IMG/VR virus record: IMGVR_UViG_3300030110_003253
Coordinates: 1-43,488 of that record
Length of the DNA stretch: 43,488 nt
Direction: 5' to 3' (one strand)
Source of the DNA: a virus
The position numbers and the translations under genes are program-made. The notes under the pieces were generated by a model. That model saw only the letters and a list, made by a program, of their open reading frames with translations. It made no database searches and had not been told where the DNA came from. Positions 1-43,488 of this stretch are shown here, one piece after another (position 1 is the first letter of the stretch; every line of letters starts with the position of its first letter).

Positions 1-264
1 GAATTGATTGGTGGACTATTTCAGACTGGACAAAAAAACTTATTGAAAGGATTTAATAAGTACAATTGTAACTTTTACACATTCACACCAACTGAAGGAA
101 CTGTGTTGATCTTTCCTAGTTCAATGTATCATAAGACATTGAAGGTAACTGAGAGAGTGGCAGACAGAATTGTTATTGCTGGTGACATCAGGATCACACT
201 GAATCCTCAATCACCAGACTATCATCAAGGAACCACTCATCCAAGTCAGTGGTTAGAACTCTAA
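1..264 (+). CDS. 2OG-Fe(II) oxygenase, C-terminal part (5' end outside window)
   Basis: The reading frame is open from base 1, so this is the C-terminal 87 residues of a longer protein. The visible part has the pattern of the jelly-roll end of 2-oxoglutarate/Fe(II) oxygenases common in cyanophages: a TEGTVLIFPSSMYH stretch with a candidate distal iron-ligand His at visible residue 44, followed about 10 residues later by Arg residues (VADRIVIAGDI) that could bind the 2OG carboxylate. The HxD motif would lie upstream of the window. It sits directly before a late-promoter virion gene. The substrate is unknown. Family call is inference from the motif. Confidence 0.7.
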   Translation, partial: ELIGGLFQTGQKNLLKGFNKYNCNFYTFTPTEGTVLIFPSSMYHKTLKVTERVADRIVIAGDIRITLNPQSPDYHQGTTHPSQWLEL

Positions 265-267
265 ATA
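261..267 (+). promoter_or_regulatory. T4-type late promoter (CTAAATA)
   Basis: CTAAATA begins three bases upstream of the end of the preceding gene and 25 bases before the ATG at 286. It matches the cyanophage variant of the T4 late promoter. Confidence 0.55.
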
Positions 268-285
268 TTTAAAAATTTTATTGAA

Positions 286-1452
286 ATGGGATTTGCAGTA
301 ACAAGTTATTCAGATAAAGCAGTAGGCATTTTATCTGCAAGAATAATTTCTCTTGACCAAACACTTAATTTTCCTGAAAGCGTAACACAACTTCAGGTAG
401 ATGAAGATAGATATAATTTATTTAAAAATCCTGCCACTACTATTGATCAAAAAATATTAACTTCATTTATTGACCCTATCAATACCAACAAATCAGACAT
501 TGTAACTGCTGGTGGTAAAAGTGTTTGGTCTGCAAATGAAAAAGTATATTCTTCTCAATCAGATGCAACAACAGCATTAGAAACACTTGTTGGTGCTGTT
601 ACAAGCAAAGATTGTGTCATCTCTGATAGACAAGTTCTAACTGTTTTAAATTTTAGTGGCACAGCAGGAGGTGTTATTGGAACAATTACAAATCCTGCCA
701 ATCCACCATCAGGTAGTGCAAGTATAGGTGCTGCAGTGGTTCAGGGTGGTGTGACTGGTAAACTTGATTTTGCTGTAAATACAACTGCTGGCACAACTGG
801 AAGAGCAATCGTAAGAGATGTTGCTGGTGGCAATTTTGTTACTGGAACAGTTGGTGAATCTGGTGTTACTGGACTCAATACTGTATTCATTGGTGGTCAA
901 GATTACTATCCAACAAGTATTTCGTATATTGGATTGGGTGAGGTTCATCAAGATGTAGATGTATTTCATTTTTATCCTAATCTTGAACCACCTGACCCTG
1001 ATGTCAGTGATATCTTTGGTAGTGCTGAAAATAGAATTCTTACATCATCAAATAAAGGTGTAGGATTTGCAAATACATTTTTTCCAAATGGTTTAAATAC
1101 CTCACTCACTGCATCCACTCCAGTTCTTGGTGTTTTTGTTCAAGCTAGTTCATCTGTTTCTGCAATTGGTGATGTTTATACTTTTAATACATCAACAGAT
1201 GAAGGTACAATTGCCTTAAACACTATTAATACTGAGAGACAAGCAATTGAGGACTTGAGATTTGGTGTTGTTTCAACTCCAACTGATGTGGGTATTGGTT
1301 CTTTTAATGCAGCCTCTGTGGTTGTAAAAGGAATGAAAAAATCACATGCTGTGAATACTTGGTCTGGTAAAAGAATGAGAGTTGTAGCAAATGATGATAA
1401 GGGTGGATATCAAGCTGCCATTCAGGTCTTAACTGACCCTACCTTCCAATAA
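286..1452 (+). CDS. virion structural protein (tail/fibre-associated)
   Basis: A 388-residue protein rich in Ser, Thr, Gly, Val and Asn, the composition of beta-rich phage virion proteins. The N-terminal 70 residues (MGFAVTSYSDKAVGILSARI, then DEDRYNLFKNP) look like a separate domain. Residues about 120-190 are Gly/Ala-rich, and the C-terminus (WSGKRMRVVANDDKGGY) looks folded. There is no signal peptide or enzymatic motif. It lies behind a late promoter and near the fibre cluster, so it is inferred to be a tail, neck or baseplate-associated component. The exact role is not recognised. The start is the first ATG after the late promoter, with no clear Shine-Dalgarno sequence. Confidence 0.65.
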   Translation: MGFAVTSYSDKAVGILSARIISLDQTLNFPESVTQLQVDEDRYNLFKNPATTIDQKILTSFIDPINTNKSDIVTAGGKSVWSANEKVYSSQSDATTALETLVGAVTSKDCVISDRQVLTVLNFSGTAGGVIGTITNPANPPSGSASIGAAVVQGGVTGKLDFAVNTTAGTTGRAIVRDVAGGNFVTGTVGESGVTGLNTVFIGGQDYYPTSISYIGLGEVHQDVDVFHFYPNLEPPDPDVSDIFGSAENRILTSSNKGVGFANTFFPNGLNTSLTASTPVLGVFVQASSSVSAIGDVYTFNTSTDEGTIALNTINTERQAIEDLRFGVVSTPTDVGIGSFNAASVVVKGMKKSHAVNTWSGKRMRVVANDDKGGYQAAIQVLTDPTFQ

Positions 1453-1471
1453 TAAAACTGGCACATTGTCC

Positions 1472-1500
1472 TTGACGCTGCCCCTGTATTGCCCTATACT
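1472..1500 (+). promoter_or_regulatory. sigma70-type promoter
   Basis: TTGACG (1472-1477), a 17-bp spacer and TATACT (1495-1500), located 22 bases before the ATG of the small acidic gene at 1523. One mismatch in each hexamer from consensus. Confidence 0.7.
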
Positions 1501-1522
1501 ATAGAAGTCACAAACAAACCTT

Positions 1523-1759
1523 ATGACCACTTACAATGCTGAAGACTATTATCGTGATGATGATAATGATGAGTATCTAACTAAAGTTGTTGTAGATACC
1601 TGTGGAAGTAAGTTCTATCTTTATTCCAATGAAGGAGAAACAAGAACTGTTGACTGTGATAATGTGGATGAGTTTATGAATGTGTTAGAGTTAGTTAGAG
1701 CTGTGTGTGATGAGGAGATTGTTTCATACACTGAACCCTTAGTCAAAAGTCAACTTTGA
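1523..1759 (+). CDS. small acidic protein of unknown function
   Basis: 78 residues, strongly acidic at the start (YRDDDNDEY) with two further Cys residues in CDN and AVCDEE contexts. It follows a near-consensus sigma70 promoter, so it is probably expressed early in infection, unlike the late virion gene before it. I recognise no domain. Small acidic early proteins of phages are often inhibitors or DNA mimics, but nothing in the sequence proves that here. Confidence 0.65.
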   Translation: MTTYNAEDYYRDDDNDEYLTKVVVDTCGSKFYLYSNEGETRTVDCDNVDEFMNVLELVRAVCDEEIVSYTEPLVKSQL

Positions 1760-1813
1760 TTCCAAAAATGGGGGAAAAAATTCTCCAAGAAAAAATTAAC
1801 CCCTTTACTTTTT

Positions 1814-2032
1814 ATGAGACCTGAGACTAGAAAATCTATGGAAATGCTTTGGTCTGCTAAGTGGAATTTGCCAAAAGCAGCAAAGCATTGTAACCTTACT
1901 CATAAGGAGATGAAAATTACCTTTAATGAGTATTGTTATTTCCATCCTCCCACCTATAATGAGGCAGGTGAGTATATTGGGAGTGTGGCGGAATCGGTAG
2001 ACGCACCAGACTTAAAATCTGTTGTCATTTAA
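1814..2032 (+). CDS. small hypothetical protein whose 3' end is read through the tRNA gene
   Basis: 72 residues. Residues 1-55 look like a real small protein, basic at the start (MRPETRKSMEMLWSAKWNLP) with a helix-turn-helix-like run (AAKHCNLTHKEMKITFNEY). From codon 56 onward the frame runs into the tRNA-Leu, giving the tail GSVAESVDAPDLKS, which is the usual spurious translation of a tRNA-Leu. The gene therefore shares its last 54 bases with the tRNA. Either an older stop was lost when the tRNA was acquired, or the overlap is functional. It is the only small gene here with a possible DNA-binding helix-turn-helix; that idea is tentative. Confidence 0.55.
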   Translation: MRPETRKSMEMLWSAKWNLPKAAKHCNLTHKEMKITFNEYCYFHPPTYNEAGEYIGSVAESVDAPDLKSVVI

Positions 2033-2063
2033 TGACGTGGGGGTTCAAGTCCCCCCACTCCCA
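1979..2063 (+). tRNA. tRNA-Leu (UAA)
   Basis: 85 bases fold as a class II tRNA. The acceptor stem GGGAGTG (1979-1985) pairs with CACTCCC (2056-2062), with discriminator A2063. The anticodon TAA is at 2013-2015 in a CTTAAAA loop. A long variable arm has GTCAT/ATGAC pairing, and the T arm has a GGGGG/CCCCC stem around TTCAAGT. The CCA end is not encoded. The first anticodon-stem pair (C2006, T2022) is mismatched. Cyanophages often carry tRNAs, thought to support decoding of AT-rich late genes. It overlaps the preceding ORF. Confidence 0.95.
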
Positions 2064-2065
2064 TA

Positions 2066-2072
2066 CTAAATA
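2066..2072 (+). promoter_or_regulatory. T4-type late promoter (CTAAATA)
   Basis: CTAAATA begins three bases after the tRNA and 46 bases before the ATG at 2112. Placement fits a late promoter for that gene. Confidence 0.45.
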
Positions 2073-2111
2073 AGGTGCCCTTGTGGCAGTAATATAACAC
2101 AAACACCTTAT

Positions 2112-2423
2112 ATGTACCCTACACCAAACAAATACGACAAAATCTACGTAAAATCTAGAAACCCATACAAACAGAATATAGCAGTAGAAAAACTCATAGA
2201 TGAAAAATATAATCAACTCAGATTATACTTTAGATGTGAAAGTTCATTTTTCAATAGAACAATGAAAGTAAATCTTTGGTACTCAGAACACACTAAAGAA
2301 TGGAGATGGACACTCAGTTGTGATGAAGACCCCAAACTACAAGAAAGTGGTGGTCAAGAAAATCTTAGAGAGGCAATGGAAGATATTGCCAATACTATAG
2401 AATATCTCAAGGTTACTAAATAA
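2112..2423 (+). CDS. conserved-looking hypothetical protein
   Basis: 103 residues, mixed alpha/beta in appearance: a basic Tyr-rich N-terminus (YDKIYVKSRNPYKQN), a central hydrophobic-aromatic strand region (LRLYFRCESSFF, then MKVNLWYSEHTKEWRWTL) and an acidic helical tail. There is no membrane segment or catalytic motif. It has its own late-type promoter upstream and a strong terminator downstream, so it forms a single-gene unit between the tRNA and the fibre operon. No function can be assigned. Confidence 0.65.
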   Translation: MYPTPNKYDKIYVKSRNPYKQNIAVEKLIDEKYNQLRLYFRCESSFFNRTMKVNLWYSEHTKEWRWTLSCDEDPKLQESGGQENLREAMEDIANTIEYLKVTK

Positions 2424-2445
2424 CCAAGTGTGAAGGAAGAGCGCT

Positions 2446-2472
2446 GGAGGGTCTTGTACCCTCCCTTTTTTT
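2446..2472 (+). terminator. rho-independent terminator
   Basis: Perfect 7-bp stem GGAGGGT/ACCCTCC with a 5-base CTTGT loop, followed by C and seven T residues. It separates the small gene from the late fibre unit whose promoter starts four bases later. Confidence 0.88.
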
Positions 2473-2475
2473 GCG

Positions 2476-2483
2476 GATAAATA
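2476..2483 (+). promoter_or_regulatory. T4-type late promoter (GATAAATA)
   Basis: GATAAATA lies 26 bases before the ATG at 2510, immediately after a terminator, so it is the evident promoter of the giant structural gene. Confidence 0.75.
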
Positions 2484-2509
2484 AGTCATAATAGAGTCTG
2501 CGTAGAGAA

Positions 2510-5500
2510 ATGCCACTAGCACGTCTTGATAATTTCCTGAAAAATGTTCGTGGAAATATCCTTTATGTAAGTCCTAATGATCTTGATTCCACTGATTCCA
2601 TTGAGAATCAGGGAAATTCAATGGCAAGACCCTTTAAAACAATTCAAAGGGCACTTGTTGAAGCAGCAAGATTTTCATATCAGAAGGGATTAGATAACGA
2701 TAGATTTGGTAAAACAACTATCATGATGATGCCTGGTGATCATCTGATTGATAATAGACCAGGATACATTCCACTTACAGGATCTAATTACCTACAAAGA
2801 AGTGGTACTGAGGTATCTGATTTTAGTGCATTTGATGCTAATACAAACTTTGATATTGAATCACCAGCAAATGCTTTATATAAACTGAATAGTGTGTATG
2901 GTGGTGTCATTATACCCAGAGGTACGTCTTTGGTTGGTTATGATTTAAGAAAAACAAAGATCAGACCACTATATGTACCTGACCCCACCAATTCAAATAT
3001 TGAAAGAACTGCTTTATTCAGAGTAACTGGTGGATGTTATTTCTGGCAGATGACCTTCTTTGATGGTCAACCTAATGGACTTGTTTATAAGAACTATACA
3101 AATTCGCAATTTGTTCCAAACTTTTCACACCATAAAGTAACTTGTTTTGAGTATGCTGATGGTGTTAATAATGTATATCTCAATGATGCTTTCAATGTAA
3201 ATAAACAGTTTGATAGAACTGACCTTGACATGTATTATGAGAAGGTTGGTTTGGCATATGGACCTGCTTCTGGTAGAACCATTGAACCTGACTTCCCAGC
3301 ATCTGGTCTTGACATTCAAACAAAAATTGATGAATTTAGAATTGTTGGACCAAAAGGTGGTGCTGTAGGTATCTCAACCATTAAGGCAGGAGATGGCACA
3401 ACAGGAACCAAGACAATTACTGTTAATCTTGGTGTAGGCGCAGGTAATGTTCAAGGCATTGATGGACTGCAAGTTGACACAATGTTCCAAGTGAATGATT
3501 GTGCTGATTCTGCATACAATGGACAATTTGTAGTAGATACTATCTCTAAAGTAGATTCAGTAACAGGAAGAGTCCTTGAATTTACATATCAAGTCCCAAC
3601 AATTCCTATTGATGCACTTGAGAATCCAGCATCTGCAACTGTTACTCTAGATACTGATACTGTTAAGTCAGCATCGCCATATATCTTTAACATATCACTG
3701 AGATCTGTTTATGGTATGTGTGGTTTGCACGCTGATGGTAATAGGGCAGGTGGATTTAAATCAATGGTTGTTGCCCAGTTTACTGGTGTATCACTTCAAA
3801 AAGATGACCAAGCATTCATTAAGTATAAGAATGATGGAACATTTGAGAGAGGAACAGCCAACCTACACAGTGATGGAGATGCTAGATATCATCCTGATTA
3901 TTACAGTTATCATATCAAAGCATCAAATAATTCAGTTATTCAAATTGTATCTGTATTTGCCATTGGTTATGCACAACAATTCCTTACAGAGTCAGGTGGT
4001 GACTTCTCAGTTACCAACTCTAACTCAAACTTTGGAGAAATTGCTCTTAATTCAGTAAGTTACAGAGAAGAAGCATTCCCTCAAGATGATGTTGGATATA
4101 TCACTCACATTATTCCTCCACAAGAGATTACATCAGATAATTTCAACCTTGAGTATGATGCAATTGATGTAACAAAGACACTTTCTGTTGCTGCTGGTGC
4201 TGCAACCACAAGTAAGTTATTCCTTGCGGAAAAAACTAATGTTGATGATGCTCCAAATACTCTTGTTCAAGGACATAGAATTGGTGCATCTGTCAATGAT
4301 ACAATTAATGTAGGTATCTCATCAGACATTACTGGCACAAAGGAATATTCTGCCAGAATTGTGATGCCCAATAGCACATCCTCCTCTTCTAAAGAATTCA
4401 ATGTAGGAAGAGTAGGAACTGCAAATAGCATTACAAGTGATATTATCACACTTACTGAAGATCATTCATTTATTAATGGTGAAACAATTAGATTTATTTC
4501 AGATGATGCTAGGTTGCCTGATGGACTTGAGAATAATCAAGTTTACTTTGCTATCACAGATGGTTTGAATGCTGATCAAATTAAAGTTGCATCAACATTC
4601 ACTGAAGCATCTGCTGGTCAACAAATTCCTATCAATAATCTTGGTGGTTCACTTAAGGTACAAAGTAGAGTCAGTGATAAAATTGTTGGTGATTTGGGTC
4701 ACCCAATTCAATTTGATTCTACAAATGGTCAATGGTTTATTAATGTATCAACTGATTTATCCTTGAACAGTATTTACCATTCTATAAAAGGCATTGGATC
4801 TGGAATTGTTGGTGATGCTACATCAAGGTCATTCATCACAAGAAAATCTGATACTAGACCTCTTGGAGATAAAATTTATAAGTTTAGGTATGTTCTACCT
4901 TCTGGTGCTGGCATCTCATCCGCAAGACAACCACTTACTTCTTATGTTGTTGAAGAGTCAAACACTGTTATTGGTTCTACAAATGCTGAAGTAGCATTAC
5001 AGTTTAGTCCATCTTCTCAGACAATGAGTAATCAGTCTGAGATGAGAAACTTTAGATTCATTAAGAGTGCTGCAACTGATGGTACACTTAACTACTTCAA
5101 TAGTGAATTGCCTCATGGTTTAACACTTGGTTCTGAAGTAAGAATTAATCAAGTAACCAGTTCTACAAACCCAACTGGTGTTGCTAATTCTGGATATAAC
5201 CAGAAATATACAGTTGTTTCTGTTCCAAAATCTAACCAATTTGTTGTTCAGATGGGTGTTGTAAATCCTGGAACATTTACTAATAACACATCACAGAGAA
5301 ATACAAGTCTTCCAAACTTTAATAGAGTTAAAGCACCAAACAACTACTTCATCTATGATGTAGATACTATCAATGAATATAAAACTGGTATTCAAGATGG
5401 TGTTTACTATCTGACTATTGTTGATGCTACAAATACTCCTCAAATAGCACCATATAATGACAGGAATAAGTTTGCATTTGCACAACCAATCAAGGATTTG

Positions 5501-8398
5501 TTCCCACAATATGATAGAGACAATCCTAATTCAAACCCAGATGCTGCAATTGCATACGCATCATCAAGAGTTCTTGGTAATGTAGAAATTGATGACCCTA
5601 AGCATTCTCTTACTAGATTTGTTGCTTCACAAGGTCAGGTAGACCTGGCTGTTGGTTTTGGTATTACTGATATTGTATCCAACTCTGCTGGAACTGCTCA
5701 CACTATCTTTACTAAGACAGAGCATGGATTGAATAGAATCACAAATGTAAGTATTGTTGGCGCTGGAGGGTCAGGTTATGGCAATAATACTGGTGGTGTA
5801 GAAAGTCTTTACAATGCCACACTCACAGGTGGAAATGGTATAGATGCTAGTGCAAGAATTACTGTTGATTCTATTGGTTCAGTTACTGGTATTGAGATAA
5901 TGAATCCAGGAACAGATTACCTGGTTGGTGATGTATTGACAGTTACTGGTGTAACAACATTCAGTCCTTACAGTCCTGCAACTGTTACAGTTGGAAATAT
6001 CTTAAACAATGTTGGAAACACAATTAGAATTGAGAATATCTCTTCTTTCAAGAGAAAAGAATATAATAAATTATATGAGATTACTGGAATTTCTACAAAC
6101 AAAGAAATTCAAGTCACATCAATTGGTGGAACAATTACAGACCCATCATTTACTGGAATTGGTGCTACTGTAACCAATCTGTCCTTTGGAACTTTGACAG
6201 GCATTGGATTGACAGTAGACAATACTAAATTTGTATATGATAGTTCTTCTGGTATTGCCACTGTAACCACAACTGAAAACCATGGTTTTAGAGCTAGTAA
6301 TCAAATCACACTAAATGGTTCTGCTGCTACATTATATAATGGTGATTTCATTGTCAAGCAGATTGTTGGTCTGACTACATTTACTGTAGATATTGGTAAG
6401 AGTAGTTCAGTTCCATCAATTAGTGGCACTGTTAGAGCATATACTCCTGGTTTGATTCCTCAACCTGGTATTATTAATCTGTTTGATGAAAACTTTGGTG
6501 GAAGAGTTCTCAATGTTTATGATAATCTAACAGCACAATTATCATCTCCTGTCTCTACTTTAGTCACTGATGAAATCAATATCACTAATCTGAATAACTT
6601 TGACTTTAAGATTGGTGATTATATGAGAATTGATGATGAGATTGTAAGAATTAAGACTAATGTTACCTCTAATCCAGTCAAGGTATTCAGAGGATTAATG
6701 GGCACTAAAACTGCTACTCATATTACAGGTTCTGTTATCAGAAGAGTTCTTGTAGAACCAATTGAACTTAGAAGACCCTCTATCATTAGAGCATCTGGTC
6801 ATACATTTGAATATCTTGGATTTGGTCCAGGTAATTACTCAACTGCACTTCCTGAAAAACAAACTAGACAACCTTCAACCAAAGAACAACTTGCCACACA
6901 ATCATTTAACAGTGCAGGTGGTATTACTGTCTTTACTGGGATGAATGATAGAGGTGATTTCTTTGTTGGTAATAAGAAAATTTCTTCTAACACTGGTAAG
7001 GAAGAGGTGTTTGATACACCAATTCCAACTATAACAGGTGAGGATGTCTTCTCTGTTGGTACTGATACTGGTATTGATATTATTAACCCTGCTGAAATTA
7101 CAATATCAAGAACACTTAAAGTTGAGGGTGGTAATACTGGTAACCTTCTTTCACAGTTTGATGGTCCTGTTCTCTTTAACAAGAAGATTACCTCTACCTC
7201 ATCAGAAGGTATTGAGGCAAACCATGTATTCATTCAGGGTGATGCCACTGTATCTAGAAAGTATTCAGTTGGTATTGCCACACCAACCACATCTGCTACA
7301 GCAGGTGATGTTGTCTGGAAGGCACAACCTGAAGAGGGTTCACATTGGGGTTGGGTATATACCACAGATAATGAGTGGTATCCATTTGGCAACATTAGCA
7401 TAGACAAAGATAATCAAATCTATATCTTTGATGGTGTTGGCGTTGGTACAACTTCTCCAGGAACTAATACATTCCAAGTTGGTTCAGGTACATCAATAGT
7501 TGCTATTGATGGTAATGGTGGTGTTGGTATTGGGACCACTGCTAATGGATATGATATTAGAACTAATGGTGATGGTATCTTTGTTGGTTCAAGTGGCACT
7601 TACTTTGGTGATGGTTCAGGACTTTATAATCTATTAAATGATAGTCTTTTTGAAGGTGTTAACTCTGGATTTGGCACTGGTATTCATCCAGTTCAAAACT
7701 TTAATGTAGGAATTGGAACCACAGTATTTGATCAGACACACACCTTACAAGTTGGTTCACCTGGTACAGGTAAAACAGACTTGTTGGTTAACAATATGTC
7801 TAGGTTTATCTCAACTGCAGATTTTGAAGGTTCTGTCAATATTGTTGGAAGATTAACATCATCAGACTTTGATCTTGATTCATCTTCACACAATATTACT
7901 GTTGGTGTCCTTACTGCAACTAATATCAATGTTGGATCTGGTTCTACTATTTTAACCACTACAACTTCTGGAGTTGGTATTAATGCTACTACTCCTACTG
8001 CTGCTCTTGATGTTAGAGAACCAGCCAGATTACAAAGCACCTATGAGATTCCAGAAACTGTAACAAGTTCTTCTAATGCAATTACATTACAAGTTGACCA
8101 GTCAAATACATTCTTACATACCACCACTGAAAATGTAAGTAAATTTGTACTCTCTGGTGTTAAAGCAAGTAGTTCAGCATCATTTACAATTAAAATTGTT
8201 CAAGGTGCTACAACAGCAAGAACAGTTGCAGTTGATACCTTTGAAACCACTGGAGGAGTTTCAATACCAGTGAATTGGCCTGGAGGGGTGGTGCCCACTA
8301 TGACCAATGCTGTAAATGCAATTGATGTATATTCTTACATCACATTTGATGGTGGTGCTTCACTCTATGGTGTGGTTGGAGGTCAGAACTTCTCATGA
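2510..8398 (+). CDS. giant virion structural / tail-fibre protein with beta-helix-like N-terminus
   Basis: 1962 residues, the largest gene in the window. Residues about 18-95 carry the opening of a pectate-lyase-like right-handed beta-helix (ILYVSPNDLDSTDS, then ARPFKTIQRALVEAARF, then TIMMMPGDH), the layout typical of phage fibre and depolymerase beta-helices. The long middle is Asn/Thr/Gly-rich with repeated beta-sandwich-like segments. Residues about 1600-1850 contain the VGIGTT and FGDGSGL modules also seen in the other fibres of this window, and the end (YSYITFDGGASLYGVVGGQ) resembles a small beta-domain. No catalytic residues can be pointed to. The late promoter and position support a tail or baseplate fibre. 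The stop overlaps the ATG of the next gene (ATGA), so the two are translationally coupled. Confidence 0.8.
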   Translation: MPLARLDNFLKNVRGNILYVSPNDLDSTDSIENQGNSMARPFKTIQRALVEAARFSYQKGLDNDRFGKTTIMMMPGDHLIDNRPGYIPLTGSNYLQRSGTEVSDFSAFDANTNFDIESPANALYKLNSVYGGVIIPRGTSLVGYDLRKTKIRPLYVPDPTNSNIERTALFRVTGGCYFWQMTFFDGQPNGLVYKNYTNSQFVPNFSHHKVTCFEYADGVNNVYLNDAFNVNKQFDRTDLDMYYEKVGLAYGPASGRTIEPDFPASGLDIQTKIDEFRIVGPKGGAVGISTIKAGDGTTGTKTITVNLGVGAGNVQGIDGLQVDTMFQVNDCADSAYNGQFVVDTISKVDSVTGRVLEFTYQVPTIPIDALENPASATVTLDTDTVKSASPYIFNISLRSVYGMCGLHADGNRAGGFKSMVVAQFTGVSLQKDDQAFIKYKNDGTFERGTANLHSDGDARYHPDYYSYHIKASNNSVIQIVSVFAIGYAQQFLTESGGDFSVTNSNSNFGEIALNSVSYREEAFPQDDVGYITHIIPPQEITSDNFNLEYDAIDVTKTLSVAAGAATTSKLFLAEKTNVDDAPNTLVQGHRIGASVNDTINVGISSDITGTKEYSARIVMPNSTSSSSKEFNVGRVGTANSITSDIITLTEDHSFINGETIRFISDDARLPDGLENNQVYFAITDGLNADQIKVASTFTEASAGQQIPINNLGGSLKVQSRVSDKIVGDLGHPIQFDSTNGQWFINVSTDLSLNSIYHSIKGIGSGIVGDATSRSFITRKSDTRPLGDKIYKFRYVLPSGAGISSARQPLTSYVVEESNTVIGSTNAEVALQFSPSSQTMSNQSEMRNFRFIKSAATDGTLNYFNSELPHGLTLGSEVRINQVTSSTNPTGVANSGYNQKYTVVSVPKSNQFVVQMGVVNPGTFTNNTSQRNTSLPNFNRVKAPNNYFIYDVDTINEYKTGIQDGVYYLTIVDATNTPQIAPYNDRNKFAFAQPIKDLFPQYDRDNPNSNPDAAIAYASSRVLGNVEIDDPKHSLTRFVASQGQVDLAVGFGITDIVSNSAGTAHTIFTKTEHGLNRITNVSIVGAGGSGYGNNTGGVESLYNATLTGGNGIDASARITVDSIGSVTGIEIMNPGTDYLVGDVLTVTGVTTFSPYSPATVTVGNILNNVGNTIRIENISSFKRKEYNKLYEITGISTNKEIQVTSIGGTITDPSFTGIGATVTNLSFGTLTGIGLTVDNTKFVYDSSSGIATVTTTENHGFRASNQITLNGSAATLYNGDFIVKQIVGLTTFTVDIGKSSSVPSISGTVRAYTPGLIPQPGIINLFDENFGGRVLNVYDNLTAQLSSPVSTLVTDEINITNLNNFDFKIGDYMRIDDEIVRIKTNVTSNPVKVFRGLMGTKTATHITGSVIRRVLVEPIELRRPSIIRASGHTFEYLGFGPGNYSTALPEKQTRQPSTKEQLATQSFNSAGGITVFTGMNDRGDFFVGNKKISSNTGKEEVFDTPIPTITGEDVFSVGTDTGIDIINPAEITISRTLKVEGGNTGNLLSQFDGPVLFNKKITSTSSEGIEANHVFIQGDATVSRKYSVGIATPTTSATAGDVVWKAQPEEGSHWGWVYTTDNEWYPFGNISIDKDNQIYIFDGVGVGTTSPGTNTFQVGSGTSIVAIDGNGGVGIGTTANGYDIRTNGDGIFVGSSGTYFGDGSGLYNLLNDSLFEGVNSGFGTGIHPVQNFNVGIGTTVFDQTHTLQVGSPGTGKTDLLVNNMSRFISTADFEGSVNIVGRLTSSDFDLDSSSHNITVGVLTATNINVGSGSTILTTTTSGVGINATTPTAALDVREPARLQSTYEIPETVTSSSNAITLQVDQSNTFLHTTTENVSKFVLSGVKASSSASFTIKIVQGATTARTVAVDTFETTGGVSIPVNWPGGVVPTMTNAVNAIDVYSYITFDGGASLYGVVGGQNFS

Positions 8399-10479
8399 GA
8401 CAGAGTGTACCTTTCAATAGAACAATTCAAACAGCGTTGGATCTTAATGGTCCAACTCTTGGTATGCAGAGTCAACCAGTTGGAACTTCCTGTAGTGTAG
8501 CATCAGGAATAGCAACATTCATAGGTATTGGCACTGCTATATTTCCAGCTGGTCAAACAGCAAGAAAAACCAATTCAGGTACTATTACACATCAATGGCA
8601 TCAAGTAGGTGTTGGTGCTTTAACTGATGGTACAAATATTACTGGGTCAGGAACTACAACTTTGACCCTATCTGGTTTAACTAGTCCAACTGATAATCAG
8701 AATGAATATTTCTGTAAGATAGGATATGATCCAAGTGATTTATCTCCTAATGCAATCAATGAACCATTTGATTCTTCATCAGCAAAAGTCACAGTTTCTC
8801 CTGTAATTAGTATAACAACACAACCTGAAAATGTTACAATTGAACAAGGTAATCCAGCTACATTTAGTGTTGTAGCATCCACAAGTGATGGCAGTGATCA
8901 AGATTTAAAATATCAATGGGTTATGGATGGTGAAAATTTACAAGATGGTAGATCTATTCTTCTTGATCGTGGACAAACTGTAGTTTTTGGTGCTGAATCA
9001 CCTACATTGTCTATTGAAAGAACATATACTGATTTTAATAAATTATTTTGCAAAGTATCACATGCCACTGCAAATCCAGGAATAGTAACAACAACTCAAG
9101 CAAATTTAGATATCACATCTCCTAGATTTCTTCTCGCTTATCAAAGATTTGGTGATGGAAAAACTTCTCTTGCTGATAGTGGACAAAGAGAGTTAAAATC
9201 ATTAGGTGCATTATCATTTAGAGCTGATACTGATCCTGATAATAGAATTGTAGTGGTACATGCTCCTGAAAATGATATTGATGTAAAAATTACAATGGGT
9301 GGAGCAGCAGGTGAAGATTTTGGGACATCAAAAGGAGGAGAGGGTGGAATTTCTGTATTTAAAGTAACATTTAAAAAGGGTGATGAATATCTTATAAAAT
9401 TAGGAGTTAATCCTGGACAAGGTGGTGCTCCTAGAGGTGGTAATAGAAGTTCTAGAGCAGGTGGAGGTGGTGGTCTTGCTGCCATTTATCACAAAGGTAA
9501 ATTGATTGCAGTATGTGGTGGTGGAGGTGGTGCTGGTAGTAGCAATAATGGTGGAGATGGTGGAGGACTTCAAGTAGAAGGTGAGGATGGATTTGGTGGT
9601 GGTAATGTAGGGAGAGGCGGAGATACATTTACACAAGGATTACTTCCTACAGGTGGTATGACACAAGCTGGAAGTGGTGGAGCAGCTGATTTTGACAGCA
9701 ACTCAACTGGTGGAGGTAGAATAGGAGGATGCACAGTTGGTAGTGCATGGTGGAGAAATGCAGGATTTTCACCTTGTCAAGATGTTTCTGGAGCTACTCG
9801 TTTTAGAAATTCTGATGGAAGTCTTAATACTGCAACAGCATTATTGTCTAGAGGTTTTAAATCTGGACAGGGTTTTATAAACAATGGTGGTGCTGGAGGA
9901 GGTACTGGTTGTGGAGCAGGTGGTGCTGGAGCTAATGGAGGTAGTGGAGCATTAAGTGTTGGTAGAGGTGGTGGAGGTGCATCAGGTTATGCCAGTGATG
10001 AAGTAGAACTTCTTTCTAGTTCTGTTTTATCATCAGGAACAAGATTAGGTGGTAATGATGGTGTAGCTTTTATTTCTTTTGAGGCATGGGAAGGTATTTC
10101 TCTTGAAGATCCTGACCCATATGTTCCTAATATTCCACCTAAAGTTTTTGAGGATGTTTTATTAGTTGAGAGATTTAGTGTAAATAGAAATGCTGGCGAT
10201 AGTAATACAGTTACTTTTACCTTGCAAAGTGGAACTGGTCCAAACACACTTAGATTTGGACCTAATGGTGGTACAGTAACAGCACAAATAGGAAAAGGTG
10301 CTGTTTATCAACGAACAAGTTCTACAAATAGTGGTCCTGGTAATTTAGCATTTAGACTTAATGGAAATACATTAGGTTTAGATGATAGGCAAGGTTCTGG
10401 TGCTGATAATGATTATAATGATTTACAAATCACTCCAACTAATGGAACATTTACAAGCACCTCAAGATTAGTTTATTAA
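8395..10479 (+). CDS. glycine-rich adhesin with Ig-like domains and acidic C-terminal domain
   Basis: 694 residues. Two Ig-like regions are visible, about residues 30-130 (HQWHQVG to EYFCKIGYDP) and 132-235 (ITTQPENVTIEQGNPATFSV, YQWVMDG, then LFCKVSHA), each with the W and C of an Ig sandwich. Residues about 300-560 are very Gly-rich (GGGGLAA, CGGGGGAGS, GGAGGGTGCGAGGAG), similar in style to polyglycine receptor-binding tips such as gp38 of T-even phages. The C-terminus (about 600-694) has DDRQGSGADNDYNDLQI, resembling the acidic, Ca-binding-like DxDYNDL motif of DUF4114-type domains. It is coupled to the giant fibre gene by ATGA, so it may be the distal adhesin mounted on it. That partnership is inference. 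Confidence 0.72.
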   Translation: MRQSVPFNRTIQTALDLNGPTLGMQSQPVGTSCSVASGIATFIGIGTAIFPAGQTARKTNSGTITHQWHQVGVGALTDGTNITGSGTTTLTLSGLTSPTDNQNEYFCKIGYDPSDLSPNAINEPFDSSSAKVTVSPVISITTQPENVTIEQGNPATFSVVASTSDGSDQDLKYQWVMDGENLQDGRSILLDRGQTVVFGAESPTLSIERTYTDFNKLFCKVSHATANPGIVTTTQANLDITSPRFLLAYQRFGDGKTSLADSGQRELKSLGALSFRADTDPDNRIVVVHAPENDIDVKITMGGAAGEDFGTSKGGEGGISVFKVTFKKGDEYLIKLGVNPGQGGAPRGGNRSSRAGGGGGLAAIYHKGKLIAVCGGGGGAGSSNNGGDGGGLQVEGEDGFGGGNVGRGGDTFTQGLLPTGGMTQAGSGGAADFDSNSTGGGRIGGCTVGSAWWRNAGFSPCQDVSGATRFRNSDGSLNTATALLSRGFKSGQGFINNGGAGGGTGCGAGGAGANGGSGALSVGRGGGGASGYASDEVELLSSSVLSSGTRLGGNDGVAFISFEAWEGISLEDPDPYVPNIPPKVFEDVLLVERFSVNRNAGDSNTVTFTLQSGTGPNTLRFGPNGGTVTAQIGKGAVYQRTSSTNSGPGNLAFRLNGNTLGLDDRQGSGADNDYNDLQITPTNGTFTSTSRLVY

Positions 10480-10487
10480 TAATGTTG

Positions 10488-10495
10488 TATAAATA
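10488..10495 (+). promoter_or_regulatory. T4-type late promoter (TATAAATA)
   Basis: Exact T4 consensus TATAAATA followed by ACTAAAA, 35 bases before the ATG at 10531. Confidence 0.8.
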
Positions 10496-10530
10496 ACTAA
10501 AACCTGTGGGGATAGTGAACCACTTAGCTT

Positions 10531-11430
10531 ATGGCTGTAAATAAGAATTTTGTAGTCAAAAATGGTATAGAGGTTGGCACAAGGTTAATTGTTGCTGATA
10601 CTCAAAATACCCATGTAGGTCTGGGGACAACTGCTCCCTTGACAACTCTTGACGTCAGAGGCGATGTAAGATTTGCTGATGATGGAGGGACCACTGTCAA
10701 TACAGTGGATATTGCTGGTATCACTACCTTTAGGAAAGATGTTAACATTGGAGTGGGTGCTACCACTGTTAAGGTTGATGTCAATAATGGTTATGTTGGT
10801 ATCAACTCTGCTTCACCAAGTTTTGCTCTTGATGTAAAAGCAGGTGCTGGTGACACATTAGCAGCATCATTTGATAATGACATATTTGCTCCCAATTTAA
10901 TTGTATCTGGGGGTTCAATTAATTATATTGTTGCCATTGCTGCAACTATTGGCACTTTAGGTGTCACTGGTGTTGCAACAGCAAACCAATTAGTAGTTTC
11001 AGGTTTAACAACACTTGCTCAAAATGGTGGTATAACAACCACTGGTGGAGACCTTTATGTTGGTGGTGACTTATTTGTTAAAGATGATGTAGTATATGAT
11101 GAGGTAACTGGTAGAAACCTTAATATTACTGGTGTTGGCACCATTAATGGTGTAAAGATTGGTGATCCATCTGGAATTGTAACAGCAAGTAGTGCCAGTG
11201 GAATTGTAACTTATTTTGGTGATGGTTCTAATTTAACAGGAACTGCTCCTAGTCTTGTTGCTGCAGTTGGTGTTTCTTCTGGTGGAACTCTCATTGGTGC
11301 TGGTGCAACAATGATTGACTTTGCTGCTGTAAATGCCACCATAACAGCAACACCAACTGTATCTGGGGTTTCTACAGTAACTGTTACTCCTAGTGTCTCA
11401 CTTGGACTTGTTATTGCACTTGGTGCTTGA
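10531..11430 (+). CDS. tail-fibre-like structural protein
   Basis: 299 residues. The N-terminus (MAVNKNFVVKNGIEVGTRLI) is a beta-rich head typical of cyanophage fibres. It is followed by VGLGTTAPLTTLDVRGDVRF and VGINSASPSFALDVKAG, the GxGT...LDV repeats that form trimeric shafts in phage fibres. Further along come YFGDGSNLTG and a Thr/Val-rich C-terminus (TATPTVSGVSTVTVTPSVSL). There is no chaperone domain at the end, so it may need a separate partner or be a short whisker-like fibre. It is driven by its own perfect late promoter. Confidence 0.75.
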   Translation: MAVNKNFVVKNGIEVGTRLIVADTQNTHVGLGTTAPLTTLDVRGDVRFADDGGTTVNTVDIAGITTFRKDVNIGVGATTVKVDVNNGYVGINSASPSFALDVKAGAGDTLAASFDNDIFAPNLIVSGGSINYIVAIAATIGTLGVTGVATANQLVVSGLTTLAQNGGITTTGGDLYVGGDLFVKDDVVYDEVTGRNLNITGVGTINGVKIGDPSGIVTASSASGIVTYFGDGSNLTGTAPSLVAAVGVSSGGTLIGAGATMIDFAAVNATITATPTVSGVSTVTVTPSVSLGLVIALGA

Positions 11431-11436
11431 TAAATA
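11429..11436 (+). promoter_or_regulatory. T4-type late promoter (GATAAATA)
   Basis: GATAAATA overlaps the stop of the preceding gene and ends 20 bases before the ATG at 11457. It may drive the run 11457-19160. Confidence 0.7.
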
Positions 11437-11456
11437 TCTCTAACACGTAAAGAAAA

Positions 11457-11996
11457 ATGGCAGAAGCTTTCACAAATAAATTAGCAAGAGCTGTAGGGGT
11501 TGTTAACTCAAGTACAGGTGGTGCTATTGGAATTACAACTAACTTGATTACTGGTATCTCTACTAGTGGGTTGACAACTGGTGATTTGGTTGACAATCAA
11601 AATTATATTGCTGGAACAATTATTTCATCAATTGGTGCTGGTCAAGTTGTTGTTGATAGAGACTCTACCAATACAGCATCTGCTACAAGTCAGAATGTTA
11701 AATTTCTTCAACCAACAACCATTTATACCTCACCTGGTGGTACAAAATCAATTTTGATTGGTGGTACTTTTGCAAACAATACTAACAATCAAGTATCACT
11801 AACTGTTAGTATTACAGATAATAGTGCAGGAATTACTGCAGCAATTGCAAGTAAGATTCCTGTTCCTGCTGGTTCATCTTTTGTTATCTCTGACACTGGT
11901 AAGACACTTCTAGAAGCAAGTGATGCCATTAAAGTTTCTTGTGATACTGCAAATGCAATTGATGTAAACATTAGCATCCTTACAGGAGTTAACTAA
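11457..11996 (+). CDS. virion structural protein
   Basis: 179 residues, Ser/Thr/Ile-rich beta protein. The N-terminal half (residues 1-80) repeats GIT, ISTSG and GTIIS short strands. The C-terminal half looks like a compact beta-sandwich, with IYTSPGGTKSILIGGTF, PVPAGSSFVISDTGKTLLEA and a final IDVNISILTGV. This domain style occurs in small decoration or adaptor proteins of marine phage tails. Its stop codon overlaps the ATG of the next fibre by one base (TAATG), implying coupled synthesis and perhaps assembly into the same fibre. The exact position in the virion is unknown. Confidence 0.68.
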   Translation: MAEAFTNKLARAVGVVNSSTGGAIGITTNLITGISTSGLTTGDLVDNQNYIAGTIISSIGAGQVVVDRDSTNTASATSQNVKFLQPTTIYTSPGGTKSILIGGTFANNTNNQVSLTVSITDNSAGITAAIASKIPVPAGSSFVISDTGKTLLEASDAIKVSCDTANAIDVNISILTGVN

Positions 11997-13885
11997 TGGA
12001 TAGAAATGGATATATTGGAAGAGCTCCTGCTGATTCATCAGTAATTGTAGCTAGACAGGTTTTTTCTCCCAGTGGAGTAACAACTGACTTCACATTTACT
12101 TCTGGATACACACCTGGATATCTTGACCTTTATCTTAATGGTTCAAGACTTGTTGAAGGAACTGACTATACTGCTACAGATACTTCTACTATATCAGTTT
12201 TAAATGGTGGTGCTGATGGTGGTGATGTTGTTGAAGCAGTAGCATATAAAGCATTTAATGTAGCAACCGCAACTGTTGGAATTAGTTCAGCAGGAACTTC
12301 TATTGGTAGTGTTAATGCACTCAATTTTATAGGAACAGGGAATACATTCGCACTTAGAGGTAGCACCATTGATATCAGTATTTCTGGTAGTGGTGGTGGC
12401 AGTGGTGTTGCATCTACCATCACAGTTGCTGATGAGTCAAGTGATACCACTTGCTTCCCTGTATTTGTTACTGCTGCTACAGGAGATTTAAATCCCAAGA
12501 GTGGGTCTAACTTAACATTTAATTCTAGTTCAGGTGCATTAACAGCATCATCATTTGTTGGTGCTTTGACTGGTGATGTTACTGGAACTGCAACCACTGC
12601 TACGTTAGCGAATACTGCTACTGTTGCTACGAATGCACAGGGATTAACTGGCACTCCAAATATATCAGTAGGTACAATATCAGCAAGTGGTAGTGTATCT
12701 ATTGCAGGAACTTTAACATATGAAGATGTAACTAATATCGATTCTGTTGGTATTATAACTGCAAGAAGTGATATATCAATTGCTGATAAAATCATCCACA
12801 CTGGTGACACTAACACTGCCATCAGGTTTCCTGCTGCTGATACATTTACTGTAGAGACTGGTGGTAGTGAAGTAGCACGTTTTGATTCCAGTCAAAGGTT
12901 ATTGATTGGTGCAAATTCCAGTACTTCAGTTGCTAGTGAATCTACTCGTTTGCAAGTTGTAGGAGCTACTAATGATTCTTCAAGAGTTTCAATTATCAAT
13001 AATGGAAATAACAGTGGTGGTGGCGGAATACAAATTGCAAAAGCAAGAGGTGCTGGTGGAACTATAGTTCAAAATAACGATGAAGTTGGTCACGTTATTT
13101 TTGCTGCAGGTGATGGTACTGATTTCGCCTCAATCTCATCTCAAATTTCATGTGAGATTGACGGTACCCCTGGAGGAAATGATGTTCCAGGAAGATTGAC
13201 ATTCCACACAACAGCCGACGGAGCAGCATCACCAACAGAAAGACTTCGTATAGATTCAAATGGTAATCTTGGTATTGGTGAGAATTCTCCTGCCACTAAA
13301 GTACATATTAAAGGAACTACTCCAACTTTAAGGATAGCCAATGGAACATCACAAGTTGCAGAAATAAAAGCAGACACGTCTGCTACAATGTTTAGAACAA
13401 CAACTAATCATCCGTTGTTGTTTGGTACTAATGATACAGAAAGACTTCGTATTGGATCATCAGGACAAATTGGTATTGCTGGTGCAAACTATGGATCATC
13501 TGGTCAAGTATTAACATCTAAGGGTTCTGGTTCTGCAGTAGCTTGGGAAAGTGTCAGTGTTGGACTTACCACAGAGGCAGCAACTGTTACTAATGGACAA
13601 ACAACCCTCTTAGATCTTGGTAGTGCTCAAGATCATAAATTAACTTGCACTGGAACTGTAACAATTTCTTGTACTGGTGGAACAGAAGCAGAAAGTCATA
13701 CAGTAAGAATTATCAACTCTGGTATTACAACTGTAGGATTTAGCACATACTTCTTATTCCCATCAGGTTCTACACCAGTATTACCTACTGCAAGTGGAGC
13801 AATTAGTTTAATTTCATTCACGGTAAATAGGGTAGGAGCAGGTGGAACACAACTACTTGCTGGCGCATCACTTAACTTTAGCTGA
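11996..13885 (+). CDS. modular tail fibre
   Basis: 629 residues. The N-terminal about 90 residues (FTFTSGYTPGYLDLYLNGSR, then VEGTDYTATDTSTISV) are the small beta-sandwich found at the base of several phage fibres, also present at 19181. Then come LNFIGTGNTFALRGSTIDI with a SGSGGGSG linker (about 103-140), TYEDVTNIDSVGIITARSD (about 241), KIIHTGDTNTAIRFPAADTF (about 264), and TTADGAASPTERLRIDSNG (about 403). The last 110 residues (TNGQTTLLDLGSAQDHKLTC onward) form a distinct C-terminal domain. Many of these blocks recur in neighbouring fibres. It is translationally coupled to 11457. Confidence 0.78.
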   Translation: MDRNGYIGRAPADSSVIVARQVFSPSGVTTDFTFTSGYTPGYLDLYLNGSRLVEGTDYTATDTSTISVLNGGADGGDVVEAVAYKAFNVATATVGISSAGTSIGSVNALNFIGTGNTFALRGSTIDISISGSGGGSGVASTITVADESSDTTCFPVFVTAATGDLNPKSGSNLTFNSSSGALTASSFVGALTGDVTGTATTATLANTATVATNAQGLTGTPNISVGTISASGSVSIAGTLTYEDVTNIDSVGIITARSDISIADKIIHTGDTNTAIRFPAADTFTVETGGSEVARFDSSQRLLIGANSSTSVASESTRLQVVGATNDSSRVSIINNGNNSGGGGIQIAKARGAGGTIVQNNDEVGHVIFAAGDGTDFASISSQISCEIDGTPGGNDVPGRLTFHTTADGAASPTERLRIDSNGNLGIGENSPATKVHIKGTTPTLRIANGTSQVAEIKADTSATMFRTTTNHPLLFGTNDTERLRIGSSGQIGIAGANYGSSGQVLTSKGSGSAVAWESVSVGLTTEAATVTNGQTTLLDLGSAQDHKLTCTGTVTISCTGGTEAESHTVRIINSGITTVGFSTYFLFPSGSTPVLPTASGAISLISFTVNRVGAGGTQLLAGASLNFS

Positions 13886-13895
13886 GGGTAGATAA

Positions 13896-16800
13896 ATGGG
13901 AATAGCATTACCTCAGGTAGTTACATCTGATAGGGCATCTGGTGCTCAGGTTATTGATGGTAGTTTGAAGTTTGTTGATGGTTCCTCTCAACAATTGACA
14001 AAAACTTTTAGTTCTGCTGGCAATAGAAGAACAAATACTTTCAGTTGTTGGATAAAAAGGAGTGGTGTTCAATTAGAGAATATTTTCAGTGCTAGTAGTG
14101 GAACTGGAACTAATCACAATTTTATAAGATTTAATAGTGGTAAAATTGAATTTTACATGAATGAAACATCTGAAGGTTCAAAAGTTCCTGCTGTTCAGCA
14201 CAGAGATATTGGATGGTATCATCTTGTTTTTATTATAGACACTACAAATAGCACTGCTGATGACAGGATGAGAATCTATGTTAATAGTGTAAGATTAGCC
14301 CCACCATTAACCACATTTGATACTAGCAATAATCCATCTCAAAACTATGAAGGATATTTTGGATCTAATGTAAAGCATACTATTGGATCAAAACATAATG
14401 ACAGTCAGTATTATGATGGACAAATGTCTCAGGTCTATTTCATAGACGGACTAGCACTTGAACCTGAAAATTTTGGATTCACTGACCCACTCACAAATAC
14501 TTGGAGACCTAAGAAGTTTAGTGGAACCTTCCCCTCAGACACTGCTGCATCATCAATATTTTCATCAAACACATTATTAACTTGGGCAGGAGGAACAACA
14601 GAAAGTAACTGGGCATTATCTAATTCAAATAAAACAGCAACATACTCTGGAAGCAGCAGTTATTCTGATGTATATACTGCAGCATTAAATTCATCAACTA
14701 CATATGCATTTAGATTAACTAGCACTGGAGTAGACAGTAATGGTGGATGGTTTTTTACTGCTAGCACTGGTGTTAGTGGCACTCATCCAGATGAAAGAGG
14801 TGGTGATACTTTAGGACAAAGAGCAAATGAAACTACTCTTGGTGCTCATGGAACTTTTGCAACTGCAAACAGTGTCAGTGCAGGACAAGGTGCGATGTCT
14901 GGATTTGGTGATTCGCAACCATCAGCGGGATCAGGTATTGATTTTATTGTTAATATGACTGCCAGAAAAGTATGGGTTAAGGCAGCTAGTTCTGGATCTT
15001 ATGTAGGTGGAGGAGATCCAACTAATTCAAGTTCAACTGCAAGTTTCTTATTGCCATCTGGAACAATTTATTTTGGAAATGTTCAATATGATGGAGGTAC
15101 GGTTACATATGGTGATGATGCTACTTTTAATCAGAGTTTCTACCTCCCATTGGATGGAAACTCACCAATTGGAGAAGATAAATCTGGTAAAGGAAACAAC
15201 TGGACACCAGTAAACTTTGGTGGTTCAGTAGCACTTGATAACCCACATGTATCTGGTGCAAGACCAATCTTGAATACACTTCCTGGTGGAACTCAGGCAG
15301 GAGTTGGTGTATTTGGAAGTAAAGAAAATGTAGGATATGCTGTCACTGTAGCTCCAAAAACTGGTGGAGGTAATGCATATTATCTGGATGGTGTAGAAAG
15401 ACCAGCTCTAACTGGATTAATTCGCGGTGCTACCTATACCTTTAACACAACAGATTCAACAAATGACACTCATCCATTTGTCTTTGGAACAACTGCAGAG
15501 GGTGATAATTACAATGATGGTGTAGCAAGAAGTCATAATGATGGAACTACCTGGAGTAGTTCAGTAACAGCAACTAATGGTTTTAAAAGTGGATTACCTG
15601 CTTCACAGGCATTTGATGGAGATGAAGATACAAGGGCTGGTAATGATAACTCTAGTGGTGCTGGTAATCTTACTTTTACTTTAGACTTAAAAAATGTTCA
15701 TAAGGTTGAGGTTCGCACAGGACTTAATAATACAGTTACAATTAATGGCAGTACTAATGCTGGCACAGCAGCATTAGATCCTCAGTATATTGTATACGAA
15801 CCAGGATCAACATTTAATCTTACTGAAATAAAAATTACATCAAATGGTCAATCTGGGTATAGATCTGATCTCTTTGCAATCAAAGTCGATAATGTTTTAT
15901 TAAGAGATTCAACTGACAATAGATACACTGCAATTACTGTCCCACATAATGCGCCCAACACCTTGTATTATCATTGTGGTGTTCACTCTGGTATGGGTAA
16001 CAGTATCAGTGACATAACAACTGATGAGACCAAGGCTGACCCTTATGCTTGGAGGAATGTTCTTGCACTTCCATTGGTTGGTAGTAATAGTGATTTAAGT
16101 AATTCTGTCAACTGCACAAGCACAACAAAAGGCATGACTAACCGTGGAGATGCCGCAGCATCTTCTGACACCAGCAATTTTTATGTTGGTAGTTTTGAAT
16201 TTGATGGTAGTGGTGATAGTATTACATCCCCATATCGAAGTGATTTTGATTTTACATCAGGTGATTTTACTGTTGAGTGCTGGGTAAGACAAGATGATAC
16301 CAGTAGTTTTGATGTATTTGTTGGTAAATATGGTGGGTCAAGTAGTGGTGAGTTTATTGTAGGAAAGAACGCAAACACACCTACATTTTATTGGCAAGAT
16401 AGCAGTGGAAATGCAAATATAAATGCTACTAATTTTAGAGGAAATACTTCTAGTTGGTATCACATGGCATGTGTGAGAGAGGGAAATGTATTCACGATGT
16501 ATATCAATGGTGTCTGTGAAAACTCTACCACTGATTCCACCACAATTAAAACAACAAATATGAAATTATCAATAGGTAGTGAAAATGGTGCATCAGATAG
16601 TCCTTTTGATGGGTATCTGCAAGATGTTCGTATCTATAAAGGAGTTGCAAAGTATTCTGGAACAACAGTAGGAACTCAGTATTTTGTTCCTGCATCAACC
16701 TCACCTGATATTCTCCCAGACACTCCATCAGGTGTAAGTGGCAGTTCTGAACTCACCAAGATTACTGATGGTGCTGTGAGTTTTGATGGAAGTGATGATT

Positions 16801-19160
16801 ATTTGTCATTTGCTACCAATTCTGATTTTGGATTGGCAAGTGGAGATGACTTTACAATTGAGTGCTACACATATGCCGAAGCATATACAAATAGTACTTC
16901 TTACTCTGAAATAATAAGACAGGGCACAAGCAACGCTGGATCTGATGGTATTTTCTTTCACGTTAATTCTTCTGGAACAGTTAGTTTTAGAATGTCTGGT
17001 ACAACCAAAACAACTACAGGTACGGTTAATATTGGTGGTTGGAATCATATTGCAGTTAGCAGATCAAGTGGAACTGTTTACATATCAATAAATGGAATGG
17101 TTGAAAATCATGGTTCTGTAACAAATTCATCTACTACTGGCGATTTTAGAATTGGTGCAGACTTTGGAGAAAATAATTTTTATAAGGGACAACTCTCAAA
17201 TGTGAGATTTGTCAAAGGAACTGCACTCTACACGTCAAGATTTACACCACCAACATCAGCACTCACAAATGTAACTAACACAAAACTTCTGTGTTGTCAG
17301 TCTAATATTTCTGCAATAACTGCTGCTGTATCTCCTGTAACTATCACAGCAAACGGAAACGCAGTAGCAACCAACTTCAACCCATTCAACACTGATATCA
17401 ACACAGTTCGTGGACAAGAGACTGGTTATTGTACTTTTAATGTATTAAGGGAAAGAACTGCTGGATACAATCCAACCTTTAAAGATGGTAATCTCTTTAT
17501 GGATGGAAGAGGTGATGGAACTGGAACACTTTCTGCACAGAGTGGTAAATTCTATTTTGAAGTTACAGTTGATACTGTAGGTAGTGGTGGTCAAATTTTT
17601 CTTGGTGTTCAAAATGCTGCATATACTGGTACAGAAAGGAATTGGGGTAATGATAATATAGCTGCTATTAGAGATACTGGTGTTTTCTATGGAACAGGAA
17701 TGACAGGAACTGCTGGAACTTATACAACAGGTGATACATTGTCATTTGCTTTTGATGTGGACAATAATAAATTGTATATTGCCAAGAATGGTGTTTATTT
17801 TAATGGTGGAGTTCCTTCACAGGGAACAGGATTTACTCATAGTGGGATTAACTTCCCAGGTGGATATACACCCATTGTTTCTGATAGTCAAACAGGTCAG
17901 AAATATAGATTGAATTGTGGACAAAAACCCTTTAAGTTTCCACCACCAGATGGTTTCCAAACACTGAATGCTGCTAATGTTCGTCCAGAGACTGTGATTG
18001 CTCGTCCTGATCAGTATGTTGGTGTTATTAAATATGTTGGTGATGATGCAACAACTCACGCTATCAGAGGTCTTAATTTTGGTGCAAAACCAGATCTAGT
18101 TTGGATCAAGAATAGAGATCAAACTGAAGTGCAATTATGGAAAGACACTGTAAGAGGTGTGGCAAGTGCGATTTATTCTTCTAGCACTCAGGCAGCAGAT
18201 ACTGGATCCACATATTCTGATAGATTTCCATCTTTTGATTTTAATGGATTTACTGTAGGATCATCTCATTCAGGATCAAATAGTGATGGTGATAATTTTG
18301 TGGCATGGTGTTGGAAGGCTGGTGGAAACAAAAACACCTTTAATGTTGATGATGTGGGTTATGCAAGTGCTGCTGCGGCAGGATTAGATGGTGGATCACT
18401 TGCTGTTACTGGTGCATCAGTTGGAACCAAACAGGGATTTAGTATTATTAAGTTTGCCTCTGGATCATCTGGCAATAAAACTCTGTCTCATGGTCTCTTA
18501 GAGACACCAACATTTATATTGGTCAAGACCACAGGCGCTAGTAGTGATTGGTCTATTTATCATAAAGATTTGGGTGGCACTGTCAACAACTATTTGGTTT
18601 TTGGCACTGCTGCTAATGCAACAGCTTCTAATATTTGGGGAGCTGCTGTTCCAACATCATCAGTTTTTGGAATCAACCCTGGAACAACTTGTGCAACAAG
18701 TCAGGATGTAATTGCATATCTGTGGCACGATGTTCCCGGACTACAGAAATTTGGCAGTTTTGAGGGAAATGATAACGCAAACGGAACATTTGTCGAATTA
18801 GGTTTTAAACCTGCAATAGTTTGGGTGAAAGCAATAGATAGTGCTGCAACTGTAGGGGGATCTGCTGCCACCAGTTGGGGTATGTGGGATTCTGCTAGAA
18901 TGCCAAATAATCCTGCAGGAAATCCACTCTTTGCTAATTTAGGCACTGATGAAAATGTGAGAGGTAATGGATCATCTGCAAACACAGGAGGAAGTGATGG
19001 TAATGGTTTAGATGGATTTCTCTTAGTTGATATGTTGTCAAATGGATTTAAATGTAGAACTGGTGCTGCTGAAATTAATGATTCCCAGACACACATCTAT
19101 TGTGCATGGGCAGAATCACCAACAGTCAACTTGTATGGTGGACAGTCCAATGCACGCTAA
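13896..19160 (+). CDS. giant multi-domain adhesin: LamG x3, cupredoxin-like with F5/8-like insert, SPRY-like
   Basis: 1754 residues. Concanavalin-like (LamG) domains are at about 22-205 (NTFSCWIKRSG, WYHLVFIIDT), 766-925 (FTVECWVRQDD, SWYHMACVREG) and 961-1115 (FTIECYTYAEA, WNHIAVSRSSG). A cupredoxin-like sandwich begins near 513 (TYTFNTTDSTNDTHPFVF) and ends near 690 (YYHCGVHSGMGNSI). Between its halves lies an F5/8-type-like insert (SQAFDGDEDTRAG, LTFTLDL). A SPRY-like domain is at about 1213-1350 (GKFYFEVTV, DTLSFAFDVDNNKLYIAKNG). The C-terminus has three related modules (GLNFGAKPDLVWIK, GLLETPTFILVK, LGFKPAIVWVK). All these folds are typical of glycan or protein binding, so a host-surface adhesin is likely. 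It starts 10 bases after the previous stop; virion location is inferred. Confidence 0.8.
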   Translation: MGIALPQVVTSDRASGAQVIDGSLKFVDGSSQQLTKTFSSAGNRRTNTFSCWIKRSGVQLENIFSASSGTGTNHNFIRFNSGKIEFYMNETSEGSKVPAVQHRDIGWYHLVFIIDTTNSTADDRMRIYVNSVRLAPPLTTFDTSNNPSQNYEGYFGSNVKHTIGSKHNDSQYYDGQMSQVYFIDGLALEPENFGFTDPLTNTWRPKKFSGTFPSDTAASSIFSSNTLLTWAGGTTESNWALSNSNKTATYSGSSSYSDVYTAALNSSTTYAFRLTSTGVDSNGGWFFTASTGVSGTHPDERGGDTLGQRANETTLGAHGTFATANSVSAGQGAMSGFGDSQPSAGSGIDFIVNMTARKVWVKAASSGSYVGGGDPTNSSSTASFLLPSGTIYFGNVQYDGGTVTYGDDATFNQSFYLPLDGNSPIGEDKSGKGNNWTPVNFGGSVALDNPHVSGARPILNTLPGGTQAGVGVFGSKENVGYAVTVAPKTGGGNAYYLDGVERPALTGLIRGATYTFNTTDSTNDTHPFVFGTTAEGDNYNDGVARSHNDGTTWSSSVTATNGFKSGLPASQAFDGDEDTRAGNDNSSGAGNLTFTLDLKNVHKVEVRTGLNNTVTINGSTNAGTAALDPQYIVYEPGSTFNLTEIKITSNGQSGYRSDLFAIKVDNVLLRDSTDNRYTAITVPHNAPNTLYYHCGVHSGMGNSISDITTDETKADPYAWRNVLALPLVGSNSDLSNSVNCTSTTKGMTNRGDAAASSDTSNFYVGSFEFDGSGDSITSPYRSDFDFTSGDFTVECWVRQDDTSSFDVFVGKYGGSSSGEFIVGKNANTPTFYWQDSSGNANINATNFRGNTSSWYHMACVREGNVFTMYINGVCENSTTDSTTIKTTNMKLSIGSENGASDSPFDGYLQDVRIYKGVAKYSGTTVGTQYFVPASTSPDILPDTPSGVSGSSELTKITDGAVSFDGSDDYLSFATNSDFGLASGDDFTIECYTYAEAYTNSTSYSEIIRQGTSNAGSDGIFFHVNSSGTVSFRMSGTTKTTTGTVNIGGWNHIAVSRSSGTVYISINGMVENHGSVTNSSTTGDFRIGADFGENNFYKGQLSNVRFVKGTALYTSRFTPPTSALTNVTNTKLLCCQSNISAITAAVSPVTITANGNAVATNFNPFNTDINTVRGQETGYCTFNVLRERTAGYNPTFKDGNLFMDGRGDGTGTLSAQSGKFYFEVTVDTVGSGGQIFLGVQNAAYTGTERNWGNDNIAAIRDTGVFYGTGMTGTAGTYTTGDTLSFAFDVDNNKLYIAKNGVYFNGGVPSQGTGFTHSGINFPGGYTPIVSDSQTGQKYRLNCGQKPFKFPPPDGFQTLNAANVRPETVIARPDQYVGVIKYVGDDATTHAIRGLNFGAKPDLVWIKNRDQTEVQLWKDTVRGVASAIYSSSTQAADTGSTYSDRFPSFDFNGFTVGSSHSGSNSDGDNFVAWCWKAGGNKNTFNVDDVGYASAAAAGLDGGSLAVTGASVGTKQGFSIIKFASGSSGNKTLSHGLLETPTFILVKTTGASSDWSIYHKDLGGTVNNYLVFGTAANATASNIWGAAVPTSSVFGINPGTTCATSQDVIAYLWHDVPGLQKFGSFEGNDNANGTFVELGFKPAIVWVKAIDSAATVGGSAATSWGMWDSARMPNNPAGNPLFANLGTDENVRGNGSSANTGGSDGNGLDGFLLVDMLSNGFKCRTGAAEINDSQTHIYCAWAESPTVNLYGGQSNAR

Positions 19161-19163
19161 ATA
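19157..19163 (+). promoter_or_regulatory. T4-type late promoter (CTAAATA)
   Basis: CTAAATA overlaps the stop of the preceding giant adhesin and is followed by ACTAAAAA, the same extension seen at other fibre promoters. It begins 24 bases before the ATG at 19181. Confidence 0.68.
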
Positions 19164-19180
19164 ACTAAAAACTAAATGAG

Positions 19181-19873
19181 ATGGCAATAGGAAGACCCGT
19201 ATCGTTAACAAGTAATGTAGCTTCTAAATCCATCAGTGTAACAGCAACTGAGGGTCAAACTCTCTTTACTGTGTCTGGTGGATATAGAGTTAATCAACTT
19301 GCAGTCTTTCGTAATGGTGCCAGATTAACTGATGGAGTAGATTATACAGCAAGAGATGGTGCAAGTGTTACTTTAACATCTGCTGCAAATCTCAGTGATA
19401 CTTTAGAATTTCAAATCTTTGATGATTTTAGAGTTGCTGATGCTATTGTAAGTGCTGAATCTGACCAGACCATTAGTGGCAATCTTACCGTCACTGGCAC
19501 ATTCACTGGTGCTGCAATTGGTATTCAGTCTGGTGGAACAGTTGTAGGTGCTGCTAAGACATTAAACTTTATTGGCACTGGTAATACCTTTGCAATGAAT
19601 GGTAATACTGTTGATATCAGTATTTCTGGTAGTGGTGGAGGTGGTCTTGGCACTGCTATTAATTATAGTGATGATACTACATCACCATTCAGCTTCATTG
19701 ATAATCAAGTTCAAGTAACTGAAAACTTATTATTAGACACCACCAATTCTGGTAAATCTGATTCATATATTGTATCTGTTGTTCCAAATATTACAGTTAA
19801 TAGTGGTGTAGCAGTCACTGTTGGCACTGGTAAAACTATGATTATAGACGTACTACAAATAGGAGACCTCTGA
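19181..19873 (+). CDS. short tail-fibre / fibre-base protein
   Basis: 230 residues. Residues about 20-95 (GQTLFTVSGGYRVNQLAVFR, GVDYTARDGASVTL) match in pattern the N-terminal sandwich of the fibre at 11996. They are followed by the same LNFIGTGNTFAMNGNTVDI block and a SGSGGGG linker. The last 75 residues (INYSDDTTSPFSFIDNQVQV to MIIDVLQIGDL) are unique. The stop overlaps the ATG of the fibre at 19873, so the pair is co-translated. It may be the proximal subunit and 19873 the distal subunit of one fibre (inference). Confidence 0.72.
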   Translation: MAIGRPVSLTSNVASKSISVTATEGQTLFTVSGGYRVNQLAVFRNGARLTDGVDYTARDGASVTLTSAANLSDTLEFQIFDDFRVADAIVSAESDQTISGNLTVTGTFTGAAIGIQSGGTVVGAAKTLNFIGTGNTFAMNGNTVDISISGSGGGGLGTAINYSDDTTSPFSFIDNQVQVTENLLLDTTNSGKSDSYIVSVVPNITVNSGVAVTVGTGKTMIIDVLQIGDL

Positions 19874-21171
19874 TGTCCAAGATAGTTACTAATCAGATTT
19901 CACCTCAGAGTGGTAATTCTGTAACATTTAATGGTGATGTATCAATTGGTGGTACTCTTACATATGAAGATGTAACTAATATTGATGTTGTTGGTGTCAT
20001 CACTGCCAGAAGTGGTGTTGTATTATCAGAAAATAATGCAATTCACTTTAGAGGAACTGCTGGGGATGATTTAGATTCTGTTTTACGTGAAAGTAGTAGT
20101 AATACTTTATTAATTAACTCTCGTAATAGTGCAAGAATTAATATTGATTCTAATAATGACGGCACTGGTGCCACATTTAAGGTAGGTACTAATGGTGCCA
20201 CTGGTTCCACTACTGATTTGGTTACAATTCTAGAGGATGGTAAAGTTGGTTTTGGCACCAATAATCCAGATAGGTTATTACATGTTCAAGCATCAGACGC
20301 TAGTGCATCATCAAATGCGTTTGATGTTGCTATTTTAGAACGAAATGATGACTGTTATCTTAAAATTCTTTCTGCTAATAATAAAGTAGGAGGAATCAAC
20401 TTTGGAGATACCCAAGGTAGTTATATGGGCGCTTTATATTATGACCATAGTGTAAATGATTTGATATTTAATGTAAATGAATCAGAAAGAATGCGTATAG
20501 GTTCAACTGGTCGAGTTGGCATTGACAACAATTTAACCAACACTTACGACTCAACTTATCACCAACTCTGCATTGGTGATGGTACAGGCAACAATGGTAT
20601 GTTGTTCCACGCCGCCACCAATGGAGGCAGTTATATTGGCTTTAAAGATACATCTGATGGCAGTGTAAATGGACTTTTAAATTACATCCATAATGGTGAC
20701 TATTTTGAGTTGAGAGCAGCTGGATCAACTCGTGTTCGTGTTGATTCTGATGGACTTAAGTTTAATACTGACACTGCTGCTGCCAATGCTCTTGATGATT
20801 ATGAGGAGGGAAATGGAACTCCAACAGTAAGTTTTGAAACTAGCGGAAGTGGAACACTTGCTGCAGGTGCCACCTACAAGTATGTAAAAATTGGCGACCT
20901 TGTCACATTTAGTTTTGAGTTCAATTTATCTTCTGTAAGCAGTCCGTCAGGAGGGCTGAGACTCAATCTGCCATTTGCGTCTGGCGCTGGAGTGTACTCG
21001 GCTGGAGCAGTAAGGCTTTACAATGTTACATTTACAGGATCGCCTTTTTTACAGATAGGACCCTCTTCGTCGTATGTAGTTGTTTTGGGAAGTGTTAGTG
21101 GCAGTGCTAACAGCAAAATAAACGGTACTGGATATTATTTTGGTTCTATTTCTTATAGGACATCATCTTAA
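19873..21171 (+). CDS. modular tail fibre
   Basis: 432 residues. It opens with MSKIVTNQISPQSGNSVTFN, then SIGGTLTYEDVTNIDVVGVI, a module also found in the fibre at 11996. Shaft-like blocks follow with RVGIDNNLTNTYDS and SERMRIGSTGR. A conserved ANALDDYEEG hinge at about residue 299 introduces the C-terminal domain (about 305-432), a beta-rich tip with KYVKIGDLVTFSFEFNLSS and repeated Ser/Gly/Tyr. The same DDYEEG hinge appears in the fibres at 27596 and 29159 with different tips, suggesting swapping of receptor-binding ends at that point. Confidence 0.76.
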   Translation: MSKIVTNQISPQSGNSVTFNGDVSIGGTLTYEDVTNIDVVGVITARSGVVLSENNAIHFRGTAGDDLDSVLRESSSNTLLINSRNSARINIDSNNDGTGATFKVGTNGATGSTTDLVTILEDGKVGFGTNNPDRLLHVQASDASASSNAFDVAILERNDDCYLKILSANNKVGGINFGDTQGSYMGALYYDHSVNDLIFNVNESERMRIGSTGRVGIDNNLTNTYDSTYHQLCIGDGTGNNGMLFHAATNGGSYIGFKDTSDGSVNGLLNYIHNGDYFELRAAGSTRVRVDSDGLKFNTDTAAANALDDYEEGNGTPTVSFETSGSGTLAAGATYKYVKIGDLVTFSFEFNLSSVSSPSGGLRLNLPFASGAGVYSAGAVRLYNVTFTGSPFLQIGPSSSYVVVLGSVSGSANSKINGTGYYFGSISYRTSS

Positions 21172-21214
21172 TTGATTGTTTTACAGCAACATATATAATA
21201 ACTCCTAGAATCTT

Positions 21215-21222
21215 CATAAATA
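21215..21222 (+). promoter_or_regulatory. T4-type late promoter (CATAAATA)
   Basis: CATAAATA followed by ACTAAAAAGTAGATAAG, 17 bases before the ATG at 21240. The same promoter-leader recurs upstream of 24251. Confidence 0.8.
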
Positions 21223-21239
21223 ACTAAAAAGTAGATAAG

Positions 21240-24221
21240 ATGTCAAGAGCACGAAGTCTAGCAAGATTAGGGAACTCTAATGCACTTTCTGTTGATAGTA
21301 GTTTCAACGTTGGTATCAATAGCACCTCTCCAACTACAAAACTGGATGTTGTTGGAGTAATAAGTGCTACTACTTTTGTTGGTGATGGAGCTTCATTAAC
21401 TGGTATTGCTAATACTGACTTCATTGTTGGTACAGCAATTACAATGACAACTGGTACTTTTACCAGTGATATAGAAGTTAATTCAATAGATATTGGTCGT
21501 GGTGCTAATAATGTTGCAACTAATACGACGGTTGGTGATGAGGCTTTAGATGCAAATACATCAGGTGGACATAATGTTGCTGTAGGTCAGGGAGCACTGA
21601 GTGCTAACACTAGCGCCAGCGCAAACACTGCTGTTGGTAGGAAATCACTTAATTCAAACACTACTGGTGAAAATAACTCAGGGTTTGGCCAGTATGCTCT
21701 CCGTAATAGCACTACTGGTGCCAACAACACAGCTACTGGAGCACAAGCTCTCTATTCCAACACTACTGGTGGTTGGAATACTGCAGTTGGTACAGAGTCG
21801 CTTTATTCTAACACTACTGGTGATTACAATATAGCAGTTGGCAGGAAAGCGCTTTATCTCAATACTACTGCTGATAATAATACTTCTATTGGTTATGAAT
21901 CCCTTAGAGAAAACACCACTGGTGCTAACAACACAGCTGCTGGTTATAATGCACTCAAGTTAAACACTACTGGTGCCAGCAACACAGCTGCAGGAAGAAA
22001 TGCCCTCCTTTCCAACACCACTGGTAATTTCAACGTAGCTACCGGTAATGATGCTCTCTATTCCAATACCACTGGTAGCAACAATACAGGAAGCGGTTAT
22101 GGCGCACTCTTTACAAACACTACCGGTGGAAAAAACGTAGCATCTGGTAAATATGCACTACGCTACAACACTTCCGGAGAGAAAAACGTAGCAAGTGGTT
22201 ATTTGGCACTCCACCAAAACACCACTGGAGATAACAATACAGCAAGTGGTAATGAATCACTTAAAGAAAACACTACTGGTAATGAAAACACAGCAGTGGG
22301 CGCAAGTGCTCTCTATTCCAGCACCACTGCCAGCTATAACGTAGCTACTGGCTACCAGACTCTTTATTCTAATACTACGGGTTATAGTAATGTAGCAAGT
22401 GGATATAAGGCTCTCTATGACAACACCACTGGCATTCAAAACACGGCTATAGGAACAGAATCTCTAGAAAACAACACCACTGCTAGTGAAAATACTGCAA
22501 TTGGAGACGCTGCCCTTCGTACGAATACTACTGGCACCAAGAACGTAGCTAGTGGATTTCGAGCTCTCTATTCAAATACCACTGCTAATGATAACACAGC
22601 TAGCGGTCATCATGCTCTTTATTCCAATACCACTGGTGCTAGTAACACAGCTAGCGGATCCGGTGCTCTTTATACCAACACCACTGGTGGATATAACACA
22701 GCTTCTGGTTATCAAGCTCTCTATTTTAATACTACAGGTAGTAGTAACACAGCTATTGGTGATAATACACTTAAGATAAACACCACCGGTTCTAATAATA
22801 CAGCTTTAGGCAGAGAAGCTCTTCTTTATAACACCACTGGTGCTAACAACGTAGCAACTGGATATCAGGCTCTCTATGATAACACCACTGGTGCTGACAA
22901 TGTTGCTGTTGGATATGAAGCTCTAGCAAACAACACAACTGGCGGAAGTAATTGTGCGATTGGGCAAAGTACTTTAAAAGCTAATACTACTGGTGCTTCT
23001 AACTCAGCGATCGGGCAGGCTGCTCTTTGGACAAATACTACTGGATCTAACAATTCATCCTGTGGGTATCGTGCTCTTTTTAGCAACACCACTGGCGATA
23101 ACAACACAGCCAGCGGTTATAAAGCTCTCTACACTAACTCAACTGGTGGTGTTAACACAGCTACTGGATATAATTCTCTCTATTCCAACACCACTGGTAA
23201 TTACAACACAGCTACTGGATACGAATCTTTAAAGAATAATACCACTGGTCAGTACAACACAGCTGGCGGATACGAAACTCTCTTTACAGTCACTACAGGA
23301 AGTTTCAACACAGCTTACGGAATACAAGCTCTTCGTTCCAACACCACTGCTAGTGACAATGCAGCTTTTGGTAGAGCTTCTCTTTATTCCAACACTACTG
23401 GTACTCAAAACACAGCTAGCGGATCCACTGCTCTTTATACCAACACCACTGGTGGATATAATACAGCAAGTGGATACCAATCTCTTTATTTAAACACCAC
23501 TGGATCTAGAAATGCAGCTTTTGGACTTAAAGCACTTTACAGTTGTACAACTGGTACAAATAACACTGCTGTTGGTGTTGATGCTCTTTACGCTGTAACA
23601 ACATGTTCAAGTCAACAAGGTAATGTTGCTGTTGGAGACCAAGCTGGCAACCTTATTACTACTGGTTTTAGAAATGTAGTTATTGGATACCTTGGTGGTC
23701 GTACTCTTACTACTGGAGATGACGGTGTATATATTGGTTACAACAATGCTGCCAGTGCTGCAGATGTAAATAGAGAATGTGTTTATGGTGATAATGGTAC
23801 AGGTAAAGGCACCAGAACATTTTTTGCTACTGCAGACAATGGTGTTTATCATGGTGGCAACACAACCACTTGGACTACAACTTCTGATCGTAGAATTAAA
23901 AAGAACATTGCTGACAACAATGAAGGACTTTCACTAATCAATCAGATTGCTGTTAAGAACTTTGAGTATAAAACTGCTGAAGAAGTTGAGACAGATGGTG
24001 AAGTTCCAGTCACTGATGCTGTGTCAAAAACAGGCACACAAATTGGTGTTATTGCTCAGGAACTGCAAAGTGTTCGCTCTAGTTGGGTGACAACTCGTGA
24101 TAATGGTACATTGGCAGTAACTGGTACAGATGAAATTATCTGGCACCTTGTAAATGCAGTGCAAGAACTCTCTGCAGAGAATACTGCACTGAAAACTAAA
24201 CTTGATAATGCTGGTCTTTGA
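21240..24221 (+). CDS. repeat-shaft tail fibre with S74 intramolecular chaperone
   Basis: 993 residues. Residues 1-105 form an N-terminal adaptor with VGINSTSPTTKLDVVG and FVGDGASLTG blocks. Residues 106-785 are 40 tandem 17-residue repeats of the form NTTGxxNTAxGxxALYx, resembling the YadA-type head repeat, and probably build a long trimeric beta-roll shaft. The C-terminus carries a peptidase S74 (endosialidase-type) chaperone beginning at TTSDRRIKKN. Ser882 and Lys887 have the S-x4-K spacing of its catalytic dyad, so about 112 residues should be released after trimerisation. It ends in a coiled coil (VQELSAENTALKTKLDN). It is followed by a sister gene with the same promoter. Confidence 0.85.
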   Translation: MSRARSLARLGNSNALSVDSSFNVGINSTSPTTKLDVVGVISATTFVGDGASLTGIANTDFIVGTAITMTTGTFTSDIEVNSIDIGRGANNVATNTTVGDEALDANTSGGHNVAVGQGALSANTSASANTAVGRKSLNSNTTGENNSGFGQYALRNSTTGANNTATGAQALYSNTTGGWNTAVGTESLYSNTTGDYNIAVGRKALYLNTTADNNTSIGYESLRENTTGANNTAAGYNALKLNTTGASNTAAGRNALLSNTTGNFNVATGNDALYSNTTGSNNTGSGYGALFTNTTGGKNVASGKYALRYNTSGEKNVASGYLALHQNTTGDNNTASGNESLKENTTGNENTAVGASALYSSTTASYNVATGYQTLYSNTTGYSNVASGYKALYDNTTGIQNTAIGTESLENNTTASENTAIGDAALRTNTTGTKNVASGFRALYSNTTANDNTASGHHALYSNTTGASNTASGSGALYTNTTGGYNTASGYQALYFNTTGSSNTAIGDNTLKINTTGSNNTALGREALLYNTTGANNVATGYQALYDNTTGADNVAVGYEALANNTTGGSNCAIGQSTLKANTTGASNSAIGQAALWTNTTGSNNSSCGYRALFSNTTGDNNTASGYKALYTNSTGGVNTATGYNSLYSNTTGNYNTATGYESLKNNTTGQYNTAGGYETLFTVTTGSFNTAYGIQALRSNTTASDNAAFGRASLYSNTTGTQNTASGSTALYTNTTGGYNTASGYQSLYLNTTGSRNAAFGLKALYSCTTGTNNTAVGVDALYAVTTCSSQQGNVAVGDQAGNLITTGFRNVVIGYLGGRTLTTGDDGVYIGYNNAASAADVNRECVYGDNGTGKGTRTFFATADNGVYHGGNTTTWTTTSDRRIKKNIADNNEGLSLINQIAVKNFEYKTAEEVETDGEVPVTDAVSKTGTQIGVIAQELQSVRSSWVTTRDNGTLAVTGTDEIIWHLVNAVQELSAENTALKTKLDNAGL
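21555..23594 (+). repeat. 40 tandem 51-bp coding repeats
   Basis: Forty in-frame units of exactly 51 bp, each encoding NTTG/NTTA-xx-NTAxG-xx-AL-xx. Units differ mostly at silent or variable positions, and runs such as AACACCACTGG recur throughout. Unit length is constant across the array, with no indels, pointing to selection on a structural repeat. Confidence 0.93.
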
Positions 24222-24224
24222 TAG

Positions 24225-24232
24225 CATAAATA
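24225..24232 (+). promoter_or_regulatory. T4-type late promoter (CATAAATA)
   Basis: CATAAATA plus ACTAAAAAAGTAGATAAG before the ATG at 24251, nearly identical to the promoter-leader at 21215. This suggests that promoter and gene were duplicated together. Confidence 0.8.
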
Positions 24233-24250
24233 ACTAAAAAAGTAGATAAG

Positions 24251-26950
24251 ATGACATCAAGAGCAATAGTCTTAGCTAATTTAGCTTCATCAAATATTCT
24301 TGAAGTTGATTCTACCACAGATCGTGTTGGTATTGGAAGTACTCAACCAACAAGTAGACTTGATGTAAGTGGAAATATTAAAGCAGTACATGGTAATTTT
24401 ACTGGTGTTGCTACTGCCACATCATTCTCTGGGACAACTGGTACTTTTACCAGTGATATAGAAGTTAATTCACTATCTATTGGTCGTGGTGCTAATAATG
24501 TTGCATCTAATACTGCAATTGGTAGTAGTGCTCTTAATGCAAATACCACTGGTTCTAACAACGTAGCAATTGGTAGTAGTGCTCTTGATGCAAATACCAC
24601 TGGTTCTAATAACGTAGCAATTGGTAGTAGTGCTCTTAATGTAAATACCACTGGTTCTAACAACGTAGCAGTTGGACAATTTGCTCTCCTTTCTAACACT
24701 ACCGCTAGCTACAACACATCAATTGGTAGAAGATCACTTTACTCAAATACCACTGGTGCTAACAACGTAGCAACTGGATATCAAGCACTCTACAACAACA
24801 CTACCGGTGAGTCCAACTCAGGAAATAGTTTTAATGCACTCTACAGCAACACAGAAGGCGATAACAACACAGCAATTGGTAGAAATTCACTCTTCTCAAA
24901 CACTACTGGTTCTAAAAACGTAGCTAGCGGTCGAGATGCTCTCTTTTCAAACACCACTGCCTCTGAAAATACAGCTACTGGATATCAAGCTCTTTATACC
25001 AACACTACTGGTGCTAATAATACAGCTTCTGGTAATAATGCACTAAAATTGAATACCACTGGTTCGCACAACACAGCTGACGGAAGTTTAGCACTCCATT
25101 CAAATACCACCGGTTCAAAAAACATAGCAATTGGTCGCCATGCCCTTTATGCAAACACTACTGCTGAAAAGAATGTAAGCGTTGGTTATCGGACACTATA
25201 CAATAACACCACTGGAGCTAACAATACAGCATGTGGTAATGAATCACTTAAAGCAAATACAACTGGAGCTGAAAATACTGCGTTTGGTGCTAGTGTTCTT
25301 TTTAGCAACACCACTGGTAATTACAACACAGCAGTGGGAAGACTTGCTCTTGAATTAAATACCACTGGTTCTAACAACACAGCAAATGGTAGGAATGCTC
25401 TTCAAGTAAACACCACTGGTGATATGAATGTAGCAAGCGGTTATGGTGCCCTTGCTTTAAACACGACCGGAAGCGAAAACACAGCAAGTGGCGTTGGTGC
25501 TCTTGGATCGAATACCACTGCCGATGACAACAGTGCAGTTGGTAGATCTGCACTGTTTTCTAACACCACTGGAACTCGCAACGTTTCTAGCGGATATCAG
25601 GCTCTCTATTCCAACACCACTGGCAATTACAATGTAGCCAATGGATCGCAAGCACTTTATACCAACACCACTGGGTCTAATAACGTTGCTATCGGTAAAG
25701 CTTCTCTTTATTCCAACACCACTGCTGCCAACAACACAGCTATTGGTGATGCGTCTCTCTATTCCAACACTACTGGTACTCAAAATACATCTACTGGGTA
25801 TCAATCTCTCTATAACAATACTACAGCTAATAACAACACAGCTAACGGATTCCAATCCCTCTATTCCAACACCACTGGCGCTGATAACACAGCATTTGGA
25901 CGAGAAAGTCTTAAGTCTAATACTACTGGTAGTAATAACACAGCTAGTGGATTCTTTGCTCTCTATTCAAACACCACTGCATCTTACAACTCAGCTTTAG
26001 GCAGAGAAGCTCTTTATACCAACACTACTGGTACTAACAACACAGCAACTGGATACCAGGCCCTGTATGCCAACACTACTGGCGATAGTAATGCCGCTTT
26101 TGGTAAAGACGGCCTTCGTTCTAATACTACAGGAACTCAAAATTCTGCTTTTGGCATTGATTCGCTTCGTACTAACACTACCGCTAGCGGTAACACAGCA
26201 GGGGGGTTTCAAGCTCTCTATGATAACACCACTGGATCTTACAATTCGGCTTTTGGATATAGAGCATTGCAGAATAACACTACTGGAGAAAAAAATACTG
26301 CAGCAGGTATTACGGCTATGAATAGTTGCACCACTGGAAGCAACAATGTTGCCGTTGGTGACAGATGTATGTACTCAATGACTACTGGCGCTCAAAACAC
26401 TGCTGTTGGCTTGAGTGGTCTTTATAATTTGACTACAGGCATTTATAATACTGCATTTGGTTCACAAAGTTTAAAAAATGTCACAACTGGTGGTGGCAAC
26501 ATTGGATTAGGTGCAATGACTGATGGGGGGTCATATTCTCCAGTATTTGACCCAACAACAGAAAGCAATCGTCTTGTACTGGGTCACACCAGCATTTCTA
26601 ATGCTTATGTCAAAGTATCTTTTACCGTAACATCAGATGAAAGAGATAAGATGAACTTTGCTCCAGTACCTTATGGTCTGGACTTCGTTAATAAATTAAA
26701 ACCAACTGCCTTCCAGTTCAAGGTAGATCGTAATACTGAAACACCAGATGGTAATGTACGTTATGGATTCAAAGCACAAGACATTCTTGCTTTAGAAGGT
26801 GACAATCCTGTTATTATAGATAGTGAAGATAGTAATCACCTTAAATATAAAGGTGAGCATCTGGTTCCTGTTCTGGTTAATGCTGTGCAGGAATTAACTA
26901 CAATGGTCAGTGATTTAAAAACTGAACTAGCAACCCTTAAAGGGGCTTAA
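24251..26950 (+). CDS. sister repeat-shaft tail fibre with S74 chaperone
   Basis: 899 residues. The N-terminal 97 residues share the TGTFTSDIEVNS and IGRGANNVA block with the fibre at 21240 but differ before it. Residues 98-743 are 38 seventeen-residue repeats, plus one decayed unit ending in a Gly-rich segment (TTGGGNIGLGAMTDGG). The C-terminal S74 chaperone starts at VTSDERDKMN, with Ser795 and Lys800 in catalytic spacing. Its remaining sequence (YGLDFVNKLKPTAFQFKVDR) is clearly different from that of 21240. A coiled-coil end (VQELTTMVSDLKTELATLKG) follows. The two chaperones should each act on their own chain. The first three repeats are almost identical, a likely recent expansion. Confidence 0.85.
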   Translation: MTSRAIVLANLASSNILEVDSTTDRVGIGSTQPTSRLDVSGNIKAVHGNFTGVATATSFSGTTGTFTSDIEVNSLSIGRGANNVASNTAIGSSALNANTTGSNNVAIGSSALDANTTGSNNVAIGSSALNVNTTGSNNVAVGQFALLSNTTASYNTSIGRRSLYSNTTGANNVATGYQALYNNTTGESNSGNSFNALYSNTEGDNNTAIGRNSLFSNTTGSKNVASGRDALFSNTTASENTATGYQALYTNTTGANNTASGNNALKLNTTGSHNTADGSLALHSNTTGSKNIAIGRHALYANTTAEKNVSVGYRTLYNNTTGANNTACGNESLKANTTGAENTAFGASVLFSNTTGNYNTAVGRLALELNTTGSNNTANGRNALQVNTTGDMNVASGYGALALNTTGSENTASGVGALGSNTTADDNSAVGRSALFSNTTGTRNVSSGYQALYSNTTGNYNVANGSQALYTNTTGSNNVAIGKASLYSNTTAANNTAIGDASLYSNTTGTQNTSTGYQSLYNNTTANNNTANGFQSLYSNTTGADNTAFGRESLKSNTTGSNNTASGFFALYSNTTASYNSALGREALYTNTTGTNNTATGYQALYANTTGDSNAAFGKDGLRSNTTGTQNSAFGIDSLRTNTTASGNTAGGFQALYDNTTGSYNSAFGYRALQNNTTGEKNTAAGITAMNSCTTGSNNVAVGDRCMYSMTTGAQNTAVGLSGLYNLTTGIYNTAFGSQSLKNVTTGGGNIGLGAMTDGGSYSPVFDPTTESNRLVLGHTSISNAYVKVSFTVTSDERDKMNFAPVPYGLDFVNKLKPTAFQFKVDRNTETPDGNVRYGFKAQDILALEGDNPVIIDSEDSNHLKYKGEHLVPVLVNAVQELTTMVSDLKTELATLKGA
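24542..26479 (+). repeat. 38 tandem 51-bp coding repeats
   Basis: Thirty-eight in-frame 51-bp units. The first three (24542-24694) are nearly identical in DNA, each with ACCACTGGTTCTAA and a GTAGCA tail, whereas later units are diverged. That gradient is what recent unit duplication at the 5' end of the array would leave. Confidence 0.92.
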
Positions 26951-26974
26951 CCCCACTTTTCTTTGGAGATTCAA

Positions 26975-27196
26975 ATGGACGACACTCTTACTGCTGCTGA
27001 AATTGCACAGAATTACTCTGCTGCTCTTGATAGCGTCACTCTGGTGAACGCTCTGATGGCACTGTCATCCCGTGATGACGATCAAAAAGCTACTGTTGCA
27101 CGCAACGTAGAACATCTGGAACTGATGGTTGCTAAGGACTACTGGACATCAGAAGACCTTGCACCACTTAATGCTGCTATTGCAGCTGGCAAATAG
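26975..27196 (+). CDS. small hypothetical protein of the fibre cluster
   Basis: 73 residues, acidic and all-helical in appearance (LTAAEIAQNYSAALDSVTLV, then DDQKATVARNVEHLELMV). The start at 26975 is chosen because GGAG lies six bases upstream (26965-26968). This is one of the few clear Shine-Dalgarno sites in the window. It comes directly after the S74 fibre, within the late block, and has no promoter of its own. Small helical proteins in this position can be fibre assembly factors, but no homology is claimed. Confidence 0.7.
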   Translation: MDDTLTAAEIAQNYSAALDSVTLVNALMALSSRDDDQKATVARNVEHLELMVAKDYWTSEDLAPLNAAIAAGK

Positions 27197-27290
27197 TTTA
27201 TAAACTTTTGTCTGAGGTAAATCAATTATAGTAATTGGTTTACTAACAATTAATTATGCCTAAACCTGTTCAATTCGGAGGATTTTCCTA

Positions 27291-27575
27291 ATGGCACTTA
27301 CTGAAAGATTTGAAAACGACAAGATTGAAGTCGTTGGTCAATACAAAACAGTTCAAGTTCGTAGAGCAACTGTTATTGAAAAAGATGGTGTAGAAGTCAC
27401 CCGTTCATTCCATCGTCATGCACTCACATGTGGTTCTATTGATGAGAGTGATAACTTTGTAGATACAGATATCAGTGGTGAAGATGCTGATGTACAAGCA
27501 ATCTGTAATGCTGCATGGACTACAGATGTCAAAAATTCTTATAAGGCATTTTTGATTGCCAATAAGTCCTCATAA
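27291..27575 (+). CDS. small hypothetical protein of the fibre cluster
   Basis: 94 residues: an N-terminal beta-rich part (KIEVVGQYKTVQVRRATVIE, then VTRSFHRHALTCG) and a helical acidic C-terminal part (DADVQAICNAAWTTDVKNSY). GGAGG at about 27280 supports the start. Together with 26975 it sits between two fibre genes. The preceding 94-base gap holds a short palindrome, CAATTA-TAG-TAATTG. It could be an accessory to fibre assembly or a small virion protein; not recognised. Confidence 0.72.
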   Translation: MALTERFENDKIEVVGQYKTVQVRRATVIEKDGVEVTRSFHRHALTCGSIDESDNFVDTDISGEDADVQAICNAAWTTDVKNSYKAFLIANKSS

Positions 27576-27578
27576 ATA
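27571..27578 (+). promoter_or_regulatory. T4-type late promoter (CATAAATA)
   Basis: CATAAATA followed by ACTAAAAA, overlapping the stop of the preceding gene and ending 17 bases before the ATG at 27596. Confidence 0.78.
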
Positions 27579-27595
27579 ACTAAAAACCTAGTGCT

Positions 27596-29137
27596 ATGTC
27601 AAAATTACAGGTTGATGATATTGTAAATAAAGAGGATAATGGATCTGTTGGTTTTTCCAGAGGTGCAGTTGTAACTGGTGTGTGTACTGCTACATCTTTT
27701 AGTGGTGGTGCATCTGGAGATTTTTCCATTGAAGATAAAATCATCCATACTGGTGACACTAACACTGCATTAAGATTCCCTGCTGCTGATACATTTACTG
27801 TAGAAACTGGTGGTAGTGAAGCACTTCGTGTTGATTCAAGTCAAAATACTACATTTGGCACTACCAGTGAAAGTAGCACATCTGTAAATATTACTGCATC
27901 TACAAGTGGTACATCCTTATTAAGTTTTAATGATACAAACTCTGGTCAAGGCGGTTTTAGATATGCTCACTCAACTGATCACATGCAGTTTCACACTGCA
28001 GACAGTGAGCATATACGCCTTGATTCAAGTGGTCGGTTGCTGATTGGAGTAACTGCTTCTCGTTCTGTTGGAACTGCAACAGCTCACAAACTTCAAGTAG
28101 AAGCAGTTGATGCGACTGCTGGTGTAACTGTAACAAGATGTGCTGCTAGTACAGCTGGTCCATATTTAAGTTTTGGAAAATCTAGAGCAGCATCTCTTGG
28201 TGATAATACTGTTGTGCAAAGTGGTGATAGTTTAGGGATGATTCGATTTGCAGGTGCAGATGGAACAGATACTCAGAATGTTGGTGCATCAATCCAAGCA
28301 TTTGTAGATGGAACTCCTGGTAGCAATGATATGCCAGGAAGGATTGTGTTTTCCACATCAGCCGACGGAGCAAACACTGCATCAGAAAGACTTCGTATAA
28401 CTTCTGACGGATTCGTATCCATAGGTGTCGCATCTCCTCAAAGTGGAGCTCAATTAACAATTGCAGGCAAAGGAATTGCAATTACGGGTCAAAATACTGC
28501 ACATGGGGCAAATTCAATGCGCCTTGGAGAAGAAGGCAGTGGACTAGCACAAATTCGTTGTTATGGATCAGATGCTTCTACTAATGGCAGTCTTACTTTA
28601 AGATCCTCTCGCAGCGATGGATCAAATAATTATGATATAAGTTTACTTGCTACTGGCAATCTTTCTATTTCTGATGGCAATCTTGTAGTTGCAAATGGTC
28701 ATGGTATTGACTTCTCTGCTACTGGTAATGGTTCAGGAACAATGACTTCTGAACTTCTTGATGATTATGAAGAAGGAACATTTACTCCTACTATTAATAG
28801 TTTCACAACTTCTGGTACAGTGACTGTGGCTGGCAAATATGTCAAAGTTGGTAGACAGGTAACTTTTGGATTGAGGTTTAGAGCTAGTGGAACTATTGCA
28901 TACGGTGTTAGTTGTCACATTGGTGGTCTTCCTTATGCTATGACCTACGGTGAAAATTATAATGGTTTGGTTACTATGTTGTTGAATAGCAATTCAGAGT
29001 CACAAGATTCAAATAAAAGCGGCACCCAGTGCAGACTAGATGGTGAAGGCGGTTCGAGGTTCTTTGTTGGTAATTTTACTACAACATCAACCAACCAGGA
29101 ATTGCTATTTGGTGGTACTTATATTGCATCATCATAA
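27596..29137 (+). CDS. modular tail fibre
   Basis: 513 residues. The N-terminus (MSKLQVDDIVNKEDNGSVGF) is a short adaptor. KIIHTGDTNTALRFPAADTF at about residue 48 is the same module as in the fibre at 11996, with long near-identical DNA. Shaft blocks follow (HIRLDSSGRLLIGVTASRSV, STSADGANTASERLRITSDG). A DDYEEGTFTPTIN hinge near residue 387 introduces the C-terminal tip (KYVKVGRQVTFGLRFRASG, then a Ser/Asn-rich end). There is no S74 chaperone. It is an independent late unit and probably one of several alternative fibres. Confidence 0.77.
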   Translation: MSKLQVDDIVNKEDNGSVGFSRGAVVTGVCTATSFSGGASGDFSIEDKIIHTGDTNTALRFPAADTFTVETGGSEALRVDSSQNTTFGTTSESSTSVNITASTSGTSLLSFNDTNSGQGGFRYAHSTDHMQFHTADSEHIRLDSSGRLLIGVTASRSVGTATAHKLQVEAVDATAGVTVTRCAASTAGPYLSFGKSRAASLGDNTVVQSGDSLGMIRFAGADGTDTQNVGASIQAFVDGTPGSNDMPGRIVFSTSADGANTASERLRITSDGFVSIGVASPQSGAQLTIAGKGIAITGQNTAHGANSMRLGEEGSGLAQIRCYGSDASTNGSLTLRSSRSDGSNNYDISLLATGNLSISDGNLVVANGHGIDFSATGNGSGTMTSELLDDYEEGTFTPTINSFTTSGTVTVAGKYVKVGRQVTFGLRFRASGTIAYGVSCHIGGLPYAMTYGENYNGLVTMLLNSNSESQDSNKSGTQCRLDGEGGSRFFVGNFTTTSTNQELLFGGTYIASS

Positions 29138-29140
29138 ATA
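29133..29140 (+). promoter_or_regulatory. T4-type late promoter (CATAAATA)
   Basis: CATAAATA then ACTAGAAAGAAGAATAAG before the ATG at 29159; same architecture as the other fibre promoters. Confidence 0.78.
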
Positions 29141-29158
29141 ACTAGAAAGAAGAATAAG

Positions 29159-30703
29159 ATGTCACAGATTAATGTTGACAATATAAGAAACAGACTTGGT
29201 GGTGCCATTGGAGCTCCATCTGGTATTGTTGTAACTGGTGTCAGTACTTTCTCTGGAGATGTATCAATTGGTGGAACACTTAGAAGTAATATTAATATTG
29301 AAAATGCAACACCAACACTTAATTTAATAGATACTGACGGATCAACAACTGCTTCATTTTTGGGTAATAGTGGAAATATTTTTTATAGCACTTCATCCAG
29401 TAATCGTGATCATATTTTTAGAGGATCTACAACGGAGGTTGTAAGAATAAATGGAGATGGTAATGTCGGCATCGCAACTGCTTCACCAGATAATCAACTT
29501 CATGTCTTTGGTGCTACTACCTCTGCTATTAAGATTGAAACAGGTGATGGGGGTTTCAATCCTATTCTAATACAAGAAAATCCAGATAGAACTTGGCATA
29601 CTGGGTTAAGGGGAGATGTATCCGATTCATGGGTAGTAAGAGATGCAACGGCATCGTCTAATAGACTTGTAATAGATACAAGTGGTCGGATGTTGCTAGG
29701 AACCACAACTGAAGGTGAAGCAAACGCAGATGATTTAACTGTTGCAACTTCAGGTCATACTGGAATGACCATTCGTAGTGGAACTGCGAATAGAGGTAAT
29801 ATCTATTTCTCTGATGGAACATCAGGTGTTGCAGAATATCGTGGTTATATCACATATGACCATGATGGTGACAAATTAAAGTTAGGCACTGCCAATGCTG
29901 ATAGACTTCTTATAGATTCAAGTGGCAGGGTGTTGTTTGGGACGACTACTAGCCCTACGGCTGGAAACGGACAGTACGCAAATATTGTTGTTCAAGGGTA
30001 TCCAAGCACACCCGCAGGAGCCGGTCATATTTCCTTACAAAGGGGACAAGCAGCATTCGGTGCTAATAACCAGATAGGTCTTATCAATTTTGGAGACAAT
30101 ACAGGTGCTAGTTATGCTGGTATTGAATGTTACGCAGACGCTGATTCTGGATCAAGTGACTATCCAGGTCGAATTGTATTCTCCACTACTGCCGACGGAG
30201 CATCATCACCAACAGAAAGAATGAGAATTCATTCGGGTGGTGTTGTATCATTTGCTAATGGTATTGAACTTGGAAGTGGTGTTGATGCCACAGCAGCAAA
30301 TACATTAGACGATTATGAAGAGGGAACATGGACTCCCAATATTGGCGGTACTGCTACCTATGACATTCAGTGGGGATATTATATCAAAATTGGTAAGTCA
30401 GTTCAATGTTGGGGTGGATTAAGACCAAACAGTATGGGGACTGGTAACGCTAGACGAATTCTAAGTCTACCTTTTACTGTTATTAATAGTCCAGGAACCA
30501 CATTCACAGGTGGAGGTGCTATGGTTTGGTTTGATAATTCAGCTACCTCATGTACTAACACTCCTTCTATGGCTCCGCATCCCAATGAAACTTATGCTAC
30601 TATAAATTTAAAAACTTCAGCTACTGGAACATTACAAAGTACTCATGATTTTTGGCAAAATAACAATCGTGGTAATTTCTTTATCAACTATCAAACAAAC
30701 TGA
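29159..30703 (+). CDS. modular tail fibre
   Basis: 514 residues. It begins MSQINVDNIRNRLGGAIGAP and then GVSTFSGDVSIGGTLRSN, a fibre adaptor also used at 19873. Shaft blocks include NGDGNVGIATASPDNQLHVF, LVIDTSGRMLLGTTTEGEA and STTADGASSPTERMRIHSGG. The ANTLDDYEEGTWTPNIGG hinge at about residue 381 precedes a unique tip (GYYIKIGKSVQCWGGLRPNS and onward) with two Cys. It is the last gene of the late fibre cluster. Confidence 0.77.
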   Translation: MSQINVDNIRNRLGGAIGAPSGIVVTGVSTFSGDVSIGGTLRSNINIENATPTLNLIDTDGSTTASFLGNSGNIFYSTSSSNRDHIFRGSTTEVVRINGDGNVGIATASPDNQLHVFGATTSAIKIETGDGGFNPILIQENPDRTWHTGLRGDVSDSWVVRDATASSNRLVIDTSGRMLLGTTTEGEANADDLTVATSGHTGMTIRSGTANRGNIYFSDGTSGVAEYRGYITYDHDGDKLKLGTANADRLLIDSSGRVLFGTTTSPTAGNGQYANIVVQGYPSTPAGAGHISLQRGQAAFGANNQIGLINFGDNTGASYAGIECYADADSGSSDYPGRIVFSTTADGASSPTERMRIHSGGVVSFANGIELGSGVDATAANTLDDYEEGTWTPNIGGTATYDIQWGYYIKIGKSVQCWGGLRPNSMGTGNARRILSLPFTVINSPGTTFTGGGAMVWFDNSATSCTNTPSMAPHPNETYATINLKTSATGTLQSTHDFWQNNNRGNFFINYQTN

Positions 30704-30709
30704 TAAACA

Positions 30710-30738
30710 TTGACACTTCAATCAAACTAATATATAAT
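30710..30738 (+). promoter_or_regulatory. perfect sigma70 consensus promoter
   Basis: TTGACA (30710-30715), exactly 17 bp, then TATAAT (30733-30738). It marks the switch from late fibre genes to an early-type unit. Confidence 0.88.
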
Positions 30739-30760
30739 AGATTGAATTCATCATAGGTGC

Positions 30761-31381
30761 ATGGCATATCAATCAATTTGGTACTTCACTGATTTACCTG
30801 AAGACATTGTGAATATCATTGAAAGAGATGTTGCTGACACTTTTGATGAGCAAATGGGAGACTCCAAACTACATGGAGATGCGCTGAATAAAGATAAAAG
30901 AAATTCACAAAATGCTTGGATTCCCACTACTCATTGGTTGGGTGGTTTTTTGTGGCACTATATTCAAAGAGCAAATAGAGAAAACTTCTTATATGATTTG
31001 AGGTGTATTGATGGTGAATCAATGCAATACACTAGATATGGTGAAGGAATGTTCTATGGTTGGCATAATGATGCTGGACTTGCATCACAATATAAACCAG
31101 TATCGGTTGGTAATAGAGCAGAAGGTCTAGGACAAGACTTCCTAAATGAAAATGTAGAAATGGTACGTAAATTATCCTTTGCAATGCAGTTGTCTGACCC
31201 TGATGACTATGAGGGTGGTAATGTGCAACTATTAGATGAAGCAGGTAATTCTTACATTGTTCCACGCAAAAGAGGAACTATTGTTTTGTTTGATTCTCGT
31301 ACACAACATAGGGTTCTTAAAGTAACTAAAGGTGTGCGTAAGTCTATTGTTGGTTGGACAGTGGGTCCAAGGTGGAAATAA
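30761..31381 (+). CDS. 2OG-Fe(II) oxygenase (prolyl-4-hydroxylase-like)
   Basis: 206 residues, the usual length for this superfamily. The iron-binding facial triad is visible: His102 and Asp104 in YGWHNDAG, and the distal His183 in FDSRTQHRV. Arg193, ten residues on, is in the place of the 2OG-binding base. These enzymes couple 2-oxoglutarate decarboxylation to hydroxylation, here of an unknown target. The start has a weak ATAGGTG ribosome site. Expression from a perfect sigma70 promoter suggests action early, within the infected host. The stop overlaps the ATG of a second oxygenase. Confidence 0.85.
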   Translation: MAYQSIWYFTDLPEDIVNIIERDVADTFDEQMGDSKLHGDALNKDKRNSQNAWIPTTHWLGGFLWHYIQRANRENFLYDLRCIDGESMQYTRYGEGMFYGWHNDAGLASQYKPVSVGNRAEGLGQDFLNENVEMVRKLSFAMQLSDPDDYEGGNVQLLDEAGNSYIVPRKRGTIVLFDSRTQHRVLKVTKGVRKSIVGWTVGPRWK

Positions 31382-32094
31382 TGACAGAACAAATGGATGA
31401 GCAGATAATGATGCAGGAAAGGAAGAATACTGGAACTGCATGGACTCGCAATGATAGTTTTGACAAGAATGGATTTCTCTTGATTAAAAATTTATGGAGT
31501 GTTGATGCATTATATCATTCAGTTCCACCATTAAAAGGACAATATAACTTCTATGATAAGAATCCAGAGCATTTTACTCATACTCCTGTTGAATCTCAGG
31601 TAGAGGGTTCTACTTCAAGATATTGGCACCCACAATATAGAAAAATTCACTCTGGTGTACGTAAAAAACTAGAAAATATAATTGGTCGTAAATTATATAA
31701 TACTTACTATTATGATAGATTTTATTATCCAGGACAATCATTAGCAAAACACGTTGATCGTGATGCCTGTGAAATTTCTGTAACTGTGCATGTTAGCACC
31801 ACTCTTGAAGGTGAGGATGCTAATTGGCCTGTTTATATAAAAACACCTGATACTTACATTGATAAAAAGAAAACTGCTATTGTTATTCCTGGTGAGGAAA
31901 AATCATTAGTATTAAAACCAGGTGATGGTATGGTTTATAAGGGATGTGAGAGACCACATTGGCGTAATCCTATGCCAGGTGAAAATAAAAGTGTATTTGG
32001 TAAGAAATTTGAACCTTACTACCATCAAATATTCTTTCATTATGTGCTTCAGGATGGTCATAGAGCACATTGTGCTTGGGATAGGGTTAGATAG
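31381..32094 (+). CDS. 2OG-Fe(II) oxygenase-like protein
   Basis: 237 residues from the ATG at 31381, which shares one base with the preceding stop (TAATG). An in-frame ATG at 31354 would overlap the previous gene further and is less likely. Candidate iron ligands are His124 and Asp126 in LAKHVDRDAC and His193 in CERPHWRNP. The core strands fit a double-stranded beta-helix (ISVTVHVSTTLEGEDANWPV, SLVLKPGDGMVYKG). It is diverged from its neighbour, so the pair is not a recent duplication. The two are probably co-translated and may act in the same pathway. Confidence 0.78.
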   Translation: MTEQMDEQIMMQERKNTGTAWTRNDSFDKNGFLLIKNLWSVDALYHSVPPLKGQYNFYDKNPEHFTHTPVESQVEGSTSRYWHPQYRKIHSGVRKKLENIIGRKLYNTYYYDRFYYPGQSLAKHVDRDACEISVTVHVSTTLEGEDANWPVYIKTPDTYIDKKKTAIVIPGEEKSLVLKPGDGMVYKGCERPHWRNPMPGENKSVFGKKFEPYYHQIFFHYVLQDGHRAHCAWDRVR

Positions 32095-32120
32095 TCTAAG
32101 GACACCTTAAGAACTGTCTC

Positions 32121-32147
32121 AGAGACCTTGACAGGTCTCTTTTTTTT
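32121..32147 (+). terminator. rho-independent terminator
   Basis: Perfect 8-bp stem AGAGACCT/AGGTCTCT with a TGAC loop, then a run of T residues. It closes the oxygenase operon. Its loop and T tract also form part of the next promoter. Confidence 0.9.
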
Positions 32148-32156
32148 GTCTATAAT
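32128..32156 (+). promoter_or_regulatory. perfect sigma70 promoter embedded in the terminator
   Basis: TTGACA (32128-32133) spans the terminator loop. The 17-bp spacer contains the 3' stem arm and T tract, and TATAAT is at 32151-32156. It would drive the small genes from 32194. Confidence 0.85.
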
Positions 32157-32193
32157 TGCTTTGTTGCTTTTGAGATGAGGTTCTACGAGCTCT

Positions 32194-32388
32194 ATGAAAA
32201 CCAAGTTTGTAACTGTAAAACCTATCAGTGGTAAGGCAAAGAATCGTTTCCATAACTTGATGGATCAACTGCATTCGTGTAGAGTAGAACAGGAAGACCA
32301 AGAGAAGATGTTTCTTGCTTCTATCTCTGGAAGGTATCACTTCTGGATGTCAAAAGAAAATGATCCTAACTGGAGTACAATCAAATGA
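32194..32388 (+). CDS. small basic hypothetical protein
   Basis: 64 residues, basic N-terminal half (MKTKFVTVKPISGKAKNRFH) and a mixed helical C-terminus ending YHFWMSKENDPNWSTIK. It follows the promoter at 32128 by 37 bases, so it heads an early-type unit. Its stop overlaps the ATG of 32385 (ATGA). No motif is recognised. Confidence 0.68.
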   Translation: MKTKFVTVKPISGKAKNRFHNLMDQLHSCRVEQEDQEKMFLASISGRYHFWMSKENDPNWSTIK

Positions 32389-32768
32389 TTACTTACAACA
32401 AAACGTGGGAAGTAATGAATGATCTTGAAGAATCATTCAATCGTATTATTACCTTAGATGGGATGATTGATGATTTGAATGATGCTGTAAATTGTGGTGA
32501 TCAAGATGCTATTGTAGATTTATCTGCCGCCATGACTGCATTTATGCCAGTCTATATACGTCAGTATGAAAAAGCATCACAACGTGCTTGGAACAATACT
32601 GTAACTGAGGTATCTAAATTTGATAATCCTTATAGGACTAAATTAAATGACGTCACTTATGATGATGTTGTTACCTATCTAAAAACAGACCCTTTTGGAA
32701 ACTATGTCTCTACCCCAGAACAAAAAACTGAAGACACAGGAAATGGAATCAATGAGGAGAGCAGTTGA
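32385..32768 (+). CDS. small hypothetical protein
   Basis: 127 residues, acidic and mainly helical (WEVMNDLEESFNRIITLDGM, DDLNDAVNCGDQDAIVDLSA), with a possible coiled region. The C-terminal 25 residues are polar and probably disordered (TPEQKTEDTGNGINEESS). It is coupled to 32194 by an ATGA overlap and overlaps a tiny downstream ORF. Function unknown. Confidence 0.68.
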   Translation: MITYNKTWEVMNDLEESFNRIITLDGMIDDLNDAVNCGDQDAIVDLSAAMTAFMPVYIRQYEKASQRAWNNTVTEVSKFDNPYRTKLNDVTYDDVVTYLKTDPFGNYVSTPEQKTEDTGNGINEESS

Positions 32769-32847
32769 AGAAGGTGGTATCACTCAAATCCATCCTGATA
32801 AGATGGAAGAGTGGGCAGAATACCTTGTCAGAAAACTAAAAAAGTAG
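32743..32847 (+). CDS. tiny basic ORF (34 residues)
   Basis: MESMRRAVEEGGITQIHPDK at the N-terminus and WAEYLVRKLKK at the end, overlapping the 3' end of 32385 in another frame. An alternative start is the ATG at 32752. The -35 of the next promoter lies inside it. The charged amphipathic composition looks protein-like, but length gives little support. Confidence 0.45.
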   Translation: MESMRRAVEEGGITQIHPDKMEEWAEYLVRKLKK

Positions 32848-32853
32848 TATAGT
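32825..32853 (+). promoter_or_regulatory. sigma70-type promoter
   Basis: TTGTCA (32825-32830), 17 bp, TATAGT (32848-32853), 21 bases before the ATG at 32875. The -10 equals that of the repeated 28-bp element, but the spacer differs. Confidence 0.7.
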
Positions 32854-32874
32854 ATTAAGGTATTCCAGGAGTCA

Positions 32875-33108
32875 ATGAAGTATCTCTATCTAATTGATCA
32901 TTTTATTCCTTTTCCACAGTCTGAATATGGTGGACAGTGGAGTGTCATTGCAGACAATGATGAACAATGTTTTGATGTTGTTGTCTGTGAGGATGAGGAA
33001 CTAAATATAGGTTGTTATGGAAAATTGAGAGAGAACATCAATAAGGCATCAAAATTTGCCCTTCTTGATGAAGAACGTAGTAGAGTAGTATCGTCCTTTC
33101 TAACCTAA
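32875..33108 (+). CDS. small hypothetical protein
   Basis: 77 residues. It has a short hydrophobic N-terminus (MKYLYLIDHFIPF) and then an acidic body (SVIADNDEQCFDVVVCEDEE) with three Cys. The start has a good AGGAG about five bases upstream. It is the first gene of a run of tightly packed small ORFs to 34247. No family is recognised. Confidence 0.72.
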   Translation: MKYLYLIDHFIPFPQSEYGGQWSVIADNDEQCFDVVVCEDEELNIGCYGKLRENINKASKFALLDEERSRVVSSFLT

Positions 33109-33113
33109 AAATT

Positions 33114-33344
33114 ATGTCTAGTCCAAGACAAAGAGATCCATCTGATCCACTTTATGACCCCAATGATAAGTACAATGAGTACAAAGTAGAACTTCATACT
33201 AATGAAGAACATTCAGATGATGAATGGGATTCTGAACATGATGGTAAAATTGCTGATTGGCATAATCGTCATCAGGATAAAGAATTAGACAAGTTCTGTG
33301 ATGACCACCCAGGTTCACCTATGTGCAAGGTGTTTGACGTATGA
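33114..33344 (+). CDS. small, highly charged hypothetical protein
   Basis: 76 residues, dominated by Asp, Glu, His and Lys (EEHSDDEWDSEHDGKIADWH, NRHQDKELDKFCDDHPG), with Cys near the C-terminus (SPMCKVF). Five His close to acids could bind metal, which is speculation. It starts five bases after 33108, and its end overlaps 33341 by ATGA. Confidence 0.66.
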   Translation: MSSPRQRDPSDPLYDPNDKYNEYKVELHTNEEHSDDEWDSEHDGKIADWHNRHQDKELDKFCDDHPGSPMCKVFDV

Positions 33345-33526
33345 CTGACAAGGAAAAAGCAGCTCTTGGTCTTATGATTGAGAGTGTTCATAAACCTGAC
33401 AGCAGACTAAGGGGTTGCGCTCATAACCAAGAGTGCTATAATGAATTGATGGAATTGCGTCAAAAGATGCTTGACCTTCTCTATAGTTATGAAAACAATG
33501 GAAAATCCACCACATCTGGCACCTGA
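33341..33526 (+). CDS. small helical hypothetical protein
   Basis: 61 residues, predicted helical (KEKAALGLMIESVHK, ECYNELMELRQKMLDLLYSY). Coupled by ATGA to 33114. Its LMELRQKML segment resembles the ELMELRRAF segment of the gene at 37546, so the two may be distant relatives. Confidence 0.63.
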   Translation: MTDKEKAALGLMIESVHKPDSRLRGCAHNQECYNELMELRQKMLDLLYSYENNGKSTTSGT

Positions 33527-33776
33527 AGGATATGAGTATTGGAGTGAAGACTTCAATACTAAATTTACCAGGATATGGATTAAAAATAAAACAAGATATT
33601 TTACATATTGTGGAGGTCATCCCAGTTCAGTCTGGGGATTTGTGAATAAAAAAACTGGTGCATATTATTCACCAATCAATCACAAAAAAGTAGGGAAGGT
33701 AGTAGATATTGCATTGACTTCCCCTTATTCTGCTATGGTATTAGAATTAAACCCACTAATGGCAGCATTCCAATGA
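33489..33776 (+). CDS. small protein with FV(N/D)K-TGA-Y domain
   Basis: 95 residues from the ATG at 33489; the ATG at 33498 is also possible. The frame opens earlier only through a TTG. The start lies inside the end of 33341 in another frame. Centre: SEDFNTKFTRIWIKNKTRYF, then WGFVNKKTGAYYSPINHKKV. That core matches in layout VMFVDKNTGACYKSASYKAP of the gene at 40875, so the two share a small beta-hairpin domain of unknown role. Confidence 0.62.
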   Translation: MKTMENPPHLAPEGYEYWSEDFNTKFTRIWIKNKTRYFTYCGGHPSSVWGFVNKKTGAYYSPINHKKVGKVVDIALTSPYSAMVLELNPLMAAFQ

Positions 33777-33982
33777 GTTTAGATCCCAATTCAATAGAAC
33801 TTAGTAAACCATCCAAAGAATTTGAGTATGAAAAACACTCAAGGGCAATTGATGATATGGATGACATTAAAATGTTGAAGGATTTGTTAAAGTGTTATAT
33901 CAAACTATATCTCAAGCAACAAGAAACAATTTCTTTAATTGGTATTCCAACTGACATAAATGATATCAATGGAAACTCGTAA
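33773..33982 (+). CDS. small conserved-type cyanophage protein
   Basis: 69 residues. The pattern MSLDPNSIELSKPSKEFEYE, then KMLKDLLKCYIKLYLKQQET, is one I associate with a small protein conserved across T4-like cyanophages; function unknown. Mainly helical. It begins by ATGA overlap with 33489 and overlaps the next gene. Confidence 0.72.
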   Translation: MSLDPNSIELSKPSKEFEYEKHSRAIDDMDDIKMLKDLLKCYIKLYLKQQETISLIGIPTDINDINGNS

Positions 33983-34247
33983 AGACAGAATGGCACATGA
34001 ATATGTGCCAAAACTGCATGATTATGTCAAATGGCATCATAACAGAACTATCCATGAAGGTTGGGTATATTTTGTTGATGAAGAATATATTTCTATTGAA
34101 TTGGGTGTTAGTGATAAACCAATTTGTGATTTAACAAGTCATCATAAACACAGAAAGAATCATATCCTTTTAGTTTGTCAACATTTTTATTGGCATGAAT
34201 TAGAATATATCAAATCACGCAAAGACTTTTGGGATTGTGAAATCTGA
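33960..34247 (+). CDS. small conserved-type cyanophage protein (EGWVYF ... WHELEY)
   Basis: 95 residues; an in-frame ATG at 33969 is an alternative start. It has a beta-rich core (HDYVKWHHNRTIHEGWVYFV, EEYISIELGV) and a His-rich loop (DLTSHHKHRKNHILLVCQHF). WHELEYIK is near the end. This composition, EGWVYF plus WHELEY, is familiar from conserved small cyanophage proteins, and the Cys/His residues could bind metal. The exact role is not known. Confidence 0.7.
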   Translation: MISMETRKDRMAHEYVPKLHDYVKWHHNRTIHEGWVYFVDEEYISIELGVSDKPICDLTSHHKHRKNHILLVCQHFYWHELEYIKSRKDFWDCEI

Positions 34248-34377
34248 AGAACAATCAAATCTTCCACATGTATTGACATTGTGCTTGATTTTTATCTGCA
34301 CACTTGCTATAATTGTAGCAGGATACATTCATGGAAACATGCACTTATTAACTACATTAAAAAACGCTAGAGGTTGA
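34237..34377 (+). CDS. tiny single-span membrane protein (46 residues, GTG start)
   Basis: A frame starting at GTG 34237 encodes a short polar head (KSEEQSNLPH), a clear hydrophobic span of about 20 residues (VLTLCLIFICTLAIIVAGY) and a basic tail (LTTLKNARG). It overlaps the end of 33960 and stops one base before the ATG at 34379. The membrane segment and tight fit argue for a real gene; the GTG start is the weak point. Confidence 0.55.
   Translation: MKSEEQSNLPHVLTLCLIFICTLAIIVAGYIHGNMHLLTTLKNARG
34285..34313 (+). promoter_or_regulatory. possible sigma70-type promoter
   Basis: TTGATT (34285-34290), 17 bp, TATAAT (34308-34313), 65 bases before the ATG at 34379. It lies within the tiny membrane ORF, so it may be only coding sequence. 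Confidence 0.4.
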
Positions 34378-34378
34378 A

Positions 34379-35056
34379 ATGAAAAGAGTATTGTCATTGT
34401 TAGCAGTTTGTGCAACATTGCATGGATTCACTGCTGCACCTGCTATTGCTGACCCTGAAATTAAGAATTGGAAAACTCCTCATAGTATGGGTTGTATGCT
34501 TCTTCAGGAATGCACTGAAGGTGTGGAAGAAGTTTTCTCTCTCCTTGATGTTTCTCATGAATATGATAACTGGGAAGACTTTACACCAGTAGCAAATGAA
34601 TTTAACAATATGCTTTTATCACTGAATCAAGTAGGTGTAAAAGTATTTCTTGCTGATGAAAAATATTTCCCAGAAGGACATCGTGGTGTTTATCATACTG
34701 TCTCTAATAATTTCTTTCTAAACAGGAAGTTTATGAATAGTCCTGCTACACTAATGATGGTGATGCGTCATGAAGGATGGCACGCTGCACAGGATTGTAT
34801 GGCAGGCACTATTGATAACTCTCTGATTGCTATTATTAAACCAGAGGATGAAGTTCCTATGTTATGGCGTGTATTAGCAGAACGTACATATCCAAAATCT
34901 GCTGTACCTTGGGAAGCAGAAGCAGGTTGGGCAGGTAGAACTGAAAAGATGACAATGAATGCTCTTGCTGCTTGTGCCAATGGTAATATGTGGGAAGTAT
35001 ACGAACCAACACCTTTGACAAGAGAATACTTAGAGAAAGAAGGTTTTATTAAATAA
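34379..35056 (+). CDS. secreted HEXXH putative zinc metalloprotease
   Basis: 225 residues with an N-terminal signal peptide: MKRVLSLLAVCATLHGFTAA, then PAIA/D, probable cleavage after Ala24. An HEGWH (H131-H135) zinc-binding motif lies in MVMRHEGWHAAQDC, and Glu residues 179/181 in WEAEAGW are candidate third ligands. These features are those of a gluzincin-like peptidase exported across the host inner membrane. Cys residues (CMLLQEC, HAAQDC, CANGN) could form disulphides in the periplasm. The substrate is unknown; an attack on host periplasmic or wall-associated proteins is one inference. Closely packed behind the tiny membrane ORF. Confidence 0.75.
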   Translation: MKRVLSLLAVCATLHGFTAAPAIADPEIKNWKTPHSMGCMLLQECTEGVEEVFSLLDVSHEYDNWEDFTPVANEFNNMLLSLNQVGVKVFLADEKYFPEGHRGVYHTVSNNFFLNRKFMNSPATLMMVMRHEGWHAAQDCMAGTIDNSLIAIIKPEDEVPMLWRVLAERTYPKSAVPWEAEAGWAGRTEKMTMNALAACANGNMWEVYEPTPLTREYLEKEGFIK

Positions 35057-35070
35057 ATAAGACTTAGTTA

Positions 35071-35092
35071 TGGACACTACCTATAGTGTCCA
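35071..35092 (+). terminator. strong hairpin, probable terminator without T tract
   Basis: Perfect 9-bp stem TGGACACTA/TAGTGTCCA with CCTA loop, 14 bases after the protease stop. What follows (CTTGCTCTTG) is not a T run, so it may be an RNA 3'-end stabiliser rather than an intrinsic terminator. Confidence 0.5.
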
Positions 35093-35099
35093 CTTGCTC

Positions 35100-35128
35100 T
35101 TGACCAATTCTACCTAATGATCTAAGAT
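35100..35128 (+). promoter_or_regulatory. sigma70-like promoter
   Basis: TTGACC (35100-35105), 17 bp, TAAGAT (35123-35128), 24 bases before the ATG at 35153. The -10 is weak. Confidence 0.5.
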
Positions 35129-35152
35129 AACAAAGTAGTTCAGGAGTCCACT

Positions 35153-35326
35153 ATGCCTTCCTTCACACTGGCACAGAAGCAACGCTATCGTATCACCCTT
35201 GATCTAGATGTATTGAGTGATTTCAATCCACATGAGATTGATTGGTCTAAATTGCTTGATATTCAAGGCACAGAATCAGTGGACTCCTATGTTGAAGATC
35301 TTTCATTGCCATCTGAGTGGCACTAA
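35153..35326 (+). CDS. small hypothetical protein (57 residues)
   Basis: MPSFTLAQKQRYRITLDLDV at the start and SYVEDLSLPSEWH at the end, acidic overall. AGGAG (35142-35146) gives a good ribosome site six bases before the ATG. It is a stand-alone gene between a hairpin and the next late promoter. The N-terminus looks like a short beta-hairpin. No family is known to me. Confidence 0.72.
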   Translation: MPSFTLAQKQRYRITLDLDVLSDFNPHEIDWSKLLDIQGTESVDSYVEDLSLPSEWH

Positions 35327-35353
35327 ATTAGTTAATCATAGTGCGTGTGTGGT

Positions 35354-35360
35354 CTAAATA
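35354..35360 (+). promoter_or_regulatory. T4-type late promoter (CTAAATA)
   Basis: CTAAATA then ACC, 24 bases before the ATG at 35385. It makes the following two genes an isolated late unit among early-type ones. Confidence 0.6.
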
Positions 35361-35384
35361 ACCATATAGAGTTAAAGACTACAC

Positions 35385-35576
35385 ATGGCATTTTATATCA
35401 AAAAACCACACATCCTAGATAGCAGCAAGGATATGTATTATGAAGGCAATCGTCAATGGTCTGATGATGCTGCTAATAAGAAAGATTATGTTGATGCAGA
35501 TTCTGCTAATGCAGAAATGGTAAATCCAATTGGAAAGAATGGTGGTTGGACTGGCGCTCAGGTATTGTCAGAATGA
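35385..35576 (+). CDS. small late protein
   Basis: 63 residues: MAFYIKKPHILDSSKDMYYE, an acidic middle (WSDDAANKKDYVDADSANAE) and a Gly-rich end. It is preceded by a late-type promoter and coupled by ATGA to the 411-residue basic protein, so it is probably a virion or assembly component produced in equal amount with it. I recall similar small proteins in cyanophage genomes, without known function. Confidence 0.7.
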   Translation: MAFYIKKPHILDSSKDMYYEGNRQWSDDAANKKDYVDADSANAEMVNPIGKNGGWTGAQVLSE

Positions 35577-36808
35577 AAAACTTTAGGGAAATGTTTGAGG
35601 TCTATGACCCTGAAGTACAAGGCAGATCTCAAATTAAAAAGACAGGTGAAGGTGGTAGAATTCGCCCTGAAAGAAAGAAAACTGAACCTGAAAAGCGTAG
35701 GATGAAAGCAGCAGGTGGGGGCAAGATGGTCCCTGCTAAAGATTACAAACCAAGGGCAGATATTGGCAAGCAGAGACAACAATCAGACAGAGTTCAAGCA
35801 CCAACTAAAGAAAGAGGTAGTGCTGAAGTAAAACAATCATATGCAGATAAAGTAAAAGCAGAAAGAAAGAAAGCAGCACAGGCAAGAATAGCAGCAAGAA
35901 AAACTGGTGGTGAGGTGAAGAAGGACACCACATCATCATCAGATGCTAGTAAGCAAGCATCTAAACTTCTTGCTACTAAGAAGTCTAAACCTGTCTCACC
36001 TAAGTATAAACCAGCAAAAGCATCTGGTTACACTAGAAAGGAGAGAATGGCAATTCACAGAAAAGGTGAAACTATTGTTCGTAATGCTTTCAAAGATCAA
36101 GAAACTGCTAAGTATAAAAAAGAAACTGGTCAGAATCCTGATGCTAAAGGTAGAACCAAGATTATGGGCAGAGTCCATAAAAGAATGAGTGAAAACTACC
36201 AAGATCCTGAACATTCAACAACCTATGGTTCAGGTTCTTCACCTACATCAGGCACACAAGGTGGAACAACTGCTAAATTTAAGAAAAGACCTAGCACTGG
36301 ACTTGCTAAAAGAGCAGCACAAAGTATAAGAAATGCTGGTAAAAATACTGCTGGTTCAACACAGAAACCAGATGGAACATATAGAATTAAGAATAAAGAA
36401 GCATCACCAAAACCTGAAAAAGGTGGTGCATTAGCAAAGAGATCATCTACTGATATGGTTAAGAAAGCAGTTAAGACTGCTGCTCAAAAGAAACTCTCTC
36501 CTGCTAAAACTAGACCTATGTTAGGTACAGCACAGAGACCTGATTTAGTTAAGAGAAAGGCAATTTCTGGTGGTTCTAGTGCTATTCAAAAGAGACCACA
36601 ATCCAAACCTGCAACACAATCAGGCATTAAACCTGTGAAAGTTACAGTTATGGGTCCTAAAAAGGTTACAGGTAGTGGACCTAAAAAGGCATTACCACCT
36701 GCAAAAAATAATACCAAAGCACCAGTAAGTTCACCCAATAAACCAGCATCTCCTGCTAAAGAGAAGGTAAAAGCATTACCTCCAGCAACATCTAGTAAGG
36801 GATATTGA
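35573..36808 (+). CDS. very basic, low-complexity late protein
   Basis: 411 residues from the ATG at 35573; the ATG at 35546 would overlap the previous gene and is rejected in favour of the ATGA junction. The N-terminus looks ordered and conserved (MKNFREMFEVYDPEVQGRSQ, then KKTGEGGRIRPERKKTEPEK). The rest is rich in Lys, Arg, Ala, Pro, Ser and Thr, with repeats such as ALPPA and KRPQSKPATQ, so it is probably disordered and nucleic-acid binding. A late promoter plus this composition suggests a DNA-condensing internal virion protein, by inference. Confidence 0.7.
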   Translation: MKNFREMFEVYDPEVQGRSQIKKTGEGGRIRPERKKTEPEKRRMKAAGGGKMVPAKDYKPRADIGKQRQQSDRVQAPTKERGSAEVKQSYADKVKAERKKAAQARIAARKTGGEVKKDTTSSSDASKQASKLLATKKSKPVSPKYKPAKASGYTRKERMAIHRKGETIVRNAFKDQETAKYKKETGQNPDAKGRTKIMGRVHKRMSENYQDPEHSTTYGSGSSPTSGTQGGTTAKFKKRPSTGLAKRAAQSIRNAGKNTAGSTQKPDGTYRIKNKEASPKPEKGGALAKRSSTDMVKKAVKTAAQKKLSPAKTRPMLGTAQRPDLVKRKAISGGSSAIQKRPQSKPATQSGIKPVKVTVMGPKKVTGSGPKKALPPAKNNTKAPVSSPNKPASPAKEKVKALPPATSSKGY

Positions 36809-36820
36809 TAGGTATTATTG

Positions 36821-36848
36821 TTAGTTACCACTAAAGTGGTCCTGTAGT
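36821..36848 (+). promoter_or_regulatory. 28-bp promoter element, copy 1
   Basis: TTAGTT (36821-36826), 16-bp spacer ACCACTAAAGTGGTCC, TGTAGT (36843-36848), 23 bases before ATG 36872. In this copy the spacer contains a perfect dyad, ACCACT-AA-AGTGGT. Confidence 0.78.
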
Positions 36849-36871
36849 GTAATCACACACACTCACACACC

Positions 36872-37285
36872 ATGGCAACTAGGGGTCGTATAGGTTATGA
36901 ACTTACTGATGGTTCTATTATCTCTGCTTACCATCATTGGGATTCTTATCCTGATTGGTTGGGTAAAACACTCAAGGAGCAGTATAATACAGAGGAGAAA
37001 GTAACAGAACTGATTGATGGTGGAGACATGTCAGTCTGTTGGACTGATGATAGTTTCCGCAATTCTGATGGTAAGATTGAAAAGAAGTCAGAATTTGGTC
37101 CTCAATACTATTCTGAAAGGGGTGAAGATTGTCCTCCAAATGTATTGTCTTTGAGTGAGTATCTTGATAAAGATAACAATGAAGAGTATGCTTATGTATG
37201 GACTAAGCAGCAAGAATGGATCTGCTATGATATGCACTCCTTTGATAGGAGAAAGTCACCTGAATTAGTAGCAATTCCTTCTTAA
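36872..37285 (+). CDS. conserved-type small protein (TRGRIGYEL family pattern)
   Basis: 137 residues. The start MATRGRIGYELTDGSIISAY, then HHWDSYPDWLGKTL, is a pattern I know from small proteins spread among phages and bacteria that share TRGRIG...YHHWDGYP. Their role is unsettled. The body is acidic, with CPPNVLSLSEYL and several Tyr/Trp. It is the first gene downstream of the 28-bp element series, with a leader made almost entirely of CA repeats and no Shine-Dalgarno sequence. Confidence 0.75.
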   Translation: MATRGRIGYELTDGSIISAYHHWDSYPDWLGKTLKEQYNTEEKVTELIDGGDMSVCWTDDSFRNSDGKIEKKSEFGPQYYSERGEDCPPNVLSLSEYLDKDNNEEYAYVWTKQQEWICYDMHSFDRRKSPELVAIPS

Positions 37286-37291
37286 TTATTG

Positions 37292-37319
37292 TTAGTAACC
37301 TCTAAATTGGACCTCTAGT
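37292..37319 (+). promoter_or_regulatory. 28-bp promoter element, copy 2
   Basis: TTAGTA (37292-37297), spacer ACCTCTAAATTGGACC, TCTAGT (37314-37319). It ends 14 bases before the ATG at 37334; another ATG at 37322 sits where transcription should start. Confidence 0.75.
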
Positions 37320-37333
37320 GTATGGACAAAGCA

Positions 37334-37543
37334 ATGCCACCTCTATCACTCTCTCAGACACAGTTTGAGGTGATTATGGAGTCACTTGAGCACATCTTCA
37401 AGGTTCTTGATGGTGTGGACTATAATTGTGATTCTAGTGATCCTAAAAACTGTAAGAAAACAGCACCTTATGCTATTGGATACACTAGAGAAAGTGTAAA
37501 AAACCTCATTGAAACTGTCCAAGCAATTCACATCAACAATTAA
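37334..37543 (+). CDS. small hypothetical protein
   Basis: 69 residues from the ATG at 37334; an in-frame ATG at 37322 lies only two bases past the -10 of the element and would be upstream of the likely transcription start. Helical N-terminal part (LSQTQFEVIMESLEHIFKVL), a Cys-bearing loop (DYNCDSSDPKNCKKTAPYAI) and a helical end. The two Cys may pair or bind metal. Function unknown. Confidence 0.65.
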   Translation: MPPLSLSQTQFEVIMESLEHIFKVLDGVDYNCDSSDPKNCKKTAPYAIGYTRESVKNLIETVQAIHINN

Positions 37544-37545
37544 TC

Positions 37546-37758
37546 ATGAACAACTCTTCTACTGTGCTCAAAGAAATTCAATCACTCAAGCAAATTTGGA
37601 GGACTCAAAACTTTTCTCTTACTAAAGAACAGCAATCACGTTATGATGAACTGATGGAACTTCGCAGGGCATTTATCACATTCTGGAAGGAAGAAGGTCG
37701 TATCTGGGTCGGACCATCTAATGCTGGTAAGAAGAAAGAAGAGCAGGAGAATATCTGA
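37546..37758 (+). CDS. small conserved-type cyanophage protein (LTKEQQSRYDELMELRR)
   Basis: 70 residues. The central LTKEQQSRYDELMELRRAFI helix is a pattern I associate with short cyanophage proteins. It continues into a basic end (GPSNAGKKKEEQEN). It starts two bases after the preceding stop, so it belongs to the element-2 transcript. It could be a DNA- or protein-binding helical hairpin; no function is known. Confidence 0.7.
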   Translation: MNNSSTVLKEIQSLKQIWRTQNFSLTKEQQSRYDELMELRRAFITFWKEEGRIWVGPSNAGKKKEEQENI

Positions 37759-37759
37759 A

Positions 37760-37924
37760 ATGTATTTTACTTGTAGTGGTTATTGGAGAGATTCACGTGG
37801 AATTAAACACAATTTTGAGATTGAATCTGACAGGGCAGAGCGTAGTTTCATCAAGGAACTTGTAGAAGCAAGGTATCCTACTGAAAGTGTGCAAATTAAT
37901 CTTGTTCAGAGAAAGAAAGTATGA
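37760..37924 (+). CDS. small hypothetical protein (54 residues)
   Basis: MYFTCSGYWRDSRGIKHNFE, then SDRAERSFIKELVEARYPTE. The ATG at 37760 begins two bases after the previous stop; the frame is open upstream but would overlap. A basic, beta-then-helix layout. Its stop overlaps the ATG of a tiny membrane ORF (ATGA). Confidence 0.65.
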   Translation: MYFTCSGYWRDSRGIKHNFEIESDRAERSFIKELVEARYPTESVQINLVQRKKV

Positions 37925-38046
37925 AGATAGTGTTAGTTACACTTGTATGTGTAGGGGGATTTATGTTATATTTCTCCCTATGGAATCAAGTAATTTGTGA
38001 ACATATGCAAGACAAAATGGTATGTAAGATTATTAGTTACCTCTAA
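37921..38046 (+). CDS. tiny membrane protein (41 residues)
   Basis: MKIVLVTLVCVGGFMLYFSL at the start is a single hydrophobic span, followed by a polar Cys-bearing tail (WNQVICEHMQDKMVCKIISY). It begins by ATGA with 37760. Its last codons and stop lie inside copy 3 of the 28-bp element, so the tail sequence is partly set by the promoter. Could be a small host-membrane modifier; inference. Confidence 0.6.
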   Translation: MKIVLVTLVCVGGFMLYFSLWNQVICEHMQDKMVCKIISYL

Positions 38047-38060
38047 ACTGGACCTATATT
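38033..38060 (+). promoter_or_regulatory. 28-bp promoter element, copy 3
   Basis: TTAGTT (38033-38038), spacer ACCTCTAAACTGGACC, TATATT (38055-38060). It ends 16 bases before the helicase start at 38077 and overlaps the stop of the tiny membrane ORF. Confidence 0.78.
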
Positions 38061-38076
38061 ACAGAGACACACATTG

Positions 38077-39255
38077 ATGATCACCCTTCGTCCACACCAG
38101 CAAACTGCACTTAACACTCTGCGCACCCATTCTTTGGGTCAAGTTATTGTTCCTACTGGTGGTGGCAAGACCTTGATTCAAATTAAGGATGCAATGTGGC
38201 GTTTTGAGGTTAAGCAGCACAGGACAATCCTTGTGGTTGCTCCTAGATTGTTGCTTGCTAATCAACTCTGTGATGATTATCTTCAGCACATTGATAATGC
38301 AAATGCAATTCATGTTCACAGTGGTGACACCAAACATTTCAGAACCACTAAACCTGAGCAGATTAGACTTGCCAATGAAATGTGCAAAACTGTTGGTGTT
38401 CATAGTCTTATCTTTACCACTTATCACAGTCTGCATCGTATCGTAGAGAGTGGAATTGACATTGATACTGTGTACTTTGATGAGGCACATAACAGTGTTC
38501 AGCGTCACTTCTATGGTCCCACTGATGTACTTGCTGACAAGGCAGATCGTGCCTTCTTCTTTACTGCTACACGCAAATGTTCTGCTGTTGCACATAAACC
38601 AGGCATGAACTGGGTTGAAACTTATGGTCAGGTGATTGCTAGGGTTTCTGCACCTGAACTGGTGGAGGGTGGTTACATTTTGCCACCTAAAGTTAAGGTG
38701 ATTGAGATGGATAAGCACCCTGTAAAGTCCATCACTCCTAATATGGATGCAGAGAACATTATGGCATCTATTGATGACTTGGAACTGAAAAAGATTCTTG
38801 TTTGTGTCAAGACCACCAAGCAGTTGACGCAACTTATGCAAACAGATTTTGTATATGAGTTGCAACAAAGAGACTACAATTACCTCTACATCACTGCTAA
38901 AACTGGTGCTGTAATCAATGGCAAGAAAGTATCTAGGGAGAAATTCTTTGACACCTTGAACACTTGGGGCAAAGATCCTAGCAAGAAATTTGTTGTTCTT
39001 CACAGGTCAATCCTGTCTGAGGGTATCAATGTGAGTGAGTTGGAAGGTGTTGTGTTCATGCGCAACATGGATGCCATTGAGATGACTCAAACCATTGGTA
39101 GGGTGATTAGAATTGGGCAGAAGTCTAAGACTTATGGTATGCTTTGTGTGCCTGTTTATTCTAATGTAGGTGTTGCCACTGAGAGAAGTATTCAGAGGGT
39201 TGTTGACACTGTATTTGAAAAAGGTGAGATGCTTGATTCTATTGTGAAGAGGTAA
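38077..39255 (+). CDS. superfamily 2 DEAH-type helicase
   Basis: 392 residues from the ATG at 38077; a TTG directly before it is in frame but not needed. Walker A PTGGGKT (P26-T32), DEAH box (D135-H138), motif III TAT (T163-T165) and motif VI QTIGRVIR (Q338-R345) are all in place, with an N-terminal LRPHQQTAL Q-like motif. The layout suits a compact ATP-dependent DNA or RNA helicase related to UvsW/type-III-restriction helicases, shorter than T4 UvsW. Likely roles are recombination repair, replication-fork handling or RNA unwinding; not decidable here. Its stop overlaps the next ATG. Confidence 0.88.
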   Translation: MITLRPHQQTALNTLRTHSLGQVIVPTGGGKTLIQIKDAMWRFEVKQHRTILVVAPRLLLANQLCDDYLQHIDNANAIHVHSGDTKHFRTTKPEQIRLANEMCKTVGVHSLIFTTYHSLHRIVESGIDIDTVYFDEAHNSVQRHFYGPTDVLADKADRAFFFTATRKCSAVAHKPGMNWVETYGQVIARVSAPELVEGGYILPPKVKVIEMDKHPVKSITPNMDAENIMASIDDLELKKILVCVKTTKQLTQLMQTDFVYELQQRDYNYLYITAKTGAVINGKKVSREKFFDTLNTWGKDPSKKFVVLHRSILSEGINVSELEGVVFMRNMDAIEMTQTIGRVIRIGQKSKTYGMLCVPVYSNVGVATERSIQRVVDTVFEKGEMLDSIVKR

Positions 39256-39458
39256 TGAACTACACTAAAACACAACTAATTGATGCACTTGTGGCAGAAT
39301 ATGATTATCTCTGCCATGATGATTTTGATCCAGAAGTAGATCAAACTCCAGAAGAATACCATCAGTATTTGATTAAAATGACCATTGATGAGTTAGTGGA
39401 AGAAACTAGCACAGGTGAAGGATACACTTTAGATGAGTGGATGGAGCATTGGGGATGA
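39255..39458 (+). CDS. small acidic conserved-type protein
   Basis: 67 residues. The pattern TKTQLIDALVAEYDYLCHDD, FDPE, then TLDEWMEHWG is one I associate with short cyanophage proteins. All-helical and acidic. It is coupled to the helicase by a one-base overlap (TAATG) and to the next gene by ATGA, so it may be a helicase partner; only the coupling supports that. Confidence 0.7.
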   Translation: MNYTKTQLIDALVAEYDYLCHDDFDPEVDQTPEEYHQYLIKMTIDELVEETSTGEGYTLDEWMEHWG

Positions 39459-39709
39459 AAGGACAACCAACAAATAGTAACATCCTGGATGTTAATCCAG
39501 GACCATTATCCTTCACTATAGGTGATTGGGATGATGCACAATTATTCTATGCAGCAGTTCCTATCAATGGAAATAAACTTGCTATTGTTCATCAAGCAAA
39601 CATCATCAAGATATGCAGGAACACACAATCTGCCAGAAACTTTATAGCAAAGCACCAGAAAAAACGTAAGAAGATTGTTAGTTACCCACAAAGTGGACCC
39701 ATTGTATGA
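39455..39709 (+). CDS. small hypothetical protein
   Basis: 84 residues from the ATG at 39455 (ATGA with the previous stop; an upstream GTG at 39437 is less likely). It has a beta-rich core (GPLSFTIGDWDDAQLFYAAV, KLAIVHQANIIKICR) and a basic C-terminus (KHQKKRKKIVSY). The last 11 codons are read through copy 4 of the 28-bp element, ending PQSGPIV. Basic tail suggests nucleic-acid contact. Function unknown. Confidence 0.66.
   Translation: MKGQPTNSNILDVNPGPLSFTIGDWDDAQLFYAAVPINGNKLAIVHQANIIKICRNTQSARNFIAKHQKKRKKIVSYPQSGPIV
39678..39705 (+). promoter_or_regulatory. 28-bp promoter element, copy 4
   Basis: TTAGTT (39678-39683), spacer ACCCACAAAGTGGACC, then CATTGT in the -10 place (39700-39705). 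It lies wholly inside the coding end of 39455 and is the most diverged at the -10. Confidence 0.65.
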
Positions 39710-39720
39710 CAAGCACTAAA

Positions 39721-40611
39721 ATGACTCAGACACACATTGAACATCCTGAGGACACCATTTTGACTGGTGACCTGTCTGCCATTGAAGCACTTTACTGCAA
39801 AGAAAGCAAAGTATCCATGAAGATGGATGGTATGTCATTAGTTTGGGGCACCAATCCTGACAATGGTGAGTTCTTTGTCTGCACAAAGGCAGCATTTAAC
39901 AAGAAGAAAGACAGAAAGTGTTACAATCATGATGACCTTTACAAGCACTTTGGTCATCAAATGCAAGTGTTTGAGGTTCTATCACATTGCCTGAAGTATC
40001 TGCCTAGAACTGAGAACATCTATTGGGGTGATTGGTTGGGGTTTGGTCGCACTCACATTGTGCAACAAAATACCCTAACATATGTTTTTGCAGAGAAACC
40101 TTCACAAAAACTTATCATTGCACCTCACACTAAAGTAACTATTGCTGGTGAATTTTGTAATGCTATTTGTGAACCACTGGATGAAATCTTTGATGATACT
40201 GCTATCATCAAGTGGGTACAACCTTCAGTTGATCGTATGCCACCAACTGAGTTTGACATCACTGATTTAGATACAAGCAAGGTACAGTTTATGTCTCCTT
40301 CAGAGGCATCTGTGGCACTCCGTAACATCAATGGATTGATTAGGGAGGGTGTTGACCTTACTGACACTGTTTTACTTGATGTGTTGGGTGACATCTACCT
40401 TGTCAATCTTTACCTGATGGTGGTAGAGATGAAAGAGGAAGTTATGGACAGTTTCATCATCAATGATGCCCCAATGTCCTTCATCTATGATGACATTGAG
40501 GTTGATGGTGAGGGGTTTGTTATGTCAAATGATTATGGAACTTTCAAACTAGTTGATCGTCCTTGCTTTGCTTATGCTAACTTCAACTCAGGCAAATTTG
40601 CAAAGAATTAA
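39721..40611 (+). CDS. putative nucleotidyltransferase of the ligase superfamily (KxDG)
   Basis: 296 residues from the ATG at 39721; an in-frame ATG at 39706 abuts the promoter element and would precede the likely transcript start. Candidate ligase motifs, in order: KMDG with Lys34 (motif I, in VSMKMDGMSLVWG), an acidic aromatic region VFEVLSHCL, EGFVM with Glu264 (motif IV) and FKLVDR with Lys276 (motif V). These are the hallmarks of ATP-dependent DNA/RNA ligases and relatives, but overall similarity to known ligases is low and the spacing between I and IV is long. Role could be RNA or DNA end repair. Single gene behind copy 4. Confidence 0.6.
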   Translation: MTQTHIEHPEDTILTGDLSAIEALYCKESKVSMKMDGMSLVWGTNPDNGEFFVCTKAAFNKKKDRKCYNHDDLYKHFGHQMQVFEVLSHCLKYLPRTENIYWGDWLGFGRTHIVQQNTLTYVFAEKPSQKLIIAPHTKVTIAGEFCNAICEPLDEIFDDTAIIKWVQPSVDRMPPTEFDITDLDTSKVQFMSPSEASVALRNINGLIREGVDLTDTVLLDVLGDIYLVNLYLMVVEMKEEVMDSFIINDAPMSFIYDDIEVDGEGFVMSNDYGTFKLVDRPCFAYANFNSGKFAKN

Positions 40612-40613
40612 AG

Positions 40614-40641
40614 TTAGTTACCTTTAAAGTGGACCTATAGT
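40614..40641 (+). promoter_or_regulatory. 28-bp promoter element, copy 5
   Basis: TTAGTT (40614-40619), spacer ACCTTTAAAGTGGACC, TATAGT (40636-40641), 15 bases before ATG 40657. It begins two bases after the stop of the ligase-like gene. Confidence 0.8.
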
Positions 40642-40656
40642 ATGAGAACACAATCA

Positions 40657-40878
40657 ATGGCAAAAACAATCTTCCAACTAACACCACCTGAGCAACAAGC
40701 AAAATGGGATGACATTATGGGTCAAATGTGTCAGTTTGTCAGTGAATCAAATGCTGACATTGATATGGCATATGATTGGGTATGTGAGATGATGGAATGT
40801 GATGGATTTGTAGAGAATGAAACAGCATGGGATAGTTTCTATGATACATTCACTGAAGCATATGCTGCTGCTGAATGA
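40657..40878 (+). CDS. small acidic hypothetical protein
   Basis: 73 residues from ATG 40657; an ATG at 40642 is directly attached to the -10 and is unlikely. Helical and strongly acidic (TPPEQQAKWDDIMGQMCQFV, WVCEMMECDGFVENETAWDS). Coupled by ATGA to 40875. Function unknown. Confidence 0.68.
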   Translation: MAKTIFQLTPPEQQAKWDDIMGQMCQFVSESNADIDMAYDWVCEMMECDGFVENETAWDSFYDTFTEAYAAAE

Positions 40879-41285
40879 ACATTATTGATCAAACATTTCA
40901 ACCCTATCACACTTTTCTAATGCAAACTGCTGAACTTTCTATCACCAACCTTGGTGCTGATAAAACTCTCTTTCTGCTTGAAGCATTGCTTGAAACTGTT
41001 AATAATAAGTGGAAGGTCAATTCTATTGAATCAGGCAGGTGTGTTTATACTAATTGGGAATATGAAGTAGGAAGGAAATATATTAAAGTATGGCAATTCA
41101 TGGTTGTCAATGGTGAGAGAAACAGGGGCAGGAGTTGTGTTATGTTTGTTGATAAAAATACTGGTGCTTGCTATAAATCAGCATCATACAAAGCACCTGC
41201 TGTAGGTATCAGGTTCTGGATCAATCAATTAGCAGATAACCCAGATATTTGTGATGAGCATGGTTCTTTTCTTTACATTCGTTAA
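40875..41285 (+). CDS. small protein with FVDK-TGA-Y domain
   Basis: 136 residues. N-terminal helical part (LGADKTLFLLEALLETVNNK), then a beta-rich half: GRKYIKVWQFMVVNGERNRG, VMFVDKNTGACYKSASYKAP. The second part has the same design as the core of 33489, so this may be a longer paralogue. No catalytic motif is seen. Function unknown. Confidence 0.7.
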   Translation: MNIIDQTFQPYHTFLMQTAELSITNLGADKTLFLLEALLETVNNKWKVNSIESGRCVYTNWEYEVGRKYIKVWQFMVVNGERNRGRSCVMFVDKNTGACYKSASYKAPAVGIRFWINQLADNPDICDEHGSFLYIR

Positions 41286-41302
41286 TAAATATAACAACCC
41301 CT

Positions 41303-41563
41303 ATGAACATTCTAGTGACTGAAGACAAACAAATTGTTGAGATTCCTGATGGATCAGAATTGATTGATGATACATTTTATGTCTGGAAAACTAGGTTTGA
41401 TTTGCACTCTACCATGACAAAAGAAGGGAGGAAGATGCTTACCTCCCTAGAGAAAGATGAGGCAATTAAGATGACCAGATGGCATCTTAAATGTGAGCAG
41501 GATGGTACAATGAAAGATTACACTTATGTGATTGGTGATGCAAATGTGAGTGGAAAACTGTAG
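41303..41563 (+). CDS. small hypothetical protein
   Basis: 86 residues: a beta-hairpin start (MNILVTEDKQIVEIPDGSEL), then DDTFYVWKTRFDLHSTMTKE, a basic helical part and KDYTYVIGDANVSGKL. It follows 40875 by 17 bases and belongs to the same transcript unless the AATAAATA run before it acts as a late promoter. Function unknown. Confidence 0.66.
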   Translation: MNILVTEDKQIVEIPDGSELIDDTFYVWKTRFDLHSTMTKEGRKMLTSLEKDEAIKMTRWHLKCEQDGTMKDYTYVIGDANVSGKL

Positions 41564-41571
41564 ATAGATTG

Positions 41572-41599
41572 TTAGTTACCTCTAAAGTGGACCTATAGC
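41572..41599 (+). promoter_or_regulatory. 28-bp promoter element, copy 6
   Basis: TTAGTT (41572-41577), spacer ACCTCTAAAGTGGACC, TATAGC (41594-41599), 19 bases before ATG 41619. Confidence 0.8.
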
Positions 41600-41618
41600 A
41601 TAAGCACACTTCAAAATT

Positions 41619-41885
41619 ATGAAATTCACTATCACTGACAAAAAAGTATTGATTAACAACATGAATCACACTGTGACTGCTGTTAATGGATTAGACAGAA
41701 TTGGTATCAACACCAGACTGCATTATATCAATGAAGAACTCCTTAAGTTACGCACAAAGCAGTCTGAGTTAGTAGCAATGAGAGATGAACTTGACAGGAT
41801 TTGTGAGATGCAAGAGGCAGGAGAATCTGCTGATGATTGTGATAACTTGTTTGAGCAAATGTTTGGTTTTGATGAGGCAGCATGA
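41619..41885 (+). CDS. small coiled-coil hypothetical protein
   Basis: 88 residues. The region from about residue 35 (LHYINEELLKLRTKQSELVA, MRDELDRICEMQEAG) is a likely coiled coil, and the tail is acidic (DDCDNLFEQMFGFDEAA). It could dimerise or partner another protein. It is coupled to 41882 by ATGA. Confidence 0.7.
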   Translation: MKFTITDKKVLINNMNHTVTAVNGLDRIGINTRLHYINEELLKLRTKQSELVAMRDELDRICEMQEAGESADDCDNLFEQMFGFDEAA

Positions 41886-42049
41886 CTAAAAAACAAGTTC
41901 TTGACATTGTAGGTAAAACTGCAAACAAAATTGATCCTAACATGGACAGACTAGAGAAATTTGATGTATTTTGTAGAGTCTGTGATAGTGCATTAGAAGA
42001 CTTCAGAATCACACAAGAGCAACACAAAAGGTGGACTAACATTTTCTGA
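41882..42049 (+). CDS. small hypothetical protein (55 residues)
   Basis: MTKKQVLDIVGKTANKIDPN, then KFDVFCRVCDSALEDFRITQ. CRVC could bind metal as a half site. The ATGA overlap with 41619 and exact fit before copy 7 of the element support a real gene. Function unknown. Confidence 0.66.
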   Translation: MTKKQVLDIVGKTANKIDPNMDRLEKFDVFCRVCDSALEDFRITQEQHKRWTNIF

Positions 42050-42056
42050 TAGATTG

Positions 42057-42084
42057 TTAGTTACCTCTAAACTGGTCCTATAGT
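42057..42084 (+). promoter_or_regulatory. 28-bp promoter element, copy 7
   Basis: TTAGTT (42057-42062), spacer ACCTCTAAACTGGTCC, TATAGT (42079-42084), 15 bases before ATG 42100, with an ACCAACCA leader. Confidence 0.8.
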
Positions 42085-42099
42085 GTAAGCAACCAACCA

Positions 42100-42264
42100 A
42101 TGAAACCTTATCCCCTTGGCATTGACAATCCCATCCTAGTTAAGGGTGTATGGGGTTCACATAAGTGGGCATTGTATTGGAAGGAAGATATGCAAAAGAT
42201 CGCAACATTCTCCAATCAATTCACTGCTTATCAGGCAAGATCTTTTATCCTTGAATCATTATGA
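42100..42264 (+). CDS. small hypothetical protein (54 residues)
   Basis: MKPYPLGIDNPILVKGVWGS, KWALYWKEDMQKIATFSNQF, then an amphipathic helix (YQARSFILESL). First gene of the copy-7 unit, coupled by ATGA to 42261. Looks like a small beta-plus-helix protein; not recognised. Confidence 0.66.
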   Translation: MKPYPLGIDNPILVKGVWGSHKWALYWKEDMQKIATFSNQFTAYQARSFILESL

Positions 42265-42440
42265 CACACAAAAACCCCTACATTCAAACCCTAGTTGAGA
42301 TGGGTTATGACAAACAAGATGTTCAGGTAGCATCAACAATGTTTCAAAAGAAAACATTTCCCTGTGTAATCCATGGCAGGCAGTTTGATACTGAAGAACA
42401 GTATCATGCTGAGTTGCATGACTTTATGAATGGAATGTGA
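42261..42440 (+). CDS. small hypothetical protein (59 residues)
   Basis: MTHKNPYIQTLVEMGYDKQD, VQVASTMFQKKTFPCVIHGR, then a His-rich acidic helix (TEEQYHAELHDFMNGM). ATGA start overlap with 42100. The LVEMGYDKQDV segment recalls a UBA-like helix pair, a weak impression only. Confidence 0.63.
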   Translation: MTHKNPYIQTLVEMGYDKQDVQVASTMFQKKTFPCVIHGRQFDTEEQYHAELHDFMNGM

Positions 42441-42442
42441 TT

Positions 42443-42613
42443 ATGAAAAAACTTAACAAATTCAGAAAAGATGGTGTTCAGGATAGAGTCATTGAAGGTT
42501 ATCTGTCTAACCCAGAATTTATGACAGAATTTCTTCACAACTATCTTGACAATCTAAGTCATAAAGAATGGACTGATATGTTTCAAAATTATCTAAACAA
42601 AACACACAACTGA
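42443..42613 (+). CDS. small basic hypothetical protein (56 residues)
   Basis: MKKLNKFRKDGVQDRVIEGY, LSNPEFMTEFLHNYLDNLSH, then KEWTDMFQNYLNKTHN. Basic N-terminus and helical body. It starts two bases after the preceding stop, and its stop shares a base with the ATG of the next gene. Confidence 0.65.
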   Translation: MKKLNKFRKDGVQDRVIEGYLSNPEFMTEFLHNYLDNLSHKEWTDMFQNYLNKTHN

Positions 42614-42804
42614 TGAAAACCACCACAGCAACTTACAAAATTGATGTCACTCTAGAGGGTGGCAAAGGTGTTATTTTTGAGAAAACAATGCCAACCAAAC
42701 CAACAACACAAAAGGGCATTAAATCACAAAACAACAAACTAGAACAATGGGCAATGAATAACTTTCCAAACTGTAAAGAAATTAACATCACCCCTATTAA
42801 CTAA
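42613..42804 (+). CDS. small basic hypothetical protein (63 residues)
   Basis: 63 residues, Lys/Thr-rich beta start (MKTTTATYKIDVTLEGGKGV) and a polar second half (KPTTQKGIKSQNNKLEQWAM, NNFPNCKEINITP). Its start is coupled (TGATG) to the previous gene. Composition is consistent with a small nucleic-acid or ribosome contact protein, not provable here. Confidence 0.64.
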   Translation: MKTTTATYKIDVTLEGGKGVIFEKTMPTKPTTQKGIKSQNNKLEQWAMNNFPNCKEINITPIN

Positions 42805-42806
42805 TC

Positions 42807-42941
42807 ATGATTGAGTTTATCATTGCTACTGCTATTCTAGTTGGAAAAGCAGACATTTCTCATAATAAAGTAATGTATGAGTTTCTCAATGAGGATGGAA
42901 CAATCACTACTGTAGTTAACACTGAAATAGATGCAATTTAG
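42807..42941 (+). CDS. tiny hypothetical protein (44 residues)
   Basis: It begins with a hydrophobic stretch (MIEFIIATAILVGKADISHN) that is short for a transmembrane helix but possible, then a beta-type polar tail (NEDGTITTVVNTEIDAI). It starts two bases after the previous stop and ends just before copy 8. A peripheral membrane peptide is possible. Confidence 0.55.
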   Translation: MIEFIIATAILVGKADISHNKVMYEFLNEDGTITTVVNTEIDAI

Positions 42942-42953
42942 TTTGAATTAAAG

Positions 42954-42981
42954 TTAGTTACCTCTAAACTGGACCTATAGT
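42954..42981 (+). promoter_or_regulatory. 28-bp promoter element, copy 8
   Basis: TTAGTT (42954-42959), spacer ACCTCTAAACTGGACC, TATAGT (42976-42981). ATG 42982 follows at once; the ATG at 43000, 18 bases on, is preferred. Confidence 0.8.
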
Positions 42982-42999
42982 ATGGATACCACTCAAACA

Positions 43000-43254
43000 A
43001 TGACTTCAACCTATCAGACACAACTCACAGACCAATCCTACAATGGATGGACTAATTATGAAACCTGGAATGTTTCACTTTGGTTGCAAAATGATGAAGG
43101 TTTGTATGATCTTGCCAGAGGATGGGCAGAGCATGGATATAAGTCACTTTCACACATGTTGATTGAGATGAGTCCTGCAACTCCTGATGGTGTTAAGTGG
43201 GATGATGATTCTCTCAACATTATTGAACTTAATGAGATGCTAAGTGAGTTGTGA
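43000..43254 (+). CDS. small protein with NYETWNVxLWL domain
   Basis: 84 residues from ATG 43000. The core YNGWTNYETWNVSLWLQNDE, then GLYDLARGWAEHGYKSLSHM, is a widespread small domain in phages, plasmids and bacteria (NYETW...LW.DN...Y), thought to be an accessory or antirestriction-type protein, though its role is unproven. Acidic tail (DDDSLNIIELNEMLSEL). Single gene of the copy-8 unit. Confidence 0.72.
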   Translation: MTSTYQTQLTDQSYNGWTNYETWNVSLWLQNDEGLYDLARGWAEHGYKSLSHMLIEMSPATPDGVKWDDDSLNIIELNEMLSEL

Positions 43255-43260
43255 TTAAAG

Positions 43261-43288
43261 TTAGTTACCTCTAAAGTGGTCCTATAGT
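43261..43288 (+). promoter_or_regulatory. 28-bp promoter element, copy 9
   Basis: TTAGTT (43261-43266), spacer ACCTCTAAAGTGGTCC, TATAGT (43283-43288). Unlike the others it has a long, pyrimidine-rich leader of about 100 bases before the next start at 43390. Confidence 0.8.
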
Positions 43289-43389
43289 ATAAGGGTTCAG
43301 TCTTCTCACTCCCACTTCTCTCCTAGCATTGTTTCTGAGAGTTTGCTTCACTGACCCCCAAAACATTTTTCACACTACTAACACACATC

Positions 43390-43488
43390 ATGCGTAAGAT
43401 TGAATCACAAATGATTGAAGCAATCAATCAAGAGAAAGATTGGAAATCAGGAAATACTAAAGTCATCAATTTCTATAATGATGGTAAA
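43390..43488 (+). CDS. small conserved-type protein, cut by the window end
   Basis: 33 codons visible: MRKIESQMIEAINQEKDWKS, GNTKVINFYNDGK and open at the end. The pattern MRKIE.QM..AI....W.SGNT.V is a short domain I know from many cyanophages and some other phages, usually about 70-90 residues, function unknown. It lies about 100 bases after element copy 9. Confidence 0.72.
   Translation, partial: MRKIESQMIEAINQEKDWKSGNTKVINFYNDGK

Follow-up and report, generated by a model that had tools for sequence, protein, structure and literature searches.

The window analysed here is the whole 43,488-base IMG/VR record IMGVR_UViG_3300030110_003253. It is a fragment of the genome of a T4-like cyanomyovirus (Kyanoviridae), since related complete genomes measure 178-233 kb. 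Genes for tail fibre, baseplate and virion proteins occupy its first 32 kb, and 2OG-Fe(II) oxygenase and ferrochelatase-like genes come next. Nucleotide matches of the window (Megablast) are to Synechococcus and Prochlorococcus phages; those to known phages are all short, so the virus represents a lineage without a close record in the searched collection. From 36.8 kb onwards lies a series of small, mostly unknown genes, among them those for a DUF6267 protein and a helicase (DEAD/ResIII). The homologous series in complete cyanomyovirus genomes is located between the tail-fibre genes and gp25. It is presumed here to be the early module and named accordingly, since early genes of T4-like cyanophages cluster at this place. 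Within this module, a 28-bp element recurs nine times, and each copy immediately precedes a gene or a gene set, as the first-pass annotation had noticed:

36821..36848, + strand: element copy 1, TTAGTTACCACTAAAGTGGTCCTGTAGT, before ORF 36872-37285 (phrog_1987, unknown)
37292..37319, + strand: element copy 2, TTAGTAACCTCTAAATTGGACCTCTAGT, before ORF 37322/37337-37543 plus small ORFs
38033..38060, + strand: element copy 3, TTAGTTACCTCTAAACTGGACCTATATT, before the helicase ORF 38077-39255 (ResIII / DEAD)
39678..39705, + strand: element copy 4, degenerate, TTAGTTACCCACAAAGTGGACCCATTGT, directly abutting the ATG of ORF 39706-40611 (DUF6267, phrog_455)
40614..40641, + strand: element copy 5, TTAGTTACCTTTAAAGTGGACCTATAGT, directly abutting the ATG of ORF 40642-40878, with a second in-frame ATG at 40660
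41572..41599, + strand: element copy 6, TTAGTTACCTCTAAAGTGGACCTATAGC, before ORF 41619-41885 (phrog_3146)
42057..42084, + strand: element copy 7, TTAGTTACCTCTAAACTGGTCCTATAGT, before ORFs 42100-42264 and 42261-42440 (phrog_649) and more small ORFs
42954..42981, + strand: element copy 8, exact consensus, TTAGTTACCTCTAAACTGGACCTATAGT, directly abutting the ATG of ORF 42982-43254 (DUF7249), with a second in-frame ATG at 43000
43261..43288, + strand: element copy 9, TTAGTTACCTCTAAAGTGGTCCTATAGT, followed after about 100 nt by an ORF (ATGCGTAAGATTGAATC...) cut off by the end of the window
36821..43488, + strand: left part of the early-gene module putatively governed by the elements, placed via the homologous modules in P-TIM68, SynMITS9220M01 and Syn9 and extending past the window

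The nine copies lie at the positions initially proposed, far above chance and nowhere else in the window, and the constant 28-bp register holds for all of them. Eight of the nine fit TTAGTTACCTCTAAANTGGACCTATAGT with at most three mismatches in a pattern search of the window; shuffled sequences gave zero matches at the same threshold. The copy at 39678 is more degenerate (five mismatches to TTAGTTACCTCTAAANTGGACCTATAGT), with its spacing exact. A matrix built from the nine copies and scanned over both strands of the 43.5 kb gave scores of 34-45 for the nine and no site beyond them, and no score of 12 or more was reached in shuffled sequence. The two hexamers, at first described as present in every copy, are less strict: TTAGTT is found in eight of nine, but TATAGT is exact in just four. 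The spacer had been called as conserved as the hexamers; 11 of its 16 positions are indeed invariant in the nine copies, but the downstream hexamer is less conserved, with a single invariant position out of the six of TATAGT.

The element is not restricted to this virus. It occurs 12-14 times per genome in four complete genomes (P-TIM68, SynMITS9220M01, S-B05 and RB11-B), where it is confined to the tail-fibre-to-gp25 module of small, mostly unknown genes, on the coding strand only. The 13 copies of P-TIM68 (47.1-56.1 kb) and the 12 of SynMITS9220M01 (36.3-50.0 kb) all lie on the coding strand, and no comparably scoring site was found outside the module in either genome. In S-B05 and RB11-B, the module contains yet another variant, AATTACTCACCTCnAAAnGTCCaCTATAGTGTAACCAC. 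Two of the S-B05 copies are placed at 156 kb, but their counterparts in RB11-B adjoin the remainder, so that a mis-joined S-B05 record is the probable cause. Exact-pattern scans of IMG/VR matched many stretches, at least two of them with 10 or more exact matches. In total, more than 80 uncultured contigs carry the element, giving at least 475 non-redundant sites from at least 88 sources when those with three or more sites are counted. In the other 14 searched cyanomyovirus records, Syn9 and P-TIM40 included, pattern matches stay at chance level. The expectation that related cyanophages would carry the pattern, tied to gene starts genome-wide, is thereby borne out, within one gene module.

A logo of 469 sites shows that the conserved unit exceeds 28 bp, with A/T tracts from about position -18 to 0 and conservation down to about position 36. 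A-3, T1, T2, A3, A7, C8, C9, A14 and A15 approach 2.0 bits, with T5 and A13 just below; most of these core positions were preset in the search pattern (one mismatch allowed) and their bits are inflated, whereas A-3, both A/T tracts and all positions after 18 lay outside the pattern and are free of that inflation. T10, C11, T17, G18 and T28 are strong, and T25, A26, R29 and T30 moderate. Position 24, in the candidate -10, is weak between lineages (0.3 bits). A TAnnnT hexamer is commoner in register 25 than in register 23, so the -10 would be either TATAGT (23-28) or TAGTRT (25-30); 88 of the 469 sites have no such hexamer starting at 21-27, and this, like the weak position 24, counts against the promoter reading. 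The two A/T tracts, spanning -18 to -14 and -7 to -1, are separated by about one helical turn. From the known geometry of UP elements, they would fall where the alpha subunits of RNA polymerase make contact, given a start near positions 35-37.

The element thus delimited was compared with known promoter classes. In the lineage of the window, TATAGT shares five of six bases with the sigma70 hexamer TATAAT (exact in four of nine copies); it is weaker elsewhere, e.g., TAGTAGT. No sigma70 -35 (TTGACA at 16-18 bp) is present, TTAGTT and TTACTC having just the first two bases in common with it, and no sigma70-type hit paired TTAGTT with TATAGT at any copy. The conserved -35/spacer block in the logo, like the 11 invariant spacer positions of the nine copies, agrees with the earlier view that the conservation exceeds what sigma70 needs. 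Neither a T4 MotA box nor a late promoter is supported, in agreement with the first-pass annotation: no TGCTTTA-type box occurs in the interval from 60 bp before to 40 bp after each copy, and the T4-type late motif TATAAATA was not found near any of them. RNA hairpins and PeSL terminator cassettes were rejected as well, as fold z-scores are near zero, with no stability above shuffles, and no plus-strand terminator-like site directly precedes a copy in the window. Copy 1 alone contains a perfect CCACTAAAGTGG palindrome, broken in the other copies.

A further reading, in which a single-subunit (T7-like) RNA polymerase encoded by the phage starts near TATAG(T), was weighed too, since the element resembles T7/SP6-type promoters in its TATAG end and its long stretch of upstream conservation. 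The start codons directly adjoining some elements (see below) would also be accounted for if transcription began at 27-29. However, PF00940 (RNA_pol) is missing from the four complete carriers P-TIM68, SynMITS9220M01, S-B05 and RB11-B (the window's own genome being incomplete), while the P-SSP7 control was found at 2.7e-69. Furthermore, P-TIM68 has no TATAG, and the A/T tracts lie far upstream of the contacts of such an enzyme. This reading of the element is therefore very improbable.

The position of the start codons bears on where transcription begins. In sites not of the ATG form, the gene starts mostly 14-24 bases past the element. An ATG directly follows the element in 154 of the sites with enough downstream sequence, and in 148 of these it opens the frame of the gene, against about a third expected by chance; in one gene family, it adjoins the element in 11 of 11 cases. 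Seventy-one of the 148 genes have no in-frame ATG 12-24 bases further; where a second one exists, its distance peaks at +15/+18 (47 and 18 of 148). Copy 2 of the window has an ATG 3 nt past the element and a second, in-frame ATG 18 nt past it. The original proposal of a transcription start about 7 bases past TATAGT is challenged by these data, as it would exclude the start codon at the 148 of 469 sites with an adjacent in-frame ATG. Since transcripts from 35-37 cannot include that codon, either these genes also use mRNA reading through from promoters further up, which would select against an out-of-frame adjacent ATG, or transcription begins further upstream than assumed. As a whole, the earlier reading stands as far as a promoter-like, gene-start-linked element in one module is concerned; its start site is challenged, and its hexamers are not exact in all copies.

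These start codons are also the main argument for transcription starting upstream of or inside the element, the conserved block then being mainly mRNA leader, i.e., a translational operator or another RNA signal. The in-frame ATG at 148 of the 154 ATG-form sites, and the family in which it is constant, fit such a leader. The 71 genes without a nearby alternative would need an mRNA beginning further upstream, which counts against the promoter reading. Yet no fold stability exceeds that of shuffles; the upstream A/T tracts suit DNA contacts; and the second ATG peaks near the distance at which genes usually start, as would be seen if a shorter mRNA served as well. Moreover, no AT-rich, -10-like hexamer common to all lineages lies upstream (the S-B05 lineage has ACAGAA). 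An mRNA leader is thus an improbable, though not negligible, explanation.

Elements of this kind appear to be known already in Syn9 and P-TIM40, phages whose early promoters are reported to have been mapped experimentally; Doron et al. (2016) reportedly described a novel regulatory element that controls their early genes. As in the window, their elements recur in front of genes of the early module, with a TATAAT-like hexamer downstream, and in the same part of the genome. The sequences differ: the P-TIM40 element has TTAGTGTCACA plus CACTACC 21 bp before TATAAT, the Syn9 element has GGTGGCACA plus GCCCCC before TATAAG, and both lack ACCTCnAAAnTG. The present pattern is absent from these two phages save one or two chance-level matches, a different motif occupying the module. 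The resemblance to the early modules of Kyanoviridae is therefore one of arrangement (repeated near-identical copies, before genes upstream of gp25, on the coding strand only) and not of identity with the Syn9 or P-TIM40 sequence.

A simple motif search revealed other repeated elements in ACG-2014f (20 in the module), S-PM2, Syn9 and P-TIM40. Those of S-SM2, ACG-2014f, Syn9 and S-PM2 occupy the same place and end in TATAGT, TATACT, TATAAG or TATAAT, and TATAAT follows the P-TIM40 motif in the early-module genes of that phage. Motif discovery in P-HM2, P-SSM4 and ACG-2014e gave no clear early motif above shuffles. A close counterpart is the S-SM2 repeat AAAGGGGGGTCGCCTAAAGCGTCCCTATAGTGTAAGCAC, which recurs about a dozen times in this module too. 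Its downstream half (CTAAAG through TATAGT(R)T(R)AGCAC) almost equals that of the element, but GGGGGGTCG stands in place of the upstream half TTACTCACC; the motif search likewise recovered the retained downstream half with AAAGGGGGGTCG upstream. This replacement suggests that the element is modular. Judging by these sequences, the element is very probably a new lineage variant among cyanomyovirus early-promoter elements, each lineage having its own spelling at the same genome position. No relevant paper was found in the literature pairing fragments of the element with cyanophage. Its sequence class, its distribution, its set-wise turnover and its overlap with start codons appear to be new detail.

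The copies evolve in concert. Elements differ on average at 3.2 of 28 positions within a genome, compared with 6.6 between genomes in front of the same gene family and 7.0 between genomes in front of different genes, element pairs not being independent in these averages. This suggests that the copies are kept alike inside each genome by recombination and/or by selection via a shared factor, and that they change together between lineages. Positions 4, 6, 16 and 19-24 have turned over across the 88 sources.

The strong homogenisation within genomes and the tandem layout in a gene-shuffling region could also be the mark of ordinary sigma70 early promoters, over-conserved through recent duplication or recombination and without any extra regulator. 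The PeSL cassettes known from T4-type phages (Arbiol 2010, Comeau 2014, as cited in PMC4503421) resemble the element in that they too are promoter cassettes repeated between the small genes of variable regions. Their early promoter is joined to a stem-loop terminator; the element copies have neither a stem-loop nor a terminator. According to a review (PMC2984593), unmodified host polymerase may serve early expression in cyanomyoviruses, and the mode of control may differ from one cyanophage to another, in line with plain sigma70 promoters. Selection, however, fits better than duplication the nine core positions that stay near 2.0 bits across 88 sources despite turnover elsewhere, a point inflated by the search pattern, though A-3 lies outside it. 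Sigma70 promoters without a further factor, a sub-case of the promoter reading, are accordingly rather unlikely.

Taken as a whole, and including this plain sub-case, the element is probably the promoter from which this cyanomyovirus lineage expresses its early genes. The host's RNA polymerase, carrying its main sigma factor, would melt the DNA at a weak -10 (TATAGT, or TAGTRT two bases on), probably assisted by alpha-subunit contacts with the upstream A/T tracts, and transcription would begin about 6-7 bases past the -10. About a dozen tandem copies would then fire the early genes together. The poor -35 next to the highly conserved block TTA-T-ACCTC-AAA-TG suggests an extra DNA-binding factor, virion-delivered or a host protein, that would touch the -35/spacer region and give selectivity; its existence has a little less than an even chance. 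A search for a carrier-only regulator gene returned few small reading frames common to the carriers and absent from nine comparison genomes, none linked to DNA binding. S-SM2, with its half-swapped element, shares nearly everything in this comparison and far more carrier genes than the other comparison genomes do.

A comparable architecture is encountered in T4, whose early and middle (MotA box) promoters likewise combine a host-type -10 with a phage-specific conserved sequence, the conserved block of MotA promoters lying near -30 as in the element. The T4 middle promoter differs in the MotA box itself, of which no sequence occurs near the nine copies. Cyanomyoviruses have no homologues of alt, modA, modB, motA and asiA (PMC2984593), and genes common to P-HM2 and P-SSM2 keep the same timing in both phages (PMC5082946). 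More speculatively, and with a fairly low probability, the dozen early promoters of each lineage may be rewritten together to a code read by a co-evolving, MotA/AsiA-independent factor (virion-delivered or of the host) that acts before phage gene expression, the promoter often being merged with the start codon.

The element bears on how T4-like cyanophages without the polymerase-modifying and MotA/AsiA genes of T4 take over transcription in hosts that rank among the most abundant photosynthetic organisms of the ocean. It delimits a compact, testable, putative early regulon in the cultured phages P-TIM68, SynMITS9220M01, S-B05 and RB11-B, and provides a sequence handle by which early modules can be recognised in uncultured genomes. 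Early promoters that change as sets point to a specificity factor or to recombination.

In the S-B05 record MK799832, the module of small genes bearing the 28-bp promoter-like element lies in two pieces, at 31.7-40.3 kb (minus strand) and 156.0-157.0 kb (plus strand), whereas that of RB11-B is contiguous (159.6-171.3 kb). Because the module is thus split and inverted relative to RB11-B, and because another S-B05 record, of 40,500 bp, terminates at the point where it breaks, MK799832 looks mis-joined.

After the last element of the window (43261-43288, plus strand) comes a leader of unusual length, about 100 nt (43289-43390), opening AAGGGTTCAGTCTTCTCACTC; a similar leader, opening GTAAGGGTTCAGACTTCTCGCTC, lies 3' of the S-B05 element at 33528. 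In several lineages the sense strand reads CACCTCC at element positions 6-12, identical to the 16S rRNA anti-Shine-Dalgarno core; this identity is probably a coincidence.

Other features of the window are:

1814-2068, tRNA-Leu(TAA) with flank

21240-24221 and 24251-26950, two large adjacent proteins, both matching the same virion/tail-spike PHROGs

39706-40611, DUF6267 protein

The tRNA stretch has about 80% identity to one found in many Synechococcus phages, which are elsewhere dissimilar to the window. The two large proteins are likely a tandem duplication. A homologue of the DUF6267 protein, from a different contig, carries KIDG close to its start, reminiscent of the KxDG nucleotidyl-transferase/ligase motif.

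In Syn1 (at 60754 of its record) and ACG-2014e (at 59130 and 59381 of its record), six bases separate TATAAT or TATTGT from the ATG of some early-module genes; with such a distance the mRNAs would be leaderless.
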